From Archangium sp. (GTDB taxonomy: Bacteria > Myxococcota > Myxococcia > Myxococcales > Myxococcaceae), in contig JAUYRZ010000033.1 of the NCBI GenBank assembly GCA_030695565.1, forward strand, positions 62,001-126,000: a stretch of DNA of 64,000 nucleotides, read 5' to 3'. Positions within the stretch are counted from its first letter, which is position 1. Each line of letters begins with the position of its first letter. Below are positions 1 to 64,000 of the stretch, piece after piece. Under the pieces are notes generated by a model. The model saw nothing but the letters and a program-made list of their open reading frames with translations, searched no databases and was not told the origin of the DNA. The position numbers and the translations under genes were made by a program.

Positions 1-2
1 AG

Positions 3-1214
3 CTGGGCCTCTTTCCCGCCGGTTTTCCCGAGAACGGCTTCGACCTGATGACCTCGTTGCACCCGGTCATCGGCTTCGCCGTGGGCGACGACTTCGGCAT
101 CGACTTCGGCCCCACCTTCCGCTTCCGGCTCATCGACACGCCCGCGTTCAACCGGCCCAGCGACGTGGGCGGTTTTCTGCGCGGCGCCGATTGGGACGAG
201 CTGTCGGACTACGGCCAGATTCTGCAGTCGCTACGCATCGCGAAAGAGACGGGCATCTTTCACCTGCGCCTGGGCCCCGAGCGGAAGAAGACCCTGGGCC
301 TGGGGCATCTGCTCTGGCGTTACAACAGCCAGGCGAACCCCGACTACCACCCGGCCAGTGGCACCGCGGTGCTGCGCGCCGGGCCGATTCGCGCCGACTT
401 CTTCGCCTCCGACATCCTGGGTGCGCGGCTCTTCGCGGGCGCGGTGGCGTGGGACATCGGCGGCACCTTCTCTTCGGATGCTCAGGTGAAGGATCGCTAC
501 GTGCTCGCTTTCGAGCTCGCGCACGACGCGAACCTCGCTGCGCGGCCGTTTCGCCCCGATGCTTCGGTCGCGCCGTTCACCTTGCCCGCCGTCACCTTGT
601 TGCAGCTCGACGCGAGCGCGGTGTTGGTGCGCAACGCGGCCTTGCGGTGGATGGTGATGGGCGGCGTGGGCACGCGGAACAACCTCACCGCGGATCTCGG
701 CCTGGTGGTGGGCATGACGCTCGACGCGAACGTGAAGGAGATCGGTTTCTCCACCCGCCTCGAGCTGCGCAAGCAGGCCGGCGGTTTCCGCCATGGCTTC
801 TTCGGGCCCACCTACGAGCTGCAGCGTTTCGTGGACATCGGCTTTCGCGGCGCTTCGTTGGGTGATGCGGTGTTGCCCGACAGTGGCTCGGGCTTCGCGG
901 AGCTGCGCGTGGGCATCGGCACCAGGGTCAGCTTCGACGCGGCGGCCGAATACTTTTTCTGGAACCGGCTCGACCTCGACGGTGGGCTCTCGCTGGCGCT
1001 GCTGGGCGATTGGTTCTTCCTCACCGCGCGCACCACCATCCTGGGGCTGCTCCAGGCGCCCCGGTTCGCGTTCAATGCGGGTCTGCGCTGGCGGCTGTTC
1101 CCCAGCTTCTACGTGGTGGGAGACGGCGGCACCGTGTTCTTCCCGCAGGTCGACGGCACGCTGATCCGAGGGGTTTCGTTCTCCGCGGGCGTGGGCGTCG
1201 ACTTCGAGCGGTGA
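3..1214 (+). CDS. Outer-membrane beta-barrel-like protein, 5' end outside the window
   Basis: The frame is open to the left edge of the window. The residues before the first ATG (position 48) read as the same Gly/Phe-rich strand pattern, so the true start lies upstream and this is a C-terminal part of at least 400 residues. The whole visible protein is alternating hydrophobic/polar strands with many Phe, Gly, Leu and Arg and no cytoplasmic-type domain. It ends in a strand finishing GVDFER, as outer-membrane barrels often do. A family name cannot be given. The ATG at 48 could serve as a start but has no Shine-Dalgarno sequence. Confidence 0.7.
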   Translation: MGLFPAGFPENGFDLMTSLHPVIGFAVGDDFGIDFGPTFRFRLIDTPAFNRPSDVGGFLRGADWDELSDYGQILQSLRIAKETGIFHLRLGPERKKTLGLGHLLWRYNSQANPDYHPASGTAVLRAGPIRADFFASDILGARLFAGAVAWDIGGTFSSDAQVKDRYVLAFELAHDANLAARPFRPDASVAPFTLPAVTLLQLDASAVLVRNAALRWMVMGGVGTRNNLTADLGLVVGMTLDANVKEIGFSTRLELRKQAGGFRHGFFGPTYELQRFVDIGFRGASLGDAVLPDSGSGFAELRVGIGTRVSFDAAAEYFFWNRLDLDGGLSLALLGDWFFLTARTTILGLLQAPRFAFNAGLRWRLFPSFYVVGDGGTVFFPQVDGTLIRGVSFSAGVGVDFER

Positions 1215-1324
1215 TGTAGGCAGAGCACTTCTCTCCGGTGATCCGAGGGCTTAGGGGATCAGGTCCTTGAAACTGTTCAGGTTCTTTCCAGAACTTGAAC
1301 GAATCCGCTCGGTTGCATTGCGGA

Positions 1325-1330
1325 TAACCT
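1325..1330 (+). promoter_or_regulatory. Candidate -10 element (TAACCT) for a leaderless transcript
   Basis: TAACCT ends exactly 6 nt before the ATG at 1337. This is the distance from a sigma-70 type -10 box to +1, and no Shine-Dalgarno sequence is visible. The same spacing recurs at several other genes in the window. No convincing -35 was found. Confidence 0.45.
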
Positions 1331-1336
1331 TTCACC

Positions 1337-2038
1337 ATGAGCGCTTACCGAATTCGCACCGGAGACACCCTGTCAGGCATCGCCCAACGGTACGGCACGT
1401 CCGTCTCGGCGCTGATGGGTTCGAACCCGTCGATCACCAACAAGAACCTCATCTACGCGGGGCGCACGCTCAACGTGCCCGGCTCGCGTGACGAGTTCAG
1501 CTCAGGGCGGCCCGGCGGGGCCACGCGTCCTTCTTCTTCGCAGCCTTCGCGCCCGTCGACGCCTTCGCCTGCGCAAGGCCCCAGCAGCCCGGCGCCGGCA
1601 GGCTCGAGCAAGCCGTTGGATCTGGCCCGCCAGTACCTCGGTTGGAACGCACGTGACCTGAAGGTCCCCGGCAACGCGGTCGGCCGCGCGATGCAAGACT
1701 GGGTGCCCAACAACGTCAACTGCGCCAACTTCGTGTCCGGTACGTTGATCGCCTCGGGCCAGATTCGCGCGAACCAGGGCAGCGCCGGTGTCTACGCGCT
1801 CATGGGTAACCTCGATCGCGACTCGAACTTCCGCCGTGTTTCGCTCAGCCAGGCGCGCCCCGGTGACGTGGTCTCGATGCGCACGCCCGGTGGCCAGCAC
1901 GTGGTGCTCTTCGCAGGCTGGAAAGACGGCCGCCCGCTGTTCATCGGTTCGAACAACGTGAACCCCGACGGCAGCCAGAAAATCAGCTACTCGCAGATGC
2001 GCTACCCCATCATGGCGATCCACCAGCACCGCGGCTGA
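1337..2038 (+). CDS. LysM domain protein with C-terminal cysteine hydrolase-type domain
   Basis: This is a predicted cell-wall-binding peptidoglycan hydrolase of 233 residues. Residues 4-48 form one LysM repeat ([17 protein letters not shown]...[11 protein letters not shown]). Residues 50-92 are a Ser/Pro-rich linker. Residues 93-233 look like an NlpC/P60 or CHAP-type papain-fold domain, with a candidate nucleophile at Cys129 (NCANFVSG) and a candidate His188 ([11 protein letters not shown]). No signal peptide is visible, so export would need another route or the protein acts after lysis. It is transcribed alone: a TAACCT box lies 6 nt upstream and a strong terminator follows. Domain assignment is by motif only; NlpC/P60 and CHAP cannot be separated here. 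Confidence 0.85.
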
Positions 2039-2066
2039 GTCTTCAGCTGCACGCCTGATGAGAACG

Positions 2067-2104
2067 CGGCCTCTGCTCCTTCGAGCGGGGGCCGTTTCAT
2101 TTTT
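2067..2104 (+). terminator. Intrinsic terminator after the LysM gene
   Basis: A 12-bp stem (2067-2078 with 2083-2094, two G-T pairs) closes a CTTC tetraloop. It is followed by a T-rich tract with TTTTT at 2100-2104. The T-run abuts a GTG at 2105, which argues that the next gene starts at a later GTG. Confidence 0.85.
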
Positions 2105-2122
2105 GTGCTTTCGTCTGCGCTC

Positions 2123-3073
2123 GTGGCCACCCCCGACGCGCCGAAGACTCCGCAGATTCGCCTGTTCGCGACCGACGCGCAGCGCAGCCTGCAGTTGCAG
2201 GTCGTCAACGGGTCGCGCACGCGCCTGGCCGACGTCTATTACGTGTTGCTGCGCTCGAACTGGCGCACCGTGTTCGCGTTCGTGACGCTCGCCTACCTCG
2301 CGCTCAACGCCCTCTTCGGGCTGGGCTACTGGCTGCTGGGCGGCGTGCAGAACACCGACGGCGGGTACCTCGATCACTTCTTCTTCAGCGTGCAGACCTT
2401 CGGCACCATCGGCTACGGCGCGATGTACCCGCTGGCCAAGTCGACGCAGTGGCTGGTGGTGATCGAGTCGGTCTGCTCGTTGTTCCTGAGCGCGATGGTG
2501 ACGGGCCTCGTGTTCGCGAAGTTCGCCCGGCCGACCTCGCGGGTGTTGTGGTCGAAGAGCGCCGTCATCTGCGACCGCGAGGGTTTGCCGACGCTCATGT
2601 TCCGCATGGCCAACGAGCGGCTCAACCACGTGGTCGAGGCCACGCTGCACGCGGCCATCGTGCGCGCCGAGAAGACCCTGGAAGGCGAGACGATTCGCCG
2701 CGTCATCGACTTGCAGCTGGTGCGCAACAACAGCCCCACGTTCATCCTCACGTGGACGGCGATGCACACCATCGACACGAACTCACCGCTCTACGGGCTG
2801 ACTGCAGAGGACCTCGCCAAACAGCAGGCGGAGATCGTGCTGACGCTGATGGGCCTCGACGACACCATCATGCAGACCATCCACGCGCGCACTTCATTTC
2901 TCCCTCACGAAATCTCGTTCGCCACGAAGTACGCCGACGTCATCGGTCAGGTGAATGGCAAGCGGCAGCTCGACTACGCCAGGTTGCACGAGGTAGTGCC
3001 GGCGAAGCTCACCTGGTCGTTGATGGGCGTCGATCGGCCGATAGAGAACGAGGTGGTGAAGAAGGCCAGCTAG
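2123..3073 (+). CDS. Inward-rectifier-type (KirBac) potassium channel
   Basis: This is an inner-membrane K+ channel of about 316 residues, normal for KirBac proteins. A first membrane helix (NWRTVFAFVTLAYLALNALF) is followed by a pore helix and the selectivity filter TIGYG, then a second helix (WLVVIESVCSLFLSAMVTGL). The C-terminal half is the beta-rich cytoplasmic Kir domain (RLMFRMANERLNHV-like start, then TWTAMHTIDTNSPLYGL). GTG at 2123 is preferred because the GTG at 2105 overlaps the upstream terminator T-run. Its TAG stop overlaps, on the other strand, the stop of a histidine-kinase remnant. The last 250 bp of this gene belong to a direct repeat whose second copy is at 8845. Confidence 0.9.
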   Translation: MATPDAPKTPQIRLFATDAQRSLQLQVVNGSRTRLADVYYVLLRSNWRTVFAFVTLAYLALNALFGLGYWLLGGVQNTDGGYLDHFFFSVQTFGTIGYGAMYPLAKSTQWLVVIESVCSLFLSAMVTGLVFAKFARPTSRVLWSKSAVICDREGLPTLMFRMANERLNHVVEATLHAAIVRAEKTLEGETIRRVIDLQLVRNNSPTFILTWTAMHTIDTNSPLYGLTAEDLAKQQAEIVLTLMGLDDTIMQTIHARTSFLPHEISFATKYADVIGQVNGKRQLDYARLHEVVPAKLTWSLMGVDRPIENEVVKKAS

Positions 3074-3174
3074 CCGAGCACGCGTTGCAGCGCGGCCACC
3101 GCTTCTTCGAGGCGCCACGGCTCGACCAGCACCACGTTGATGCGTAGGCGCGGGCGGGCGGCGTCATCGAGCTC
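2824..3174 (+). repeat. Left copy of a 351-bp direct repeat bounding an accessory island
   Basis: This stretch aligns without gaps to 8845-9195 at a constant offset of 6021 bp, roughly 85% identical by eye. It covers the 3' end of the KirBac gene, the shared stop region and the 3' end of a minus-strand histidine kinase. In this copy the channel is intact and the kinase is only a tail. In the right copy the channel is only a tail and the kinase is intact. Similarity stops abruptly at both ends. Confidence 0.9.
3070..3174 (-). pseudogene. 35-residue C-terminal remnant of a histidine kinase receiver domain
   Basis: Read on the minus strand, this tail contains RLRINVVLVEPWRLEEAVAA and ends ALQRVLG-stop. 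It is nearly identical to the last residues of the intact hybrid kinase at 9091-11526 (RLRINAVLVKPWRLEEAVAA). The kinase-like sequence ends at 3174; beyond that the reading frame continues into unrelated sequence. The conserved receiver Lys (VKPW) is Glu here. It is a duplication scar, not a gene. Confidence 0.85.
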
Positions 3175-3307
3175 GGCTGATTGAGCACCACGCCCATCAA
3201 CAACCCGCCCGCGCTCCCCCCAGTGATCGCCGGAGCGCTGTCGCCCTCGTGTGCAAACGCCGAAACCCGAGTGGTGTGACGCGGCCCTCAGTGCCACAAC
3301 CCGCGCC

Positions 3308-4840
3308 ATGCGTTCGCTCATCGTCACGATCTTCTTCCTGTCCGCCTGCGGGGCCGCCACGTCCGTCGATGGAGGCGCCCCTGTCGACGCGCCTGACGCC
3401 GCGCCGAGCGCGATGGACGCCAGCATCGACTCGCCCGACGCGGGCATGACCGTTCCCGACGCCTCGGTCGCCGACGTCGACGCAGGCACGCCGCCCACCC
3501 GTTTCTCCATCGAAGGGATGCCCCTCACGCACGACGTCGACCGCTCGCTCGCGGCGGTGCTCGAGTCGTCGAACCTCGCCGGAGCCTGCGCCGCCGTGCG
3601 CGCGGGCGCGACCGACCGCACCACTCGCCTCCGCTGCGGCAAGTGGATGTTCTTCTACGAGACGTTCGGCACCGTGGGCGTTCCCTCGCCGCTGCTCGAC
3701 TTCAACCAGAAGTTCTACGCGCCGTACTTCGGCCGCGGCTTCGAGCGCATGGGCTTCGTGGCCGACCCTGCGAGCGACGCCGGCATGCCGCTGGGCCTCG
3801 CGCCCACGACGGGCAAGGTGGGCACCGTCGCCACGCGCGCCTTCACCTGCGCGTCGTGCCATTTCGGTCGCCTGAGCGATGGCCGCTACGCGGTCGGCCA
3901 CGCCAACCTCGCGCTCGACTACGGCCGCTTCATCGCCACCCTCGGCGCGCCGCTGTCGCTGGGCTTCAACGCCAACGATGCCAAGGTGCACCCCGACATC
4001 CGCACCGAGCTCGGGCCGTACGTGACGCAGGCGAAAATGCAGTCGAACTACACGACCGAGGCGGGCTTTGTCGGGCTGCAGTTGCTCGGCGCCGGGAGCG
4101 GCGGTCAGCTCACCGTCGACGAGCAGGGCCGCTACCTCGCGCTCGAGACCGGCACGCAGGACTTCCTCGCCAAGCCTGCGCTCGACGACGGCGTGTGGAC
4201 GGTGAGCCGCATCCTCCCGCTGTGGAACTTGCCCGACGCGGCGCAGCGGCAGCGCGCCCACATGCCGCACGAGCGGTTGTCGTGGAACGCGGGCACGCCG
4301 ACGCTCGAGCTCTTCCTCGAGGGCTTCGTGCTCTACGGCGCCGGCACCACCGAGTGGACGCCCGACAAGCTCGCCCCGCTCGCCGAGTACATCCGCACGC
4401 TACGCACGCCCGAGCTCGAGACCCCGCCCGACGCCGCCGTGGTTCAGGAAGGAAGCGCGCTCTTCGTGTCGAAGGGCTGCCTCACCTGTCACTCCGGCCC
4501 GAGTGGAGAGAGCGCGCCGATGCCGTTCAGCGCGGTCGGCACCGACGACGAGTACGCGAAGATCTACAACGCGCCGCCCGACGCCGGCCCGTGCTGCGGC
4601 CTCAACGGCCGGCCCGAGTGGGTCACCCGCCAGGTGAAGGCGCCGCGCTTCGTCGGCCTCGCTTGGCAGGATCGCTACCTGCACAACGGCGCGGTCGAAT
4701 CGCTCGAGCAGCTCTTCTGTCTCTCGCCGCGCCCGATGGTCACGACCGTCGCGCAGACGGCGGGTGGTCACCTGCAGACGTGCGAAAGCCTGACGGTGAA
4801 CGAGAAGCAGGCGCTCATCGGCTACCTGCGCTCGCTCTGA
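3308..4840 (+). CDS. Di-haem cytochrome c lipoprotein
   Basis: This is a predicted exported lipoprotein with two covalent haem sites. The start at 3308 gives MRSLIVTIFFLSAC, a short signal peptide with lipobox LSAC; the in-frame ATG-like start 57 nt upstream would bury it. A DAP/DAG-rich linker follows the Cys. Haem-binding CxxCH motifs occur as CASCH near residue 185 and CLTCH near residue 400. The second sits in a cytochrome-c-peroxidase/MauG-like C-terminal half with a late RYLHNGAVESLEQLF segment, where di-haem peroxidases often read YLHDGR.. as a loop. It may be an electron-transfer or oxidase protein of the cell surface. It is the only intact non-defence gene inside the repeat-bounded island. 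Confidence 0.8.
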   Translation: MRSLIVTIFFLSACGAATSVDGGAPVDAPDAAPSAMDASIDSPDAGMTVPDASVADVDAGTPPTRFSIEGMPLTHDVDRSLAAVLESSNLAGACAAVRAGATDRTTRLRCGKWMFFYETFGTVGVPSPLLDFNQKFYAPYFGRGFERMGFVADPASDAGMPLGLAPTTGKVGTVATRAFTCASCHFGRLSDGRYAVGHANLALDYGRFIATLGAPLSLGFNANDAKVHPDIRTELGPYVTQAKMQSNYTTEAGFVGLQLLGAGSGGQLTVDEQGRYLALETGTQDFLAKPALDDGVWTVSRILPLWNLPDAAQRQRAHMPHERLSWNAGTPTLELFLEGFVLYGAGTTEWTPDKLAPLAEYIRTLRTPELETPPDAAVVQEGSALFVSKGCLTCHSGPSGESAPMPFSAVGTDDEYAKIYNAPPDAGPCCGLNGRPEWVTRQVKAPRFVGLAWQDRYLHNGAVESLEQLFCLSPRPMVTTVAQTAGGHLQTCESLTVNEKQALIGYLRSL

Positions 4841-5184
4841 GCCGGAGGCACCGCCGCTTTGCTGGGCCGCGCGGGCCAGGCTGCCCCCATGCGAAGGGTC
4901 GCGTTGGGTGGTTCTGTTGCAGGGAGCCTGTTCTTGCCTCTCCTCGAATTGAAGGCCTGGGCCCGATCTCGCAGGCGTAGGTGTGGGACGAGCGGCTGTC
5001 GGGTGGTGTCGTGCTACCCAGTCGCGCGAGAAGATGCCGGCAGCGGCGGGTGCGTTGGTCGCCGGGGCGATCGCGCTGCTCATAGGCGTGCCGTCGCGCA
5101 TCGGCATGCTCGAGGAGATGCCCGCGGCGTTCGACAGCCGCCAGAGCGGGAGGCGGCGAATGTCTTCGTGCTCGGTGTGCCGAC
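4841..5184. other. No recognisable gene
   Basis: Every long frame here is Arg-rich and changes character repeatedly, as in decaying sequence. Short signal-like stretches occur (for example SLFLPLLELKAW near 4920) but connect to nothing convincing. It may be the eroded 5' part of the PhnD-type pseudogene that follows. Confidence 0.5.
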
Positions 5185-5986
5185 GGAGACTCGGCCGAGC
5201 GGACGCAGCAGACGTCTGCGGGCTGAGCGATGTGCTGAAGGATGGCTTCACCAGCGACGCGCACATTTTCCGCGCAGAGACGTACGGCGCCTCGCGCTCG
5301 CGGTGGAGAGCGGCCGAGTCGACGCGCGTTTCTGCCGGGCGCGTCGACTTATGCGCTGCTCAAGCGCACCAAGCTCGGGGTCGACGTGCCCGCGCAGGCT
5401 CAGTTCCACGGCGCCACCACGTACTCGGGCGTGCTCGTCGCGCCTGAGGGACTCAAGAAGCCGTCGCTGCCGTGCCTTTGCGCGCCCGGTGGAATTCGCG
5501 AGGCGGGCTCGATCACCGAGGTCGAGACGAATACGGAGCCGGCGCGGCTGTTCGGCACGCGTTCGTTCGTGCAGTGGACTCGTTGTCGGAGACCTCGCGC
5601 CGCGGGGTGGCTCGGTCAGCACGGCGTGCGCATGACGGACTTGGGCGAGGTGGTGTTCACACAGACACATACCAGGGGTTGACGTTGTTGCACTCGGGTC
5701 GCGTGGACATCGCGGCGACGGTCGGGTGTTGATGGAAGGGCAGGCGGAGGATCCGAAGTCCAAGCCGGAGATCCCGGCGCGGTTCGATGGGCTGCTGAAT
5801 TCGCTGCTCATCACTCGGCCGGACTTAGCGGTCGAGCGAAGGGAGAAGCTGCTGCAGGTGCTGTCGACGGTGTGCGACGATACGCAGAAGTCTCAAACCA
5901 AGCAGGCGCTGGAGACCGATGCGGCGATTATTGACTCGTTCGGCTTCGGTCGATTCGGTGCGGGAAGTGGCAAGTGGCTGGAGTAA
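5185..5986 (+). pseudogene. Decayed PhnD-type substrate-binding protein gene, several frameshifts
   Basis: Pieces of one protein can be followed across at least three frames. LALAVESGRVDA (about 5285-5320) leads to FLPGASTYALLKRTKLGVDV and QAQFHGATTYSGVLVAPEG (about 5325-5460). Then comes LTLLHSGRVDIAATVG (about 5677-5730), and finally the frame 5726-5986 with LLITRPDLAVERREKLLQVL. This order (SGRVDAAFLP, then GATTY-VLVA, then SGRVDIAATV, then RPDL...REKLL) is that of phosphate/phosphonate-binding PhnD-family proteins. The last 86 codons are open with a possible ATG but look like the C-terminal fragment of this gene. An intact, distinct PhnD-like gene lies at 21171. Confidence 0.6.
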
Positions 5987-6047
5987 GTAACTGCCAGTCC
6001 ACAACACGCCAGAGATCGCCCGGTGAACCTGGCCTCTGGCAGCAGGA

Positions 6048-6716
6048 CTACCTGCGCTTGGTGGATTTGGCGACGTGGCGAAATCGCTTCTGCTTCAGAA
6101 CTCTAGCTGGCTGCTTGTCGGCTTGAGCCAACGCCTTGACCAACTGTTTGAACGATGGTGATCGCGACTTGCTCGCTTGGGTTGTGAGGACGGTCCCCAT
6201 CGCCTCGGCCCATGCGACCTTGTTCCCGCCGTCGTCGCCCACGATCTTTCCGAAGAGTTCCCAAGTGTCGCAGATCGAATCCGGACGATACCTCTTAGCG
6301 AGTTCGAAATCGGCGTCTGGAAAGGCTGCACGGAGGCCGTGGAGGTCCCCAAGGTAGAATGCCTCGGTTTCTTCAGTGGCGACCTGCACAAACACACGCA
6401 GTTTTGGCGAGACAAATGCAGCCATTACCTTGATTGACTCGATCAACTGGTCAACGTTTGAATCGTCCGCATCAATCAAGACTACAAACGTATTCTCCTC
6501 GGGGTCGGGAATTCTCGAGAAAGCAGACAGCTTTGCGGGCAACTGATCAAGAAGACCACGTCGCTTCTTGTCGAGGGGGCGATTGAGCGGGGAAGGAATC
6601 GCCCCCTTTCCCTGATGAGGGTGAATTCGCACCATACTCGTCATGCGCAGACGAGGAACCCATTTGTCGAGCAGAGCGCGTTCTGAGGCTCCCTCAACGA
6701 AGATGTGAACCGTCAT
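6048..6716 (-). CDS. DUF4276-like Toprim protein, partner of the upstream ATPase
   Basis: This is a 222-residue protein with Toprim-type motifs: an N-terminal strand and glutamate (VHIFVEGASE, Glu8) and an acidic strand VVLIDADD (Asp82, Asp84). An EETEAFYLGD segment follows, as in DUF4276 proteins, and the C-terminus is Lys/Arg-rich. Toprim folds of this type bind Mg2+ and often cut nucleic acid. The start at 6716 gives MTVHIFVEGASE and overlaps the ATPase stop as ATGA, so the two are translated together. Base composition is visibly richer in A/T than the flanks, suggesting transfer. Pairs of an SMC/ABC-like ATPase with a Toprim protein are a recurrent anti-phage design (OLD, Gabija, AbiL, PARIS); membership in a named system is not claimed. 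Confidence 0.75.
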   Translation of the reverse strand: MTVHIFVEGASERALLDKWVPRLRMTSMVRIHPHQGKGAIPSPLNRPLDKKRRGLLDQLPAKLSAFSRIPDPEENTFVVLIDADDSNVDQLIESIKVMAAFVSPKLRVFVQVATEETEAFYLGDLHGLRAAFPDADFELAKRYRPDSICDTWELFGKIVGDDGGNKVAWAEAMGTVLTTQASKSRSPSFKQLVKALAQADKQPARVLKQKRFRHVAKSTKRR

Positions 6717-7936
6717 TCGGGCGCACCATCTTCGAAATGATTGCTGTACCAAAGCGAGCCAAGAGGAACTCCTTGTTCGGTCAGTTCCTTGATCTCCCTG
6801 TTGTCAGCGGCCCGCTGCGCCGTCGCATGACCCTTGGCGTTCTTCCTGATGAGCCAAACCTGCTCAGGCTGAAGCGCATCCACAAAATAGGGCGAATGCG
6901 TCGTCACAAGGATTTGCGTACCTGCTTTCTTCTCGCCAACCTGAGAGAACTGACTTGCGAGCCTCTCGACAAGCCGAACATAGAGACCATTTTCTGGCTC
7001 TTCGATTCCGATAAACGGCCTTGGCGAGGGATCCTCAAGGAGCACCGCATATGCAAGCATCTTAAGCGTGCCGTCGGACATACTCTGTTGATAGAATGGA
7101 TCCTGATATCCCGCCTCATCGAACCGAAGAAGCAGTCGCTTGTCTTTGCTGATTTCCGGCTCGATCTTCTTTAATCCAGGAATCGCCTTAGCCAGTCTTT
7201 TGAGAATATTCTTGAATTCTGACGGATACTCTCTTTTGTAATACTGCAGAACGTTCCCGATATTCGAACCCGTTCGGTCGAGTCTCGGCTGGGCTCCTGC
7301 AGCGGGCAGGGTTCGTGCGGCTTCGGGGATGAAATAAGAGAGGTACCATTGCTCGATGTAGCTGCGGAGTTTTACAATGCGGGGATGCTCGGAGAGATTG
7401 CCGAGCGTCGCGATCCCCAACTTGTCCGCCTCCGCGAGCGAGACAGATTGTGAGTCCTTTTTCTGAGCCTTAACTTCAACTTTTTGACCGGCCCAAACTT
7501 TCCCCTCACCATTCTCGAGCTTGAGAAAGTAGTACGGCTTTCCGCGCACTTCCCCTTGTTGGCGTTGTCGTAGCGTTTCCTTCACAACACCAGGAACGCC
7601 ATTGATCAGATTGACGTGGAGTTCGTAGACCATAGGACGGTCCTCGTCGTCGTCCTCGAAGAAGATCTCAAACTCTATTGGGCCCGACTGTCCTTGGGTT
7701 CGCAGTCGGTCGAATCCGCCGCGAGCAGCCTTGTCTGTTGCCGCTTCGACTCCTTCAAGAAGGCAATCAGCCACGAATCCGAATGCATCCAGAATCGTGG
7801 ACTTCCCAGAGCCATTTGGACCAATCAGACAGGTCAATCTTGGTAGTGGCGTCCCTCTAGCGTACTGGACTTGTCCGAGCTGAAGGTCAGCCAGCGTTCG
7901 ATAGTTCTTTACGCGGAAGCCAAGGAGTCGAGCCAT
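6713..7936 (-). CDS. AAA/ABC-type (OLD-like) ATPase
   Basis: This is a 407-residue ATPase of the AAA_15/AAA_21 type. It starts MARLLGFRVKNYRTL, the usual opening of these proteins. Walker A is GPNGSGKS (residues 39-46). A long helical/beta insertion follows, then a signature-like QSMSDGTLKMLAYA, Walker B FIGIEEPENG and an H-loop LVTTHSPYF. The frame extends upstream to 8083, but the extra 49 residues do not resemble the family, so ATG 7936 is chosen. It is co-expressed with the Toprim gene through an ATGA overlap. A defence role is inferred from the pairing, the island location and the unusual base composition. Confidence 0.8.
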   Translation of the reverse strand: MARLLGFRVKNYRTLADLQLGQVQYARGTPLPRLTCLIGPNGSGKSTILDAFGFVADCLLEGVEAATDKAARGGFDRLRTQGQSGPIEFEIFFEDDDEDRPMVYELHVNLINGVPGVVKETLRQRQQGEVRGKPYYFLKLENGEGKVWAGQKVEVKAQKKDSQSVSLAEADKLGIATLGNLSEHPRIVKLRSYIEQWYLSYFIPEAARTLPAAGAQPRLDRTGSNIGNVLQYYKREYPSEFKNILKRLAKAIPGLKKIEPEISKDKRLLLRFDEAGYQDPFYQQSMSDGTLKMLAYAVLLEDPSPRPFIGIEEPENGLYVRLVERLASQFSQVGEKKAGTQILVTTHSPYFVDALQPEQVWLIRKNAKGHATAQRAADNREIKELTEQGVPLGSLWYSNHFEDGAPE

Positions 7937-8120
7937 AGGCGGAGCATTCTCGAAACTCTGGTCCGATGGAACATCTTCCTCGGCCAAGTTGGCCGACAGT
8001 CGAAATCGATCGCTCTGCGACGGCAAAGGCACTCGTGCGGAACGGCAACGCTCACTCAACTTTAACACTCTTGTCTGACCCATCCATCCGCGCTCAGGCG
8101 TCTGAAGACCATAAGCGTCC

Positions 8121-8601
8121 GGACCTGCGCATTGGCGTTGCTCCTCGAGGCGTGCTCGCCGAACCCCGCCATGGACGCTGGCGTCAACGGGTTCGCTGAA
8201 TTCACCCCTGCCGCGAGAGGTGCCAGCGCTGCGTCGGGTTCAGTTCGTTCCCGCGATGCATGCCCACTGCGCACTCGCCACCAACAACCCGCGCGTGAGC
8301 GGCTGGACCCGGGACGAAAGAATTCTGATGCGGGTCAGCGACACGCCGCAGGAAACCTGTTCCTTCGTGAACGGAGAACTCAGCGGCGCGACTATCGCGT
8401 TCGGGAGCAACCCTTCGATCACGGGCTTTGGCAGATGCACGGGTGCGTGCCTCTGCCGAACTCTGTCCCGAGCGAGATGAATGGAGCTGCAGACCAATCC
8501 TCAACGCCTTCGAGACTTGCGACGAAGACCGTTCGCACTTTCAGTTCTGTAAGCCGAGCGAACTCGAACAGCGCGCCGCGATGGTTCGCCGGAGCAAGTG
8601 A
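8121..8601 (+). pseudogene. Frame-disrupted lipoprotein-like gene
   Basis: A lipobox-like start without a normal start codon (ALALLLEACSPNPAMDAG, about 8129-8180) has the Cys-plus-DAG pattern of other lipoproteins in this window. Plausible protein then continues in a second frame (TPQETCSFVNGELSGATIAF, about 8340-8400). It moves to a third frame near 8433 (AELCPERDEWSCRPILNAF then HFQFCKPSELEQRAAMVRRS), ending at TGA 8599-8601. The Cys-rich segments look like one small exported protein broken by at least two frameshifts. The family is unknown. Confidence 0.4.
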
Positions 8602-8844
8602 GCTGAGTGACAGCAACATGAACTCGCGGACTGACTTTGGTCGCAGGAGAGCTGTTCTCCTACTCGGCTCTGTCCGTGAGGTTTGGGGCGAGACCGTTTG
8701 GCGGGGGAGGTGCGTTCTTCCGGCAGTGGTTCGGCTCGAGCCTCCAGCTGACGCCGCATCTCATCTGCTGCTGCCGGAGGCGCAGTGGCAGCGGGACGGC
8801 GAGGTGGTGTGCTACCGCAGCGCATCGACGAGGAGGTAACGGAG
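8602..8844. other. No recognisable gene
   Basis: This short stretch lies between the broken lipoprotein-like gene and the right direct repeat. One frame reads LVAGELFSYSALSVRFGARP but has no start or stop context that supports a gene. Confidence 0.4.
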
Positions 8845-9094
8845 GCAGGCGGAGATCGTGCTCGCCCTGATGGGCCTCGACGACACCATCATGCAGACCA
8901 TCCACGCGCGCACCTCGTTCCTCCCGCACGAGGTCTCGTACGCAAAGAAGTACGCCGACGTGATGGGCCAGGTCACTGGGCGGCGGCAGCTCGAGTACGG
9001 AAAGCTGCAGGAACTGGTGCCCGCCAAGCTCACTTGGACGGCGATGGGCGTGGAGCGGCCGACGGAGAACGAGACGCTCCGGAAGCTGGGTTAG
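8845..9094 (+). pseudogene. C-terminal fragment of a KirBac channel gene
   Basis: The frame reads QAEIVLALMGLDDTIMQTIH through to VPAKLTWTAMGVERPTENE and a TAG stop. It matches the last 80 or so residues of the intact channel at 2123-3073 with scattered substitutions. There is no pore, no membrane helix and no start. As in the left copy, the stop overlaps the stop of the convergent kinase gene. Confidence 0.85.
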
Positions 9095-9195
9095 CCGAGC
9101 ACGCGTTGCAGCGCCGCCACGGCCTCTTCGAGGCGCCACGGCTTGACCAGCACCGCGTTGATGCGCAGGCGCTGGCGGGCGGCGTCATCGAGCTC
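8845..9195 (+). repeat. Right copy of the 351-bp direct repeat
   Basis: This is the partner of 2824-3174, in the same orientation and without gaps. It begins inside the KirBac C-terminal domain (QAEIVLALMGLDDTIMQ) and ends inside the coding sequence of the intact histidine kinase. Homologous recombination between the copies would delete 6021 bp and restore a simple convergent channel/kinase pair. Confidence 0.9.
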
Positions 9196-11526
9196 CGAGG
9201 CCATGCCCGACGAGACGATCACCGGCACCTCGGGGCGCAGCTCACGCAGCGAGCGGGTGAAATCTTCACCGCTCATCTGGGGCATCGAGAGGTCGGTGAG
9301 CACCGCATCGAAGCCGGTGGGCGAGGCCTGGAACGCCTTGAGCGCCTCGCGGGGATCGTCGAACACCGTGGTGCGGTAGCCCAGGGTCTCGAGCAACCGC
9401 GCCGAGACGCGCGCCATGCCGGGGTGATCGTCGACGAGCATGAGGTGCTGGCCTGCGCCCGGCCGGCTGAGCTCTTCCGGCAACGAGCGCAGGTAGATGT
9501 GGAACGCGGTGCCCTTGTCGGGCTCGCTGTCGACCACCACGGCGCCGTCGTGGCCTTGCACGATGCTCTGCACCACCGCGAGGCCCAGGCCGTTGCCGCT
9601 CCCGTCGAGGCGGGTGGAGAAGAAGGGCTCGAAGATGCGGCGGCGGGTCGTCTCATCCATGCCCACGCCGCTGTCGGCGACGGTGAGGCGCACCCAGCGG
9701 CCGGCTTCCAGCGGCGGGTGCCGCGAGGCGAAGGCGAAGTCGACGTCGGCGGTCTCCAGGGTGACGGTGAGCGTGCCGTTGCCCGAAGGCATCGCCTGGA
9801 GCGCGTTGGTGCACAGGTTGGTGAGCACCTGGTGGAGCTGCCCCGAGTCGGCCAGCACGCGCGGCACCCGGGGCGCGACGATTTCGCGCAGGGTGATGCC
9901 GCCCGCGGTGGGCTCGAGCAGCTTGAGGGTCTCGTGCACCAGCGGGCCCAGCTCGAGCGGCTTGCGCTCCGGAGGACGGCGGCGACCGAAGGTGAGCACC
10001 TGCTGCGTCAGCTCGCGCCCGCGGCCGGTGGCCTGGAGAATCGCCTGCGCCACCTCGGAGGCCTTGCCGGGCAGGCCCTGTAGGCGCTGCGCGTGGGCCA
10101 CGATGACCGTGAGCAGGTTGTTCACGTCGTGCGCGATGTGCGAGGCCAGCCGGGCGAGCGCTTCGTTTTTCTGCGACTCGGCCATCTGCGCTTCGAGGCT
10201 GCGCTGGAGCGCTTCGGCTTCGCGCGCCTGCGTGACGTCACGGGAGATCGCCGCGAGCCGGTAGACGTGACCACTCTCGTCGAGCAACGGCACCAGCGCG
10301 GTGTTCACCCAGCGCAGGCCCACCGGCAAGGGGAGCTCGTGTTCGAAGACGATGGTCGCCTTCGCGCGCAACGCTTGAGCCCAGCGCTCTTCAAGTCGTT
10401 GCGCGGCCAGCGGCTCGACCACCTCGCCGACGCGGCGGCCGATGGTGTCTTGCCGCTTGAGCCCGGTGATCAACTCGGCGGCGGGGTTCATGTCTTCGCA
10501 GAGCACGCTGCCGTCGCGTTCGACCCGGTAGAGCAGGATCGAGTCGTTGGAGTGTTCGAAGAGATCCTTGAAGCGGCGCTGCGACTCGAGCAGGGCCGAC
10601 TCGGCGCGGAAACGTTCGGCGCCTTCGAGGGCGAGCGAGACGAGATCGGCCAGCGCACCCGCGAACGATTCTTCTCCGGGGTGCCAGCGGCGCGGGCCGC
10701 CCACGTGCTCCAGGCACAACGCACCGACCAGCTCACCGCGCAGGCGCAGCGCGACGTCGATGGTCGCTCCGATGCCGGCGGGGCCGAAGGAGGGCCCCAC
10801 CAGTGACTGGGTGCGCGTATCGAGGGTGACGTCGGGCACCGAGAGCAGCCGCTGCAGGTGAAGCGCGTCGAAGTAGGGCTGGTGCGCGGTGACGGAGAGC
10901 TGCCTGCCCGAAGAGTGCAGGTTCGTGCGCGCGTCGAACACGTCGAGCTGAGTGAAGTTCGCGCGGGTCTCGTCGAGCATCCACACGCCGCAGCGCGCCG
11001 CCTGCACTCCGCGCACGGCCGCTTCGTTGATCTCAGCCAGTGCCGCCTTGAGGTCGTTGCCGCGGAAGCGGGGGCTGCGGGCGAGGCCCACCAGCTCACT
11101 GGTGCTCTCACGCCAGCGGCGTTCGGCCTTTTCGTGGGCGGCGGCTTCGGCTCGTTCACGTTCGAGCCTGACCATCACGGCGGCGAGACCTGCGAGATGC
11201 GGCCGGAAGAGCCAGTCGTGCGCGCCGTCGGCCAACCAGCGGGCGATGAGCGGCTCCTGGTCGAGGTTTCCCAGGGCGAAGAGCGGGGCGTCGAGGAGGG
11301 CCACGTCGAGCAACCGCCTCCAGGTGGGCGCACCCTCGACGCCGTCCTCGAGCGAGACGATCAAGCAGAGCAGCGGCGGCCGGCCGGCGAGCACACGGGC
11401 CGTCTCGAGCGGCCCGCTCGCGCGCACGACCTCGCAGACCCGGCCTGCAGCGCGCAAGACATCACTGATCCGCGCAGCGTCGGCGTCACTTCCCCCCACG
11501 AGGAGCACTTGCTTCGTGTCCACCAT
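9091..11526 (-). CDS. Hybrid sensor histidine kinase (REC-like, GAF, PAS, HisKA, HATPase, REC)
   Basis: This is a soluble 811-residue sensor kinase. An N-terminal receiver-like region (VDTKQVLLVGGSDADAARI) comes first. A GAF domain lies around residues 150-310 and a PAS domain around 320-440 (FKDLFEHSNDSILLYRVE). The H-box is ASHIAHDVNNLLTVI, the N-box NLCTNALQAMP, and the ATP-lid motifs are DSGVGMD and GNGLGLAVV. The C-terminal receiver has LMLVDDHPG, the acceptor Asp in VLTDLSMPQ, and VKPW. The start at 11526 (MVDTKQV) is chosen because the 89 residues upstream are Trp/Cys/Arg-rich shadow. No membrane segments are visible, so the signal is probably cytoplasmic. Its 3' end is the right repeat copy. 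Confidence 0.9.
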   Translation of the reverse strand: MVDTKQVLLVGGSDADAARISDVLRAAGRVCEVVRASGPLETARVLAGRPPLLCLIVSLEDGVEGAPTWRRLLDVALLDAPLFALGNLDQEPLIARWLADGAHDWLFRPHLAGLAAVMVRLERERAEAAAHEKAERRWRESTSELVGLARSPRFRGNDLKAALAEINEAAVRGVQAARCGVWMLDETRANFTQLDVFDARTNLHSSGRQLSVTAHQPYFDALHLQRLLSVPDVTLDTRTQSLVGPSFGPAGIGATIDVALRLRGELVGALCLEHVGGPRRWHPGEESFAGALADLVSLALEGAERFRAESALLESQRRFKDLFEHSNDSILLYRVERDGSVLCEDMNPAAELITGLKRQDTIGRRVGEVVEPLAAQRLEERWAQALRAKATIVFEHELPLPVGLRWVNTALVPLLDESGHVYRLAAISRDVTQAREAEALQRSLEAQMAESQKNEALARLASHIAHDVNNLLTVIVAHAQRLQGLPGKASEVAQAILQATGRGRELTQQVLTFGRRRPPERKPLELGPLVHETLKLLEPTAGGITLREIVAPRVPRVLADSGQLHQVLTNLCTNALQAMPSGNGTLTVTLETADVDFAFASRHPPLEAGRWVRLTVADSGVGMDETTRRRIFEPFFSTRLDGSGNGLGLAVVQSIVQGHDGAVVVDSEPDKGTAFHIYLRSLPEELSRPGAGQHLMLVDDHPGMARVSARLLETLGYRTTVFDDPREALKAFQASPTGFDAVLTDLSMPQMSGEDFTRSLRELRPEVPVIVSSGMASELDDAARQRLRINAVLVKPWRLEEAVAALQRVLG

Positions 11527-11569
11527 TCCCGGCCATCGATCTACCACCCCCTCAGGAAGAGGGAGGTAC

Positions 11570-13786
<2,217 letters not shown>

Positions 13787-13831
13787 GCGGGGAGCCGCAC
13801 GCTACCACCTGATCAGCCGGTTGCCTGTTCG

Positions 13832-15022
13832 CTACTTCGAAGGTGACGCGCCTGCGTTTCCACCGCCCCGGAAAATGACATTCCCGGAGACGACCGCGTG
13901 CTGTTGGGCGGTCTGCCAGCTGACGCTCGGCCACCAGCGGGAAGATTCGAGCGCACGTTCAGGCTCGAAGCTCTGGCCGGGCTTCGGTGTGAGCACGTCG
14001 ACCTGCTGTATCAAAGATTCCGCCAGGCTGCGTTCGATGGGCTCGGTCCACGAGTGGTAGGCCAGCGTGTAGAGGCCCCAGTGCATGGGCACGAAGCGTT
14101 TGCCCTTGAGCATCTGGTGCGCGGTGACCGCCTGCTCCGGGCCCATGTGCCAGTCGGGCCAGGAGCGGTGGTACTGGCCGACCTCGAGCATGGTGACGTC
14201 GAAGGGCCCGAGCCTCTCACCGATGTCCTGCAGCGCCGTGAAGAGGCCGGTGTCGCCGGAGAAGTAGGCGCGGTGTTTCGGCCCCACCAGCGCGTAGCCA
14301 GACCAGAGCGTGGCGTCTTTGTCGAAGACGTGGCGGCCCGATGCGTGGCGCACCGGGGTGGAGACGATCTCCAGCTCGCCCAGCCTGGTGCGCTCCCACC
14401 AGTCGACCTCGATGATCTTCGAGAGCGGCACGCCCCAGTATTCCAGGTGCGCGGCGACGCCGAGGGGCACGATGAACTTCGTGTCCCACTCCTTCATCGC
14501 GATGATGGTGCGGTGATCGAGGTGGTCGTAGTGATCGTGTGAGATGAGCACTGCGTCGATGCGCGGCAGCTTGTCGAGGGGGATGAGCGGCGCGTAGTAG
14601 CGCTTCGGGCCGATCCAGCTCAGCGGTGAGACGCGCTCGCTCCAGACCGGGTCGGTGAGCACGCGGTAGCCATCGAGCTCGATGAGCATGGAAGAGTGAC
14701 CGAACCAGGTCAGCCGCAGGCCGCTCTCCGGAGGGGTTTGGAAGCGCGCGGGATCGACCGGCGCCACGTTGACGGGGGTGTTGGGTGAGGCGTCGGGGCT
14801 CACGTCGAACATGCCGCTGAGCATCGGGCCGATGAGGTTGACGATGGGCTGGGGGTTCTCGAAGGCGCCGTCTTTCCACTGGGGGCTGCGCTCCATGCGG
14901 GCGCGCCGTTCGCCGGTGGCGCGGTGGCCGAGGCCCTGCCACGCGTCGATGAGGGTGAGGCCGAGGGCGATCAGCAGCAGCACGCCGAACCATTTCGCGC
15001 CGCGGCGCAGTCGCTGTTTCAT
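13832..15022 (-). CDS. MBL-fold metal-dependent hydrolase (NAPE-PLD/UlaG-like)
   Basis: This 396-residue protein begins with a membrane anchor or signal helix (KWFGVLLLIALGLTLIDAWQ). The metallo-beta-lactamase fold follows with TWFGHSSMLIEL, the metal ligands SHDHYDHLDH, a later His in STPVRHASGRH, YFSGDTG, and a C-terminal VPMHWGLYTL. The TWFGHSS opening and the PKRYYAPLIPLDKLP segment match the branch containing mammalian NAPE-PLD and bacterial UlaG-like proteins, so a phospholipid-type phosphodiester substrate is possible but unproven. It is encoded singly, 45 bp upstream of the Ser/Thr kinase gene on the same strand. Confidence 0.85.
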   Translation of the reverse strand: MKQRLRRGAKWFGVLLLIALGLTLIDAWQGLGHRATGERRARMERSPQWKDGAFENPQPIVNLIGPMLSGMFDVSPDASPNTPVNVAPVDPARFQTPPESGLRLTWFGHSSMLIELDGYRVLTDPVWSERVSPLSWIGPKRYYAPLIPLDKLPRIDAVLISHDHYDHLDHRTIIAMKEWDTKFIVPLGVAAHLEYWGVPLSKIIEVDWWERTRLGELEIVSTPVRHASGRHVFDKDATLWSGYALVGPKHRAYFSGDTGLFTALQDIGERLGPFDVTMLEVGQYHRSWPDWHMGPEQAVTAHQMLKGKRFVPMHWGLYTLAYHSWTEPIERSLAESLIQQVDVLTPKPGQSFEPERALESSRWWPSVSWQTAQQHAVVSGNVIFRGGGNAGASPSK

Positions 15023-15191
15023 GAGCAGGCCGAGGCTAACAATGAGGCGGGGCTGGGCATGTGAAGAAGCGTTTGAGCCGCACGTGCCCCGGGTTCCCGG
15101 AGCTCACCTTCGCTTTGTCATGAGGGAGCAGGTGCCCGGAGAGGCGCTCGCCTCCCCCAGAGAAAGAGGGCCACGTCGCGCGAGCGAACGG

Positions 15192-17081
15192 TCAGAGGCC
15201 CGCGGCCGACGCCACCTGAAACACGATCACCGACACCACCCACGCCGCCACGTACGTGTACCCGAGCACGAACAGCGGCCACCGCCACGAGCGCGTCTCC
15301 CGGCGCACCGCGGCCAGCGTGCTCATGCACTGACAGGCGAGCACGAAGAACGCCATCAACGCCAACGCCGTCGCGGGCCCATACGCAGGCGCTCCCGTCG
15401 AGGTCTTCGCTTCACGCAGCCGCTCACCCAACGGCGCGGTGTCGTCTTCACCACCTTCGATGCCGAAGATGACGCCCATGGTGCCCACCATCAGCTCGCG
15501 CGCACCGAACGATCCGATCAACCCCACGTTGAGGCGCCAGTCGAAACCCGCGGGCCGGGTCACCGGCTCCAACAATCGCCCGACGGAAGCCGCGACGCTG
15601 CCATGCATCGCCACCACCCGGGGGGAAGCGCCGGGCGGTGCGGAGTGCGTGTCGCCCGGCCCCGGCACGGTGAGCAGCGCCCACAACACGACGGCCGCGA
15701 TGAGGATGACCGAGCCCACGTCTTTCACAAAACGTTTGGCCGATCGCCAGGCCACCCGCCCCACCACCGGTGCTTGCGGCATGCGGTAGGGCGGCATCTC
15801 CAACACCAGCGGCCGCTGCTGCGCGGTGCTCTTCACGGTGCGGCCGAGCACCAGCGACGCGATGAACCCGGCCACGATGCCCGCGAAGTACAGCCCGACG
15901 AACAGCGCGCCCTTGAACCACGCCGAGTGGTCCGCGAAGAACGTGGTGATGAGCAACCCGTAGGTGGGAATGCGCGCCGAGCAGGTCATCAACGGCAACA
16001 CCAGAATGGTGCGCAGCCGCTGCCCCGGATCCCGAATGATGCGCGCCGAGTTGATCGCCGGAATGGCGCAGGCGTGCGCGGTGAGCAGCGGCACGAACGA
16101 ACGGCCTCCCAGGCCCGCGAAACGCAGCAGCCGATCGACCAGGAAGGTGCCGCGCGCGAGGTACCCCGACGCGTCGATCAGCTCCATCACGATGGTGAGG
16201 GTGACGATCTGCGGCAAGAACGCGAGCACCGTGCCCGCGCCCCCGAGCACGCCGTCGACCAGCAGCGACGAGAGCCAGCCCGTGCCGAGCCACCCTTCGA
16301 TGCGGGTACCCAACGCCTGGTTGGTCAGATCGATCAGCGCGGTGAACGGCTCGGAGATGAAGAACACCGCCGCGAAGAGCGCGGTCATCAGGCCCAGGAA
16401 GATCGCCGGCCCCAGCACCGGGTGCAGCAACACGGCGTCGAGGCGCTCGGTGCGGCGGCGAACCCGCGCGAAGGCCTCCTTCGCGTCGATGCGCGGAATG
16501 AGCACCTTGCTCGCCAGCGCGTGCACGTCGAGGTCGCCGGTGGGGGGCGTGCGCCGCTGCCGCCACGCGTCGCCCAGCAGCTCGAGCACCTTCTGCTGCA
16601 AGCCGGCGTGGCGCGCGTTGGTGGCCAGCACGGTCACGCCGAGCCCTTCTTCCAGCGTGCGGGCGTCGAGCTCGAAACCCTGCTGCACCAGCGCGTCGTG
16701 TTGGGTGGCGATCAACACCACCGGCACGCCCCGGCGCCGCAGCTCGAGCGTGAGGCGAAGTCCCAGCTCCAGCTGCGTGGCGTCGATCACCTGGGCGATC
16801 ACCAGCGGCTGGGTGGCCTTCTGCGCCAGCTCGAGAAAACGCCGCGCGTGGCCTTCATCACTGTGGGGATCCGCTTCGCCTTCGACGGTGTAGACGCCGG
16901 GCAGGTCGACCAGCTCGAGGTGTTCACCGCTGGGGAGCTTCACCTTCGCGTCGAGCAGCTCCACCGTGATGCCGGGAAAATTGCCGACCTTCGCGTGACC
17001 GCCGGTCACCGCGTTGAAGAGCGAAGACTTGCCCGCGTTGGGCCGGCCGATCAACGCCACGGTGCAGGCTGCTGCGTTCAC
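15192..17081 (-). CDS. feoB: Ferrous iron transporter FeoB
   Basis: This is an inner-membrane Fe(II) transporter of 629 residues, shorter than the 700-770 typical of the family. The cytosolic G domain has G1 GRPNAGKSS, switch region VGNFPGITVE and G3 DLPGVYT. The usual G4 NxxD is replaced by TQHD (in VVLIATQHDAL), which would weaken guanine specificity. Two gate regions carry the expected cysteines (HACAIPAINSARII and LMTCSARIPTY). The start is GTG at 17081 and overlaps the feoA stop as GTGA, so the pair is coupled. No C-terminal FeoC-like domain is present. Confidence 0.92.
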   Translation of the reverse strand: MNAAACTVALIGRPNAGKSSLFNAVTGGHAKVGNFPGITVELLDAKVKLPSGEHLELVDLPGVYTVEGEADPHSDEGHARRFLELAQKATQPLVIAQVIDATQLELGLRLTLELRRRGVPVVLIATQHDALVQQGFELDARTLEEGLGVTVLATNARHAGLQQKVLELLGDAWRQRRTPPTGDLDVHALASKVLIPRIDAKEAFARVRRRTERLDAVLLHPVLGPAIFLGLMTALFAAVFFISEPFTALIDLTNQALGTRIEGWLGTGWLSSLLVDGVLGGAGTVLAFLPQIVTLTIVMELIDASGYLARGTFLVDRLLRFAGLGGRSFVPLLTAHACAIPAINSARIIRDPGQRLRTILVLPLMTCSARIPTYGLLITTFFADHSAWFKGALFVGLYFAGIVAGFIASLVLGRTVKSTAQQRPLVLEMPPYRMPQAPVVGRVAWRSAKRFVKDVGSVILIAAVVLWALLTVPGPGDTHSAPPGASPRVVAMHGSVAASVGRLLEPVTRPAGFDWRLNVGLIGSFGARELMVGTMGVIFGIEGGEDDTAPLGERLREAKTSTGAPAYGPATALALMAFFVLACQCMSTLAAVRRETRSWRWPLFVLGYTYVAAWVVSVIVFQVASAAGL

Positions 17082-17326
17082 GCCGGAACCTCGTCAGTGG
17101 GTGCATCGACTTCCACGTACCGGGCCAGCTCACGATCGACGGCCAGCTCGGCGCCGGTGGAAAGGCGCACGTGCAGCGGGCCTCCCAACGGGGCGCCACG
17201 CAACAGGGTCACCCGCACCCCTTCGCAGAGCCCGATGGCCCTGAGCCAGGTGGCTTCAGCAGGCGCGAGGCGGAGCTCGGTGATGGCCGCGGAGCGCTGA
17301 GGGGGGAGGAGGTCGAGTGACGTCAC
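17078..17326 (-). CDS. feoA: FeoA-type SH3-like iron transport protein
   Basis: This is an 82-residue SH3-like protein starting GTG (MTSLDLLPPQRSAAITEL). It has the FeoA pattern of an early Leu/Pro strand, a GLCEGVRVTLLRGAPLGGP turn and a final strand VRLSTGAELAVDRELA. It is thought to support FeoB in the membrane. A GAAGGGG run just upstream of GTG 17326 is a good ribosome binding site, which favours this start over the longer frame to 17365. The stop overlaps feoB. Confidence 0.9.
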   Translation of the reverse strand: MTSLDLLPPQRSAAITELRLAPAEATWLRAIGLCEGVRVTLLRGAPLGGPLHVRLSTGAELAVDRELARYVEVDAPTDEVPA

Positions 17327-17635
17327 TGCCCCTTCGCCTCTAGTGCTCCTCGGTCTGCACCACAATCTGTGTGGTTACCCAGCGGTAACTCCATGCTTGC
17401 GGGGGCTGGAGGCGCCGGGCGCGCTGCGGAATTGTCCCCTCGCAGTTCAGGTGGGCAGGCAGCGTCGGGGGAACTCATGCAACAGCTCGGTGGTCTCCGC
17501 TTCGCAGTCCTGGCCCGCGCACTGGGCGCTGCGCGAATTTCAGGTGCATCACCACGCGTCGCTCGACGAGCTCGATCCGCGCGGTCGGGTTCGCGCTTCT
17601 TCACCCCACGTTGACGCCCTGAAGGAGGCCGCCCG
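17327..17635. other. Intergenic region upstream of feoAB and the STAS-like gene
   Basis: This is a 309-bp divergent intergenic region that should carry the promoters of feoA (minus) and the STAS-like gene (plus). No Fur-box-like palindrome could be recognised by eye. One plus frame near the right end reads SWPAHWALREFQVHHHASLD and runs into the next gene, but it has no usable start. An AAGGAGG sequence at 17622-17628 is the ribosome binding site of the next gene. Confidence 0.5.
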
Positions 17636-18043
17636 ATGGATCTCTTCGCGTCATTGATTGCAGGCGACTTGTTGGTCGAAGCGCGCGGTTGCTCCGCGAG
17701 GTTGCGCCTCGATTGGACGGGCAAGAGCAACGCGCGCAGGCCCGCGGTGATGCTGGCCCCGTACTTCGAGGCGGTGCTCAGCCGCGCGAAGACCTCGCAG
17801 TGCGCCATCGAGCTGCACTTCGAGCTGCTGGAGTTCTTCAACTCCTCCACGCTGGGCGCGGTGATCAAGTTCATCCGCGAGGCCAGGGAAGCGGGCGTCA
17901 CCATCTCACTGCTCTTCGATGGTGCGTTGCGGTGGCAGGCCCTCAGCTTCGAGGCGCTGAAGGCCCTCCAGTTGCCCGACGACCTGGTGCAGATTCGCCC
18001 GGTGCGGGCCGGTGATTCAGGAACCGCAGCGCCGCTGGAGTAA
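17636..18043 (+). CDS. STAS-like regulator (Slr1659-type)
   Basis: This is a 135-residue cytosolic protein. The central segment IELHFELLEFFNSSTLGAVI then KFIREAREAGVTISLLFD and ALRWQALSFEAL has the strand-Ser-Ser-helix layout of STAS/anti-sigma-antagonist folds. It closely recalls the Slr1659 group (HFE.LEFFNSST... then WQALSFEAL). The function is probably protein-protein switching; the partner is not in the window. An ideal Shine-Dalgarno (AAGGAGG, 8 nt upstream) marks the start. The next gene follows after 10 bp. Confidence 0.65.
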   Translation: MDLFASLIAGDLLVEARGCSARLRLDWTGKSNARRPAVMLAPYFEAVLSRAKTSQCAIELHFELLEFFNSSTLGAVIKFIREAREAGVTISLLFDGALRWQALSFEALKALQLPDDLVQIRPVRAGDSGTAAPLE

Positions 18044-18053
18044 GAGCCTGCGC

Positions 18054-19328
18054 ATGGCTCTTCGCGTGCTGCTCGTCACCTTCGTCACCAGCGTTCTCGT
18101 TGCCGGGTGCGCGTGCGGCCCCACGTCGGGCGAAGACGGCGGCCTCGATGCGGGCGGCGAAGAAGACGCCTCGGTCGATGCGGGGCGGCCTGATGCAGGG
18201 CGGCCCGACGCGGGTGTGGATGCGGGCGAACCCGATGCAGGTGAAGCCGACGCGGGCGAGCTCGATGACGGCGGCTGCAGGTACCGGCTCACCGCGGTGG
18301 CTGCGCCGTGGACGACGGGGCGGCCGCTCTCCCTCGAGCTGGCCGACCTCAACGGCGACGGTCACCTCGACTTCATCGTCGCCACCACCAGCACGCTCGA
18401 GGTGCGGCTCAACGACGGCCAGGGTGCGCCCATCGCGCCGGGCATGTCGGGGCCCCTCACGCCGCTGACCCTGGTGGTGAACGACGTCGATGGTGATGGC
18501 CTGCTCGACGTGGTGGCCGTCGACGTGTCGGGCACGCTCACCCTGCTCGCGGGCGACGGTGATGGCGGCCTGAGCGTGCAGGCGCGGCTCGACGCGGGCC
18601 GCCCGTTCTTCGTGCCGTTGGAGACCGCGATGGCGGATCTCGATCTCGATGGGCGCGCTGACTTCGTCACGGTCGACGTGGGTGGTTCGGTGCCCGAGTT
18701 GATCACCGTGCGGGGTCAGTTCGACGGAGGTGCACCCCGTGCGAGCCGCGGTTCTCGCCGGCTGGTGCTCGCCGACGTGACGGGTGACGGGCTCATCGAC
18801 GCGCTGGTGGGCAACGCGCAGTACGGGCTGACCGTGCACCCCGGCGACGGAGATGGCGGCTTCGGCGCGAGCACCGTCTTCCTGGGCTCGACGGCCGTCA
18901 ATGCAGTCGCGCTCGCCGACGTCACCGGTGACGGCGTTCCCGACGCGGTGTGTTCGACCGGCTCCTACGACGGCACCACGGGCCTCATCTCGGGCGCGGG
19001 GGTGAGCGTGCTCCCCGGTATCGATGGTGGGTTTGGCGCGCCCCTGGGCACCCCGAATGGGCGCGACATCATCTGGGCGCTGGTGCTGGCCGACATGAAT
19101 CGTGACGGGCTGCTCGACGCGGTCACCACCCGGCTGGCCTTCGATGGCGGGGTCGACGTGCTCGCGGTTGATGGGGGCGCCTTCTCCCTGCTCGCGAGGG
19201 TCGGGAGCCGAAATGGGTGGGCCCTTGCGGTGGGAGACCTCAACGAAGATGGGTGGCCCGATGTCGCGGTGGGCGAGGGCGCCGGGTCCAACGGCGAGGT
19301 GCGGGTCCTGCTGGGGAGCTGCCAGTAG
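18054..19328 (+). CDS. FG-GAP/VCBS-repeat lipoprotein
   Basis: This is a predicted surface lipoprotein of about 424 residues. The start at 18054 gives MALRVLLVTFVTSVLVAGC with lipobox VAGC. A linker of repeated DAG/PDAG follows. The rest is a beta-propeller of seven FG-GAP/VCBS repeats, each with a Ca2+-type loop (ADLNGDGHLD, NDVDGDGLLD, ADLDLDGRAD, ADVTGDGLID, ADVTGDGVPD, ADMNRDGLLD, GDLNEDGWPD). Such propellers act as extracellular binding scaffolds. It lies 10 bp after the STAS-like gene and could be cotranscribed. Confidence 0.88.
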   Translation: MALRVLLVTFVTSVLVAGCACGPTSGEDGGLDAGGEEDASVDAGRPDAGRPDAGVDAGEPDAGEADAGELDDGGCRYRLTAVAAPWTTGRPLSLELADLNGDGHLDFIVATTSTLEVRLNDGQGAPIAPGMSGPLTPLTLVVNDVDGDGLLDVVAVDVSGTLTLLAGDGDGGLSVQARLDAGRPFFVPLETAMADLDLDGRADFVTVDVGGSVPELITVRGQFDGGAPRASRGSRRLVLADVTGDGLIDALVGNAQYGLTVHPGDGDGGFGASTVFLGSTAVNAVALADVTGDGVPDAVCSTGSYDGTTGLISGAGVSVLPGIDGGFGAPLGTPNGRDIIWALVLADMNRDGLLDAVTTRLAFDGGVDVLAVDGGAFSLLARVGSRNGWALAVGDLNEDGWPDVAVGEGAGSNGEVRVLLGSCQ

Positions 19329-19331
19329 CGC

Positions 19332-19337
19332 TACGCT
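19332..19337 (+). promoter_or_regulatory. Candidate -10 element (TACGCT) for a near-leaderless transcript
   Basis: TACGCT ends 7 nt before ATG 19345 in a 16-bp intergenic gap. No classic Shine-Dalgarno of normal spacing is visible, although CAGGG lies between. Confidence 0.35.
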
Positions 19338-19344
19338 CAGGGCC

Positions 19345-20856
19345 ATGAACCCCACGGCCAACCCGCCCACCGTCATCCTCCGTCACTGCGAAGGCTACGA
19401 CGTCGCGACGATTCGCCGGTTGGTGCGCGAGGGCATGGCCACGATGGGCATCGCGCCCAAAGGCCGCACGTTGGCCAAGCCCAACCTGGTCTCTGCGGGG
19501 CCGTTGTTTCAGCACGCGTACACCCGGCCCGAGGTGATGGAAGGTGTGCTCCTCGCGCTGAAGGATCGCGACGCCGGCATGACTGAGCTGCGCGTGGGTG
19601 AACGCTGCGGCATCACCATTCCCACCCGCTACGTGTTCGACCACGCGGGTTACGACCCGATGCTGGCGCGGCTGGGCGTGCAGCGCTCGTTGTTCGAAGA
19701 AGAAGCGCAGGTGGAGATCACCCTGAGCCACCAGGGCCGGCTGCGCGACAGCATCTTCGTGCCCGAGCCGGTGGCGAAGGCCGACTTCTTCGTCAACGTG
19801 CCCAAGTTCAAGTCGCACCCGTGGACCACGGTGACGTTCTCGATGAAGAACTACATCGGGCTGCAAGACGATCGGCACCGGCTGATCGATCATGATCACC
19901 GGCTCAACGAGAAGGTGGCGGATCTGCAGCACGTGATTCAGCCGAGGCTGATCGTGATCGACTGCATCACCGCGGGCGAAGGCCGCATGCTCACGCCGAT
20001 CCCCCGCACCATGAATTTGCTCATCATGGGCAACAACCAGCCGGCCATCGACGCGGTGTGTTGTCAGATCATCGGGGTCGACCCGCACACGGTGGAGCAC
20101 ATCAGGCTGCCCCACGAACGCGGCTTCGGCCCCATCGACCTCGAGCAGATCGACGTGCAGGGCGACGTCACGCTCGACGAAGCGAGGGCGCGGGCGAAGG
20201 GCTTCAAGGTCGGCCTCATCCGGGTGGAGAAGTACTTCGAAGGCACGCACCTCACCGCGTACGCCGGGCCCCCGCCGGAACGGGAAGCGACCGACTACTG
20301 CTGGGGCGGTTGTCCTGGCGCGATCGAAGAGGCGGTGGAGATCTTGCGGCTGTTCGACGCCAGCTTCGACGGCAAGCTGCCGCACCTGCACGTGGTGTTC
20401 GGCAACTACCAGGGCCCCATCGACGCGAAGCCCGGTGAGAAGGTGGTGTTCATCGGCGACTGCGCGACGTGGAAGGGTCAGCTGGGCGGCAAGCCCGTGG
20501 CGATCGAGAACGTCTACCAGTCACGCGACACGAAAGATCCGCGTCACGCGAAGCACGACGACATCTACGCGAAGATGGTCTCGGTCACCGCGAAGATGGC
20601 GCAGCACCGCAACGACACCCACGTGCGGCTCACCGGGTGTCCGGTCAGCGTGGCCGAGCAGGTGCTGGCGCTCGCCTTCATTTCCGGGGCGAAGAACCCC
20701 TACTTCGAGAAGACCGAAGTGCTGAAGTTCAACAAGGCGTACCTCGCGTGGCGCGCGGCGAATGCGGGTCGGCGGTTGCGGGGCAAGCCCTACCAGGTCG
20801 AGGGCCCGACCGAGCGCGGCGATGGCGCACCCACGCTGACGGCGGCACCGACCTGA
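19345..20856 (+). CDS. DUF362 domain protein
   Basis: This 503-residue protein is of the DUF362 family. Typical segments include KPNLVSAGPL, ELRVGERCG, VNVPKFKSHPWTTVTFSMKN and NYIGLQDDRHR. The C-terminal half has several cysteines (CWGGCPGAI, FIGDCATWKG, LTGCPVSV) and may hold a metal or cluster site. The family has no settled reaction; members sit near ferredoxins and cofactor genes in other genomes. The start at 19345 gives MNPTANPPTVILRHCEGYD; the longer frame upstream overlaps the FG-GAP gene and is a shadow. A small membrane protein gene follows after 24 bp. Confidence 0.8.
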   Translation: MNPTANPPTVILRHCEGYDVATIRRLVREGMATMGIAPKGRTLAKPNLVSAGPLFQHAYTRPEVMEGVLLALKDRDAGMTELRVGERCGITIPTRYVFDHAGYDPMLARLGVQRSLFEEEAQVEITLSHQGRLRDSIFVPEPVAKADFFVNVPKFKSHPWTTVTFSMKNYIGLQDDRHRLIDHDHRLNEKVADLQHVIQPRLIVIDCITAGEGRMLTPIPRTMNLLIMGNNQPAIDAVCCQIIGVDPHTVEHIRLPHERGFGPIDLEQIDVQGDVTLDEARARAKGFKVGLIRVEKYFEGTHLTAYAGPPPEREATDYCWGGCPGAIEEAVEILRLFDASFDGKLPHLHVVFGNYQGPIDAKPGEKVVFIGDCATWKGQLGGKPVAIENVYQSRDTKDPRHAKHDDIYAKMVSVTAKMAQHRNDTHVRLTGCPVSVAEQVLALAFISGAKNPYFEKTEVLKFNKAYLAWRAANAGRRLRGKPYQVEGPTERGDGAPTLTAAPT

Positions 20857-20865
20857 TTTGCGCGT

Positions 20866-20871
20866 TAGCGT
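20866..20871 (+). promoter_or_regulatory. Candidate -10 element (TAGCGT), near-leaderless
   Basis: TAGCGT ends 9 nt before ATG 20881 in a 24-bp gap; a transcript from here would have a leader of only a few nucleotides. Confidence 0.3.
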
Positions 20872-20880
20872 GAGGACGTC

Positions 20881-21144
20881 ATGGACTCGATCGTGTTCGA
20901 AGTGAAGAAGGGGGTTCTCCACAGCTACGACGGCGAGCCTCACGAGGTGGAGGGTGGCGCGTACCTCTCGCCCGAGGCGTACCTGAGCACGGCCGCCGAG
21001 CTGGAGAAGCTGCGCCAGCGGCAGTTGCTCGACAGCACCTCGTTGATCGCGGGCCTGGTGTGCGGCTCTGCGTTGATCGGGCTCGCCGCGGGGTATTGGC
21101 TGGGCGCGCGCCGCACGCGCCGGCGCTTCGACCTCTCGCGCTGA
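20881..21144 (+). CDS. Small single-pass membrane protein, unknown function
   Basis: This is an 87-residue protein. The first 55 residues are soluble and charged (FEVKKGVLHSYDGEPHEVEG, then AELEKLRQRQLL). One membrane helix (SLIAGLVCGSALIGLAAGYW) and an Arg-rich tail (GARRTRRRF) place the N-terminus outside if the positive-inside rule holds. The family was not recognised. It lies between the DUF362 gene and a PhnD-like gene, all on the same strand with short gaps. Confidence 0.6.
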   Translation: MDSIVFEVKKGVLHSYDGEPHEVEGGAYLSPEAYLSTAAELEKLRQRQLLDSTSLIAGLVCGSALIGLAAGYWLGARRTRRRFDLSR

Positions 21145-21170
21145 TCCTTTCGAACCCGGTAAAAGGGCAC

Positions 21171-21914
21171 ATGGGTTTCCGGGCTGGCCATCTGCGCTTC
21201 GTGATGCCCGCGTCGTTGGGCGCGCTGAAGGCCTCGACCCTTTCCCTGCAGCTCGGCCCCTGGTTGCGGAAGCGGCTGGGTCCCGAGCTGAGCGTGGAGA
21301 TGCACGTGGCGCAGAGTTACGCCGCGCTCATCGAAGACTTCAAGGCGCAGCGGGTGGATGTGGCGTGGGCTCCGCCGTTCGTCTGCGCGCAGGTGGTGCG
21401 TGAAGGCGGGCGCAGCGTGGTGCAGTTCGAGCGTGGGGGCAGCACCACCTTTCGGGCTGCGTTCATCTGCCGCGCCGATGCACCGCTCCAGCTGGAGACG
21501 CTGGATCGGGTGGCCGTGGCCTGGGTGGCGAAAGAATCGACCTCTGGGTACCTGCTGCCGCGGCACCACCTGGAGCGCCTGGGCGTCGACCTCACCCGGG
21601 CGTTCGGAGATCAACTGTTCGCAGGCTCGTTCGCTGCCGCGCTCGAGGCGCTGCTCACCCACAAGGTGGCGCTCACCACCGTCTTCGCTTCAGCGGCCAG
21701 TGCCGCCACGCAACGCACCGGCCTCGACAGCCTGCCGCCGGGCCTGCGCAGCCAGCTGCAGATCATCGGCTTCTCGAACGAGTCACCCAACGACAGCATC
21801 GTCGCCTCGCCGAGCGTGCCCGAGCCGGTGTTTCAATTGCTGCAGGCGCGGCTGATCAGCAGCGACGAAGGGCTCAAGGCCCTCTTCGACGCCGACCGCC
21901 TGGTCGCCCCTTGA
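21171..21914 (+). CDS. PhnD-like substrate-binding-fold protein without signal peptide
   Basis: This is a 247-residue protein of the phosphate/phosphonate-binding (PhnD) fold. It has an N-terminal strand and ligand-loop region (LRFVMPASLGALKASTLSLQ), YAALIEDFKAQRVDVAWAPP, a hinge region (DRVAVAWVAKESTSGYLLPR) and FAGSFAAALEALLTHKVALT. It starts MGFRAGHLRFVM with AAAAGGG upstream and has no signal peptide or lipobox, so it is probably a cytosolic ligand sensor, not part of a transporter. No permease or ATPase gene is nearby. A second, decayed PhnD-type gene lies at 5185-5986. Confidence 0.75.
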   Translation: MGFRAGHLRFVMPASLGALKASTLSLQLGPWLRKRLGPELSVEMHVAQSYAALIEDFKAQRVDVAWAPPFVCAQVVREGGRSVVQFERGGSTTFRAAFICRADAPLQLETLDRVAVAWVAKESTSGYLLPRHHLERLGVDLTRAFGDQLFAGSFAAALEALLTHKVALTTVFASAASAATQRTGLDSLPPGLRSQLQIIGFSNESPNDSIVASPSVPEPVFQLLQARLISSDEGLKALFDADRLVAP

Positions 21915-21991
21915 TCAAGGCCTGGGGCCTGGTGTCGTCGTAGCCGGGAGGAATGGTCATCACGCTGCGACAAATCGCACGGCGGCGATCG

Positions 21992-24865
<2,874 letters not shown>

Positions 24866-24917
24866 GGCTTTGCCAAAAGACACGAGCCCATCGCAATTGT
24901 CGCGAGAAACTTTGGTG

Positions 24918-24960
24918 CTCCCTCTCCCTGCGACAGCGGGGAGAGGGTCGGGGTGAGGGG
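24918..24960 (+). repeat. CCCTCTCCC-type palindromic repeat, arm A
   Basis: This 43-bp element begins CTCCCTCTCCC and ends GGGTGAGGGG, with an internal dyad (CCTCTCCC to GGGGAGAGG). A nearly identical copy lies in inverted orientation at 24983-25027 and a third copy is at 29572. Confidence 0.8.
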
Positions 24961-24982
24961 CCGTCTCCGTCGCCCAGCTCGG

Positions 24983-25027
24983 CCCCTCACCCCAGCCCCC
25001 TCTCCCCGCTCGCGCAGGGAGAGGGAG
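24983..25027 (-). repeat. CCCTCTCCC-type palindromic repeat, arm B (inverted)
   Basis: The reverse complement of this stretch matches arm A at 24918-24960 with a few changes. Together the pair could form a long hairpin just downstream of the stop of the gene at 25037 (minus strand), so it may also act in transcription termination or mRNA protection. Confidence 0.8.
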
Positions 25028-25036
25028 CGCAGTGCT

Positions 25037-26875
25037 TCAGGCCCGCATCATGATCGGAGGCCGCTGCTCCTTCTGCAGCCGCTGCACCTCTTCGAGCTGC
25101 TTCTTCACCTGGCTGGCCACCTCGCTGGCGTTGGTCTTCACCGCAGCCGGCGCCCGAATGACATCACGCTCCAGCACCTCACCCTTGATGCCAGCGCCGC
25201 CGACGGTCTTGTTCTCGATGTTGCCGAGCGCGAGCCGCGATCGCTCCGTGTAGATGGTGGTCTTCAGCTCGATGTTGGTGTTGTCGCCCGCGAGCCTGGT
25301 GGCATCGGCGAGGTTTCCCTTGAGCGCCTCGGAGGCGATCTTCTTGATGACGCTCGGATCATTCGTGACGTCGATCTTCACCTCGGTGGTGACGCCGAGC
25401 CGGCGCTGCTCCTTGATCTTCCCGTCGACGATGCCGCTCTCGCCGCCGAGGCCGTTGCCAGCGCCGACCTGCGCGTCGGTCGAGAGGGTCAGGCTCTGCT
25501 TCACCTCGGGCTTCACCGAGGTGCCCTTGTTGATGACGTCCTGAACCGAGTTGATGCCGGGGAACTCGAAGCGCTGCTCGAGCTCGACCTTCGCCTTGCC
25601 GTTGACGCCCACGTTCACGGAGTCGAGCGCGCCCGAGCCCTGCACGTCGGCCTCCCCCGAGACGGTGTTCTTCACGGCGATGACCAGGCCCTTCTCGCCC
25701 TTCTCGATGCGAATGGTCATGTCCTGCTGAACCTTGCCGCTCGCGTCGAGGGTGATCATGCCGGGCAGGTTGAGCTTGGCGGCGAGGGCGATGGCCGCGG
25801 AGCCCTTCACCTCCATGCCCTGGAAGCTCTCTTTGATCAGCGCGAGCTGTGACTCGGTGGGGCCGACCACGGCGTTGGCGATCGGTTGACCCATCGGGCC
25901 TGCAGAGGCGACGAGCGCCTGGCGGGCGAGGGCTTCGGTGAGCTCCTTGGCTTTCGCCTTGGTCTCCACTTCGTTCAGCGTGCCGTCGGGGTTGAGCACG
26001 GGCTTGACCTTGAAGTCGATCTTGCCGCCGCCGCCGACGAGGCCATCGCCGCTCACGGAGTTGCCGGTGGGGTCTTCCACGCCGACCGACACGCCGACAA
26101 GGGCGTTGGCCTCGGTGGAGATGGTGTAGCCGCCATCGGCGTCGCGCTTGATCTCCGCAGACATGTCGCCGACGCCCTTGGCCTTCAGGTCGGGGATCGG
26201 CGTGGGGATCGACAGCTCGCCGCCGAGGTTCACCTTCACGCTGTCGCCTTCGGAGTTGAGGTTGTCGATGGGCCCGTCGACAACCTGCTTGCGCACTTCG
26301 TCGATCGCCCGTTCCTTCGCGGTGTCGAGACCGCCGGAAAGATCGGTGAGCTTCTTGGCGCCCTGATTGATGAGGTCGAGGCCTCTGGCCGCGGTGTCCT
26401 GCACGGTGCTGACGGTGTCGCGCACGGTGTCGACGAACCCTCTGGCCTTCTCAGCCAGCGCGCCCACGTCGAAGGCGAACGGCGTGAAGATGGGCGAGGG
26501 CGTCTCGGCGAGCTTCTTCGCTTCGGCGGCGAGTGCTCCGCCAAGGCCCGCGAGCCCGGCCGACTTCGGCGCAATCAACGCGCTGCCTTCGGCGATCAAC
26601 GCGCCGGCCTTGCCGAGCTCGGCTTTCGCGCCGGCGACGATCGGCTGAAGTTTGGCGGCGGCGGCGGCGCCTGCACCGGCCGAGAGTCCACCCTTCGCGA
26701 AGACGTCCTTCTTCGAAGAGGCGAGCGCAGCGTTCGCGGCGGCAGCGGCCTTCGCAGCAGCGGCGGCGGCACGGGCGGCGTCTGCGCGCGCCTTTTCTGC
26801 GGCACGGCGTGCGGCTGCTGCGGCGTCTGCTGCGGCACTGCTTCCGGCGCTGCTGCGCTTGCTGATGGGGCTCAT
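25037..26875 (-). CDS. Large Ala-rich protein of unknown function
   Basis: This 612-residue protein was not recognised. The first 150 residues are almost all Ala, Lys, Glu and Arg (AAEKARADAARAAAAAAKAA) and should be a long helix or coiled coil. The middle and C-terminal parts are beta-strand-rich, with alternating Val/Thr/Asp patterns such as GAGNGLGGESGIVDGKIKEQ. There is no signal peptide, membrane helix or cysteine-rich motif. The start at 26875 (MSPISKRSSAG) is chosen because the upstream 32 codons look non-coding. A structural, toxin-carrier or surface-released role is possible but not shown. Confidence 0.6.
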   Translation of the reverse strand: MSPISKRSSAGSSAAADAAAAARRAAEKARADAARAAAAAAKAAAAANAALASSKKDVFAKGGLSAGAGAAAAAKLQPIVAGAKAELGKAGALIAEGSALIAPKSAGLAGLGGALAAEAKKLAETPSPIFTPFAFDVGALAEKARGFVDTVRDTVSTVQDTAARGLDLINQGAKKLTDLSGGLDTAKERAIDEVRKQVVDGPIDNLNSEGDSVKVNLGGELSIPTPIPDLKAKGVGDMSAEIKRDADGGYTISTEANALVGVSVGVEDPTGNSVSGDGLVGGGGKIDFKVKPVLNPDGTLNEVETKAKAKELTEALARQALVASAGPMGQPIANAVVGPTESQLALIKESFQGMEVKGSAAIALAAKLNLPGMITLDASGKVQQDMTIRIEKGEKGLVIAVKNTVSGEADVQGSGALDSVNVGVNGKAKVELEQRFEFPGINSVQDVINKGTSVKPEVKQSLTLSTDAQVGAGNGLGGESGIVDGKIKEQRRLGVTTEVKIDVTNDPSVIKKIASEALKGNLADATRLAGDNTNIELKTTIYTERSRLALGNIENKTVGGAGIKGEVLERDVIRAPAAVKTNASEVASQVKKQLEEVQRLQKEQRPPIMMRA

Positions 26876-27036
26876 GGTGGGGTTCTCTCGGTGTTTCGGG
26901 GAAACCAGACGGTAGCTGAAGGGCTGGCAAAATCGTTCGACGCCGCTGCCGATCCGTTGGTTGCCGGCCAACCCGCAGTAATACAGTGCGTCGCGTGTTC
27001 AGTACGGCGAGGTGCGACATGCACCGCGCAGGTGGT

Positions 27037-27042
27037 TACGCT
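27037..27042 (+). promoter_or_regulatory. Candidate -10 element (TACGCT) for a leaderless transcript
   Basis: TACGCT ends exactly 6 nt before the GTG at 27049 that begins a lipoprotein signal peptide. No Shine-Dalgarno sequence is present. Confidence 0.4.
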
Positions 27043-27048
27043 CGCCGC

Positions 27049-28191
27049 GTGAACTGGCTTCGCACGATCACCCTCGCTTCCGTGTTCCTCGCCGGCTGTG
27101 CAGTGAAGCCGGTGCTGCGTGATGAGCGGCCGCGCATGACGGTGGAGCAGGTGAGCGCGCGTCTCCCCGAGAAGGTGAAGGAGCGCGACGGCTGGGCCAC
27201 CGACGTGTTGGCCGCGCTCGACGAGCACCAGCAGCCCGCTGATCCCGAGACCGTTTGCCAGGTGGTCGCGGTGATCGATCAGGAGTCCGGCTTTCAGGCA
27301 GACCCCGCGGTGGCAGGGCTCTCGAAGCTCCTCCGCGCTGAGCTCGACAAGAAGGTGGAGAAGCTCGGCCCGCTGGGACCACCCGCGTTGCACGAGCTGC
27401 TCAGCGGCAAGGCGCCGGGCAGCAAGCACACCTTCGAAGCGCGCTTGAACACCGTGAAGACCGAGCGGGATCTCGACGTGCTCTTTCGCGACATCCTGCA
27501 CTTCTACGAAGAGAAGTTCCCCGCGCCGTACAAGGCGCTCGATCTCCTCGGAGCGCTCTTCGACGCGAGCCCGGAAGACTTCAACCCGGTGACCACGGTC
27601 GGCTCGATGCAGGTGAGCGTGCGGTTCGCGGAAGAGCTCGCGGGCAAGAAGCGGCGCGACGTGAGCGGCGTGCGTGACGAGCTGTACACGCGCGCGGGCG
27701 GCGTCTCGTACGGCACCGCACGACTGCTGGGGCACCAGGCCGCCTACGCCCAGCCGCTCTACCGCTTCGCCGACTACAACGCCGGTGTGTACGCGAGCCG
27801 CAACGCCGCGCTGCAGGAGCAGGTGAGCAAGCTGACCGGAATCGCGCTCGCGCCCGATGGAGATCTCCTCGCGTACGACAAGCACGCGAAGCCGCTCCAT
27901 CGCGACACGCAGTCGCTCACCGCGATCCTCACCTTCGGTCAGAAGTTCGCGCCTGAGCTGAGTGAGCGGCGCATCCGCCTCGACGTGCGGCAGGAGAAGA
28001 CGGTGGAGTTCGAAGCGACGGATACGTGGCGGGCGATCAAACGGGCGTGGGCGCAGAAGATGAAGTCAGACCCGCCGTACGCGCGTCTGCCCGAGGTCAC
28101 CATTCGCAGCCCCAAGATGTCGCAAGACCGCTCGACGGCGTGGTTCGCGAAGAACGTCGACCTCCGCTACCAACGCTGCCTGAACCACTGA
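27049..28191 (+). CDS. DUF1615-type lipoprotein, lytic-transglycosylase-like
   Basis: This is a 380-residue predicted lipoprotein: a GTG start gives MNWLRTITLASVFLAGC with lipobox LAGC. The body matches the DUF1615 pattern: AVIDQESGFQADP with a candidate catalytic Glu, TTVGSMQVSVRFAEE, GGVSYGTARLLGH, YRFADYNAGVYASRNAALQ and a late APDGDLLAYD. QES followed by a GSMQ motif and an ADYNAG motif is the usual order in the lysozyme-like fold of lytic transglycosylases, so peptidoglycan cleavage in the periplasm is plausible. Earlier in-frame starts (26986, 27019) would hide the signal peptide. Confidence 0.75.
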   Translation: MNWLRTITLASVFLAGCAVKPVLRDERPRMTVEQVSARLPEKVKERDGWATDVLAALDEHQQPADPETVCQVVAVIDQESGFQADPAVAGLSKLLRAELDKKVEKLGPLGPPALHELLSGKAPGSKHTFEARLNTVKTERDLDVLFRDILHFYEEKFPAPYKALDLLGALFDASPEDFNPVTTVGSMQVSVRFAEELAGKKRRDVSGVRDELYTRAGGVSYGTARLLGHQAAYAQPLYRFADYNAGVYASRNAALQEQVSKLTGIALAPDGDLLAYDKHAKPLHRDTQSLTAILTFGQKFAPELSERRIRLDVRQEKTVEFEATDTWRAIKRAWAQKMKSDPPYARLPEVTIRSPKMSQDRSTAWFAKNVDLRYQRCLNH

Positions 28192-28239
28192 CTCGTTTGA
28201 AAAGCCGAACACCCGACCCCCAACACGGTGCGGGGGCGC

Positions 28240-28245
28240 TAGCGT
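28240..28245 (+). promoter_or_regulatory. Candidate -10 element (TAGCGT) for a leaderless transcript
   Basis: TAGCGT ends exactly 6 nt before ATG 28252; no Shine-Dalgarno sequence lies between the preceding stop and the start. Confidence 0.4.
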
Positions 28246-28251
28246 GAACCC

Positions 28252-29550
28252 ATGCCCGTCACCGGAAGAGCCTGCCTGGGGCTCCTCTTGCTCTTCGCCA
28301 CCGACGCCAGAGCCGACTTCTTCAACAGCCGGAACCTGCTGGTCGGAGAGAAGGCGAGCCTGCTGGGAGGCGCGTTCACCGCGTTGGCCGACGACGCCAC
28401 GGCCGGGTACTACAACCCCGCGGGCCTGGTGCAGGCGCCGGGGTTTACGGTCTCTGCCTCAGCCGATGTGTACGCCTTCTACGTCTTGAACCGCACCGAG
28501 CGGGTGAACGCGGAGGGCGCGCAGCTCTCGCTCTCGTTCTTGCGCACGGTGATCCTGCCCTCCACCTTCGCGCTCTCGTACCGGCTGCACCCGCGGGTGA
28601 CGCTGGCCGCGCACGTCTTCAGCCCCGATCGGTTCCGGCTCTCGTCGATCAACTCCATCGACGCGCCGGTGGCAGCGACCGCGCTGGGCAGTGACAAGAT
28701 CTACCAGGGGCTCTCCCGTTCGGCGCGCTTCGATCAACAGAGCACGCTCTATGGAGCGAGCGCGGGCTTCGCAGTGAACGACGTCTTCTCTCTCGGAGTC
28801 GCGCTTCACTACCACCTGGCGCAGACCAGCCAGGCCCTCGCCTCGACGTACTTCACGCAGCCATCGGAAGACGGCACGGTGCCCGGTGAGCAGGCGACGT
28901 TGTCGGCAGACAATGAAGTGACCTCGGGCGGGCTCATCCCTTCTTTGGGCGTTCTCGTGCGCCTGCCCGCGGGCTTTCGAGTCGGCGCGAGCTGGCAGTG
29001 CGAGACGTTGATGCTGCACAGCGAGAACCTCTGGCAGGTGAGCTTCTCGGATGCGCAAGGCCAGTCTTTCGAGACGGGGACGACGACGGGTGACACGCGT
29101 TACCCGCATCGTTTTGCGTTGGGCCTGGGCTGGCAGAGTTCGGCGGTGACGCTCTCGCTCGATCTCATCGCGTACGCGCCGCTCGACTACGACGCGCCGC
29201 ACGAAGTGCTCCGCACGCAGTTCGCGCAGAACCGGCACCGCGAGGTGGCGCACTTCGATGCTTCAGTGGGGGTCGAGGTGACGCTCTCGGAGATGTTCGT
29301 GATCCGCGGCGGACTCTTCACCAACACGTCGAGTGCGTCTGATCAGTTCGCCGAGGAGCGAATCAATCTCTACGGCGGCGCGGTGGGCCTGGGCGTGCGC
29401 AAGGACGGGCTGGAGACCGGCTTCGGGTTGCTGGCCCAGTTCGGACGGTCGCCATTTCAGCGCGAGAACGAACAGAGTTTCGAGACGCAGTGGACGAGAA
29501 GTCAGTTGATGTTCGTGATGGGCGGCTCACACCGGTTCTTCGAGAAATGA
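28252..29550 (+). CDS. FadL/TodX-family outer-membrane transport protein
   Basis: This is a 432-residue outer-membrane barrel. A signal peptide (MPVTGRACLGLLLLFATDARA) precedes the family hallmark region FNSRNLLVGEKASLLGGAFT then ALADDATAGYYNPAGLVQAP, which matches the NPA-containing hatch of FadL/OmpP1/TodX transporters. The rest is barrel strands with Tyr/Phe/Leu alternation. FadL proteins take up long-chain fatty acids and other hydrophobic compounds. The stop overlaps the start of the next lipoprotein gene as ATGA. Confidence 0.85.
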   Translation: MPVTGRACLGLLLLFATDARADFFNSRNLLVGEKASLLGGAFTALADDATAGYYNPAGLVQAPGFTVSASADVYAFYVLNRTERVNAEGAQLSLSFLRTVILPSTFALSYRLHPRVTLAAHVFSPDRFRLSSINSIDAPVAATALGSDKIYQGLSRSARFDQQSTLYGASAGFAVNDVFSLGVALHYHLAQTSQALASTYFTQPSEDGTVPGEQATLSADNEVTSGGLIPSLGVLVRLPAGFRVGASWQCETLMLHSENLWQVSFSDAQGQSFETGTTTGDTRYPHRFALGLGWQSSAVTLSLDLIAYAPLDYDAPHEVLRTQFAQNRHREVAHFDASVGVEVTLSEMFVIRGGLFTNTSSASDQFAEERINLYGGAVGLGVRKDGLETGFGLLAQFGRSPFQRENEQSFETQWTRSQLMFVMGGSHRFFEK

Positions 29551-30416
29551 AGCAACCAACTCCACCAAGAGCTCCCTCTCCCCGAGGGGGAGAGGGTCGG
29601 GGAGAGGGCATCCGCCTCCTGTTGATGCTCTTCGCCTCGTGTGGAGCGCCTCAGCTCGAGCCCGTCGACGCCGGAACGCCTGACGCAGGCAGAGTGACCC
29701 TGACGCGCGACGCCGGAGTCGACGCCGGAATCGACGCCGGCCAACCCACCATCGACGCCGGAGTCCGCGACGCGGGCCCCAACCACGAACCGCAGGTCAA
29801 CCCGGTCATCCTGCAGAACCGCACCACCGCCTACGCCGGGCAGATCGTCGAGCTCGCCCTCGGAGCCACCGACGAAGACGGCGATCGCCTCACCTTCGCC
29901 TGGTCAGGGCCCGGCACCTTCTTCGAGAACGGCACCCCCTCCGCGCAGCGCTGGTTCAGCGACGAACGCGCCGCCCCCACGCAGCTGCTGCTCACCGCGA
30001 GCGTGACCGACAACCGCTCCGCGCCCATCACCCGGCAGCTCACCATCAACATCACGGTGCCGCGCTTCACCGACGTGTTCAGCACGCTCTCCACGCCGGT
30101 GCTGCAAGGTGGCCAATGCGTGGGCTGTCACGGCTCGATGGGCGACTACCAGATCGCGGGCACCCGCAACGTCGCCTGGTCGCAGCTGGTCGCCGCCGAT
30201 CACCACCGCGGCACCGCCTGCATCAACGCCGGAGTTCCGAAGCTGGTGGTGGCCTCTGATCGCCAGCGTTCACTGCTCTATCGAAAGATGAACAGCACCC
30301 AACCCGCGGCCTGCGGAGACGGAATGCCAGCGATGTCACAAGTCTCGCCCGCCTCGCCGCTGCAGCACATCGTGATGGTGGGCTCGTGGATCGCCGCCGG
30401 CGCGCTCAACGACTGA
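29547..30416 (+). CDS. Lipoprotein with Ig-like domain and single haem-type CxxCH motif
   Basis: This is a predicted lipoprotein of about 289 residues. ATG 29547 overlaps the FadL-type stop (ATGA), so it is probably translationally coupled. The signal peptide is odd: 22 residues rich in Pro, Gly and Arg precede the hydrophobic core RLLLMLFASC, and most of them are encoded by a palindromic intergenic repeat (29572-29609). DAG linkers follow the lipobox Cys. A PKD/cadherin-like domain (VELALGATDEDGDRLTFAWS) comes next. A C-terminal domain with CVGCHG may bind one haem, although the rest does not look like a full cytochrome c. A shorter start inside the hydrophobic core is unlikely to work as a signal. 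Confidence 0.7.
   Translation: MKQPTPPRAPSPRGGEGRGEGIRLLLMLFASCGAPQLEPVDAGTPDAGRVTLTRDAGVDAGIDAGQPTIDAGVRDAGPNHEPQVNPVILQNRTTAYAGQIVELALGATDEDGDRLTFAWSGPGTFFENGTPSAQRWFSDERAAPTQLLLTASVTDNRSAPITRQLTINITVPRFTDVFSTLSTPVLQGGQCVGCHGSMGDYQIAGTRNVAWSQLVAADHHRGTACINAGVPKLVVASDRQRSLLYRKMNSTQPAACGDGMPAMSQVSPASPLQHIVMVGSWIAAGALND
29572..29609 (+). repeat. CCCTCTCCC-type palindromic repeat inside a signal-peptide coding region
   Basis: This is the third copy of the repeat seen at 24918 and 24983 (CTCCCTCTCCCCGAGGGGGA onward). It lies within the first 21 codons of the lipoprotein gene at 29547 and keeps the frame open. Confidence 0.8.
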
Positions 30417-30466
30417 GTCACAGACGAGCGTCGACAATCGCAGCCACCGATGGCACACGCGGTTCA

Positions 30467-31102
30467 ATGCGTTCCCTCGCCCTGTGCTCGATGGTCCTCG
30501 TTGGTTGCTCCTCCGCGATGCAGACGATCTCGGTGACGGCGGATCGTTCGACGGCCACGGCGAGCGGAACCGATTCGGTGCAGCTGACCGCGACGACCAC
30601 CGCCGCGAGTGGAACCGCGGTCGACTTCACGGTGAGCGGTGGAGGGCAGCTCTCGGCTGCGCGCGTGAACACCGATGCCAGCGGGGTGGCGAAGACGCAG
30701 CTGACCTCGACGACCGAGGGGACCGTCACGGTGACGGCGACGCTGGGTCAGGTCAGCGACACGGCCACGGTGACCTTCGCGGCTGCGAGCGGGCCTCGGC
30801 TGCGTTTCCAGACGTCGCCCTCGAACACCATCGCGCAGAACCTGCTGCGGCCGATCCCCAGCGTGGTGGTGGAGGACAACTCCGGCATCGTGACCTCGTC
30901 CACCGCGGCGATCACCGTGGCCATCACGGCCGGTTCGTGTGCCGCCGCGCTCGACGCGTCGAGCCTGATGACGGTGAACGCGGTGCAGGGTGTGGCGAAC
31001 TTCAACGGCCTCAAGAGCAGCACCCAGGCGACGGGCTGCACCCTCACGGCGACGAGCGGCACGCTGCAGGCGGCGGTCTCCACCGCCTTCGACCTCCAGT
31101 AG
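30467..31102 (+). CDS. Ig-like (Big-1-type) domain lipoprotein
   Basis: This is a 211-residue predicted lipoprotein (MRSLALCSMVLVGC, lipobox LVGC). Two Ig-like beta-sandwich units follow. The first (VDFTVSGGGQLSAARVNTDA then GVAKTQLTSTTEGTVTVTAT) is a clear bacterial Ig-like group 1 repeat as in invasins. The second (residues 115-211) has two cysteines and a related Thr/Ser-rich pattern. It is likely an adhesive or scaffold protein on the cell surface. The start at 30467 is set by the signal peptide. Confidence 0.75.
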   Translation: MRSLALCSMVLVGCSSAMQTISVTADRSTATASGTDSVQLTATTTAASGTAVDFTVSGGGQLSAARVNTDASGVAKTQLTSTTEGTVTVTATLGQVSDTATVTFAAASGPRLRFQTSPSNTIAQNLLRPIPSVVVEDNSGIVTSSTAAITVAITAGSCAAALDASSLMTVNAVQGVANFNGLKSSTQATGCTLTATSGTLQAAVSTAFDLQ

Positions 31103-31137
31103 GGGCAACTTCTGGCGGGCAGGTGCGACAATGACGC

Positions 31138-31752
31138 ATGCCCGTCAGCTCAATCACGTCCGTTCGAAGTGGTTCCTCCGGCAACGACGTGAAGGAGCTG
31201 CAGCGCGCGCTCAAGGAGAAGGGTTTCGACCCCCAGGGCACGGACGGAAAATTCGGGCCGAACACGCGCAAGGCGGTGGTCGCTTTCCAGCGCGCGAACG
31301 GTCTCGAGCCGGACGGGGTGGTGGGCAAGAACACGATCAAGGCGCTCTTCGGTTCAGCGCCGTCGGCACCCACGGCGCCTGCGGGCCCGGTCGATGGGTT
31401 CGAAGGTCAGAAGTACAAGGCGCGTGGCACGGGCTACTACCCCGACGCCTCGCCGCTCGAAGGTGGCTTCGTCGATCGGCGTGATCAGCCGCTGCGCACG
31501 CTGCAGGATTTTCTGAGCGGCAAGGCGAGCTACGTCTCCGTCGCGATGGACTCGAAGGCGTTTCCGTACGGCACGAAGCTGCGCATTCCGGAGCTCGAGG
31601 CGAAGTACGGCAAGCGGATCGAGTTCCGCGTGGTGGATACCGGTGGCGCGTTCGTGGGCAAGGGCACGAGCCGCATCGACATCTGCACTGCGAACAAGAA
31701 GGCGTCAGTCGATTCGGTGATCAACGGACCGCTGACCCTCGTTCGCAGCTGA
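31138..31752 (+). CDS. Peptidoglycan-binding domain plus 3D-domain protein
   Basis: This is a 204-residue protein. Residues 8-70 are a PG_binding_1 domain (SGNDVKELQRALKEKGFDPQ, KFGPNTRKAVVAFQRANGLE, KNTIKALFG). Residues 85-200 are a 3D domain, named for its three Asp residues and found in MltA-type and Rpf-like wall enzymes: SVAMDSKAFPYGTKLRIPEL, RIEFRVVDTGGAFVGKGTSR, IDICT. It probably binds or cleaves peptidoglycan. As with the LysM protein at 1337, no signal peptide is visible; both begin directly with the binding domain. Confidence 0.85.
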   Translation: MPVSSITSVRSGSSGNDVKELQRALKEKGFDPQGTDGKFGPNTRKAVVAFQRANGLEPDGVVGKNTIKALFGSAPSAPTAPAGPVDGFEGQKYKARGTGYYPDASPLEGGFVDRRDQPLRTLQDFLSGKASYVSVAMDSKAFPYGTKLRIPELEAKYGKRIEFRVVDTGGAFVGKGTSRIDICTANKKASVDSVINGPLTLVRS

Positions 31753-31783
31753 AGAAGAAGGGCGCCCACCAAGCCCCTGTCGT

Positions 31784-33091
31784 TCACTGAGCCCAGTACT
31801 TCTCGTCGTCGAGCCCCTCTTCGCGCTCGGGCAGACCGCGGGTGAGGCGGGGCGAGGACTGCACGAGCACCTGGTAGCTCACGCGGTTGGCGTACCGGCA
31901 GACCTGGCTCATCGACGAATAGGTGAGGAACTCGCGAACATGTTTCGCGGAGTTCGGCACGCGAGCGCGGTGATACCGATTGGCAGCCATGTCGTGCAGC
32001 AGCGCTGCGAGCGCCGCGTCACCTGCGCCGTTGGTGCTCATGATCCGCTCGGGGCCGCCATGGTACGGCGCGATGTGAGCGAAGACCTGCACGGGCTTCA
32101 CGCACGCCTTCTTCGCCATCGGGCGGCTGAACTCGTAGCGATTGAACTCGGCGATGGCGCCGGGCAGCAGCGGGTACCGCGTCTCGCGCTTCACCTCGTC
32201 CTCGGTGTAGCCGGCCAGATACAGACCGATGGGGCCCGCGGTGCACAGCACGAGATCAGCCCAGGCCAGGGTGCGTTCACACGCGACGAGCGGATCTTCG
32301 GAGCCGGTGAGCGCTTCGCCTTCCTGCTCATTCATTGCGACGATGTCGACGTACTCCGCGATGAACTCGCGCCAGAACTCCGGGCGTTCGGCGATGACGA
32401 AGCGGGTGCCCAGCGTGAGCACCACGGGAACGCCGCGAGCCCGGGCCAGCTCGACGGCGCGCGCGGTGGCGGCGGGCATGGGGTCGCCGTCTTTGCAGCG
32501 CAGCAGGTACGCCGAGATGACCAGGCACGAGGCGTCATCGAACACGTGCGAAGGAATGCTCTCAGGCTTGAGGCCATTCATCTGGCCTGCGCTGATGGCG
32601 AAGGTGCGTTCACCATCGGGGGTGACCAGCGCAAAACAGCGCCCGATGGGGCCTTTGACCGGCTGCAGGTGATCGAGGTTCACCCGGCTCGAGGTGTTGG
32701 AGAGGTAGCGGTACCCCGACGTGCCGAGGCGAATCTCTTCGCTCATCACCCCGAGCAGGATCGACGCGTCGTCGGCGAGCAGCGAGTAGTTGTGGAGCGT
32801 GTTGCCGATGGTGCCGCCGGCGAACTCCGAGCTGATCAGCTTGTGCTCGAGCAGCTCGTCGTAGAGGCGCAACGCGACCGGATCAGGAATGACCGTCGAG
32901 GCGCCTTTGGGCAGGCCGTACCGAGCGAGCAGCTCGGCGGGAATCCGGGCATCGATGTCGACCAGCGTCTGATCGACGCCCACCACGTGGGTCCGCTTGG
33001 TGGCCTGCTCGACACCCGCGGCCTGAAGAAGTGGATCCCGGGTTTGAACGGGGAAGTAGTGCTTGTGCTTACGACGGCCTGGAAAGCGCAC
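31784..33091 (-). CDS. gsk: Inosine-guanosine kinase (PfkB family)
   Basis: This nucleoside kinase phosphorylates inosine and guanosine in purine salvage. It is 435 residues, almost the same as E. coli Gsk (434). The GTG start at 33091 gives RFPGRRKHKHYFPVQTRDPL, aligning with the E. coli N-terminus as remembered; the frame upstream is a shadow. PfkB signatures include GGTIGNTLHNYSLLADD and the C-terminal STNGAGDAALAALLHD with the catalytic Asp. Strong similarity runs to the end (SPRLTRGLPEREEGLDDEKY). It diverges from the GT4 gene at 33288 across 196 bp. Confidence 0.93.
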   Translation of the reverse strand: MRFPGRRKHKHYFPVQTRDPLLQAAGVEQATKRTHVVGVDQTLVDIDARIPAELLARYGLPKGASTVIPDPVALRLYDELLEHKLISSEFAGGTIGNTLHNYSLLADDASILLGVMSEEIRLGTSGYRYLSNTSSRVNLDHLQPVKGPIGRCFALVTPDGERTFAISAGQMNGLKPESIPSHVFDDASCLVISAYLLRCKDGDPMPAATARAVELARARGVPVVLTLGTRFVIAERPEFWREFIAEYVDIVAMNEQEGEALTGSEDPLVACERTLAWADLVLCTAGPIGLYLAGYTEDEVKRETRYPLLPGAIAEFNRYEFSRPMAKKACVKPVQVFAHIAPYHGGPERIMSTNGAGDAALAALLHDMAANRYHRARVPNSAKHVREFLTYSSMSQVCRYANRVSYQVLVQSSPRLTRGLPEREEGLDDEKYWAQ

Positions 33092-33287
33092 GGGGTCCTC
33101 ATGCAGCAAATCGCCGCGCTTGTCTTCCCTTGCCGAGGAGGCGAGCCCCGATGGGCAGGAACCCGTCACGGCCCGGTAGGGCGCCTTGCGCCCGCGCGCG
33201 CGCAAGCGCATGGTGGCCCCACGCGAAGTGGTCGTCGGTCTGACGATGGCGCGCGTAGGCAGATCTACCGACACCAGAGGTTTGAGA

Positions 33288-35630
33288 ATGGGCAAGACCC
33301 GCGGGCAGACGTCTGTGCGAACGATCGCCATGCTGGGCAATCACCTGCCCCGGCACTGCGGCATCGCCACCTTCACCACCGACCTGAGCGCGGCCATCGA
33401 CGGCGAGCTGCCCGAGCTGGATTGTTTCGTGGTGGCGATGAACGACGTGGGCGTGCACCACGCCTATCCGCCGCGGGTGCGGTTCGAGATTCCCCAGGGC
33501 GACATCGAGGCCTACCGCCGGGCCGCCGACTTCCTCAACGTGAACGCGGTCGACGTGGTCTCGGTGCAGCACGAGTACGGCATCTTCGGAGGCAAGGCCG
33601 GCGGTCACGTGCTCGAGCTGCTGCGGGGCTTGCGCATGCCGGTGGTCACCACGCTGCACACGGTGTTGGCGCAGCCTGATCCGGTGCAGCGCGCGGTGCT
33701 CGAGGCGGTGGTGCGGCTGTCGGAGCGGGTGGTGGTGATGAGCGCTGACGGCGCGGCGTTGCTCCAGTCGGTGCACGGGGTCGACCCTGCGAAGATCGAC
33801 GTCATCCCTCACGGCATTCCGGCGATGCCCGTGCAGGACGACAAGGCGCTGCTGGGCACCGAGGGCCGGCAGATCATCCTCACCTTCGGCTTGCTCTCTC
33901 CCGACAAGGGCCTCGAGTACGTCATCGACGCGATGCCTGCGATTCTCGCCAAGCACCCCAACACCGACTACCTGGTGCTCGGCGCCACGCACCCGCACGT
34001 CAAGCAACAGCACGGTGAGGCCTACCGGCAGATGCTTCAGCTGCGCGCGGAGTGTCTGGGCGTGGGCTCCAACGTCATCTTCCACAACCGCTTCGTCAGC
34101 CATGAAGAGCTGGTCGAGTTCCTCGGCGCCGCCGACGTGTACGTCACTCCGTACCTGAAGGAAGAGCAGAGCACCTCGGGCACGCTGGCCTACGCGGTGG
34201 GGTGCGGCAAGGCGGTCATCTCCACGCCGTACCGCTACGCGCGTGAGCTGCTCGCGGAAGGCCGGGGCGTGTTGGTGCCCTGGCGCGACGCCAAGGCGAT
34301 CGGCCGGGAGATCAACCAGCTGCTCGACGACCCCGAAGACCGCGCGGCGCTCCAGCAACGGGCTGCCGACTTCGGGCGCACCATGGGCTGGCCGCTGGTG
34401 GCCCGCAGCTACGTGGAGAGCTTCAAGCAGGCGCGCCGCACCTACGCTGCCAAACGCGCGGGCATGGAGGCGCAGCTGGCGAGGCCCCGGCGCACCGCTG
34501 AACTTCCGGAGATCAACCTCTCGCACGTGCGGCTGATGAGCGACGACACCGGGATGCTCCAGCACGCCACCTTCGACATTCCCCGCTACCGCGACGGCTA
34601 TTGCGTCGATGACAACGCGCGCGCGCTGCTCCTGCTCACCCTGGTGGAAGAAGCGGGCACCGAAGCGCCGGGCACCGTGCGTGCGTTGGCCAACCGGTAT
34701 CTCGCCTTCGTGAACCACGCCTTCGACGAGAGCAGCGGGCGCTTTCGCAACTTCTTGAGCTATTCGCGAACCTGGCACGAAGAACGCGGGTCCGATGACA
34801 GCCATGGGCGCTCGTTGTGGGCCCTGGGCACGGTGCTCGGCCGTTCGAACGATCCCGGCAGGCGCGGGGTGGCCAGCACGCTGTTTCACGCGGCGCTGCC
34901 GGTGGCCGCCACGCTCTCCAGTCCCCGCGCGGTCGCGTACGCGCTGCTGGGTTTCGATGAGTACCTGCGCGTCTTCACCGGGGACAGTCATGTGCAGGCT
35001 CTGACAGCGACGCTGGCCACCCGCTTGATGGAGGGTTTCCAGAGCGCCAGCCGGCCCGAGTGGCCGTGGTTCGAAGACAGGCTCACCTACTGCAACGTGC
35101 GGCTGCCGCAGGGCCTGCTGGTGGCAGGTTTTCGCATGGGCAACGCCGAGATGGTCTCCGCCGCGTTGCGTTCGCTCGAGTGGCTGGTGAACGAACACGT
35201 CGGCGCGGTGGGTGCGTTTGCGCCGGTGGGCACCAATGGTTTTCACGAGCGGGGTGCGGCGCGCGCGATGTTCGACCAACAGCCGGTGGAGGCCTGCTCG
35301 ATGGTCGCTGCGTGTCTGGAGGCGCACCGGGTCACCGGAGAGACGCGCTGGATGGAGCGGGCGCGTTGGGCGTTCCAGTGGTTCCTCGGTCAGAACGTGC
35401 GGCAGGCCCAGGTGTACGACGCGCGCACCGGCGGCTGCCGCGATGGCCTGCACCTGGATCGTCTGAACGAGAACCAGGGCGCGGAGTCGACGCTCTCGTT
35501 CCTCACCGCCCTCGCTGAGCTGCGCGCGGCCGACCGGTTGGCGGCATCCCTCTCGCCGGGCGCGACGCCGCCGGTGCTTTCCATTCACATTCCACGCGTC
35601 GCCGAAACGATGCAGGAGAAGGCTTCATGA
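33288..35630 (+). CDS. GT4 glycosyltransferase fused to an (alpha/alpha)6-like domain
   Basis: This 780-residue protein has residues 1-400 as a GT-B, GT4-type transferase: GNHLPRHCGIATFTTDLSAA, VQHEYGIFGG, VIPHGIP, ILTFGLLSPDKGLEYVIDAM and the donor-site stretch EEQSTSGTLAYAVGCGKAVI. Residues 430-780 are helical with repeated Trp/Arg/Glu motifs (GYCVDDNARALLL, EWPWFEDRLTYCNVRLPQGL, FDQQPVEACSMVAAC), like an (alpha/alpha)6 glycan-processing domain. The start at 33288 (MGKTRGQTSVRT) has an AGAGG upstream. It overlaps the GH130 gene by ATGA. The pair is expected to act on the same, probably mannose-containing, oligosaccharide; the donor sugar is unknown. Confidence 0.85.
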   Translation: MGKTRGQTSVRTIAMLGNHLPRHCGIATFTTDLSAAIDGELPELDCFVVAMNDVGVHHAYPPRVRFEIPQGDIEAYRRAADFLNVNAVDVVSVQHEYGIFGGKAGGHVLELLRGLRMPVVTTLHTVLAQPDPVQRAVLEAVVRLSERVVVMSADGAALLQSVHGVDPAKIDVIPHGIPAMPVQDDKALLGTEGRQIILTFGLLSPDKGLEYVIDAMPAILAKHPNTDYLVLGATHPHVKQQHGEAYRQMLQLRAECLGVGSNVIFHNRFVSHEELVEFLGAADVYVTPYLKEEQSTSGTLAYAVGCGKAVISTPYRYARELLAEGRGVLVPWRDAKAIGREINQLLDDPEDRAALQQRAADFGRTMGWPLVARSYVESFKQARRTYAAKRAGMEAQLARPRRTAELPEINLSHVRLMSDDTGMLQHATFDIPRYRDGYCVDDNARALLLLTLVEEAGTEAPGTVRALANRYLAFVNHAFDESSGRFRNFLSYSRTWHEERGSDDSHGRSLWALGTVLGRSNDPGRRGVASTLFHAALPVAATLSSPRAVAYALLGFDEYLRVFTGDSHVQALTATLATRLMEGFQSASRPEWPWFEDRLTYCNVRLPQGLLVAGFRMGNAEMVSAALRSLEWLVNEHVGAVGAFAPVGTNGFHERGAARAMFDQQPVEACSMVAACLEAHRVTGETRWMERARWAFQWFLGQNVRQAQVYDARTGGCRDGLHLDRLNENQGAESTLSFLTALAELRAADRLAASLSPGATPPVLSIHIPRVAETMQEKAS

Positions 35631-36580
35631 GCGGCAAACGCAGCTACGAAGTGTTGTTCGAGCGCCATCAGAAGAACCCCATTCTCACCGCGGCCGATTG
35701 GCCCTACCCGGCGCACACGGTGTTCAACCCCGGCGCGACGGTGCTGCGTGACGGCACCACCTTGTTGTTGTGCCGGGTGGAAGATCGCCGCGGTCACTCG
35801 CACCTGTGCGCGGTGCGTTCAGCCAACGGGGTGGATGGCTGGGTGGTCGACGAGAAGCCCACGCTGCTTCCTCAACCCGAGTCACACCCCGAAGAGCTCT
35901 GGGGCATCGAAGACCCGCGCATCACCTGGGTGGAGGAGCTGCAGAAGTACGTGGTGGCGTACACTGCGTTCAGCAAAGGCGGGCCGGGCGTGGCGTTGGC
36001 GCTCACCGACGACTTCAAGAGCTTCGAGCGCTACGGGCTGGTGATGCAGCCCGATGATAAAGACGCCGCGCTGCTCCCGCGGCGCATCGATGGAATGTTC
36101 GCCCTCATTCACCGGCCGGTGACTGATGGGGGCGCGCACATCTGGCTCTCGTTTTCGCCCGACCTGCGCAACTGGGGAAACCACAAGACGATGTTGCTGG
36201 CGCGCAAAGGCGCCTGGTGGGACGCGAACAAGGTGGGCTTGTCGCCTCCGTTGATCGAGACCGAACGCGGCTGGTTGATGATTTACCACGGGGTGCGGCA
36301 CACCGCGGCGGGCAGCCTGTACAGGTTGGGGCTGGCGTTGTTCAAACTCGATGAACCCTCCGTGTGTTTGCTGCGGGGTGATGAGTGGGTGTTCGGCCCC
36401 GAGGCCAGCTACGAGCGTGAAGGCGACGTGGGCTACGTGGCGTTCCCCTGCGGCACCACGCTGGGCAAAGATCGCGACACCATTCATATGTATTACGGGG
36501 GGGCCGACAGCTGCATCGCGTTGGCGACGGGCAGTGTGGCGCGCTGTCTGGCCTGGCTCGATACGCACGGCAAACCCTGA
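35627..36580 (+). CDS. GH130-family mannoside phosphorylase-like protein
   Basis: This is a 317-residue five-bladed propeller of family GH130. Motifs include KNPILTAADWPYPAHTVFNP, VLRDGTTLLLCRVEDRRGHS, WGIEDPRITW with the candidate catalytic Asp, HRPVTDGGAHIWLSFSPDLR and the late YYGGADSCIALATG. GH130 enzymes phosphorolyse beta-mannosides (beta-1,4 or beta-1,2) to mannose-1-phosphate, though some hydrolyse. It is cytosolic and translationally coupled to the GT4 gene, so synthesis or turnover of the same glycan is inferred. Confidence 0.88.
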   Translation: MSGKRSYEVLFERHQKNPILTAADWPYPAHTVFNPGATVLRDGTTLLLCRVEDRRGHSHLCAVRSANGVDGWVVDEKPTLLPQPESHPEELWGIEDPRITWVEELQKYVVAYTAFSKGGPGVALALTDDFKSFERYGLVMQPDDKDAALLPRRIDGMFALIHRPVTDGGAHIWLSFSPDLRNWGNHKTMLLARKGAWWDANKVGLSPPLIETERGWLMIYHGVRHTAAGSLYRLGLALFKLDEPSVCLLRGDEWVFGPEASYEREGDVGYVAFPCGTTLGKDRDTIHMYYGGADSCIALATGSVARCLAWLDTHGKP

Positions 36581-36689
36581 CGCTTCATCATTCTGAAGGA
36601 GCGCCCTGTCGATCCGATGGAGCGCCCCGCTCGAACTGAGGAGATTCGTTCACGAAGGTGGTGGCTCGAACGGTGCTGCTGGAGAGGGC

Positions 36690-37805
36690 ATGAGCAAGCT
36701 CGAACAGGAGCGCCAAATCGCCACAGTATTGATCGTCGACGATGACCTCAGCGTGCGCGTGTTGACGCGTCGCATGCTCGCAGAGACCTACCGGGTGCTG
36801 CAGGCCGAGACGGTGGAGCAGGCGCTCGAGCTCGTCGCGCACGACACCATCGACCTGGTGTTGCTCGACGTGGTGATGGCGGGCACCAACGGCTTCGAAG
36901 GCTGCCGGCGCATCAAGGCGGGGGCGAAGGGGTATTTGCCGGTGCTGCTGCTCTCCGGGCTGGTGGCGCACGAGGCGTTGATGACCGGGCTTGAAGCGGG
37001 CGCCGACGATTTCCTGAACAAGCCCATCAGCCAGAGCGAGCTCTCGTTGCGCGTCGCGGCGTTCATCAAGATTCGGGTGCAGGGGCTGCTGATTCAGAAG
37101 CAGCTGCGGGAGCTGCGCGAGTTGGTGGTGTTGAAGGACGATCTGGTCGACCTGCTGGTCCACGATCTGCGCAGCCCGCTGACGGCGGTGACCTGCAGCT
37201 TTCGAATTCTCGAGGCGAAGGCGACCGAGCCCGAGATGCAGGAAGACATTCGCATCGGCATCGCGGCGACCCAGCAGGTGCTCTCGCTGGCGGAGGATCT
37301 GCTCTCGGTGCGGTTGCTGGAGTCCGGTGCGTTGGCTCCGGCGCTGACGCTGTGCAGTCCGCTCGAGGTGGTGGAAGCGGCCGTGGCGTCACTGCGCACT
37401 CTGGCGATTCAGAGCGGCGTGAAGGTGAGCGTGAACGGCCCGAAGGATCTTCGGGTGCGCCTCGATCGGAAGCTGGTGGTGCGCGCGGTGGAGAACCTGC
37501 TGGGGAACGCGGTGAAGTACACGCGCGACGGAGTCGAGTTGTCGGTCACGGCAGAGGGCGAGGGTGCGGTGATCGACGTGGCGGATCGAGGCAGCGGCAT
37601 TCCCGATGCGTTCAAGCCAGGGCTGTTCGAGAAGTTCGGCTCAGTCGAAGCGCGTTCGGGCAGCACGCGGTGCGGGGTGGGGCTGGGGCTGTACATGGTG
37701 CGCATGGTGGCGATGGCGCACGGAGGCAACGTCTCCGTCGCAGACCGTGTTGGGGGCGGTGCGCAGTTTCGGCTGACACTCTCGGGCCAGGAGCAAACTC
37801 AGTGA
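36690..37805 (+). CDS. Receiver-histidine kinase protein
   Basis: This is a 371-residue cytosolic protein with a receiver domain first (TVLIVDDDLSVRV, acceptor Asp in LVLLDVVMAG, NKPIS). A HisKA domain (LVDLLVHDLRSPLTAVT) and a HATPase_c domain (NLLGNAVKYTRDG, DRGSGIPD, GVGLGLYMVRMVAMAHGG) follow. Receiver-first kinases usually relay a signal from another kinase. A GGAGAGG ribosome binding site precedes the ATG by a few nt, in contrast to the leaderless-type starts elsewhere. The 109-bp upstream gap shows nothing else. Confidence 0.9.
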   Translation: MSKLEQERQIATVLIVDDDLSVRVLTRRMLAETYRVLQAETVEQALELVAHDTIDLVLLDVVMAGTNGFEGCRRIKAGAKGYLPVLLLSGLVAHEALMTGLEAGADDFLNKPISQSELSLRVAAFIKIRVQGLLIQKQLRELRELVVLKDDLVDLLVHDLRSPLTAVTCSFRILEAKATEPEMQEDIRIGIAATQQVLSLAEDLLSVRLLESGALAPALTLCSPLEVVEAAVASLRTLAIQSGVKVSVNGPKDLRVRLDRKLVVRAVENLLGNAVKYTRDGVELSVTAEGEGAVIDVADRGSGIPDAFKPGLFEKFGSVEARSGSTRCGVGLGLYMVRMVAMAHGGNVSVADRVGGGAQFRLTLSGQEQTQ

Positions 37806-37910
37806 GCAGTGGCCACGTTCACCCTCTCCACGAAGTGCTGTTGGTCTGCGCTTCTGGAAATGATTATCGATGCAGCCCATCGGGCGCAACCGCATGCGTC
37901 GTCGGACGTC

Positions 37911-40900
37911 TTAGCGAAGCGGCGGTAGCCAACTGCATGACCAGTCGAGTTGGCAGGGGTCGAAGTCGAGTTCCTGGCCGTTGGTGGCGACGTAGCGGAT
38001 CATTTGGTTGATCAGCAGGGCGCCGAGGTCGAACGGCAGTTCGGGCTTCGGCTGAGGGAAGCCGTGGGTGCCCAAGGGATCCATCATTGGGAAGAGCTGC
38101 GCGCTGATTCCGCCACCCTGCGCTTCAGTGTTGCGACGCACGATGCGGAGCGGCGGGGTGAGGCGCGGTGCGTCGAAGCCGTCTCCGGCCACTGAGAGGT
38201 TCGCGAGGTTGTCGACATCCATCAGCACCGGCTTGCCCATCGTGTCGAGGTGGCGGCGTGAGGACTCCGTGCCTTCCACCACGCCCGTATCGAGCAGGAG
38301 CTGATCGACCGACTTGCCGTAGCGATCGTCGACGTCGCGGAAGTTCACCAGGCCGGCCGCGCGCGACATCATCACGCCTGATGCCGTGGGCACCCCGGGG
38401 TCGCCGAGCGTGTTGATGTAGAACGCCCGCGTCGAGACCGTCTCGCCCGTGCCGTAGGTGAGCGTGCGCTCCCCGTGCATGAACGGAGCGGTGTTCGCCG
38501 GGTCGGCTCCTTCGAGCGCCACCTGGGCCAGGCCCAGCATGCGGCGCAGCTCCGGGTTCCCGCGGCGCAGACCAAAACCATCCGTCACCGCGATGAAGTC
38601 GCTCCCCGCGGCGTACGTGACGCCCTGGAACTTCACGGCCTCGGAGAACGACCCGATGCGCTCGAGCGGCTCACCTTCCGGCACGCAGCCTTCGCGCTTC
38701 TGCGGCGCGAGCTCACCTTCGTAGAACGACAGCTCCAACCGGTGCCCCTTGTCGCTCGGCACCGCCACCCGCATGCGCCCACCCGCCTGCACGCGCGCGC
38801 AACGCCACTCCCCACTGTCCAGGTTGCGCAGCACCGCGATGCTGCCCACCTTCGGCGTGATGCTCAGCGTGCCGACCTTCACCTCTTTGTACTCCACCAG
38901 ATCAGGCGCGCCTTCGTAGATGACGCCATCCCGCAGCAGCACCAACGGCGCCATCATGCGCAACACCATCGCGTCGCGCACACCAGACAGCGAGCTCCGC
39001 GTTCCAATGTCAGACAAGCCGCCACCACCGATGATGGGGATGACCGTCTCCACCTGCGGCTCCAGCCCGCCGATGTAGCTGGCCATGATGCCGCCCAGCG
39101 AACCACCCACCACGTGAATCGCCGCGGAGCCGCCGATGTCGACCTTGCCGTCTCCATTGAAGTCACCCGCGAGATCCGGCTGACCATCCATGTTCGCGTC
39201 GTACTTCCACGTCTTCACGCCATCGAACGACTTGAGGACACGCACCACCTGAAACAAATCCACGCCCGTCTGCCGCACCATGTCGCGCGTGTGGAACAGG
39301 TACGCCGTCCAGAAGTCGACGCCGCTGTCCAGCTTGCCGTCTCCGTTCTGATCGAGCGCGCGGCCATCGACGATGCCGATGCCCATGCCCTCGATGCCGC
39401 GCTGCTTGAACTGGCCCTTCACCACCTCGAGCAACACCGGGTCGACATCCACGCCGTGGCTGGGCGCGTCGATGCCCAGCGTCGCGATGCCCATGCGCGC
39501 GAAGAAGCCCGCCACGTTCATCGCGTCGAACTTCGTGCTGCCATGACCGTGAATGAAGATCGCCACCGGCGCCGGCCCCGCAGCGCGGTTCTTCGGCACC
39601 ATCAGCCAGTAGTTCACGCCCTCGTGGCGGGTGAAGGCTTCTCCCGTCTCGGCGTTGAACTGCCACACCTGGTCGGTGAGCTTCTTCTGCGTCACCCCAT
39701 CGTCTTCGAAGCGCGGGAAGAACTGCGGCGAGTCGATGGTGCCCACCGCGTGAAAGTCGATGAAGCCGAAGTTGTCGAAGAACAGGTTCTCCTGCGCCGC
39801 TGAGTTGCCCGAGCCGAACTGCGAATACAGGCTCTTCGCCATCTCCATGAACAACGTGTTCGGCACGATGCGCCCGTACACACCCGCCGCACGCGCGCGC
39901 GATTCACGCACCGTCATCTCCGCGGGGAACTCCGTGGCCAGGCGCGCGAACTTGCCAAGGCCATACAGACCATCACGAACCGCAACCATCGGCCGCGTCC
40001 ACGCCTGCGTGGTGAACGACCAGGTGAAGGCCACCTCGTCCATCGAGTAGCCGAGCTGCTTCAAGCAGTCATCGGTGAGCGGCTGCAGCGCCTTGCTCTG
40101 CGCAGCGTGGTTCACGTACTTGAAAGGAGAACGCACCGGGTTGCCCTCCGCGTCCACCAGGTTCTTCGTCAGCACCACCGCGTACGTCGTCGCTTCACGC
40201 AGCGGGTAGATCGGCCGGGCGATCAACGTCTTCGTCTCGCGCTCGTAGAAGGTGATCAGCGACGGGTCGGCCGCGCTGCGCGTGTTCGGGTGATCGAGCA
40301 CGCCGTCCATGTCGGTGTCTTCTCCGGGATCCAGCACGCCGTCGCCGTCGAGATCTTCTTCGACCTCTTCGAACAGCAGGCTCTGCAGCGAGTTGCGCGG
40401 ATCGTCGGGGTAGTAGTCGGGGCGATCGAGCCGGGCGGGGAAGTGGCCTTCACCCAGGTCCAGCGGCGCCGCCTTGCAGAACTCCGGAGAGCCGCGCGTG
40501 ACGTCGACCACCAGGATCACGTCGTCGCTCGTGTCGAACCGATCTCCGTAATGCCGGCGAATGACGTTCTCCGTGTCGAGGTCGCTCTCGAAGGAGACGG
40601 AGATGGCGCCCAGGGTGCCCCAGCCGTCGAGCGCGTCGAGCTCCTTGCGCGTCTTCGATTCCCACTCGGTGGGCGCGACCTGGCTCGCGTTGACGCGCTT
40701 CTTGGTGAAGCTCGTCGCGTCGAACCGCGAGGCGAAGTCGTTGGGCAACGGGATGTCCGGCAGCGGCCGGTGGAACACGTCGAACTTCACCCGCGGGCCG
40801 GAGCCTTCGGCGGTCAGCGCCAGCCCGCTCCCTTCAGGCGCGGCGCAGGCGGCGAGGAGCAGGCACCACAGGATGAGCCCAGACGCGTTGAAATGTTTCA

Positions 40901-40914
40901 AGGTTCGACGCAAA
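37911..40914 (-). CDS. Alpha/beta-hydrolase lipoprotein with Ca2+-type loops
   Basis: This is a predicted lipoprotein of 1000 residues. A TTG start at 40914 (or 40902) gives an RRTLKHF n-region, core LILWCLLLA and lipobox LAAC. An EF-hand-like DGDGVLDPGEDTDMDGVLD loop occurs near residue 200. The hydrolase core has APVAIFIHGHGSTKFDAMNV, a second Ca2+-type DANMDGQPDLAGDFNGDG loop and a nucleophile elbow GGSLGG. The size and the lipid anchor suggest an outer-membrane esterase or lipase. It is the last gene of the operon with the ceramidase-like enzyme and phosphoesterase; the gap is 33 bp. The frame to 41177 lies inside the upstream gene and is not used. Confidence 0.78.
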
Positions 40915-40947
40915 CCACGGGTGCGGCCAGCGAAGCAAGCGCTGCGG

Positions 40948-42756
40948 CTATCGAAGATTCCAGACTCCGTCGGGCTTCGGCCGGTCGGTCTCTGGTTGCT
41001 CCGGCGTGTCGAAGAACTCCGTTCGCCATTTGTCTTCCTCGTCGGAGTTGAACGTGACTTCGTCGAGGGAGTACTCGGGCTTCGCATCCTGCTTCTCGAT
41101 CCGCGTGACGAGCGCCTGCACCTTCTGTTTGAGCCAGCCCTCCGTCTCGCGGCCCCAGATGGTGCTGCTGCCTTCATAGTGCTGAAGGTCGTATTCGAGG
41201 CTTGTCGTGAAGTAGCCCTGATAGTCGCCGGTCACGCCCGCCACCATCGTGGGCCGGTGCGGTGCTGCACCTCGGAGGATTTGGTTGAGTTGGTGCGTCA
41301 GCCAGGTGGTCGGCTCCCCCGGCACTCCCAGCAGGCGAATGGGCTCGGAGAAGTCTCTGCATTGAATCTGGACCAGCCGCAGATTCAAACGGTTGTGCTG
41401 CGTCGAGAGCGGATACAGGGTTCCCCTGATGGGAACCCCGTAGTCACCAAAGGGGCGATTCACGCGCTTGGGGAATTGTGCATCTGTCTTGAATTGGAGC
41501 CGCGTCTCGATGCCCTCCTTCTCCGAGAACCGGTAGTCCTTGCCGAGAAACCGCATGTCACCGGTGCCCAGCTCGGCGCCCGCGATCGTCGACGTCCCAA
41601 TTCGCGGCGTCTTGGAGAGCTTCTTCTTGTTGTCGAGCTCGACGCCAGCGATCACGTCGTCGGAGAACGCCACCTTGATCCGTTCGATGGGGTGAAGCTT
41701 CGACTGGGCACCGCTGATCGATCGCTCGAGCACGCCCGCCAACTGCACGGCGTGTCGTTCGATGAGGCGTTGGTTCTCGAACGGGTCTTCCCTCAGCTCC
41801 AGCAGCTCCTTCAGCGGCATCCTGGGCTCGGTGGGATCGGTCGGGTCGCAGTCACCGATCGCCCCTGCTGCGAGCGCGATGACGGGCCGCTCGCCCTGCG
41901 ATGGCGTGAGCTTCTTCTCCAGCGCGTTCGTCGCGTGACCGAAGAAGTCGGGAGACTGCCGGTTGTGCACTCGCGAGAGCAGCGCACAGTGCGCTGCGAA
42001 CGTGGAGAAGGAGCCGATCAGCTGATGTGGCGCGCTCTCTTTGAAGGCCGCGATGGTGTGCACGCGGCTGTCGACTGCCATCTCCTCGAGCGTTCCGTTC
42101 TGCGCTCCGATCGAGCCCGCCAACACCTTCTCGAGCTCTGCATCCGACATGGCCTTCGGGAAGTTGTTGCGAAAGGCCTGGAGGCTTCGGTTCCGCGCCC
42201 AACCACTCCACTCCGACGATTGGCCGATCTGCGCGGGCGTGCGGCGCGCGAGAGCCGTGCGCACCGCGCTCACCACCTTCTTCGTGATGAAGTCGGCCAG
42301 CTCGATGTTCAGCGCGAGCCGGCTGGCGGAGGTCGCCTTGACGAGCTCGGTCGAGGCGGCGAACGCGTCGTAATACCGGGAACCATAGAGCCCTCCCGGG
42401 CCCGCGTGGTTGTGGGTCGCGCTCAGGAAGAGATTGCCGGGATGGAAGCCCTCGTCCTTCAGCTCGTGCGCGGCCTTCTCGCTGATGTAGCGGGAGCCTC
42501 CGTGGAGATCCAGGGCGACCAGGGCAACACGTTGCCCCTGCGGGTCTTCCAGCACCAGCACGCGCGCGCACAACGGAACGGGGTCGCAGAAGGCGGCGTA
42601 GCGCACGCCCAGGGGCTGAAACGGGCCCCAGCCCGTGAGGATGATGTTCTTGAGCCACGGGAGCCTGACCCGCGCGGCGCCCGCCAAAGAGCCCGTGAGC
42701 TCACGAGGGAACTTCGGCGGATCAGGAGGCACTCTCGACTTGAGTGTGATGGTCAT
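40948..42756 (-). CDS. Neutral/alkaline ceramidase-like hydrolase
   Basis: This 602-residue protein resembles neutral (non-lysosomal) ceramidases, which cut ceramide to sphingosine and fatty acid. The hallmark metal/substrate motif is LSATHNHAGPGG (THTHSGPGG in classical members). Also present are WSGWARNRSLQAFRNN (NRSP... in the family), a zinc-site-like FSTFAAHC and LLGVPGEPTTW. The classical nucleophile region (NxGDxSPN) reads AAGAIGDCDPTDP here, so activity or specificity may differ. No signal peptide is seen with ATG 42756 (MTITLKSRVPPDP). It lies 7 bp after the phosphoesterase gene and is clearly in the same operon. Confidence 0.75.
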   Translation of the reverse strand: MTITLKSRVPPDPPKFPRELTGSLAGAARVRLPWLKNIILTGWGPFQPLGVRYAAFCDPVPLCARVLVLEDPQGQRVALVALDLHGGSRYISEKAAHELKDEGFHPGNLFLSATHNHAGPGGLYGSRYYDAFAASTELVKATSASRLALNIELADFITKKVVSAVRTALARRTPAQIGQSSEWSGWARNRSLQAFRNNFPKAMSDAELEKVLAGSIGAQNGTLEEMAVDSRVHTIAAFKESAPHQLIGSFSTFAAHCALLSRVHNRQSPDFFGHATNALEKKLTPSQGERPVIALAAGAIGDCDPTDPTEPRMPLKELLELREDPFENQRLIERHAVQLAGVLERSISGAQSKLHPIERIKVAFSDDVIAGVELDNKKKLSKTPRIGTSTIAGAELGTGDMRFLGKDYRFSEKEGIETRLQFKTDAQFPKRVNRPFGDYGVPIRGTLYPLSTQHNRLNLRLVQIQCRDFSEPIRLLGVPGEPTTWLTHQLNQILRGAAPHRPTMVAGVTGDYQGYFTTSLEYDLQHYEGSSTIWGRETEGWLKQKVQALVTRIEKQDAKPEYSLDEVTFNSDEEDKWRTEFFDTPEQPETDRPKPDGVWNLR

Positions 42757-42763
42757 CGCGCGC

Positions 42764-44329
42764 TCACCGAAGGGGACAGAGGAAGACGGGAAGTTTGCAT
42801 TGGTCGTGGGCACTCGCCGCCGCGGCCACGTTCAAGACGTACGCGCGGTAGGCCGGCTCGTCGACGATGCGCTTCTCGATGGTGTCGACCAGGCCCTTGA
42901 GCTCGAGCTGCAGCACGTTCGTCTCTTCGCCGCGGCAATCAGCGTCGGTGGGCGGGGCGAGCCACACCGCAGGAAAGGGCGTTTGCAGCCCAGCCAGCAC
43001 GCGCGCGGCGGCCAGGTGCCGGCACACCTCGAAGGGCTGGCCCTGCAGAAGATCAGAGAACGCCTCGCCCGTGCGCGTGCGCCCCTCGTACGCCGGCACC
43101 CCCACCGGGAGCGTGAGCTCTTGCCGGCGCTTCACCTGCCCATCTGCCAGCACCAGCACCTGCGCGCTCATCGGCCAGTCCGTGGTCGAGCCGACGTTGA
43201 TCTCGCGCACGCCGTAGTTCGAACGCAACGTGGCGTCGGCGTGGGTGTGCGCCGAGAGGTACGTGGCCTTGTGTTTCTCGATCAACTTGATCAACCGCGC
43301 GCGCTCCCCGGAGGTGGTGAGCTCACCGAGGTTGAAGTGGCCGGCGAGCACCACGGGCCGCTCCTTCGCCTCGGAGAGCAGCCGCTCGATGATGGTGAAC
43401 TGCGCCTCGCCGATGCAGCCGCGGCTCCCCGCGCTGCCTGAGATGGTCGTGGTGGGCGCGGCACAGACCGAGGTGTCGATGATGATCACCCGGTAGTCTG
43501 CGCGGTCGAGCGACTGCACCAGGAAGGAGTCGTACGGCGGCAACAGCCCTGCGTTCGCCTTGAAGTCCGGCCGGTACCACTCACCTTCGACCTGCAGGTT
43601 GTCCCGCCCCGGGTTGGTTGACGCGAGCTTGAAGCCCCCGTCGATGCCGGTCGACTCGACGGCCACGCCGTACTGCTCGAGGTGCGCGAGGTAACGCGCC
43701 ATCCACTGCACCTTGTTGAGCGGCTTGCCCCGCCCATCGTGCGTCGAGCAGGCGCTGGGCCACGCGCGGGGCGCGACGGCCGCGAGGTCGGGCCACCACG
43801 ACTCGTCGGTCGGCGCGGTGGCCTTGCTCATCTTCAAGTCCCGCTCGAGCTGGGCGTAGGTGCCGCCGGCTTCGTAAGGAACGTACTGGTTGGTGATGCC
43901 CATCAGATAGGTGTCGTGATTGCCGTGCGCGAAGAGCACCAGGCCCGGCTTGCCCTGGCTCGCCGCGTTCAGCTGCGCGAGCACCGTGTCGTACTCGCCG
44001 GTGCACCCGACGTTGGTCAGGTCTCCCAGCACCAGCGTGAGCACGGGGTCTTTCGCGAGGCCCTGCTCCAGGAAATGGCGGAAGACGAACGGGGCGAGAA
44101 TGTTGAGCTCGGCGCGTCGCCTCGCCACCTGCACGCCGAGGTCGGCCGCTCCGCTGCCCAGGAGCAGGCTGCTGCCATAGATGTTGTGGATCTGCGGGTC
44201 GGCGATCGCGAACACGAGCTGCGGGCCGTCACCTGCTGCTGAATCGCGCAAGGGCGTGTGCCGAGGACACCCACTCAACGCAAACACCATCACCACCCAC
44301 GCCGCCGCCGCCCCGTATTCAATCCGCAT
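42764..44329 (-). CDS. Metallophosphoesterase lipoprotein
   Basis: This is a 521-residue predicted lipoprotein (MRIEYGAAAAWVVMVFALSGC, lipobox LSGC). Calcineurin-type motifs appear in order: AIADPQIH, VLGDLTN, FAHGNHD, AGHFN and SAHTHAD. A C-terminal 150-residue region with paired cysteines has no recognised fold. Substrates of exported members range from phospholipid headgroups to nucleotides. As first gene of an operon with a ceramidase-like enzyme and a lipoprotein hydrolase, a role in removing the headgroup of phosphosphingolipids is possible. ATG 44329 is chosen because it starts the signal peptide and has a TACACT box exactly 6 nt upstream. Confidence 0.82.
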   Translation of the reverse strand: MRIEYGAAAAWVVMVFALSGCPRHTPLRDSAAGDGPQLVFAIADPQIHNIYGSSLLLGSGAADLGVQVARRRAELNILAPFVFRHFLEQGLAKDPVLTLVLGDLTNVGCTGEYDTVLAQLNAASQGKPGLVLFAHGNHDTYLMGITNQYVPYEAGGTYAQLERDLKMSKATAPTDESWWPDLAAVAPRAWPSACSTHDGRGKPLNKVQWMARYLAHLEQYGVAVESTGIDGGFKLASTNPGRDNLQVEGEWYRPDFKANAGLLPPYDSFLVQSLDRADYRVIIIDTSVCAAPTTTISGSAGSRGCIGEAQFTIIERLLSEAKERPVVLAGHFNLGELTTSGERARLIKLIEKHKATYLSAHTHADATLRSNYGVREINVGSTTDWPMSAQVLVLADGQVKRRQELTLPVGVPAYEGRTRTGEAFSDLLQGQPFEVCRHLAAARVLAGLQTPFPAVWLAPPTDADCRGEETNVLQLELKGLVDTIEKRIVDEPAYRAYVLNVAAAASAHDQCKLPVFLCPLR

Positions 44330-44335
44330 GGCCGG

Positions 44336-44341
44336 AGTGTA
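44336..44341 (-). promoter_or_regulatory. Candidate -10 element (TACACT) for a leaderless transcript
   Basis: On the minus strand TACACT ends exactly 6 nt before ATG 44329. The divergent GT2 gene starts at 44355, leaving only 25 bp between the two start codons. Confidence 0.45.
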
Positions 44342-44354
44342 GCCGCGCCGTGCT

Positions 44355-45104
44355 ATGGCGCGAGCAGTGATTTCGGCTCCAACTGTCAGCGTCGTCATTC
44401 CCGTCTACAACGAGATGCGCACCCTCGCGGAGCTGCTCAAGCGCGTGGTCGCCGTCGACTTTCCCAAGGAGATCGTGATCGTCGACGACTGCAGCACCGA
44501 CGGCAGCCGCGAGTGGCTCGAGGGCCTTCAGGCGAAGGGCATGGACGCGCTCGAAGGCGCCAAGCCGAAGAACAACAACACGTTCTCCGTGCAGTTTCAG
44601 CCGAAGAACCAGGGCAAGGGCGCGGCGCTGCGTCGCGGCTTCAAGGAGGCCACCGGCGAGCTGGTGGTCATTCAAGACGCCGACCTCGAGTACGACCCGC
44701 GCGACATCGTGCGGGTGATCAAGCCCATCCTCGATGGCAACGCCGATGTGGTGTTCGGCAGCCGCTTCACCGGCGAGACCCGGCGCGTTCTCTATTACTG
44801 GCACGCCGTGGTGAACCAGGGCCTCACCACGCTCTCCAACATGACCTCGGGCTTGAACCTCACCGACATGGAGACTTGTTACAAAGCCTTCCGCCGGGAG
44901 GTGCTGCAGTCGTTCACCCTGAAAGAAGACCGGTTCGGCATCGAGCCCGAGCTCACCGCCCGCGTCGGCCGCGCCAACGTTCGCGTGTACGAGGTGCCCA
45001 TCAGCTACTTCGGGCGCACCTACGAAGAGGGCAAGAAGATCACGTGGAAAGACGGCTTCCGCGCGGTCTATGCGATCGCCAAGTACGGCGTGTTCAAGCG
45101 GTGA
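44355..45104 (+). CDS. Family 2 glycosyltransferase (dolichol-phosphate-mannose-synthase-like)
   Basis: This is a 249-residue GT-A transferase: SVVIPVYNEMRTLAELL, IVIVDDCSTDGSREWL, NQGKGAALRRGFKEATGELV, IQDADLEYDPRD (DXD-type metal site), FGSRFTGETRR and the late FGIEPELTARV. This is the DPM1/polyprenyl-phosphate sugar transferase type. No membrane helices are present, so it would act at the inner face of the membrane on a lipid carrier. It diverges from the phosphoesterase with a 25-bp gap. Confidence 0.88.
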   Translation: MARAVISAPTVSVVIPVYNEMRTLAELLKRVVAVDFPKEIVIVDDCSTDGSREWLEGLQAKGMDALEGAKPKNNNTFSVQFQPKNQGKGAALRRGFKEATGELVVIQDADLEYDPRDIVRVIKPILDGNADVVFGSRFTGETRRVLYYWHAVVNQGLTTLSNMTSGLNLTDMETCYKAFRREVLQSFTLKEDRFGIEPELTARVGRANVRVYEVPISYFGRTYEEGKKITWKDGFRAVYAIAKYGVFKR

Positions 45105-45112
45105 GCAGGTGA

Positions 45113-45134
45113 CCCCTCGACTCCGCTCGGGGGG
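45113..45134 (+). repeat. CCCCTCGAC-type palindromic repeat (intergenic copy)
   Basis: CCCCTCGA pairs with TCGGGGGG around a CTCCGC loop, and GAACGG follows. Four diverged copies of the same motif are embedded in the coding sequence at 46359-46574. It lies 9 bp after the GT2 stop and may also act as its transcript end. Confidence 0.65.
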
Positions 45135-45263
45135 AACGGGGTGGTGGAGCGCCCGTGCTCCAGTGGATAGCGCATGGGCCATCCGCTCGATGCGCAACGG
45201 GTCTGCAAGTCACTGAGTTCGCAGCTGATCAGCGCTGGCACGTCGCGTGGATTGGGTGGCTGC

Positions 45264-45551
45264 ATGCGCCTCACGCTGATTGCCCTCATCGCCGTCGCCC
45301 CCGTCGCGCTCGCAGCTCAGCCCAAGCGGCTCAACATGCCGGTCGGTCACACCACGACCGTGTCGATGTCGGCGCCGGTCTCCAAGGTCACCGTCGAGAA
45401 TCCCTCGCTGGTCGAGGTCACTCGACGCGGGCGCCAGGTCATCTTCGTGGGCCGCAGCACCGGCAGCACCGAGGTCACCGTGCAGACCGCCGATGGCGAG
45501 ACGCACCTGCGCATCTACGTGGCCGCCGACAAGTACGGCTTGCCGCAGTGA
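45264..45551 (+). CDS. Small exported protein with secretin/pilus N-terminal-type domain
   Basis: This is a 95-residue protein. The signal peptide MRLTLIALIAVAPVALAAQP is followed by one beta-rich domain (KRLNMPVGHTTTVSMSAPVS, VENPSLVEVTRRGRQVIFVG, GSTEVTVQTADGETHLRIYV). This is the pattern of the N-terminal domain of CpaC-type pilus/secretion secretins, here free-standing without the secretin barrel. It may be a periplasmic adaptor or remnant. ATG 45264 is set by the signal peptide. A terminator follows at 45590. Confidence 0.75.
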   Translation: MRLTLIALIAVAPVALAAQPKRLNMPVGHTTTVSMSAPVSKVTVENPSLVEVTRRGRQVIFVGRSTGSTEVTVQTADGETHLRIYVAADKYGLPQ

Positions 45552-45589
45552 ACTTCTGAAGGTCCTCACCTGGGTGAGGAAAATTTGAG

Positions 45590-45629
45590 CGGCGCGAACT
45601 CTGTGGGGGGTTCGCGCCGTTCGTTTTTT
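45590..45629 (+). terminator. Intrinsic terminator
   Basis: A perfect 10-bp stem CGGCGCGAAC/GTTCGCGCCG (45590-45599 with 45610-45619) encloses a 10-nt loop and is followed by TTCGTTTTTT. A second smaller palindrome (TCCTCACCTGGGTGAGGA, about 45563-45580) lies just upstream. Confidence 0.88.
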
Positions 45630-45671
45630 CCAGGGTGAATTTTCGGGGTGCGCTTTCCGTACAGGCACCGC

Positions 45672-46835
45672 ATGCGCGCGACCGTTCTGCTGGCGTTTCT
45701 CTGCGTTGGTTGCGTGAGCTTTCCTCGCGCGGGTCTGCTGCCAGGCACCGCGCGCGTGGAGGTGGTGCAGGGCCCGGTGGTCTGCGGCCCCCTCGGCTTC
45801 CGCGCCGTTCCCCTGCAGTCGCGCTGGGGCGAGTACGTGCGCGTGACGGTGGCCGCTCCCGGGGCGCTCAGGGGGGCGGTGCTGGTGCACGCCAACGGGG
45901 TCGCCCAGAGCCCACGGGCCTGGAGCAGCGAGTCGGTGGGCGCGCTGGTCGTCGAGGCGCGGTTCCCCAATGAGGATGTCGATGCGCGCTTTGCGCTCGA
46001 GCGAGACCGGCCCATCGACATCACGCTGACCGGGCTTGCGGGCATGTGTGAAGGCGCGGTGTTCACGGTCGAGCATGGCGCGCTGGTGCCGTCGATCGAT
46101 GAACGCGCGTGGATCGTGGAGCTGGAGCGGCGGGGTGGGCCGGAGCTCGCTGCACGCCGGGAGTCGGCGCGGGTCGCGGCGGAGGAGAGACGGCAGGCGC
46201 ACTCCGCGCAGTGGGCGGCGCGGCCGCGGGTCGAGGCCTCGGTGGAGGTTCGGCAGGCGCACTACGCACAGTGGGAGGAACGTCGGACCGAGGGCGTCGC
46301 TGTGGTGATCGCGAGTGAGAATCCCCCAATCCTCCCGAGCACCGTCGAGGCAGTCGCAGTGGTTCGCACGGCAAGTGCCCCCTCGACTTCGCTGGGCGGC
46401 AACGGTGTCGTTGTGGTTGGTACGCCAAGTGCCGCCGCGACTTCGCCTGGGGGGAACGGTGTCGCTGAGATTCGCACGGCGAGTGCCCCCTCGACTTCGC
46501 TCGGCGAGAACGGTGTCGCTGTGATTCACACGGTCAGCGCCCCCTCGACTTCACTCGGGGAGAACCGTGCGGTCTCGCTGCCGAGCGAGTGGAGCCAGCC
46601 GGCGGAGTTCAGCGCGGAAGCCAGCTGGAGTCAGCCCTTCGCACCCCGCATGGAGACGGTGGCGGTGAGCAGCGAGTCGCAAGTCGCGACGCGGGTGAGC
46701 GGGTCCGTGGAACCCGCGTACGTGGAAACTTCCACTGAGGTCGTCATCGTTCCTGCGCTCTTCCAGCTCCTCTTCCACCTCGGAGCCGCCGTCGCCGCCC
46801 CCGCCCCGGTGCACGCCGCTCGACCCATCCGCTGA
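45672..46835 (+). CDS. Repeat-bearing lipoprotein of unknown function
   Basis: This is a 387-residue predicted lipoprotein (MRATVLLAFLCVGC, lipobox CVGC). Residues up to 160 form a beta-rich domain with two cysteines (GPVVCGPLGFRAVPLQS, LTGLAGMCEGAVFTVE). A charged stretch with two RQAH(S/Y)AQW units follows, then four 18-residue repeats of the form TASAPSTSLGENGVAVI. The repeats are translated palindromic DNA repeats (see 46359-46574), so this segment is probably a recent low-complexity insertion. The C-terminus ends in a hydrophobic FQLLFHLGAAVAAPAP. The family was not recognised. Confidence 0.65.
   Translation: MRATVLLAFLCVGCVSFPRAGLLPGTARVEVVQGPVVCGPLGFRAVPLQSRWGEYVRVTVAAPGALRGAVLVHANGVAQSPRAWSSESVGALVVEARFPNEDVDARFALERDRPIDITLTGLAGMCEGAVFTVEHGALVPSIDERAWIVELERRGGPELAARRESARVAAEERRQAHSAQWAARPRVEASVEVRQAHYAQWEERRTEGVAVVIASENPPILPSTVEAVAVVRTASAPSTSLGGNGVVVVGTPSAAATSPGGNGVAEIRTASAPSTSLGENGVAVIHTVSAPSTSLGENRAVSLPSEWSQPAEFSAEASWSQPFAPRMETVAVSSESQVATRVSGSVEPAYVETSTEVVIVPALFQLLFHLGAAVAAPAPVHAARPIR
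46359..46574 (+). repeat. Four tandem 54-bp units carrying a palindromic motif, in frame
   Basis: The units are 46359-46412, 46413-46466, 46467-46520 and 46521-46574. Each is 54 bp (18 codons) with a core close to CCCCTCGACTTCGCTCGG plus GAACGGTGT, the motif also found in the intergenic copy at 45113. Unit 2 is the most diverged. Confidence 0.85.
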
Positions 46836-46876
46836 TTTTCGTGCGCGCGGCGCGCCCCGAACGCAAATGAGGGGCC

Positions 46877-47926
46877 ATGCCCGACGGCCCCTTTGCATTC
46901 GCCCCCCGCCTCGAGCCCACCGCGTTCGAAGCCATCCGCATCTCCGCGCTCTCCGATACCGAGCTCGACGCGCTCGCGTTCGGCGTCATCTGTCTCGACG
47001 CCGACGGCAAGGTGCTCCGCTACAACCTCGCCGAAGCGCGCCTCGCCCGCCTCGATCGCGCCCAGGTGCTGGGGAAGAACTTCTTCCGCCGCATCGCCCC
47101 CTGCACCGCGACGCCCGAGTTCGAAGGCCGGGTGCGGGCGTTCTTCAGCGCTGCACTCCCGATCGATCGCTTCTCGTACCTCTTCGACTTCAAGTTCGGC
47201 GCGCAGCAAGTGGAGATCGAGCTGGTGCGCGCGCCGGCCAATGATCGCGTCTACCTGCTGGTCAATCGCAAACAATTCGGGGCCCCGCGCGAAGGGCTTC
47301 CGGTTGGGTTTGCGGCGCCGCTCCAGGCGGAGCTGGCGCCCGGTGAAGCCGAGCTCGGTGTGCAGCGTGATGCATCAGCGCGCCGCGTGCTCTCGCTCGA
47401 CAGCAGCTTCGTGACCGCGTTGCACCAGACGTGGCTCAAGGTCGCTCCGAAGGCGTGGCCCGGGTTCACCCGCGAGTGGGGTTGGCAGTGGGGCCGCCAC
47501 GCCGTGGTCGACCTCGAAGCCGACCTGCTCGAGAAGAAGAACAGCACCCTGCGCGAGCTGCCCATGCGCGAGGCGATGGAGCTGGTCAGCCAATGGGCGC
47601 TCGCCCGCGGCCTGGGCACGCTGCGCTTCGACTTCACGCCGTCACGTCACGGCCTGTTCGGCATGACCCTCGAACGCAGCGCGGTCGGTGAAGCGGTGGG
47701 GCACAGCGACGTGCCGCGCTGTCACCTGATGGAAGGCCTGATGGAGGCGATCTGCGAACACCTCGCCCATCGCCTGCTCGCGGTGCGCGAAGTGCGCTGC
47801 TGCGCGCAGGGCTTCGACGCGTGCACCTTCGTGGTCGCCGCCGAGAAGCGGAAGGAGCAGGTCGAGAAGGCCATCAGCGGCGGCGCGGAGACCCTCGAGG
47901 CGATCGTGGAGGCGCTCCGTGCGTAG
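46877..47926 (+). CDS. Photoactive yellow protein (PYP)-like domain fused to a V4R-type domain
   Basis: This is a 349-residue cytosolic protein. Residues 24-130 match Halorhodospira PYP closely as remembered: LSDTELDALAFGVICLDADG, KVLRYNLAEA, VLGKNFFRRIAPCTATPEF. With a constant offset of 7, the chromophore Cys69 is Cys76 here, and hydrogen-bonding Tyr42 and Glu46 are Tyr49 and Glu53. Thr50 and Arg52 are replaced by Ala57 and Leu59. Residues 170-345 (FVTALHQTWLKVAPKAW, MEGLMEAICEHLAHRLLAVR, VRCCAQGFDACTFVVA) resemble a V4R (4-vinyl-reductase) small-molecule-binding domain. A blue-light or redox sensor output through V4R is inferred. GAGGGG precedes the ATG. A 57-codon gene overlaps its stop. 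No coumarate-synthesis gene is in the window. Confidence 0.8.
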   Translation: MPDGPFAFAPRLEPTAFEAIRISALSDTELDALAFGVICLDADGKVLRYNLAEARLARLDRAQVLGKNFFRRIAPCTATPEFEGRVRAFFSAALPIDRFSYLFDFKFGAQQVEIELVRAPANDRVYLLVNRKQFGAPREGLPVGFAAPLQAELAPGEAELGVQRDASARRVLSLDSSFVTALHQTWLKVAPKAWPGFTREWGWQWGRHAVVDLEADLLEKKNSTLRELPMREAMELVSQWALARGLGTLRFDFTPSRHGLFGMTLERSAVGEAVGHSDVPRCHLMEGLMEAICEHLAHRLLAVREVRCCAQGFDACTFVVAAEKRKEQVEKAISGGAETLEAIVEALRA

Positions 47927-48092
47927 TCCGCCCCGGCTCACCCTGGCGAAGGCGCCGGTCGAGGTTGCTTTGGGATTGCCCGAAGAAGACCTGAGCGTGG
48001 AGACCTACTTCGAGCGCTTCGACTGGGAGGGCTCTGCCCCCGATGCGGCGACCTTGAGTGCGGAGGACTTCTTCACGGCTTTGGGCCCCTGA
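47919..48092 (+). CDS. 57-residue protein coupled to the PYP-V4R gene
   Basis: A GTG at 47919 overlaps the last 8 nt of the PYP-V4R gene. The frame encodes 57 residues with acidic, Leu-rich character (LTLAKAPVEVALGLPEEDLS, TYFERFDWEGSAPDAATLSA, DFFTALGP). The amino acid composition and the tight overlap favour a real small protein, possibly a partner of the photosensor. No family was recognised. Confidence 0.5.
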   Translation: MRSPPRLTLAKAPVEVALGLPEEDLSVETYFERFDWEGSAPDAATLSAEDFFTALGP

Positions 48093-48146
48093 GTCGCGCA
48101 CGCCTCGCTTCACCCTCTCCTCGCTCGCGTGGCGAGGGGCAGCTGC

Positions 48147-48152
48147 TAGGTT
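48147..48152 (+). promoter_or_regulatory. Candidate -10 element (TAGGTT), near-leaderless
   Basis: TAGGTT ends 9 nt before ATG 48162; no Shine-Dalgarno sequence is visible. Confidence 0.25.
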
Positions 48153-48161
48153 CGCTGTCGG

Positions 48162-50753
48162 ATGTCCGCGGCGTCGCTCCATGAAGCCCTCGATAGCGCC
48201 CGCGCCACTCGCGCTTTGCAGCGCGTGCTCCTCTCGGCGCCTGAAGGCATGGGCCGCTCGTTTGCCCTGAACTCGCTCGACGGCGTGCCGTTGCTCCGGG
48301 TGGAAGTGGGCCACGGCCGCCTGGTGAGCCAGACCCTGCGCGCGCTCATCGGAGAGGCCGCTGACGACGACGCCACCTGGCGCATGCTCCAGGCAGCCCC
48401 GCTGCTGGCGAGCCTGGAGCCCGAACGCGCCGCCGTCGCCGCCGAGTTGCTCGCGTCACTGCTGGGCATCCGCCGTGCTGATTTCCGCACCGCGAAGCTC
48501 GATGAAGACTCGCGGCGTGAAGGCGCGTTTCTCGAGCTGGCCCGCTGGCTGACGGAACGGGCGCGTGAAGGGCTGGTGCTGGCCTTCGACGACGCGCACC
48601 TCGCAGACGATGACGGCGCCGCGTTCCTCGAGCTGATTTCTCAACGCGAAGAGCCGGTGCCGATGGTGCTGGTGGTCTCGCATGACGCCGACGTGGAGCG
48701 CTTCACGCCTGCTTTTCGCGCGCGTCGTGAGGGGTGGGTGAGCTCACCCGCGTGGACTCGGATTGACGTCGCGCGGCCGGCGCCCGAGGCGCTGCATCAA
48801 TTGCTCACATCGGCCGGTGCTGCGCCGGCGCTGGCCTCCTCGCTCGCCGCGCACGCGCAAGGCAACCCCGGGCTCGCGTTGGGGTTGTGGAGCCTGGTGC
48901 GGGGCCATGAGAACGCGGTGATTTCGCAGCTGCCGCGCACGCTCGATGGGCTTCGGCTCGCCCGCGTTCGGGTGCTGGGTGACGAGGTGGTGCGCGCCTG
49001 CGCGACCCTCGCCGCCCTCGGAGGCGCTGCGCCCATCGCCGCCTTGTCGTCGGTGGATCCCGCGTTGCCGTTGCAACTCCAACCGGCGCTGGTGCACGGG
49101 TTGGTGCGCATGGTGCGCGAAGGGCAGCTCGAGCTGTGCCGCTTCTTCGACCCGCGCATGTCGCATGCGTTGAGCTCGGTGTTGCCGCCTGCGCAGCTGC
49201 TCGGCGCGCGGCTGGCGGTGGGCGCGTGGGCGGCGCAGGCCCTCGAGCAGCTCGATCTCGCGGGCTTCGCGCGCAGCGCCGACGTGCTGGTGCCGCTGGC
49301 CACTCCGGCGCTCGATGGCGTGACGTCGTCGCATTGGTACGAGGCGCTGGCGACCGCGAAACCCGGCCGCACCGATGCCGTGGCGTGGCTCGAGCTCGCC
49401 GCGCGCTCGGCCGTGGGCGTGCGGAAGCTGGTGCTGCTGCGGCGCATCGCCGAGGTGAAGCTGTTCCTCGGGCAGCCCGATGAAGCCATCGCGGTGGTGT
49501 TGGGCGCGGGCCGCCCTTCACCTGCTGCTGCACAGCCGTTGCCCGCTTCGGCCGCGGGCCGGGTGCTCGGTGGGCAGGTGCGCGGCGTGCTCGATCGCTG
49601 GGAGTCTTTGAGCATCGACGAGGCCCTCGCTGCGCTCGAGGTGGTGCGCGCTGAATCCATCTCGTACCTGGTGAAGAAGGAGGAGACGCAGAAGGCCTTC
49701 ACCGACCTGGAGAAACGGCTCGCGAAGACGAAGGGCGCGGCCGTGCCGCACTTGTGGATCCGCTGGGCCAAGGGTTGGAGCTGGTTCCTCTGCGAGATCC
49801 TCGGCCGTGCGCAAGAAGCGCTGCAGGCCTGTGCGCGCGTTCGCAAACAGGTGAGCGCCGAACAACTCGCCGCCGATGAAGATGCGATCGCCTTCGTGCG
49901 CGCGGAAGAGGTCGCCACCTGCAGCGCGGGTGAGTTCGCCCGGGCGATGGCGCTGACCGAAGAACACATCGCGCTCGCGGATCGCGCCGGCAAGCTGCGT
50001 GACGCGTGCCTGGGGTGGAACGCCCGGGCCATCGTGCACTACGGCATGGGTGAGCTGCGCCAGGCCCGCAAGGCCTTCGAGCGCTCGCTCGAGCTGGCGC
50101 GCAGCACCGGTTGGCTGCGGCGTGAGGCGATCACCTTGCACAACCTGTCGCTGGTGCTCGCGGAGCTGGGCGAGCTCGACGCCGCCTTCGCCGCGGAGAC
50201 CACGTACTCGCGGCTCTCCGTGCTGGTGGGCAATCACGCGGGCAAGGCCGAAGCGCCGCTGGTGCTCGCGGGCGTGGAGCTGGCGCGCGGCCGGCTGCCT
50301 GAAGCGGAGACGCAGTTGGCCATCGCCCGGAAGGTCGCCGAGGCCAACGCGTGGGACATGCTGATGACCTGGGGTCGCGCGCTGACCGGGCGGCTGCGGC
50401 TGCTGCGCGTGAAGGGCGGTGGTGACGTGCTGGAGATCACCAAGGCGAAGAACGATCTGATGGCGGCGATCGAGGTGCTCGAGGAGCGCAACGTCGGGTG
50501 GACGGAGGAGCTCGATCCCGGCGAGGTGGTGGGGCTCTATGCGCTGGCGCTCAAGTGGTCCGGCCAGGCCGCGGCAGCGACGGCTGTGATCGACAAGACC
50601 CTCGACCGGTTGCCCTCAGAGAACGTCGTCTCGCGGCAGCAGTTGCAGGTGGCGCGTGCCGCAGTGGCAGGGCTGTCACTCGATGCGCCGCTCCAGTGGT
50701 TCGAGGAGCGTGGTTTCGTTCGGCGCGTCGCGTTGTGGCGGAAGCTGAGCTGA
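48162..50753 (+). CDS. AAA-type ATPase-like protein with TPR C-terminus and degenerate Walker A
   Basis: This is an 863-residue cytosolic protein with the layout of AAA_16/STAND regulators. The P-loop position reads SAPEGMGRSFALNSL, where GMGRS replaces GxGKS/T, so the essential Lys is Arg and ATP hydrolysis is doubtful. Walker B is clear (LVLAFDDAHLAD). A winged-helix-like stretch follows (LRLARVRVLGDEVVRACATL). Residues 540-800 are TPR-type helices (CLGWNARAIVHYGMGELRQA, EAITLHNLSLVLAELGELDA). No DNA-binding C-terminus is seen. It may be a scaffold or signalling protein; it lies 69 bp after the PYP-V4R small gene. Confidence 0.75.
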   Translation: MSAASLHEALDSARATRALQRVLLSAPEGMGRSFALNSLDGVPLLRVEVGHGRLVSQTLRALIGEAADDDATWRMLQAAPLLASLEPERAAVAAELLASLLGIRRADFRTAKLDEDSRREGAFLELARWLTERAREGLVLAFDDAHLADDDGAAFLELISQREEPVPMVLVVSHDADVERFTPAFRARREGWVSSPAWTRIDVARPAPEALHQLLTSAGAAPALASSLAAHAQGNPGLALGLWSLVRGHENAVISQLPRTLDGLRLARVRVLGDEVVRACATLAALGGAAPIAALSSVDPALPLQLQPALVHGLVRMVREGQLELCRFFDPRMSHALSSVLPPAQLLGARLAVGAWAAQALEQLDLAGFARSADVLVPLATPALDGVTSSHWYEALATAKPGRTDAVAWLELAARSAVGVRKLVLLRRIAEVKLFLGQPDEAIAVVLGAGRPSPAAAQPLPASAAGRVLGGQVRGVLDRWESLSIDEALAALEVVRAESISYLVKKEETQKAFTDLEKRLAKTKGAAVPHLWIRWAKGWSWFLCEILGRAQEALQACARVRKQVSAEQLAADEDAIAFVRAEEVATCSAGEFARAMALTEEHIALADRAGKLRDACLGWNARAIVHYGMGELRQARKAFERSLELARSTGWLRREAITLHNLSLVLAELGELDAAFAAETTYSRLSVLVGNHAGKAEAPLVLAGVELARGRLPEAETQLAIARKVAEANAWDMLMTWGRALTGRLRLLRVKGGGDVLEITKAKNDLMAAIEVLEERNVGWTEELDPGEVVGLYALALKWSGQAAAATAVIDKTLDRLPSENVVSRQQLQVARAAVAGLSLDAPLQWFEERGFVRRVALWRKLS

Positions 50754-50762
50754 CCCACTGAT

Positions 50763-51641
50763 TTAGCTGAAGCTGCTGGCGATGAAGTCCCACGCGGCGG
50801 CCACCCGCGGTACCCGCCGCAACGCCTCGTGAGTCACCAACCAGAGGTCGTCGATCGGCAATGACTTCGCGTCAGCGGCGAGCTTGCGCGAGAGCCGGAG
50901 CAGCTCGAGCCGATGCACCTGCGCATACGGCGCGGGCACCAGCGCGACCCCCAGGCCCTGCTGCACCGCGCTGACCTGCATCACGAAGCTGTTGGTCTTG
51001 AGCACCGGCGGTTGACGCACGCGCTCCGAGAGCCAGCGCGCGGCGTGGAGGTGCTCGAGCCCCTGCCCCCAGGTGATCCACGGCACGTGATCCCAGCTCT
51101 TGAGCGGCCCCAACGCAGCCACCATCTCAGCCGTGGCCATCGGCACCCACTGTGCCCGCGTGAGCAGCTGCCTCACCAGCGGCCCACCTGAAGGCCGAAT
51201 GGTGCGAATGGCGAGGTCGGCTTCCCGGCGGGTGAGGTCGGCCTGCTTCACGCTCGCGTCGACCTCGAACCGCAGCTTCGGGTGCCGCGCCAGCAGGCCA
51301 CCCAGCATGGGCGCGACGAAGCTCTCCGCGATGCCCGGCGGCACCGAGAGCTTCACCGCGCCTTCCACTTCGCGCTCCAGTCCATCGAGCTCGCGGCGGA
51401 AGGCGTGCGAGGCGCGCTCCATCTCTTCTGCCGAGGCCAGCAGGCGCAGCGCGGTCGCGGTGGGCACGAGGCCCTCGCGGGTGCGGTCGAACAGCGGCAC
51501 GTCGAGCTCGGCCTCCAACTTCGCCAGCCGTCGTGACGCGGTCGAGGTGTCGAAGCCCAGCGCCTCGCCCGTGGCCGACAGCCGCCGCGTGCGCAGCAAC
51601 GAGAGGAACAGCTGCATGTCATCCCAGGGGACTTGCATCAT
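50763..51641 (-). CDS. LysR-family transcriptional regulator
   Basis: This 292-residue regulator starts MMQVPWDDMQLFLSLLRTRR. The N-terminal winged helix-turn-helix has LSATGEALGFDTSTASRRLA and LEAELDVPLFDRTREGLVPT. The effector domain follows (VKLSVPPGIAESFVAPMLGG, READLAIRTIRPSGG). It is divergent from the NAD(P)-binding gene at 51705 with 63 bp between starts, the classic LysR arrangement in which the regulator controls its neighbour and itself. The start at 51641 (or the next ATG, 51638) is chosen over the longer frame, which overlaps the neighbour. Confidence 0.9.
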   Translation of the reverse strand: MMQVPWDDMQLFLSLLRTRRLSATGEALGFDTSTASRRLAKLEAELDVPLFDRTREGLVPTATALRLLASAEEMERASHAFRRELDGLEREVEGAVKLSVPPGIAESFVAPMLGGLLARHPKLRFEVDASVKQADLTRREADLAIRTIRPSGGPLVRQLLTRAQWVPMATAEMVAALGPLKSWDHVPWITWGQGLEHLHAARWLSERVRQPPVLKTNSFVMQVSAVQQGLGVALVPAPYAQVHRLELLRLSRKLAADAKSLPIDDLWLVTHEALRRVPRVAAAWDFIASSFS

Positions 51642-51688
51642 TGCAACCTGACCTTGTGAAAGTGCGAGTTGAGTTGCGTCGGTGCAAT
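51640..51688. promoter_or_regulatory. Inverted repeat in the LysR divergon
   Basis: ATTGCA at 51640-51645 faces TGCAAT at 51683-51688, with a nested GCAAC/GTTGC pair. The site spans the regulator start codon and the promoter region of the divergent gene, so it is a candidate operator for the LysR protein. Confidence 0.4.
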
Positions 51689-51704
51689 CGACACTGTGGC
51701 ACAC

Positions 51705-52640
51705 ATGAGCAACTCACTCTTCGTGGTGTTCGGAGCAGGGCAGATTGGCAGCCTGGTGACTTCCCGCTTGTTGGCCGCGGGCCATCCGGTGAGGCAGGTG
51801 CGGCGGAGCGGCGGCGTGAAGGTCGACGGCCGCCTCGAGGTGCGGGGTGGCGACGTGGCGGAGCTTCGATTTGCTGAAGAGGTCGCGCGGGGTGCGACGG
51901 CGCTCATTCACTGCGCGGTGCCGCCGTACCACCAGTGGGGCGAGCTGCTGGAGAAGGTGAACGATGGCGTACTCCACGCCGCGAAGACGTCGCAGGCGCC
52001 GCTGGTGGTGCTCGACAACGTGTACGGCTACGGCCGCCCCGACGGCCCGATGAAGGAGACCAGCCCGGTGGCTCCGGTCAGCCGCAAGGGGGCGCTGCGC
52101 GCGAAGGTGGCGCAGAAGCTGATCGACGCGCACCGGGCGGGAGCTGCGCGGGTGGCCATCGCGCGCGCGGCTGACTTCTACGGGCCGGGCATCACGCTCG
52201 CGGCGATCTTCGGGGACCGGTTCATTCAGCGCGCGTTGAAGGGCAAGGCAGGGGAGTGTTTCGGGCCGCCCGACCTTCTCCACTCGTATTCGTATGGGCA
52301 GGACGTGGCTGATGGGCTGGTCACGCTCGCTTCTTCTGAGCGTTCATGGGGCGAGGTCTGGCACCTGCCGGTGGCGAAGGCCGAATCGACCCGCGAGGTG
52401 GTGGCGCGTTTCGGGAAGGAGCTGGGCACTCCGCTGGGGTGTGGCGTGGTGCCCGGGGTGGTGCTGCAGGCGCTGGGGTTGTTCACGCCCGCGGTGAAGG
52501 AGTTGCTGGAGATGCGCTACCAGTGGCAGCTGCCGTACGTGCTCGATGACTCGAAGTTCCGGGTGGCGTTCGGTGCGAGTGCGACGTCATGGGAGGCCGG
52601 GGTGCGCGCCACGGTGAGCTGGATGAAGACGCTCGGCTAA
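51705..52640 (+). CDS. NAD-dependent epimerase/dehydratase-family (SDR) protein
   Basis: This is a 311-residue extended-SDR protein. The N-terminal Rossmann motif is LFVVFGAGQIGSLV (GxGxxG). The region VLDNVYGYGRPDGP supplies the Tyr of the active site, followed by VSRKGALRAKVAQ. ARAADFYGPGI and HLPVAKAESTREVV are typical of the NAD-dependent epimerase-like group. It is probably the target of the divergent LysR regulator. The substrate is unknown. Confidence 0.85.
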   Translation: MSNSLFVVFGAGQIGSLVTSRLLAAGHPVRQVRRSGGVKVDGRLEVRGGDVAELRFAEEVARGATALIHCAVPPYHQWGELLEKVNDGVLHAAKTSQAPLVVLDNVYGYGRPDGPMKETSPVAPVSRKGALRAKVAQKLIDAHRAGAARVAIARAADFYGPGITLAAIFGDRFIQRALKGKAGECFGPPDLLHSYSYGQDVADGLVTLASSERSWGEVWHLPVAKAESTREVVARFGKELGTPLGCGVVPGVVLQALGLFTPAVKELLEMRYQWQLPYVLDDSKFRVAFGASATSWEAGVRATVSWMKTLG

Positions 52641-52643
52641 GCT
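52638..52643 (+). promoter_or_regulatory. Candidate -10 element (TAAGCT) overlapping a stop codon
   Basis: TAAGCT ends 7 nt before ATG 52651, and its TAA is the stop codon of the preceding gene. Confidence 0.3.
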
Positions 52644-52650
52644 CACGCCC

Positions 52651-52890
52651 ATGCGCGTGCTCTTCGTTCTGCTGGTGGGCTCGTTGTACTCCTGCAGTGG
52701 GCTGGTTCAGTGCAAGCCCGGTTCGTGCGCGGCAGGGGAGCACTGCGTGTACGTCGGGTCTGCGACCGCCCCGAAGTGTTTGACCGCGTGCGACCTCACG
52801 GACGGCGGCGGCTGCAAGGCGGGAGAACGCTGCGGCTGCGGCGGGACCTGCCAGGGCTGCGAGAACTGCGTGCCGGTCTGCCAGCCCTGA
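52651..52890 (+). CDS. Small cysteine-rich lipoprotein
   Basis: This is a 79-residue protein with a signal peptide MRVLFVLLVGSLYSC (lipobox-like LYSC). After the lipidated Cys there are 12 more cysteines in about 60 residues (CKPGSCAAGEHCVYVG, CLTACDLTDGGGCKAGERCG, CGGTCQGCENCVPVC), which should form a disulfide-bonded knot. The spacing resembles EGF/Dickkopf-like Cys-rich modules common in myxobacterial surface proteins. The transcript probably ends at the palindrome 52896-52936. Confidence 0.7.
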   Translation: MRVLFVLLVGSLYSCSGLVQCKPGSCAAGEHCVYVGSATAPKCLTACDLTDGGGCKAGERCGCGGTCQGCENCVPVCQP

Positions 52891-52893
52891 CTT

Positions 52894-52942
52894 CCGTTGT
52901 GACGAATCGGACATTGGGCCGGCCAATCGTCACAACCGAGTT
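52894..52942 (+). repeat. Left palindromic element flanking the DUF559-type gene
   Basis: GTTGTGACGA (52896-52905) pairs with TCGTCACAAC (52927-52936) around a 21-nt loop, and TTTT follows at 52941. Its reverse complement aligns with the right element at 53903-53953 through both arms and the loop, with only a few mismatches. The two copies are therefore inverted relative to each other. Confidence 0.85.
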
Positions 52943-52998
52943 TTGCCCCTGCCTCGAGATGTCAGTCCCGGGCGGTACACCGGGGCTCGGAGGCGTTC

Positions 52999-53901
52999 AT
53001 GGTCGAGGCAGAGGTGAATGGGATGGTTGGAGCGGGCGGGCTTTGCGGCCTGGTGACTCGCGCTCAAGCGCTCAAGTTTCTCACCGCGCGTCAGATCAAG
53101 AGTCGTGTGGAGACGGGCGCGTGGGGTCGGGTCCTGCCGAGAGTGTACCGAGTCGAAGGTGCGCCCAAGACGTGGCGCCAGAGCATTCAGGCGTTGCTGC
53201 TGTGGGGAGGAAAGGGGGCGCTGTTATCGCATCGGACCGCCGCGGCGCTCCACCACTTCAACGGCTTCTCCGAAGGTCCGCTTGACCTCACCAGCTTGCG
53301 TCAGCTGAGGGCCCCCGAACAGGTGCGCCTCTTTCGGGTGACCGCGGTAGCTGCATGCGACCGCGCGAAAGTCGATGACCTGAGCGTGACAAGCGCAACG
53401 CGAACGTTGATCGACCTCGCCGCGCTCCACGACTCGTACACCCTGCGCGCGGCGATCGACCAGGGACTGCGCGAGAAGAAGACGACCGTGGAGAAGCTTC
53501 TGGCGGCCGTGGCGCGCTCGGCGAATCGCGTTGGGGTGATCTGCATGCGCGGGGCGCTGCGAGAGTTCTCCGGCGAGGGCGGCCCGACCGAGAGTGAACT
53601 CGAGCGCCGCTCACTCGAGCTCATCGAGGCAGCGGGTCTGCATCGGCCCAAGGTGCAGTGGGGGCTCGTGGTGGGTCGGAAACAACGGCGGCTCGACTTG
53701 TTCTTCGAGGCGCAGGGAGTGGTGGTCGAGGTCGATGGCTACGCCTGGCACTCAGGGGTCGACAGCTTCGAAGACGACCGCGTGCGTAGCAACAGCCTGA
53801 CACTGGCCAACATTCGAGTACTCCATTGGACCTGGCAGGCGCTCCAGGAGCGGCCTGAGGAGCTGATCGGCGAGTTGTTCGTCGCGCTGAACCTGCATTG
53901 A
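52999..53901 (+). CDS. AbiEi-like winged-helix plus DUF559 (Vsr-like) endonuclease-domain protein
   Basis: This is a 300-residue protein. The N-terminal 90 residues resemble AbiEi-type antitoxin/wHTH domains (GLVTRAQALKFLTARQIKSR, GAWGRVLPRVYRVEGAPKTW, LSHRTAAALHHFNGF). The C-terminal 110 residues are a DUF559/PD-(D/E)XK-like nuclease fold: GPTESELERRSLELIEAAGL with a candidate Glu, RLDLFF, VVVEVDGYAWH and FEDDRVRSNSLTLANIRVLH. No separate toxin gene follows. The gene is bracketed by inverted palindromic repeats about 55 bp upstream and 2 bp downstream, so it may travel as a cassette. Substrate and role are unknown; genome defence or DNA repair are possible. Confidence 0.75.
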   Translation: MVEAEVNGMVGAGGLCGLVTRAQALKFLTARQIKSRVETGAWGRVLPRVYRVEGAPKTWRQSIQALLLWGGKGALLSHRTAAALHHFNGFSEGPLDLTSLRQLRAPEQVRLFRVTAVAACDRAKVDDLSVTSATRTLIDLAALHDSYTLRAAIDQGLREKKTTVEKLLAAVARSANRVGVICMRGALREFSGEGGPTESELERRSLELIEAAGLHRPKVQWGLVVGRKQRRLDLFFEAQGVVVEVDGYAWHSGVDSFEDDRVRSNSLTLANIRVLHWTWQALQERPEELIGELFVALNLH

Positions 53902-53902
53902 G

Positions 53903-53953
53903 AATCGGTTGTGACGATCGGCCGGGCCAATGGCCATTTCGTCACAACCGATT
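53903..53953 (-). repeat. Right palindromic element flanking the DUF559-type gene
   Basis: A perfect 15-bp stem (53903-53917 with 53939-53953) encloses a 21-nt loop that itself contains GGCC repeats. It lies between the convergent stops of the DUF559-type gene and the radical-SAM fragment, so it can also end both transcripts. Confidence 0.88.
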
Positions 53954-53959
53954 TCGCGA

Positions 53960-54541
53960 TCAGGCCCGTTCGGCCCGGGCCCGGTCGATCTCGGCCCGAA
54001 TCACGGCCAACTTCGCCTGCGCCGAGCCCCGGTAGAACAAGTTGAAGCTCTCGAACGGGATCATCCGCCCATCCGGCTGCGCCATGTGAATGCAGGACTT
54101 CTTGAGCGCGCGGATGTCCATCGAGTGCGCGTCCATGAACTGCACGATCAACACCCGGAACACGTTGTCGTACTTGAGGTTGGGCGGCGCGCTCACCTGT
54201 GGCAGGCAGCACAGCAGGTCCGACAGGCACCGCGCCTGGCTGTCAGGCGAATGGTTGGTGCTGAAGGTCTTGAACACCGCCTCCTTCAGGGCCGGGTCGT
54301 CTTCGAACACGATGGTGCTGCGTTCGCCGCTGAGCATGGTCTGGCTGTCGAGGTAGCGGGTGAGCGGCAGCACCTGGCACGCGCACGCCGACTTGCCGGT
54401 CTCGCACCTTCTGCGGTCGAAGACGCACGCGTCGGAGGTGCGCGATGAAGCGAGGGAGACCAGCGACGCGGGAGAACGGCGCGCCGAGCTGAGGGTGCGC
54501 GTGAACGGTGAAGAGCAGACCTGGCCGTGATGCGCTCGCAC
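53960..54541 (-). CDS. C-terminal fragment of a radical SAM protein (MJ0619/class-D-like)
   Basis: The open frame encodes 193 residues from a GTG at 54541. From residue 38 on it looks like real protein: CVFDRRRCETGKSACACQVL, STIVFEDDPALKEAVFKTFS, RVLIVQFMDAHSMDIRALKK, SCIHMAQPDGRMIPFESFNL, FYR. The last part recalls the C-terminus of MJ0619-type (class D) radical SAM enzymes (FMDAYNFD..., PDGRIIPF.TYN). The CxxxCxxC radical SAM core is absent, and the first residues overlap the start of the divergent membrane-protein gene. It therefore appears truncated at its 5' end and may not be expressed. The family assignment is from memory of the motif and is tentative. Confidence 0.45.
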   Translation of the reverse strand: MRAHHGQVCSSPFTRTLSSARRSPASLVSLASSRTSDACVFDRRRCETGKSACACQVLPLTRYLDSQTMLSGERSTIVFEDDPALKEAVFKTFSTNHSPDSQARCLSDLLCCLPQVSAPPNLKYDNVFRVLIVQFMDAHSMDIRALKKSCIHMAQPDGRMIPFESFNLFYRGSAQAKLAVIRAEIDRARAERA

Positions 54542-55384
54542 CCTGACTTGCCGACGGAGCACCTGCGGTTGGCGCAGGTGGTGGCGACCGCGTGGCTGTT
54601 CACCGGGCAGTCCGTCATGTGGCCCGCACAAACGCTGCTGTGGACCGGCGCGTTGGCGGTGATCAGCAGCGCGCTCTGCGTGGCCATCGTCTTCTCGCCC
54701 TACACGCGGGCGTGTTGCCTGTGCCTCGCTTCATTCATCGGGCTCGAGATCGCGCTCAACCCGACCTGGTTCTCCCACAACCGGCTGTTCGTCGCGGCGC
54801 TGCTGCTGATGGTGAGCCTGTCGAGCCGGCGGGTCTCGGTGCTCCCACGATGGCAGGTGGCGTTGGTGTTCCTCGTGGCCGCGCTCGACAAGCTGTCCTC
54901 ACCCGCCTGGCGCGATGGCCGCTTCATGGCCTCGTTCATCGCGGAGCTCGCGCGATTTGGGCTGATGTGGGCTCCCGGCGGGAAGACGGGAACGCCGAAC
55001 TGGCTCGCTCAGGCCTTGAACGAGGCCGGTACGCGCGAGGTGTGGATGGTGGTGGGGCTCTTCGCGATCGCGGTCGAGCTGTTCCTGGCCGGGTGCTTCT
55101 TGTTCGGTACTCGTTTCGGCGCGGGGCTCAACGTGACCTTTCACGTGATGGTCTACGCGGTCACCGGCAGCACGATGGGCCAGTTCTTCTTCGCGGGCGT
55201 CGCGTGTTCGCTGCTGCTCGTTCGTGAAGAGGAGCTGCCCAGCGCATGGGTGGCCGTGCTCGCCACCGTGGCTCTCGCAGGGCCCTGGACGCATCGGTTT
55301 CTTCCCTTGGGAATGCTGGTCGTTCTGTGGCTTGTTCGGCGGCACCATGCCCACGTGTCTCGTGTTCATCGCGACCAGCGTTGA
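54530..55384 (+). CDS. HTTM/DoxX-like polytopic membrane protein
   Basis: This is a 284-residue membrane protein with about seven helices (for example VISSALCVAIVFSPYT, LFVAALLLMVSLSS, MVVGLFAIAVELFLAGCFLF). The segment WQVALVFLVAALDKLSSPAW and the later GLNVTFHVMVYAV are typical of HTTM/vitamin-K-carboxylase-like membrane domains. No glycosylase or carboxylase C-terminal domain is present. ATG 54530 follows a possible GTG at 54527. The 3' end overlaps the next gene by 38 nt. Confidence 0.7.
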   Translation: MRSHPDLPTEHLRLAQVVATAWLFTGQSVMWPAQTLLWTGALAVISSALCVAIVFSPYTRACCLCLASFIGLEIALNPTWFSHNRLFVAALLLMVSLSSRRVSVLPRWQVALVFLVAALDKLSSPAWRDGRFMASFIAELARFGLMWAPGGKTGTPNWLAQALNEAGTREVWMVVGLFAIAVELFLAGCFLFGTRFGAGLNVTFHVMVYAVTGSTMGQFFFAGVACSLLLVREEELPSAWVAVLATVALAGPWTHRFLPLGMLVVLWLVRRHHAHVSRVHRDQR

Positions 55385-55859
55385 CGGTTTCATCGCGCGC
55401 CCTGACGGCGGCCTCGACTGGCTCAAGCGCGTCGAACGCGACGGTGAAGACTACGGCTTTCAGAAGTTCTTCGACTCCATCGATACGATCGTGATCGGCC
55501 GTGGAACCTATGACGTGACGCGCGCCTTCGAGACCTGGCCGTATTTGGGGAAACGCTGCGTGGTGATGACGCACCGGCCGACGACACCCCGGGTGAACGA
55601 AGAGTTCTTCGCGGGCACGCCGGCAGAACTGCTGAGCACGCTCGAAGGCCGCGTCTACGTCGACGGAGGCAACGTGATCAGCCAGTTCCTCGCCACGGGG
55701 CTCATCGAGCAGATGACCATCTCGCAGATCCCCATCGTGCTGGGCGAAGGACTGCCGCTCTTCAAGGCCCCGGGTGAACACCCGCTCACCCTGGTGGAGA
55801 GCCGCGCCTTCCCCTCTGGTCTGGTTCAGACGACCTGGCGCCTCACAGCGCGCACCTGA
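55347..55859 (+). CDS. Dihydrofolate-reductase-fold (RibD C-terminal) protein
   Basis: This is a 170-residue protein of the bacterial bifunctional deaminase-reductase C-terminal family: CLVFIATSVDGFIARPDGGL, DTIVIGRGTYDV, RVYVDGGNVISQFLATGLID-like (here GLIEQ) and LTISQIPIVLGEG-like segments. It binds NADPH in characterised relatives; most YyaP-like members have no known substrate. ATG 55347 lies 38 nt inside the upstream gene. The 3' end overlaps the convergent VWA gene by 17 bp. Confidence 0.88.
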   Translation: MPTCLVFIATSVDGFIARPDGGLDWLKRVERDGEDYGFQKFFDSIDTIVIGRGTYDVTRAFETWPYLGKRCVVMTHRPTTPRVNEEFFAGTPAELLSTLEGRVYVDGGNVISQFLATGLIEQMTISQIPIVLGEGLPLFKAPGEHPLTLVESRAFPSGLVQTTWRLTART

Positions 55860-56916
55860 CGATCACGCGCAAGGCTTCGATGGTGAGGGCCTCCGCGCGA
55901 TCACACGCCCGACCGTGCAGCGCGAGCTCGCCGTTGTCGGCGTCGACCCACGACCAGCCTTCGGTCTGCGTGAGGTCGTAGGGAATGAGATCGCCTTCGA
56001 GCTGCAGTTCGATCGAGCCACCGAGATCCGGAGCCGAAGGCGTGAGGTACCGGCAGCGGCCCACTTGCTGCCGGATGGTGGTCAACGCGAGCTCGACCTC
56101 CGATTCCGAAGACGCCGAGTAGAACTGCTGCGTGCCGCCGACCCGCGGCTTGCCCCCCGCCTCGGCCATGCGGTTGAGCACCGAGACGAACAACGCATCG
56201 GAGTCGCCGCGCAGTCCGATGATCCACGTGGGAATACCCGAGGCGGCCATCGTGCTCAGGCGGCCGATCGTTCGCGTGTCATCGAGGCACCGGTTCGCCG
56301 TGCACGCGCCGCTGCTGCTCACGCAAGCGCAGGTGCGGGGATTGAGCGCGGCGTTGCAGTCGGGCGCACCATCGGTCGCGAGCACGACGGCTCGGGCTGA
56401 ACCCGCGGTGCGCCGTGAAGTGAGCGCGACCGCCGCCCGGTCGAGCGCGAGCGCCGTGGGGGTGGAGCCGGCGGGTGAGGCGGCGTCGAGCTTCGCCAAC
56501 ACGGCGGGCACGTTCTCCAGCGCAGGAGCGAGATCGACCGACACTCCGACGTTGCAGGCGTTGCTGGTGACCGAGGGGAAGAACAACGCACCCAGCTCGA
56601 TGCTGCTGGTCCAGGGAGGCAGCGCCTGGTGCAAGGCGGTGCGCAGGCCGTCCCACTTCGAGTCACCGGTGCCGGCGAAGTTCTGGTTCATCGAGCTCGA
56701 GCGATCGAGCACCAACATCACCACCGGCCGGGCCGAGAGCAGGGCCAGCTCACCGTCGATGCAGTCCACTCCGCCGTCGGGTTTGCGCGCAGCGAAGTCG
56801 CCGTCTTCGTTGCCCCCATCGAACGAGTAGCGCACGGGTTCCGTCCGGCCACACGCGAAGAGCGCGAACGAGAACATCAGGCCGAAGGCGACGCGCGACA
56901 CACCACTTCCTCTCAC
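55843..56916 (-). CDS. VWA-domain lipoprotein
   Basis: This is a 357-residue predicted lipoprotein (GTG start; core AFGLMFSFALFAC, lipobox LFAC). After a short Asp/Gly linker comes a von Willebrand A domain with a complete MIDAS (MLVLDRSSSMNQ, then TALALDRA and LATDGAPDC). A four-cysteine insertion (CACVSSSGACTANRC) and a C-terminal beta-rich region follow. The GTG overlaps the stop of the upstream 69-residue gene as GTGA. It is the last gene of a three-gene operon. Metal-dependent protein binding at the cell surface is inferred. Confidence 0.85.
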   Translation of the reverse strand: MRGSGVSRVAFGLMFSFALFACGRTEPVRYSFDGGNEDGDFAARKPDGGVDCIDGELALLSARPVVMLVLDRSSSMNQNFAGTGDSKWDGLRTALHQALPPWTSSIELGALFFPSVTSNACNVGVSVDLAPALENVPAVLAKLDAASPAGSTPTALALDRAAVALTSRRTAGSARAVVLATDGAPDCNAALNPRTCACVSSSGACTANRCLDDTRTIGRLSTMAASGIPTWIIGLRGDSDALFVSVLNRMAEAGGKPRVGGTQQFYSASSESEVELALTTIRQQVGRCRYLTPSAPDLGGSIELQLEGDLIPYDLTQTEGWSWVDADNGELALHGRACDRAEALTIEALRVIVRCAL

Positions 56917-57122
56917 CCTTCGACTTCAATCAAGACTCGCGCCAGGTCGAGCTGCACTTCCAGGCGCTTGTGCTCCAACTCGATGGCCAGGCGGTCTGCC
57001 GTCGCCAGAACCCGAGTCTGCAACGCGCGGTGGCCTTCCACAGCTGCCCGATAGTCCTGTTCGAAGACGAGCCCTCTGGCGCGCAGCCCTTCGGCTCGCT
57101 CGAACGACTGGGTCGTACTCAT
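56913..57122 (-). CDS. 69-residue helical protein, unknown function
   Basis: This is a small soluble protein, almost certainly a helical hairpin (FERAEGLRARGLVFEQDYRA, TADRLAIELEHKRLEVQLDL). Its ATG follows the stop of the LTD lipoprotein gene directly and its TGA overlaps the GTG of the VWA gene, so all three are translated in sequence. No family was recognised. It has no export signal, unlike its two neighbours. Confidence 0.65.
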   Translation of the reverse strand: MSTTQSFERAEGLRARGLVFEQDYRAAVEGHRALQTRVLATADRLAIELEHKRLEVQLDLARVLIEVEG

Positions 57123-57635
57123 CTATTTCTCGTTGGTGCCGCCGGGTGTGCGGGAGCGGACCTCGAATGCCCCGGCGCCATCGAACGCGCGCGCCCACGA
57201 TGAGCCGCTGGGCGCAGCGGCGGGCGGGAGCGGCTCCTGCAACAAGGTCTCACTCGCCGGGGTGAGCACGGTGACGGTGTCGCCATTGGGCTGCGAGAGA
57301 CCGAACTCACCGCGCACGCACGGCGTCACGGTGGGAGGACAATCGGTCTCGAGGAACACGGTGAAGTAGCCGCGCGGCTCGATGCGCGTGCCCGCTCCGA
57401 AACGCAGCGCGGTGGAATAGCGCACGCCCGCATCGTCTGCGTCGGTGATGCCGTGGTTCGCGAGGTCGATCGCCGTGTCGCTCGCGTTGAACAGCTCGAC
57501 GAAGTCGCCGCCCGTGCCCGCCAGCTCGTTGATCACCAGACCCGCATCACTGCACGCGCCCGACACGCAAGGGCCCGGCGGTGGCGCACAGCCGAGGGCG
57601 AACAAGACGAGGAGGGAACAGGACCGGGGCGACAT
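57123..57635 (-). CDS. Lamin-tail-domain lipoprotein
   Basis: This is a 170-residue predicted lipoprotein (MSPRSCSLLVLFALGC, lipobox ALGC). One lamin-tail (LTD) domain follows: DAGLVINELAGTGGDFVELF, NASDTAIDLANHGITDADD, then RIEPRGYFTVFLE. LTD domains in bacterial exported proteins are Ig-like binding modules. ATG 57635 is chosen over the upstream GTG because it starts the signal peptide. It is first gene of the operon with the 69-residue and VWA genes. Confidence 0.82.
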   Translation of the reverse strand: MSPRSCSLLVLFALGCAPPPGPCVSGACSDAGLVINELAGTGGDFVELFNASDTAIDLANHGITDADDAGVRYSTALRFGAGTRIEPRGYFTVFLETDCPPTVTPCVRGEFGLSQPNGDTVTVLTPASETLLQEPLPPAAAPSGSSWARAFDGAGAFEVRSRTPGGTNEK

Positions 57636-57655
57636 CACCCAATCGTGACACGAAA

Positions 57656-58117
57656 TCACCGCGTGAGCGCCTCGACGTGTTCTCGCGCCTCGGGGAACTG
57701 CGCCAGCAGCGCGTCGCGTTTCCCCAGCTCGAAGTCGGAGAACTCGAAGCCGGGTGAGACCGTGCAGCCCACCAGGCTGTAGCGCGAGCCGGGCGCAGGC
57801 AAGGCGCCGAACCAGGTCCCCGCGGGCACCACGTACTGGAGCAGCTCGCCCCGCTCACGGCCCAGCCGGGTCACCTTCGCCGCGGCACCCGGTTGCAGCT
57901 CGATCACCAGCAGCGGGTCGCCTCGGTAGAAATGCCAGACCTCGTCGGCCCCGATGCGATGGAGCAAGGAGCGTTGCCCGGCTGGAAGCAGGTAGTAGAT
58001 GGCGGTCGAAAGACTCCTGCCCGATCCGGCGAGCGTCTGCTTCGAGCGGTACGTCTCACGGAAGTAGCCACCCTCTGGGTGAGGGGCGAGCTGGTAGTCG
58101 GCGATCAGTTGGTCCAC
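57656..58117 (-). CDS. DUF985-family cupin protein
   Basis: This is a 153-residue single-domain cupin of the DUF985 type: YQLAPHPEGGYFRETYRS, SLLHRIGADEVWHFYRGDPL, GAPAPGSRYSLVGCTVSPGF-like ending with EFSDFELGKRDALLAQFP. A metal-binding His set (LHRI...EVWHFY) is present. The reaction is unknown; relatives include possible sugar epimerases. The GTG start at 58117 lies 22 bp from the divergent GTG at 58140. Confidence 0.9.
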   Translation of the reverse strand: MDQLIADYQLAPHPEGGYFRETYRSKQTLAGSGRSLSTAIYYLLPAGQRSLLHRIGADEVWHFYRGDPLLVIELQPGAAAKVTRLGRERGELLQYVVPAGTWFGALPAPGSRYSLVGCTVSPGFEFSDFELGKRDALLAQFPEAREHVEALTR

Positions 58118-58123
58118 CCCCCG

Positions 58124-58133
58124 ATGCTACGCT
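58124..58133. promoter_or_regulatory. Two overlapping divergent -10 elements sharing a central TA
   Basis: On the plus strand TACGCT (58128-58133) ends 6 nt before GTG 58140. On the minus strand TAGCAT (58129-58124) ends 6 nt before GTG 58117. The two boxes overlap at the TA at 58128-58129, so both leaderless-type promoters fit in 22 bp and could not easily be melted at the same time. Confidence 0.5.
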
Positions 58134-58139
58134 GGGCCG

Positions 58140-60179
58140 GTGAGCGATTCGCTCTTTGTGCTGGCAATGACGGGGCTCGTCATCTCGCTGTTGCGCTTGC
58201 TCGTGTTTGCGTACCTGTGGAGACGAGAGAGCGCAGAGCACCTGCGTCTGTGGACGCTCGGCTTCACGGTGCAGACCCTCTCGCAGCTCACCGCGGTGCC
58301 CGGGTTGCTCGGCCATCGCCTTGCGCCGCTGCAAGCCCTCACCATCGCCTGCGCGTTCGTGGCCACCTTCTTTCTCCTGCGGGGCACCGCGAAGCTGACG
58401 GGCAGCAAACCCGATTGGCGTTGGTGGGCCGGTGGGCTGGCCGGCCTCGCGGGCGTGAGCGCGGTGTTCGCCGCGAGTGGCAGCCTGTTGATCGCCACCG
58501 TGGTGCCGATGCTGTTCCTCACGTTCTCCTTCTGGAGCATGGGGTTGGCGCTGTTCCGCCGGCGCCACGAGATGTCGGGGCTGGGCGTGAGCCTGACCAT
58601 CTTCGCGTTGTCCGCCATCGGGGTGCACTTCCTCGACTTTCCGTTCCTTGCCGAGGTCTCCTGGTTCGTGCCGTGGGGCATCGGCATCGCGCTGTGCAAC
58701 GACGTGACGCTCACCGTGGGCCTGGTGGTGCTCACGTTCGACAGGTCACACGCCGCGCGGACCCAGGCCGATGCGCGTTACGCCGAGCTGGCCGACACCA
58801 TCGGCGTGGGCACCTACGTCGCCGCGACGACCGAACGTTTTACGGAAGTGAACGGCGCCCTGGTGCGCATGCTCGGCTACGCATCGGCTGCGGAGTTGCT
58901 CGCGGTCGGGCTCGACAGCCTCTCGCTCACCCCGCTGCCGCCGGGCCAGCACGTGCTCGACATGGAGGCGGTGCCGGGCAGCAGCGCCACCTGGCGGCGC
59001 AAAGATGGCCGCCCGCTCGTGGTGCAGTTGCACAGCCGCGTGACGCGGGACGCAGACGGCAAGGTGCTCGGCTGCCGCGGCTTCGTGGTCGATCGCACCG
59101 CGGCGCACGCGGTGGAGGAAGCGCTCATTCGCACGCAGAAGCTCGACGCCGTGGGCCGGCTCGCGGGCGGCGTGGCTCACGACTTCAACAACCTGCTCAC
59201 CATCATTCTTTCGAGTCTCGAGCTGCTCGCGCTCAAGCCCGGTGACGCTTCGCTGATTGGTGACGCGATGGAGGCGACCGATCAGGCCGCGCAGCTGATC
59301 AGGCGACTGCTGGCGATTGGCCGCAAGCAGACGCCTCGCGCCGCGCCCGTGGAGGTCTCCGCGACCGCGCTGCGCACGGTGGAGATGCTCAGCCGCTCGT
59401 TGGGCCGCAAACACCGGATCGGCTCGAGCGGGGTGACGCCGGATTTGTGGATCACCATCGACCCGGGCCAGCTGGAGCAGGTGTTGGTGAACCTGGTGCT
59501 CAACGCGAAAGACGCGATGAACGAAGGTGGGCTCATCGAAGTGACCTCCCGGCCCCTGACGCGCGCCGGGCTCTCAGGTGTGGAGCTGGCGGTGAAAGAC
59601 CCCGGCCACGGCATGACCCCCGAGCAGCAGGCGCGCATCTTCGAGCCGTTCTTCACCACCCGTGAGCCGGGGCGGGGCACCGGTCTGGGGCTCTCCACCG
59701 TGCACAGCATCGTCACGCAGGCCGGTGGGCACGTCGACGTGGAGAGCGCACCGGGCCGGGGCAGCCGCTTTGCCTTGTGGTTCCCCCAGACGGCTGCGCC
59801 TGCTCCAGTGCCGCAGGGGCCCGTGGCTTCGCCGGGCAAACGCGTGCTGGTGGTCGATGATGAGCCCGGCATTCGCAGCGCGGTGTGCCGCATGCTCGAG
59901 GTCGCCGGCCACACCACCCGGGAGGCCGCGTCGGGAAACCAGGCGATCGCCCTGGTGCGCGCGGGTGAACGGTTCGACGTGGTGTTGTGCGACGTGCGCA
60001 TGGCGGATGGCGACGGCGCGTTCACTGCAAAGCAGCTGCGGGCGATCGCGCCGGGCACCCGGGTGATTCTGATGTCTGGGTACGAAGATCAAGTCGACGA
60101 GGCCACCAAGGCGAGCGCCGAGCTGCTGCTCGCCAAGCCGTTCACCCGCGCAGTGTTGATGAGCGCGATCGACCACTGA
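58140..60179 (+). CDS. Membrane sensor histidine kinase with C-terminal receiver
   Basis: This is a 679-residue hybrid kinase. The first 210 residues have about six to seven membrane helices in a 7TM-type sensor (LFVLAMTGLVISLLRLLVFA, LLIATVVPMLFLTFSFWSMG). A PAS domain follows (DTIGVGTYVAATTERFTEVN). The HisKA domain has GRLAGGVAHDFNNLLTII. The HATPase domain has NLVLNAKDAMNEGG, DPGHGMTP and GTGLGLSTVHSIV. The C-terminal receiver has VLVVDDEPG, acceptor Asp in VVLCDVRMAD, and AKPF. The GTG start is 6 nt after a TACGCT box. It diverges from the cupin gene. Confidence 0.92.
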   Translation: MSDSLFVLAMTGLVISLLRLLVFAYLWRRESAEHLRLWTLGFTVQTLSQLTAVPGLLGHRLAPLQALTIACAFVATFFLLRGTAKLTGSKPDWRWWAGGLAGLAGVSAVFAASGSLLIATVVPMLFLTFSFWSMGLALFRRRHEMSGLGVSLTIFALSAIGVHFLDFPFLAEVSWFVPWGIGIALCNDVTLTVGLVVLTFDRSHAARTQADARYAELADTIGVGTYVAATTERFTEVNGALVRMLGYASAAELLAVGLDSLSLTPLPPGQHVLDMEAVPGSSATWRRKDGRPLVVQLHSRVTRDADGKVLGCRGFVVDRTAAHAVEEALIRTQKLDAVGRLAGGVAHDFNNLLTIILSSLELLALKPGDASLIGDAMEATDQAAQLIRRLLAIGRKQTPRAAPVEVSATALRTVEMLSRSLGRKHRIGSSGVTPDLWITIDPGQLEQVLVNLVLNAKDAMNEGGLIEVTSRPLTRAGLSGVELAVKDPGHGMTPEQQARIFEPFFTTREPGRGTGLGLSTVHSIVTQAGGHVDVESAPGRGSRFALWFPQTAAPAPVPQGPVASPGKRVLVVDDEPGIRSAVCRMLEVAGHTTREAASGNQAIALVRAGERFDVVLCDVRMADGDGAFTAKQLRAIAPGTRVILMSGYEDQVDEATKASAELLLAKPFTRAVLMSAIDH

Positions 60180-60289
60180 GGGGCTGACGCTCTGTCTTGC
60201 AGCGTGACGCGCCGCTGAGCGCAAAGACTTCGGGCTCCCCAGTTTCGCCGCGGGGCACGCTCAGTGCACCCCGTCGCCTGGGGGCATTC

Positions 60290-61543
60290 TTGAAGACAGC
60301 GTTGGTGCTGAGCGGGGGCGGAGCGAGAGGCGCGTACGAGGCCGGGGTCATCTCGTTTCTGCGCAACGACCTGGAGCCCCGACTGGGCCGGCCGCTGCGT
60401 CTGGACATCCTCTGCGGCACTTCCGTCGGCGCGTTGACCGCCTGCGCGCTCGCGGCCACCGCCGACCGGCCTTCGCGCCAGGGCCTCGAGCTGGTGAGGT
60501 TCTGGTCGAAGATCTCCTTGAAGCAGGTGCTGCGTTTCGGAGTGACCGACCTGGTGCGCACGCTGCGAGAGCAAGGTGGCGGTGGCCTCGCCAACCCCGA
60601 CGGCATGCGCGAGCTGGTCGGCGCCATCGAGTGGAGAAACATCGGGCGCAACATCCGCAACGGCTTGCTGGAGGCGTTGTCGATCTGCGCCACGCGCGTC
60701 TCCGACGGCCGCACCACGCTCTTCGTTCAGCAAGACGAGCCGCTGCGCCCCGTCTGGCTGGAGAACCCGCACTTCGAAGCGATGCGCGCACGCATCGGGC
60801 CCCGTCACGCCCTCGCGTCTGCCGCGATGCCGGTGCTCTTCAGCCCGGTCGAGCTCGGCGGGCAGCTCTACCTCGACGGTGGGCTGCGCATGAACGTGCC
60901 GGTGAGCCCCGCGCTTCGCCTCGGTGCGCAGCGGGTGGTGGTGATCTCCCTGCAGCCGCAAGCCTCCCCCTCGAGGGTGGTGCCGCCCATGCCGGTGCGG
61001 CCGACCGCGTTGTTCCTCGCGGGCAAGGCGATCAACTCGCTCCTGCAGGACAGGCTCGATCAAGACGTGGAGAACATGCGCCGCATCAACTCGATCATCG
61101 AGGAGGGCTCCGACGCCTTCGGGGCCGACTTCACGAACTCGATGAACCGCGCGCTCGATGCGTACCGCACCTTTCCGCTGCGTTACGTGCGCAACATGTT
61201 GGTGCGGCCTTCGCGGGATCTGGGGGCGATCGCGGCGCAGTGCGTGCGCAGCCACGACTTCCTGCTCCGGCACCCCCAGGTGCCCGGCTTGTTCCTCTCG
61301 CTACTCGGGGGACACGCCTCGCAAGACAGCGCGGATCTCGCCTCGTATCTCTTGTTCGATCCCGGCTTCGCGGAGGAGTTGATCGCGCTGGGCCGCTCCG
61401 ACGCCCGCGCGCACGAAGACGGGTGGGCGCGCTTCTTCGATGACGCTCCGATTTGCGACGCGGAGGCCGCCGAGCTCGATCGCGCCGCGTTCACTTCGCG
61501 GTCAGGGTCTTCAGCCACTCTTGCAGCCCGCGGAATTGGATGA
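60290..61543 (+). CDS. Patatin-like phospholipase
   Basis: This is a patatin-family hydrolase of about 417 residues. The oxyanion loop is LVLSGGGARGAYEAGVISFL, the nucleophile elbow LCGTSVGALT, and the catalytic Asp is in LDGGLRMNVP. A C-terminal helical region of 170 residues extends past the patatin core. TTG 60290 follows a GGGGG run at normal spacing and starts directly at the fold (KTALVLSGGG), so it is preferred over the TTG at 60197. The 3' end overlaps the convergent sterol-desaturase-family gene by 53 bp. Confidence 0.88.
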   Translation: MKTALVLSGGGARGAYEAGVISFLRNDLEPRLGRPLRLDILCGTSVGALTACALAATADRPSRQGLELVRFWSKISLKQVLRFGVTDLVRTLREQGGGGLANPDGMRELVGAIEWRNIGRNIRNGLLEALSICATRVSDGRTTLFVQQDEPLRPVWLENPHFEAMRARIGPRHALASAAMPVLFSPVELGGQLYLDGGLRMNVPVSPALRLGAQRVVVISLQPQASPSRVVPPMPVRPTALFLAGKAINSLLQDRLDQDVENMRRINSIIEEGSDAFGADFTNSMNRALDAYRTFPLRYVRNMLVRPSRDLGAIAAQCVRSHDFLLRHPQVPGLFLSLLGGHASQDSADLASYLLFDPGFAEELIALGRSDARAHEDGWARFFDDAPICDAEAAELDRAAFTSRSGSSATLAARGIG

Positions 61544-62285
61544 CGAAGGGGTTGGCGCCTGCGTAGGGCCGCTCCCAGCCCAGTGGCAGCGTGCCGGGCT
61601 CGGGGCGGTACGTGCCGAACAGCTTGTCCCAGAGCATGAACGTCGCGCCGTAGTTCGAGTCGGCGTAGCTGCGATTGCGCGCGTGGTGCACCCGGTGATT
61701 CGAGGGCGTGTTGAGGAAGCGATCGAGCAGGGGAATGCGGCCGATCACCTCGGTGTGACACCACAGCTGCGAGGCGTGGTTCAGCTCGACCACGATGAAC
61801 ACCGCGAGCGGCGGCGCGCCCAACAGCACCAGTGGCAGGTAGAAGAAGTCATCCATCACCCGCTGAATCCAACCCAGCCGCAGCGCCGAGGTGAGCGAGA
61901 GATCGGTGCTCGCGTGGTGCGGTGCGTGGAGCGCCCAGCCGAGCCGGGTGCTGTGGAGCAGCCGGTGACGTGAGTAATAGAAGAGGTCCACCACCACGTA
62001 GAGCAGCACCCAGGTCAGCGGATGGAGCGGCCAGGTGAAGGGCGCGAACGTGGCGGCAGCGGAGAAGACCAGCCAGCGAAGGCCTCCACTGGCCGTGCGC
62101 AACACGAGCTCGAACGCCCACATGCCCAGGTTGACGGTGATGGTGCGTTTGTCGACCGGGCGCGCGAAGACCAGGTGACGGACGGCCGACTCGAGGAAGG
62201 CGAGGGTGATCAACCCCACGGCCAACCCCAGACTCAGCCCGCGGAACCAGAGATAGAGGGGGCTGCTCTCACTGCCCACGAACAT
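61491..62285 (-). CDS. Sterol desaturase/fatty acid hydroxylase-family protein
   Basis: This is a 264-residue inner-membrane di-iron enzyme. Four to five helices carry the His clusters HRLLH, HAPHHAS, NHASQLWCH and NHRVHHARN, the HxxxH...HxxHH...HxxHH pattern of the family. It is likely to hydroxylate or desaturate a lipid. The ATG follows immediately after the stop of a 44-residue membrane protein gene (TGAATG). Its 3' end overlaps the patatin gene. Confidence 0.9.
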   Translation of the reverse strand: MFVGSESSPLYLWFRGLSLGLAVGLITLAFLESAVRHLVFARPVDKRTITVNLGMWAFELVLRTASGGLRWLVFSAAATFAPFTWPLHPLTWVLLYVVVDLFYYSRHRLLHSTRLGWALHAPHHASTDLSLTSALRLGWIQRVMDDFFYLPLVLLGAPPLAVFIVVELNHASQLWCHTEVIGRIPLLDRFLNTPSNHRVHHARNRSYADSNYGATFMLWDKLFGTYRPEPGTLPLGWERPYAGANPFVIQFRGLQEWLKTLTAK

Positions 62286-62420
62286 TCACTTCCCACACAC
62301 CACGGCGATGAAGAAGACGAAGCCCACGCAGAGCAGCGCGAAGAAGGCGAGCAGCCCGCCGAGCACCTTGAACACCACGCTGAGGCCGTTGTTCTCCCTG
62401 CGATTGGTCGGTTCCTGCAT
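62286..62420 (-). CDS. 44-residue membrane protein coupled to the hydroxylase
   Basis: ATG 62420 encodes MQEPTNRRENNGLSVVFKVL followed by a single strongly hydrophobic helix (GGLLAFFALLCVGFVFFIAV) and the end VCGK. The stop TGA directly abuts the ATG of the sterol-desaturase-family gene. It could be a small regulatory subunit of the membrane enzyme. Relatives are unknown. Confidence 0.6.
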   Translation of the reverse strand: MQEPTNRRENNGLSVVFKVLGGLLAFFALLCVGFVFFIAVVCGK

Positions 62421-62480
62421 GGTGGGCGAGACCCTACACCTGAGAGGAGACCGGGTCTGTGGTACCTTCGCCCACAGTTC

Positions 62481-63998
62481 ATGCATCGGCGTCTCCCCAC
62501 CGCCCTTCTTCTCATCGCCGGACTCCTGAGCGCCGTGGTTCACGCGGCCGAGGAGCCCGTGCGCCCTCCGAGCCTCTCGGTGAGCCTGGCGGGTGGCTTC
62601 AGCACGCGCGAGACCGCCTACGAAGCCGGCGCGACGCAGGCCCAGCGCACGCAGCTCAGCGGCACTTCTCCGTGGCTGCTCCGGCTGCGCGCCGACTGGT
62701 TTCCCCTTCGCTGGCTGGGCATCGAAGGCGAAGGGGTGGGCGACTTCTTCCGCGCTGTTCGGGAGAGCACCCGCCTGACCGAGCCCTCCCGGCGTGGCTT
62801 CGGCCGGCTCGGCGTCTCCGCACGTTTTCTGACCAACGGTGGTTTTCTCCTCAACGGCTCGCTGGGCTATGGCGTCTCTGCTGCTCCCGTGGTGCGCACG
62901 GTCATCGGTGCTCCGCCCTCCGCCGATTCGTTGCTCTCGCACGGTCCCGTGGCGCGGGTGGGCATCGGCTACACCGGCGCGCGTTTCGAAGGCGTCGCGG
63001 GGCTGACCGCGCTCTTCTCGATCGGAAATCAGATCAACTCCATAGAGCCCCAGCTGTGGATCGCCGGGCGGGTGGCTGACCTCACCCCGACGACGGTGTT
63101 CTGGGTGGGCCTCGATGTGGGGCTGCTCCTGGAAGGTTCGCCTGATGCGATCGGCTACGGCGGCGGCACGCTGCGGTTCGGGCTCGCGCTCAAGCTGCAG
63201 CTGCTTCCCCCTGCGCCGCCCAGACCCGTCACCGACGGTCTGCGCCCCGAGGGGCCGACCACGCTGCAGGTGCAGGTGGTGTTGCCCGATGCTTCGCCCG
63301 CGGTGGGGGCGTTGGTGACCATCGATGGCGCCGCGCCCGTGGCCGTCGACGCCAGGGGGCAGCTGGTCAGCAACGCCACCGCGGGTGCCCACGCCGTGAG
63401 CGCCAGGCTCTCGGGTCACCGCGAGACGACGGGCTCGGCCCAGGTGGTGACCGGCAGGTCGACCTCGCTGGTGCTGCGCCTCGAGGCGCTCACCGGCCCA
63501 GGGCAGCTCGCGGGCACCGTGCGCGCTTCGGCGACGGGCGCTCCGGTTGCTGAGGCCATCGTCACGGTGGGCGAGCTGCCCCCCGTTCGAACCGGAGCAG
63601 ACGGCACCTACACGCTGGGCAGCGTGGGCCCGGGCCCGGTGAAGGTGAGCGTCGAGGCGCAGGGGTTCACCTCGGCAGAAGAGATCGCCCAGGTGCCTCC
63701 GGAGAGTGCAGCCACGCTCGACGTGCAGCTCGACGCGCTCGGCAAAGGCAGCCCCGCCACGGTGCGTGGTCTCATCCGTTCGCGCAACGGCGAAGCGATT
63801 GAGGCGAACCTGCTCATCAAGGGCCTCGGCACGAAGGTGCAGGTCACCGCCGAGGGCCGCTTCTTCGTCACCGTGCCGGGCGGCACCTATCTCTTCGTGA
63901 TCACCGCGCCGGGGTATGTCACGCAGACCAAGAAGGTCGTCCTCTCGGATGGAGATCAAGCCATCGTTCACGTCGACCTGCAGAAGGCCTCCCGGTGA
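62481..63998 (+). CDS. Outer-membrane barrel-like protein with carboxypeptidase-regulatory domains
   Basis: This is a 505-residue exported protein. The signal peptide is MHRRLPTALLLIAGLLSAVV with cleavage near AEEPV. Residues 30-240 are barrel-type strands (SLSVSLAGGFSTRET, GGFLLNGSLGYGVSAA, TLRFGLALKLQLL). The C-terminal 260 residues hold three carboxypeptidase-regulatory-like/PEGA-type Ig folds (LPDASPAVGALVTIDGAAPV, ATGAPVAEAIVTVGELPPVR, GEAIEANLLIKGLGTKV). The stop lies 2 nt before the window ends. It diverges from the 44-residue gene. A surface role is inferred. Confidence 0.8.
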   Translation: MHRRLPTALLLIAGLLSAVVHAAEEPVRPPSLSVSLAGGFSTRETAYEAGATQAQRTQLSGTSPWLLRLRADWFPLRWLGIEGEGVGDFFRAVRESTRLTEPSRRGFGRLGVSARFLTNGGFLLNGSLGYGVSAAPVVRTVIGAPPSADSLLSHGPVARVGIGYTGARFEGVAGLTALFSIGNQINSIEPQLWIAGRVADLTPTTVFWVGLDVGLLLEGSPDAIGYGGGTLRFGLALKLQLLPPAPPRPVTDGLRPEGPTTLQVQVVLPDASPAVGALVTIDGAAPVAVDARGQLVSNATAGAHAVSARLSGHRETTGSAQVVTGRSTSLVLRLEALTGPGQLAGTVRASATGAPVAEAIVTVGELPPVRTGADGTYTLGSVGPGPVKVSVEAQGFTSAEEIAQVPPESAATLDVQLDALGKGSPATVRGLIRSRNGEAIEANLLIKGLGTKVQVTAEGRFFVTVPGGTYLFVITAPGYVTQTKKVVLSDGDQAIVHVDLQKASR

Positions 63999-64000
63999 AG

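Follow-up and report, generated by a model that had tools for sequence, protein, structure and literature searches.

The window analysed here is a stretch of 64,000 nucleotides from a myxobacterial genome of 8.5 Mb, whose nearest named gene-bearing relatives are Archangium MAGs. It harbours a gene in which a photoactive yellow protein (PYP) domain is fused to a C-terminal V4R domain, and this gene is followed by a coupled micro-ORF (Table 1). A preliminary description had recognized the open reading frame as a PYP-V4R fusion with neither a histidine kinase nor a GGDEF domain as output. Both domains were recovered by profiles and by an AF2 model, the V4R-like partner through a PF02830 score above the cut-off and a V4R fold in the model, and the absence of those outputs is likewise borne out. 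That interpretation erred in regarding the fusion as new and in attaching special weight to positions 50 and 52 of the PYP. It also passed over the coupled micro-ORF, the kinases encoded in operons with the fusion in relatives, and the kinship with V4R clusters of the bilin and PSII-assembly type. The architecture itself is known: 20 PYP-V4R proteins are on record, with the PYP domain N-terminal in every one, and Myxococcota are among the PYP hosts (Dohmen 2025, PMC12826048). Like the window protein, these consist of an N-terminal PYP and a C-terminal V4R domain with no other domain. The table of that survey gives no operon partner for the V4R fusions, and nothing in its text points to the unit of two or three genes in which the fusion takes the central place; the micro-ORF, an upstream kinase and a zinc-type site are added here. 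The identification of the two domains and of a conserved, coupled micro-ORF can be regarded as close to certain.

Table 1. Features of the PYP-V4R locus, in window coordinates
Feature	Position	Strand	Basis or remarks
PYP-V4R fusion gene	46877..47926	+	349 aa; stop included; ATG start, AGGGG-type ribosome site
PYP domain, aa 22-131	46940..47269	+	TIGR02373, alignment to Halorhodospira PYP, structure superposition
Cys76 codon, predicted p-coumaroyl thioester attachment	47102..47104	+	Halorhodospira PYP alignment, 21 homologues
V4R-fold domain, aa 162-332 (PF02830 core aa 264-320)	47360..47872	+	Pfam profile and AF2 model
Predicted V4R zinc site Cys282, Glu305, Cys308, Cys316	47720..47824 (codon starts 47720, 47789, 47798, 47822)	+	MopR alignment, 21 homologues; zinc site known from MopR/DmpR
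Micro-ORF, 57 aa	47919..48092	+	GTG start, GGAGG at 47908-47912; 8-nt overlap with PYP-V4R stop

A genome scan disclosed 27 more PYP-V4R loci, nearly all in Myxococcota, with two in Acidobacteriota MAGs; many members of the homologue set derive from MAGs. No carotenoid or development genes were seen among the near neighbours of the fusion. A hypothetical protein encoded upstream (45648-46835) carries SAPSTSLGGNG/SAPSTSLGENG repeats at window positions 46300-46600, which may be translated intergenic repeats.

The PYP half matches the NCBIfam model TIGR02373 with an E value of 5e-26 and 91 bits, below the 143-bit equivalog cut-off. It thus falls outside the curated equivalogs, though homologous to them, as does a single-domain PYP of the same genome, which scores 102 bits. 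This second protein (G000:C55:72288-72623; L002:1489-1920) has Phe at position 42 and retains Cys69 and Glu46. The phmmer alignment of the window PYP to the Halorhodospira PYP structures (E 3e-22) is gapless and shows a constant offset of +7, so that Tyr49, Asn50, Glu53 and Cys76 correspond to Tyr42, Asn43, Glu46 and Cys69. None of these four residues varies across 21 homologues. The assignment of Cys76 and of the Tyr49/Glu53 pair in the preliminary description is therefore upheld, and the profile search and structure prediction that it had proposed as checks both place the domain among PYPs: the N-terminal half of the AF2 model superposes on the PYP structure with Z 17.3 and an rmsd of 1.5 Å. 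The replacements of Thr50 and Arg52, which had been thought likely to shift colour or photocycle, turn out to be ordinary, as Ala57 (position 50) and Leu59 (position 52) are the consensus of 984 PYPs. A more unusual change is found at the equivalent of Met100, which is Phe107 in the window protein and its relatives. Changes of Met100 in PYP slow dark recovery; a slow photocycle is for this reason possible in the window PYP.

Whether the domain is loaded with its chromophore bears on a different reading, namely that the PYP is not photoactive in vivo for want of a p-coumaroyl supply and acts as an apo or thiol-based sensor. In twelve fusion-bearing genomes, the window genome and eleven others, no 4-coumarate-CoA ligase scores above the TIGR02372 cut-off. 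The best ligase match, L004, reaches 105 bits against a cut-off of 335 and was rejected as the ligase serving PYP; its neighbours code for an acyltransferase, a glycosyltransferase and a large membrane protein, which suggests that it belongs to an aryl-polyene-like cluster. The homologue alignment also shows Pro68 changed to Arg or Lys in a subset of relatives, a further point on the side of a non-photoactive domain. Set against these observations are the invariance of the pocket Cys, Tyr, Asn and Glu and the presence in the window genome of CoA ligases and, besides HutH (L012), of one MIO lyase of unassigned specificity (L013) that falls under every curated cut-off. On balance a non-photoactive PYP is unlikely.

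The C-terminal half matches PF02830 with 39.1 bits (cut-off 31 bits, E 8e-10), and in the AF2 model, built from 21 homologues and with a pLDDT of 90.9, the V4R fold extends well beyond this core. The best structural matches of the folded region are the PoxR, MopR and DmpR sensor domains, with Z about 17.5 (MopR Z 17.5) and an rmsd of 2.5-3 Å; next come MJ1460 (Z 14.2) and BcsD (Z 14). The last of these was placed on the V4R half by VIA-align, and its structure was solved in complex with BcsH (7zzq). The role of BcsD is in cellulose assembly, and its likeness to the window V4R is a structural one. When a profile built from the V4R half is aligned to MopR, 46 residues pair up without a gap, and Cys282, Glu305, Cys308 and Cys316 land on the zinc ligands of MopR. 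According to the literature the MopR/DmpR sensors contain a zinc site made of three Cys and one Glu. All four residues are present in 21 of 21 homologues. This conserved Cys-Glu-Cys-Cys set of zinc type is a new observation in PYP-V4R proteins, and it suggests that the V4R domain is zinc-stabilised. The window protein has in common with MopR, PoxR and DmpR the V4R fold and the aligned zinc ligands, but lacks their AAA+ or DNA-binding output and shows no clear phenol-anchoring His/Trp: inspection by eye of the alignment of 21 homologues revealed no conserved pair of this kind in the DmpR phenol-anchor region.

A phylogenetic tree gathers the V4R domains of PYP-V4R proteins into a single group with 98/98 support, their position among other V4Rs being not firm. 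The top profile scores outside the group belong to two Myxococcota V4Rs, one at locus L051 and one in genome G014. The first lies in a cluster that also encodes a phycobilisome-type PF00502 globin, a 2Fe-2S protein, a second V4R, a Ser/Thr kinase and a PP2C, and that is of the BBAG/pre-PcyA type of Rockwell 2023 (PMC10151467). No second PF00502 cluster turned up in 195 Myxococcota genomes, G153, the genome of L051, being the only one with a match. Two small ORFs are present in this cluster (G153:C483, 1347-9671): one of 82 aa with FFTQL/FFARL and the C-end FKWD, and one of 59 aa with the C-end FKWE. The latter was considered as a relative of the window microprotein and set aside, since the microprotein profile does not match it. 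In G014 two V4Rs are flanked by ORFs bearing FFSAIPWNG and DAFVSLPWNG, the first of which matches the microprotein profile with an E value of 7e-5. These V4Rs lie at contig ends (start of G014:C71 and end of G014:C22; L050, L165), with proline-rich sequence and W-N-G motifs adjoining, and the two contigs may be neighbours.

The phenol-sensor fold and the known ligand binding of the DmpR/MopR V4Rs, together with kinship to the bilin clusters, give some support to a dual-input reading, the two-input part of which was proposed by Dohmen 2025 (PMC12826048). PYP would sense blue light, while V4R would bind a small molecule of hydrophobic or phenolic nature, p-coumarate or a tetrapyrrole perhaps, and the microprotein would be an output or stabiliser only. 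This is possible but rather doubtful, as no conserved phenol-anchoring pair is apparent and the V4R is nearer to those of the bilin clusters than to the sigma54-activator sensors tested.

The preferred reading, in which the V4R domain is a docking module, starts from the micro-ORF. Its protein product carries the motif VETYFERFDWEG...LSAEDFFTAL and matches no model in Pfam or NCBIfam. Searches with leave-one-out profiles of six-frame translations covered 27 loci, the window's own and 26 others, one locus that ends early being left out: in 26 of the 27 the micro-ORF is the best match at or just past the PYP-V4R stop, 25 with E <1e-3, and the second-best match per locus is near noise. Across 195 Myxococcota genomes, strong matches are confined to PYP-V4R loci. 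Codon-position bias is apparent in seven pairs, and dN/dS is about 0.09-0.45 in the six with computable dS, these being rough figures from short sequences. The pairing goes beyond mere synteny, since the remaining neighbours of the fusion gene vary even inside a genus. This overlooked micro-ORF coupled to PYP-V4R is new here. Two loci depart from the common arrangement. In Corallococcus sicarius (L076, 6901-7008) the motif is in frame with a V4R missing its last Cys-containing segment. The sole PYP-V4R locus devoid of a detectable micro-ORF (L078:7024-7065) has a C-terminal extension, AGDVLARLF, resembling half of the motif; docking of this tail in cis was considered and dropped, as the model leaves it undocked at an uninformative pLDDT of about 45.

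At ten loci the gene immediately upstream, which ends about 50 nt or less before the fusion gene or overlaps it, encodes a Hanks-type Ser/Thr kinase of 308-362 aa; PF00069 was confirmed in two of these kinases and the remainder were recognized by profile match. Most of the ten terminate in a tail like [FL]xxLIxxKL. The ten loci do not amount to ten independent events, because they belong in part to one clade. At an eleventh locus a 744-aa TPR kinase overlaps the PYP-V4R gene. No kinase gene adjoins the fusion in the window.

A parallel to the V4R and micro-ORF pair is encountered in Cyanobacteria. A tblastn search of plasmids with the window protein retrieved V4R genes on pREC2 and pREC3 of Acaryochloris marina; their V4Rs score 76-84 bits, and the genes lie in slr0144-0149-type clusters that encode a V4R, a small ORF, a globin-like protein, a V4R, a 2Fe-2S protein and allophycocyanin. 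The small ORF, which as at PYP-V4R overlaps the stop of the V4R gene, contains three copies of an FFxxFxWxG motif (TVREFLEGYNWSG, TVQTFFSQFNWTG and NVQAFFQHFIWEG), which are the top microprotein-profile matches in the locus (best E 0.0018); the pREC3 copy of the ORF is absent from the annotation table used. Conversely, the window microprotein scores 15.3 bits with a profile made from the cyanobacterial repeats, whereas none of 2,100 shuffled sequences exceeds 9.0; this profile assigns at least 8 bits to 10 of 21 microproteins versus 1 of the 2,100. The likeness is short, about 12 residues, though it is repeated and occupies the same gene position. The V4Rs of the slr0144-0149 and pre-PcyA/BBAG clusters (Rockwell 2023, PMC10151467) belong to the same subfamily as those of PYP-V4R, and some of these clusters have a kinase nearby (SpkG; L051), as do some PYP-V4R loci. 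In the literature the slr0144-0149 operon is tied to PSII assembly, its proteins interact physically, and the kinase SpkG, encoded by the last gene, seems to be needed for phosphorylation of ferredoxin 5. There are also differences: here the V4R is fused to PYP and the motif is present in one copy rather than three. No Fe-S protein or second V4R lies beside the window fusion gene and no PF00502 bilin globin was found in the window's genome, so that the V4R and motif-peptide pair is all that is held in common. As the V4R is kin to those of the bilin-globin clusters and the Acaryochloris ORF has the same motif, PYP appears from these sequences to have been plugged into an old cassette of V4R plus FFxxFxWxG peptide; we infer that descent ran from the bilin-cluster cassette to the PYP-V4R pair.

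The occurrence of the motif beside V4Rs without PYP also tells against the notion that the microprotein assists PYP-V4R in folding or in taking up its chromophore and stands outside the signal path. One-to-one coupling with PYP-V4R and the lack of a dedicated 4-coumarate ligase would suit such a helper, but no standalone PYP of Myxococcota came up together with the microprotein, and the idea is improbable.

Under the docking interpretation, PYP-V4R would be a cytoplasmic blue-light sensor whose input is a PYP loaded, presumably, with a p-coumaroyl thioester on Cys76. The linker of residues 132-161 would convey the photocycle change to the presumably zinc-stabilised V4R, onto which a short FFxxFxWxG peptide may dock. 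In the window genome the coupled microprotein of 57 aa would supply this peptide; for about 40% of relatives, the likely effector would be the Ser/Thr kinase of the same operon. Light on PYP would alter docking of the peptide or the kinase by V4R and in this way gate a V4R-microprotein(-kinase) complex. The pair of V4R and motif peptide would be related to the slr0144-0149-type pair of the PSII-assembly and bilin-globin clusters, with PYP added as a light input. To the mechanism as a whole, light-gated docking with a kinase output where one is present, we accord an even chance. A broader proposal falls somewhat short of that: V4Rs of the slr0144/slr0147 type may generally be receptors for the FFxxFxWxG peptide of the overlapping downstream gene, forming a module common to phycobiliprotein/PSII-assembly clusters and PYP photoreceptors, with a blue-light switch in PYP-V4R and a Ser/Thr kinase output in some lineages.

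The signal output of PYP is an open question, and PYP-V4R has so far been listed as two inputs with no apparent output. Concrete candidates for such an output are the dedicated microprotein and, at many loci, the Ser/Thr kinase encoded next to the fusion. The motif furthermore ties PYP-V4R to the cyanobacterial PSII-assembly operon, whose V4Rs have no settled role; the small soluble pair can thus be used to test what these bind.

V4Rs of another kind are also present in Myxococcota. A distinct V4R family of about 180 aa (L166-L169) sits beside genes for a tryptophanase-like lyase and response regulators in another family of the phylum; TNA-linked V4Rs (family f11) were considered and set aside, being more distant and without the motif.
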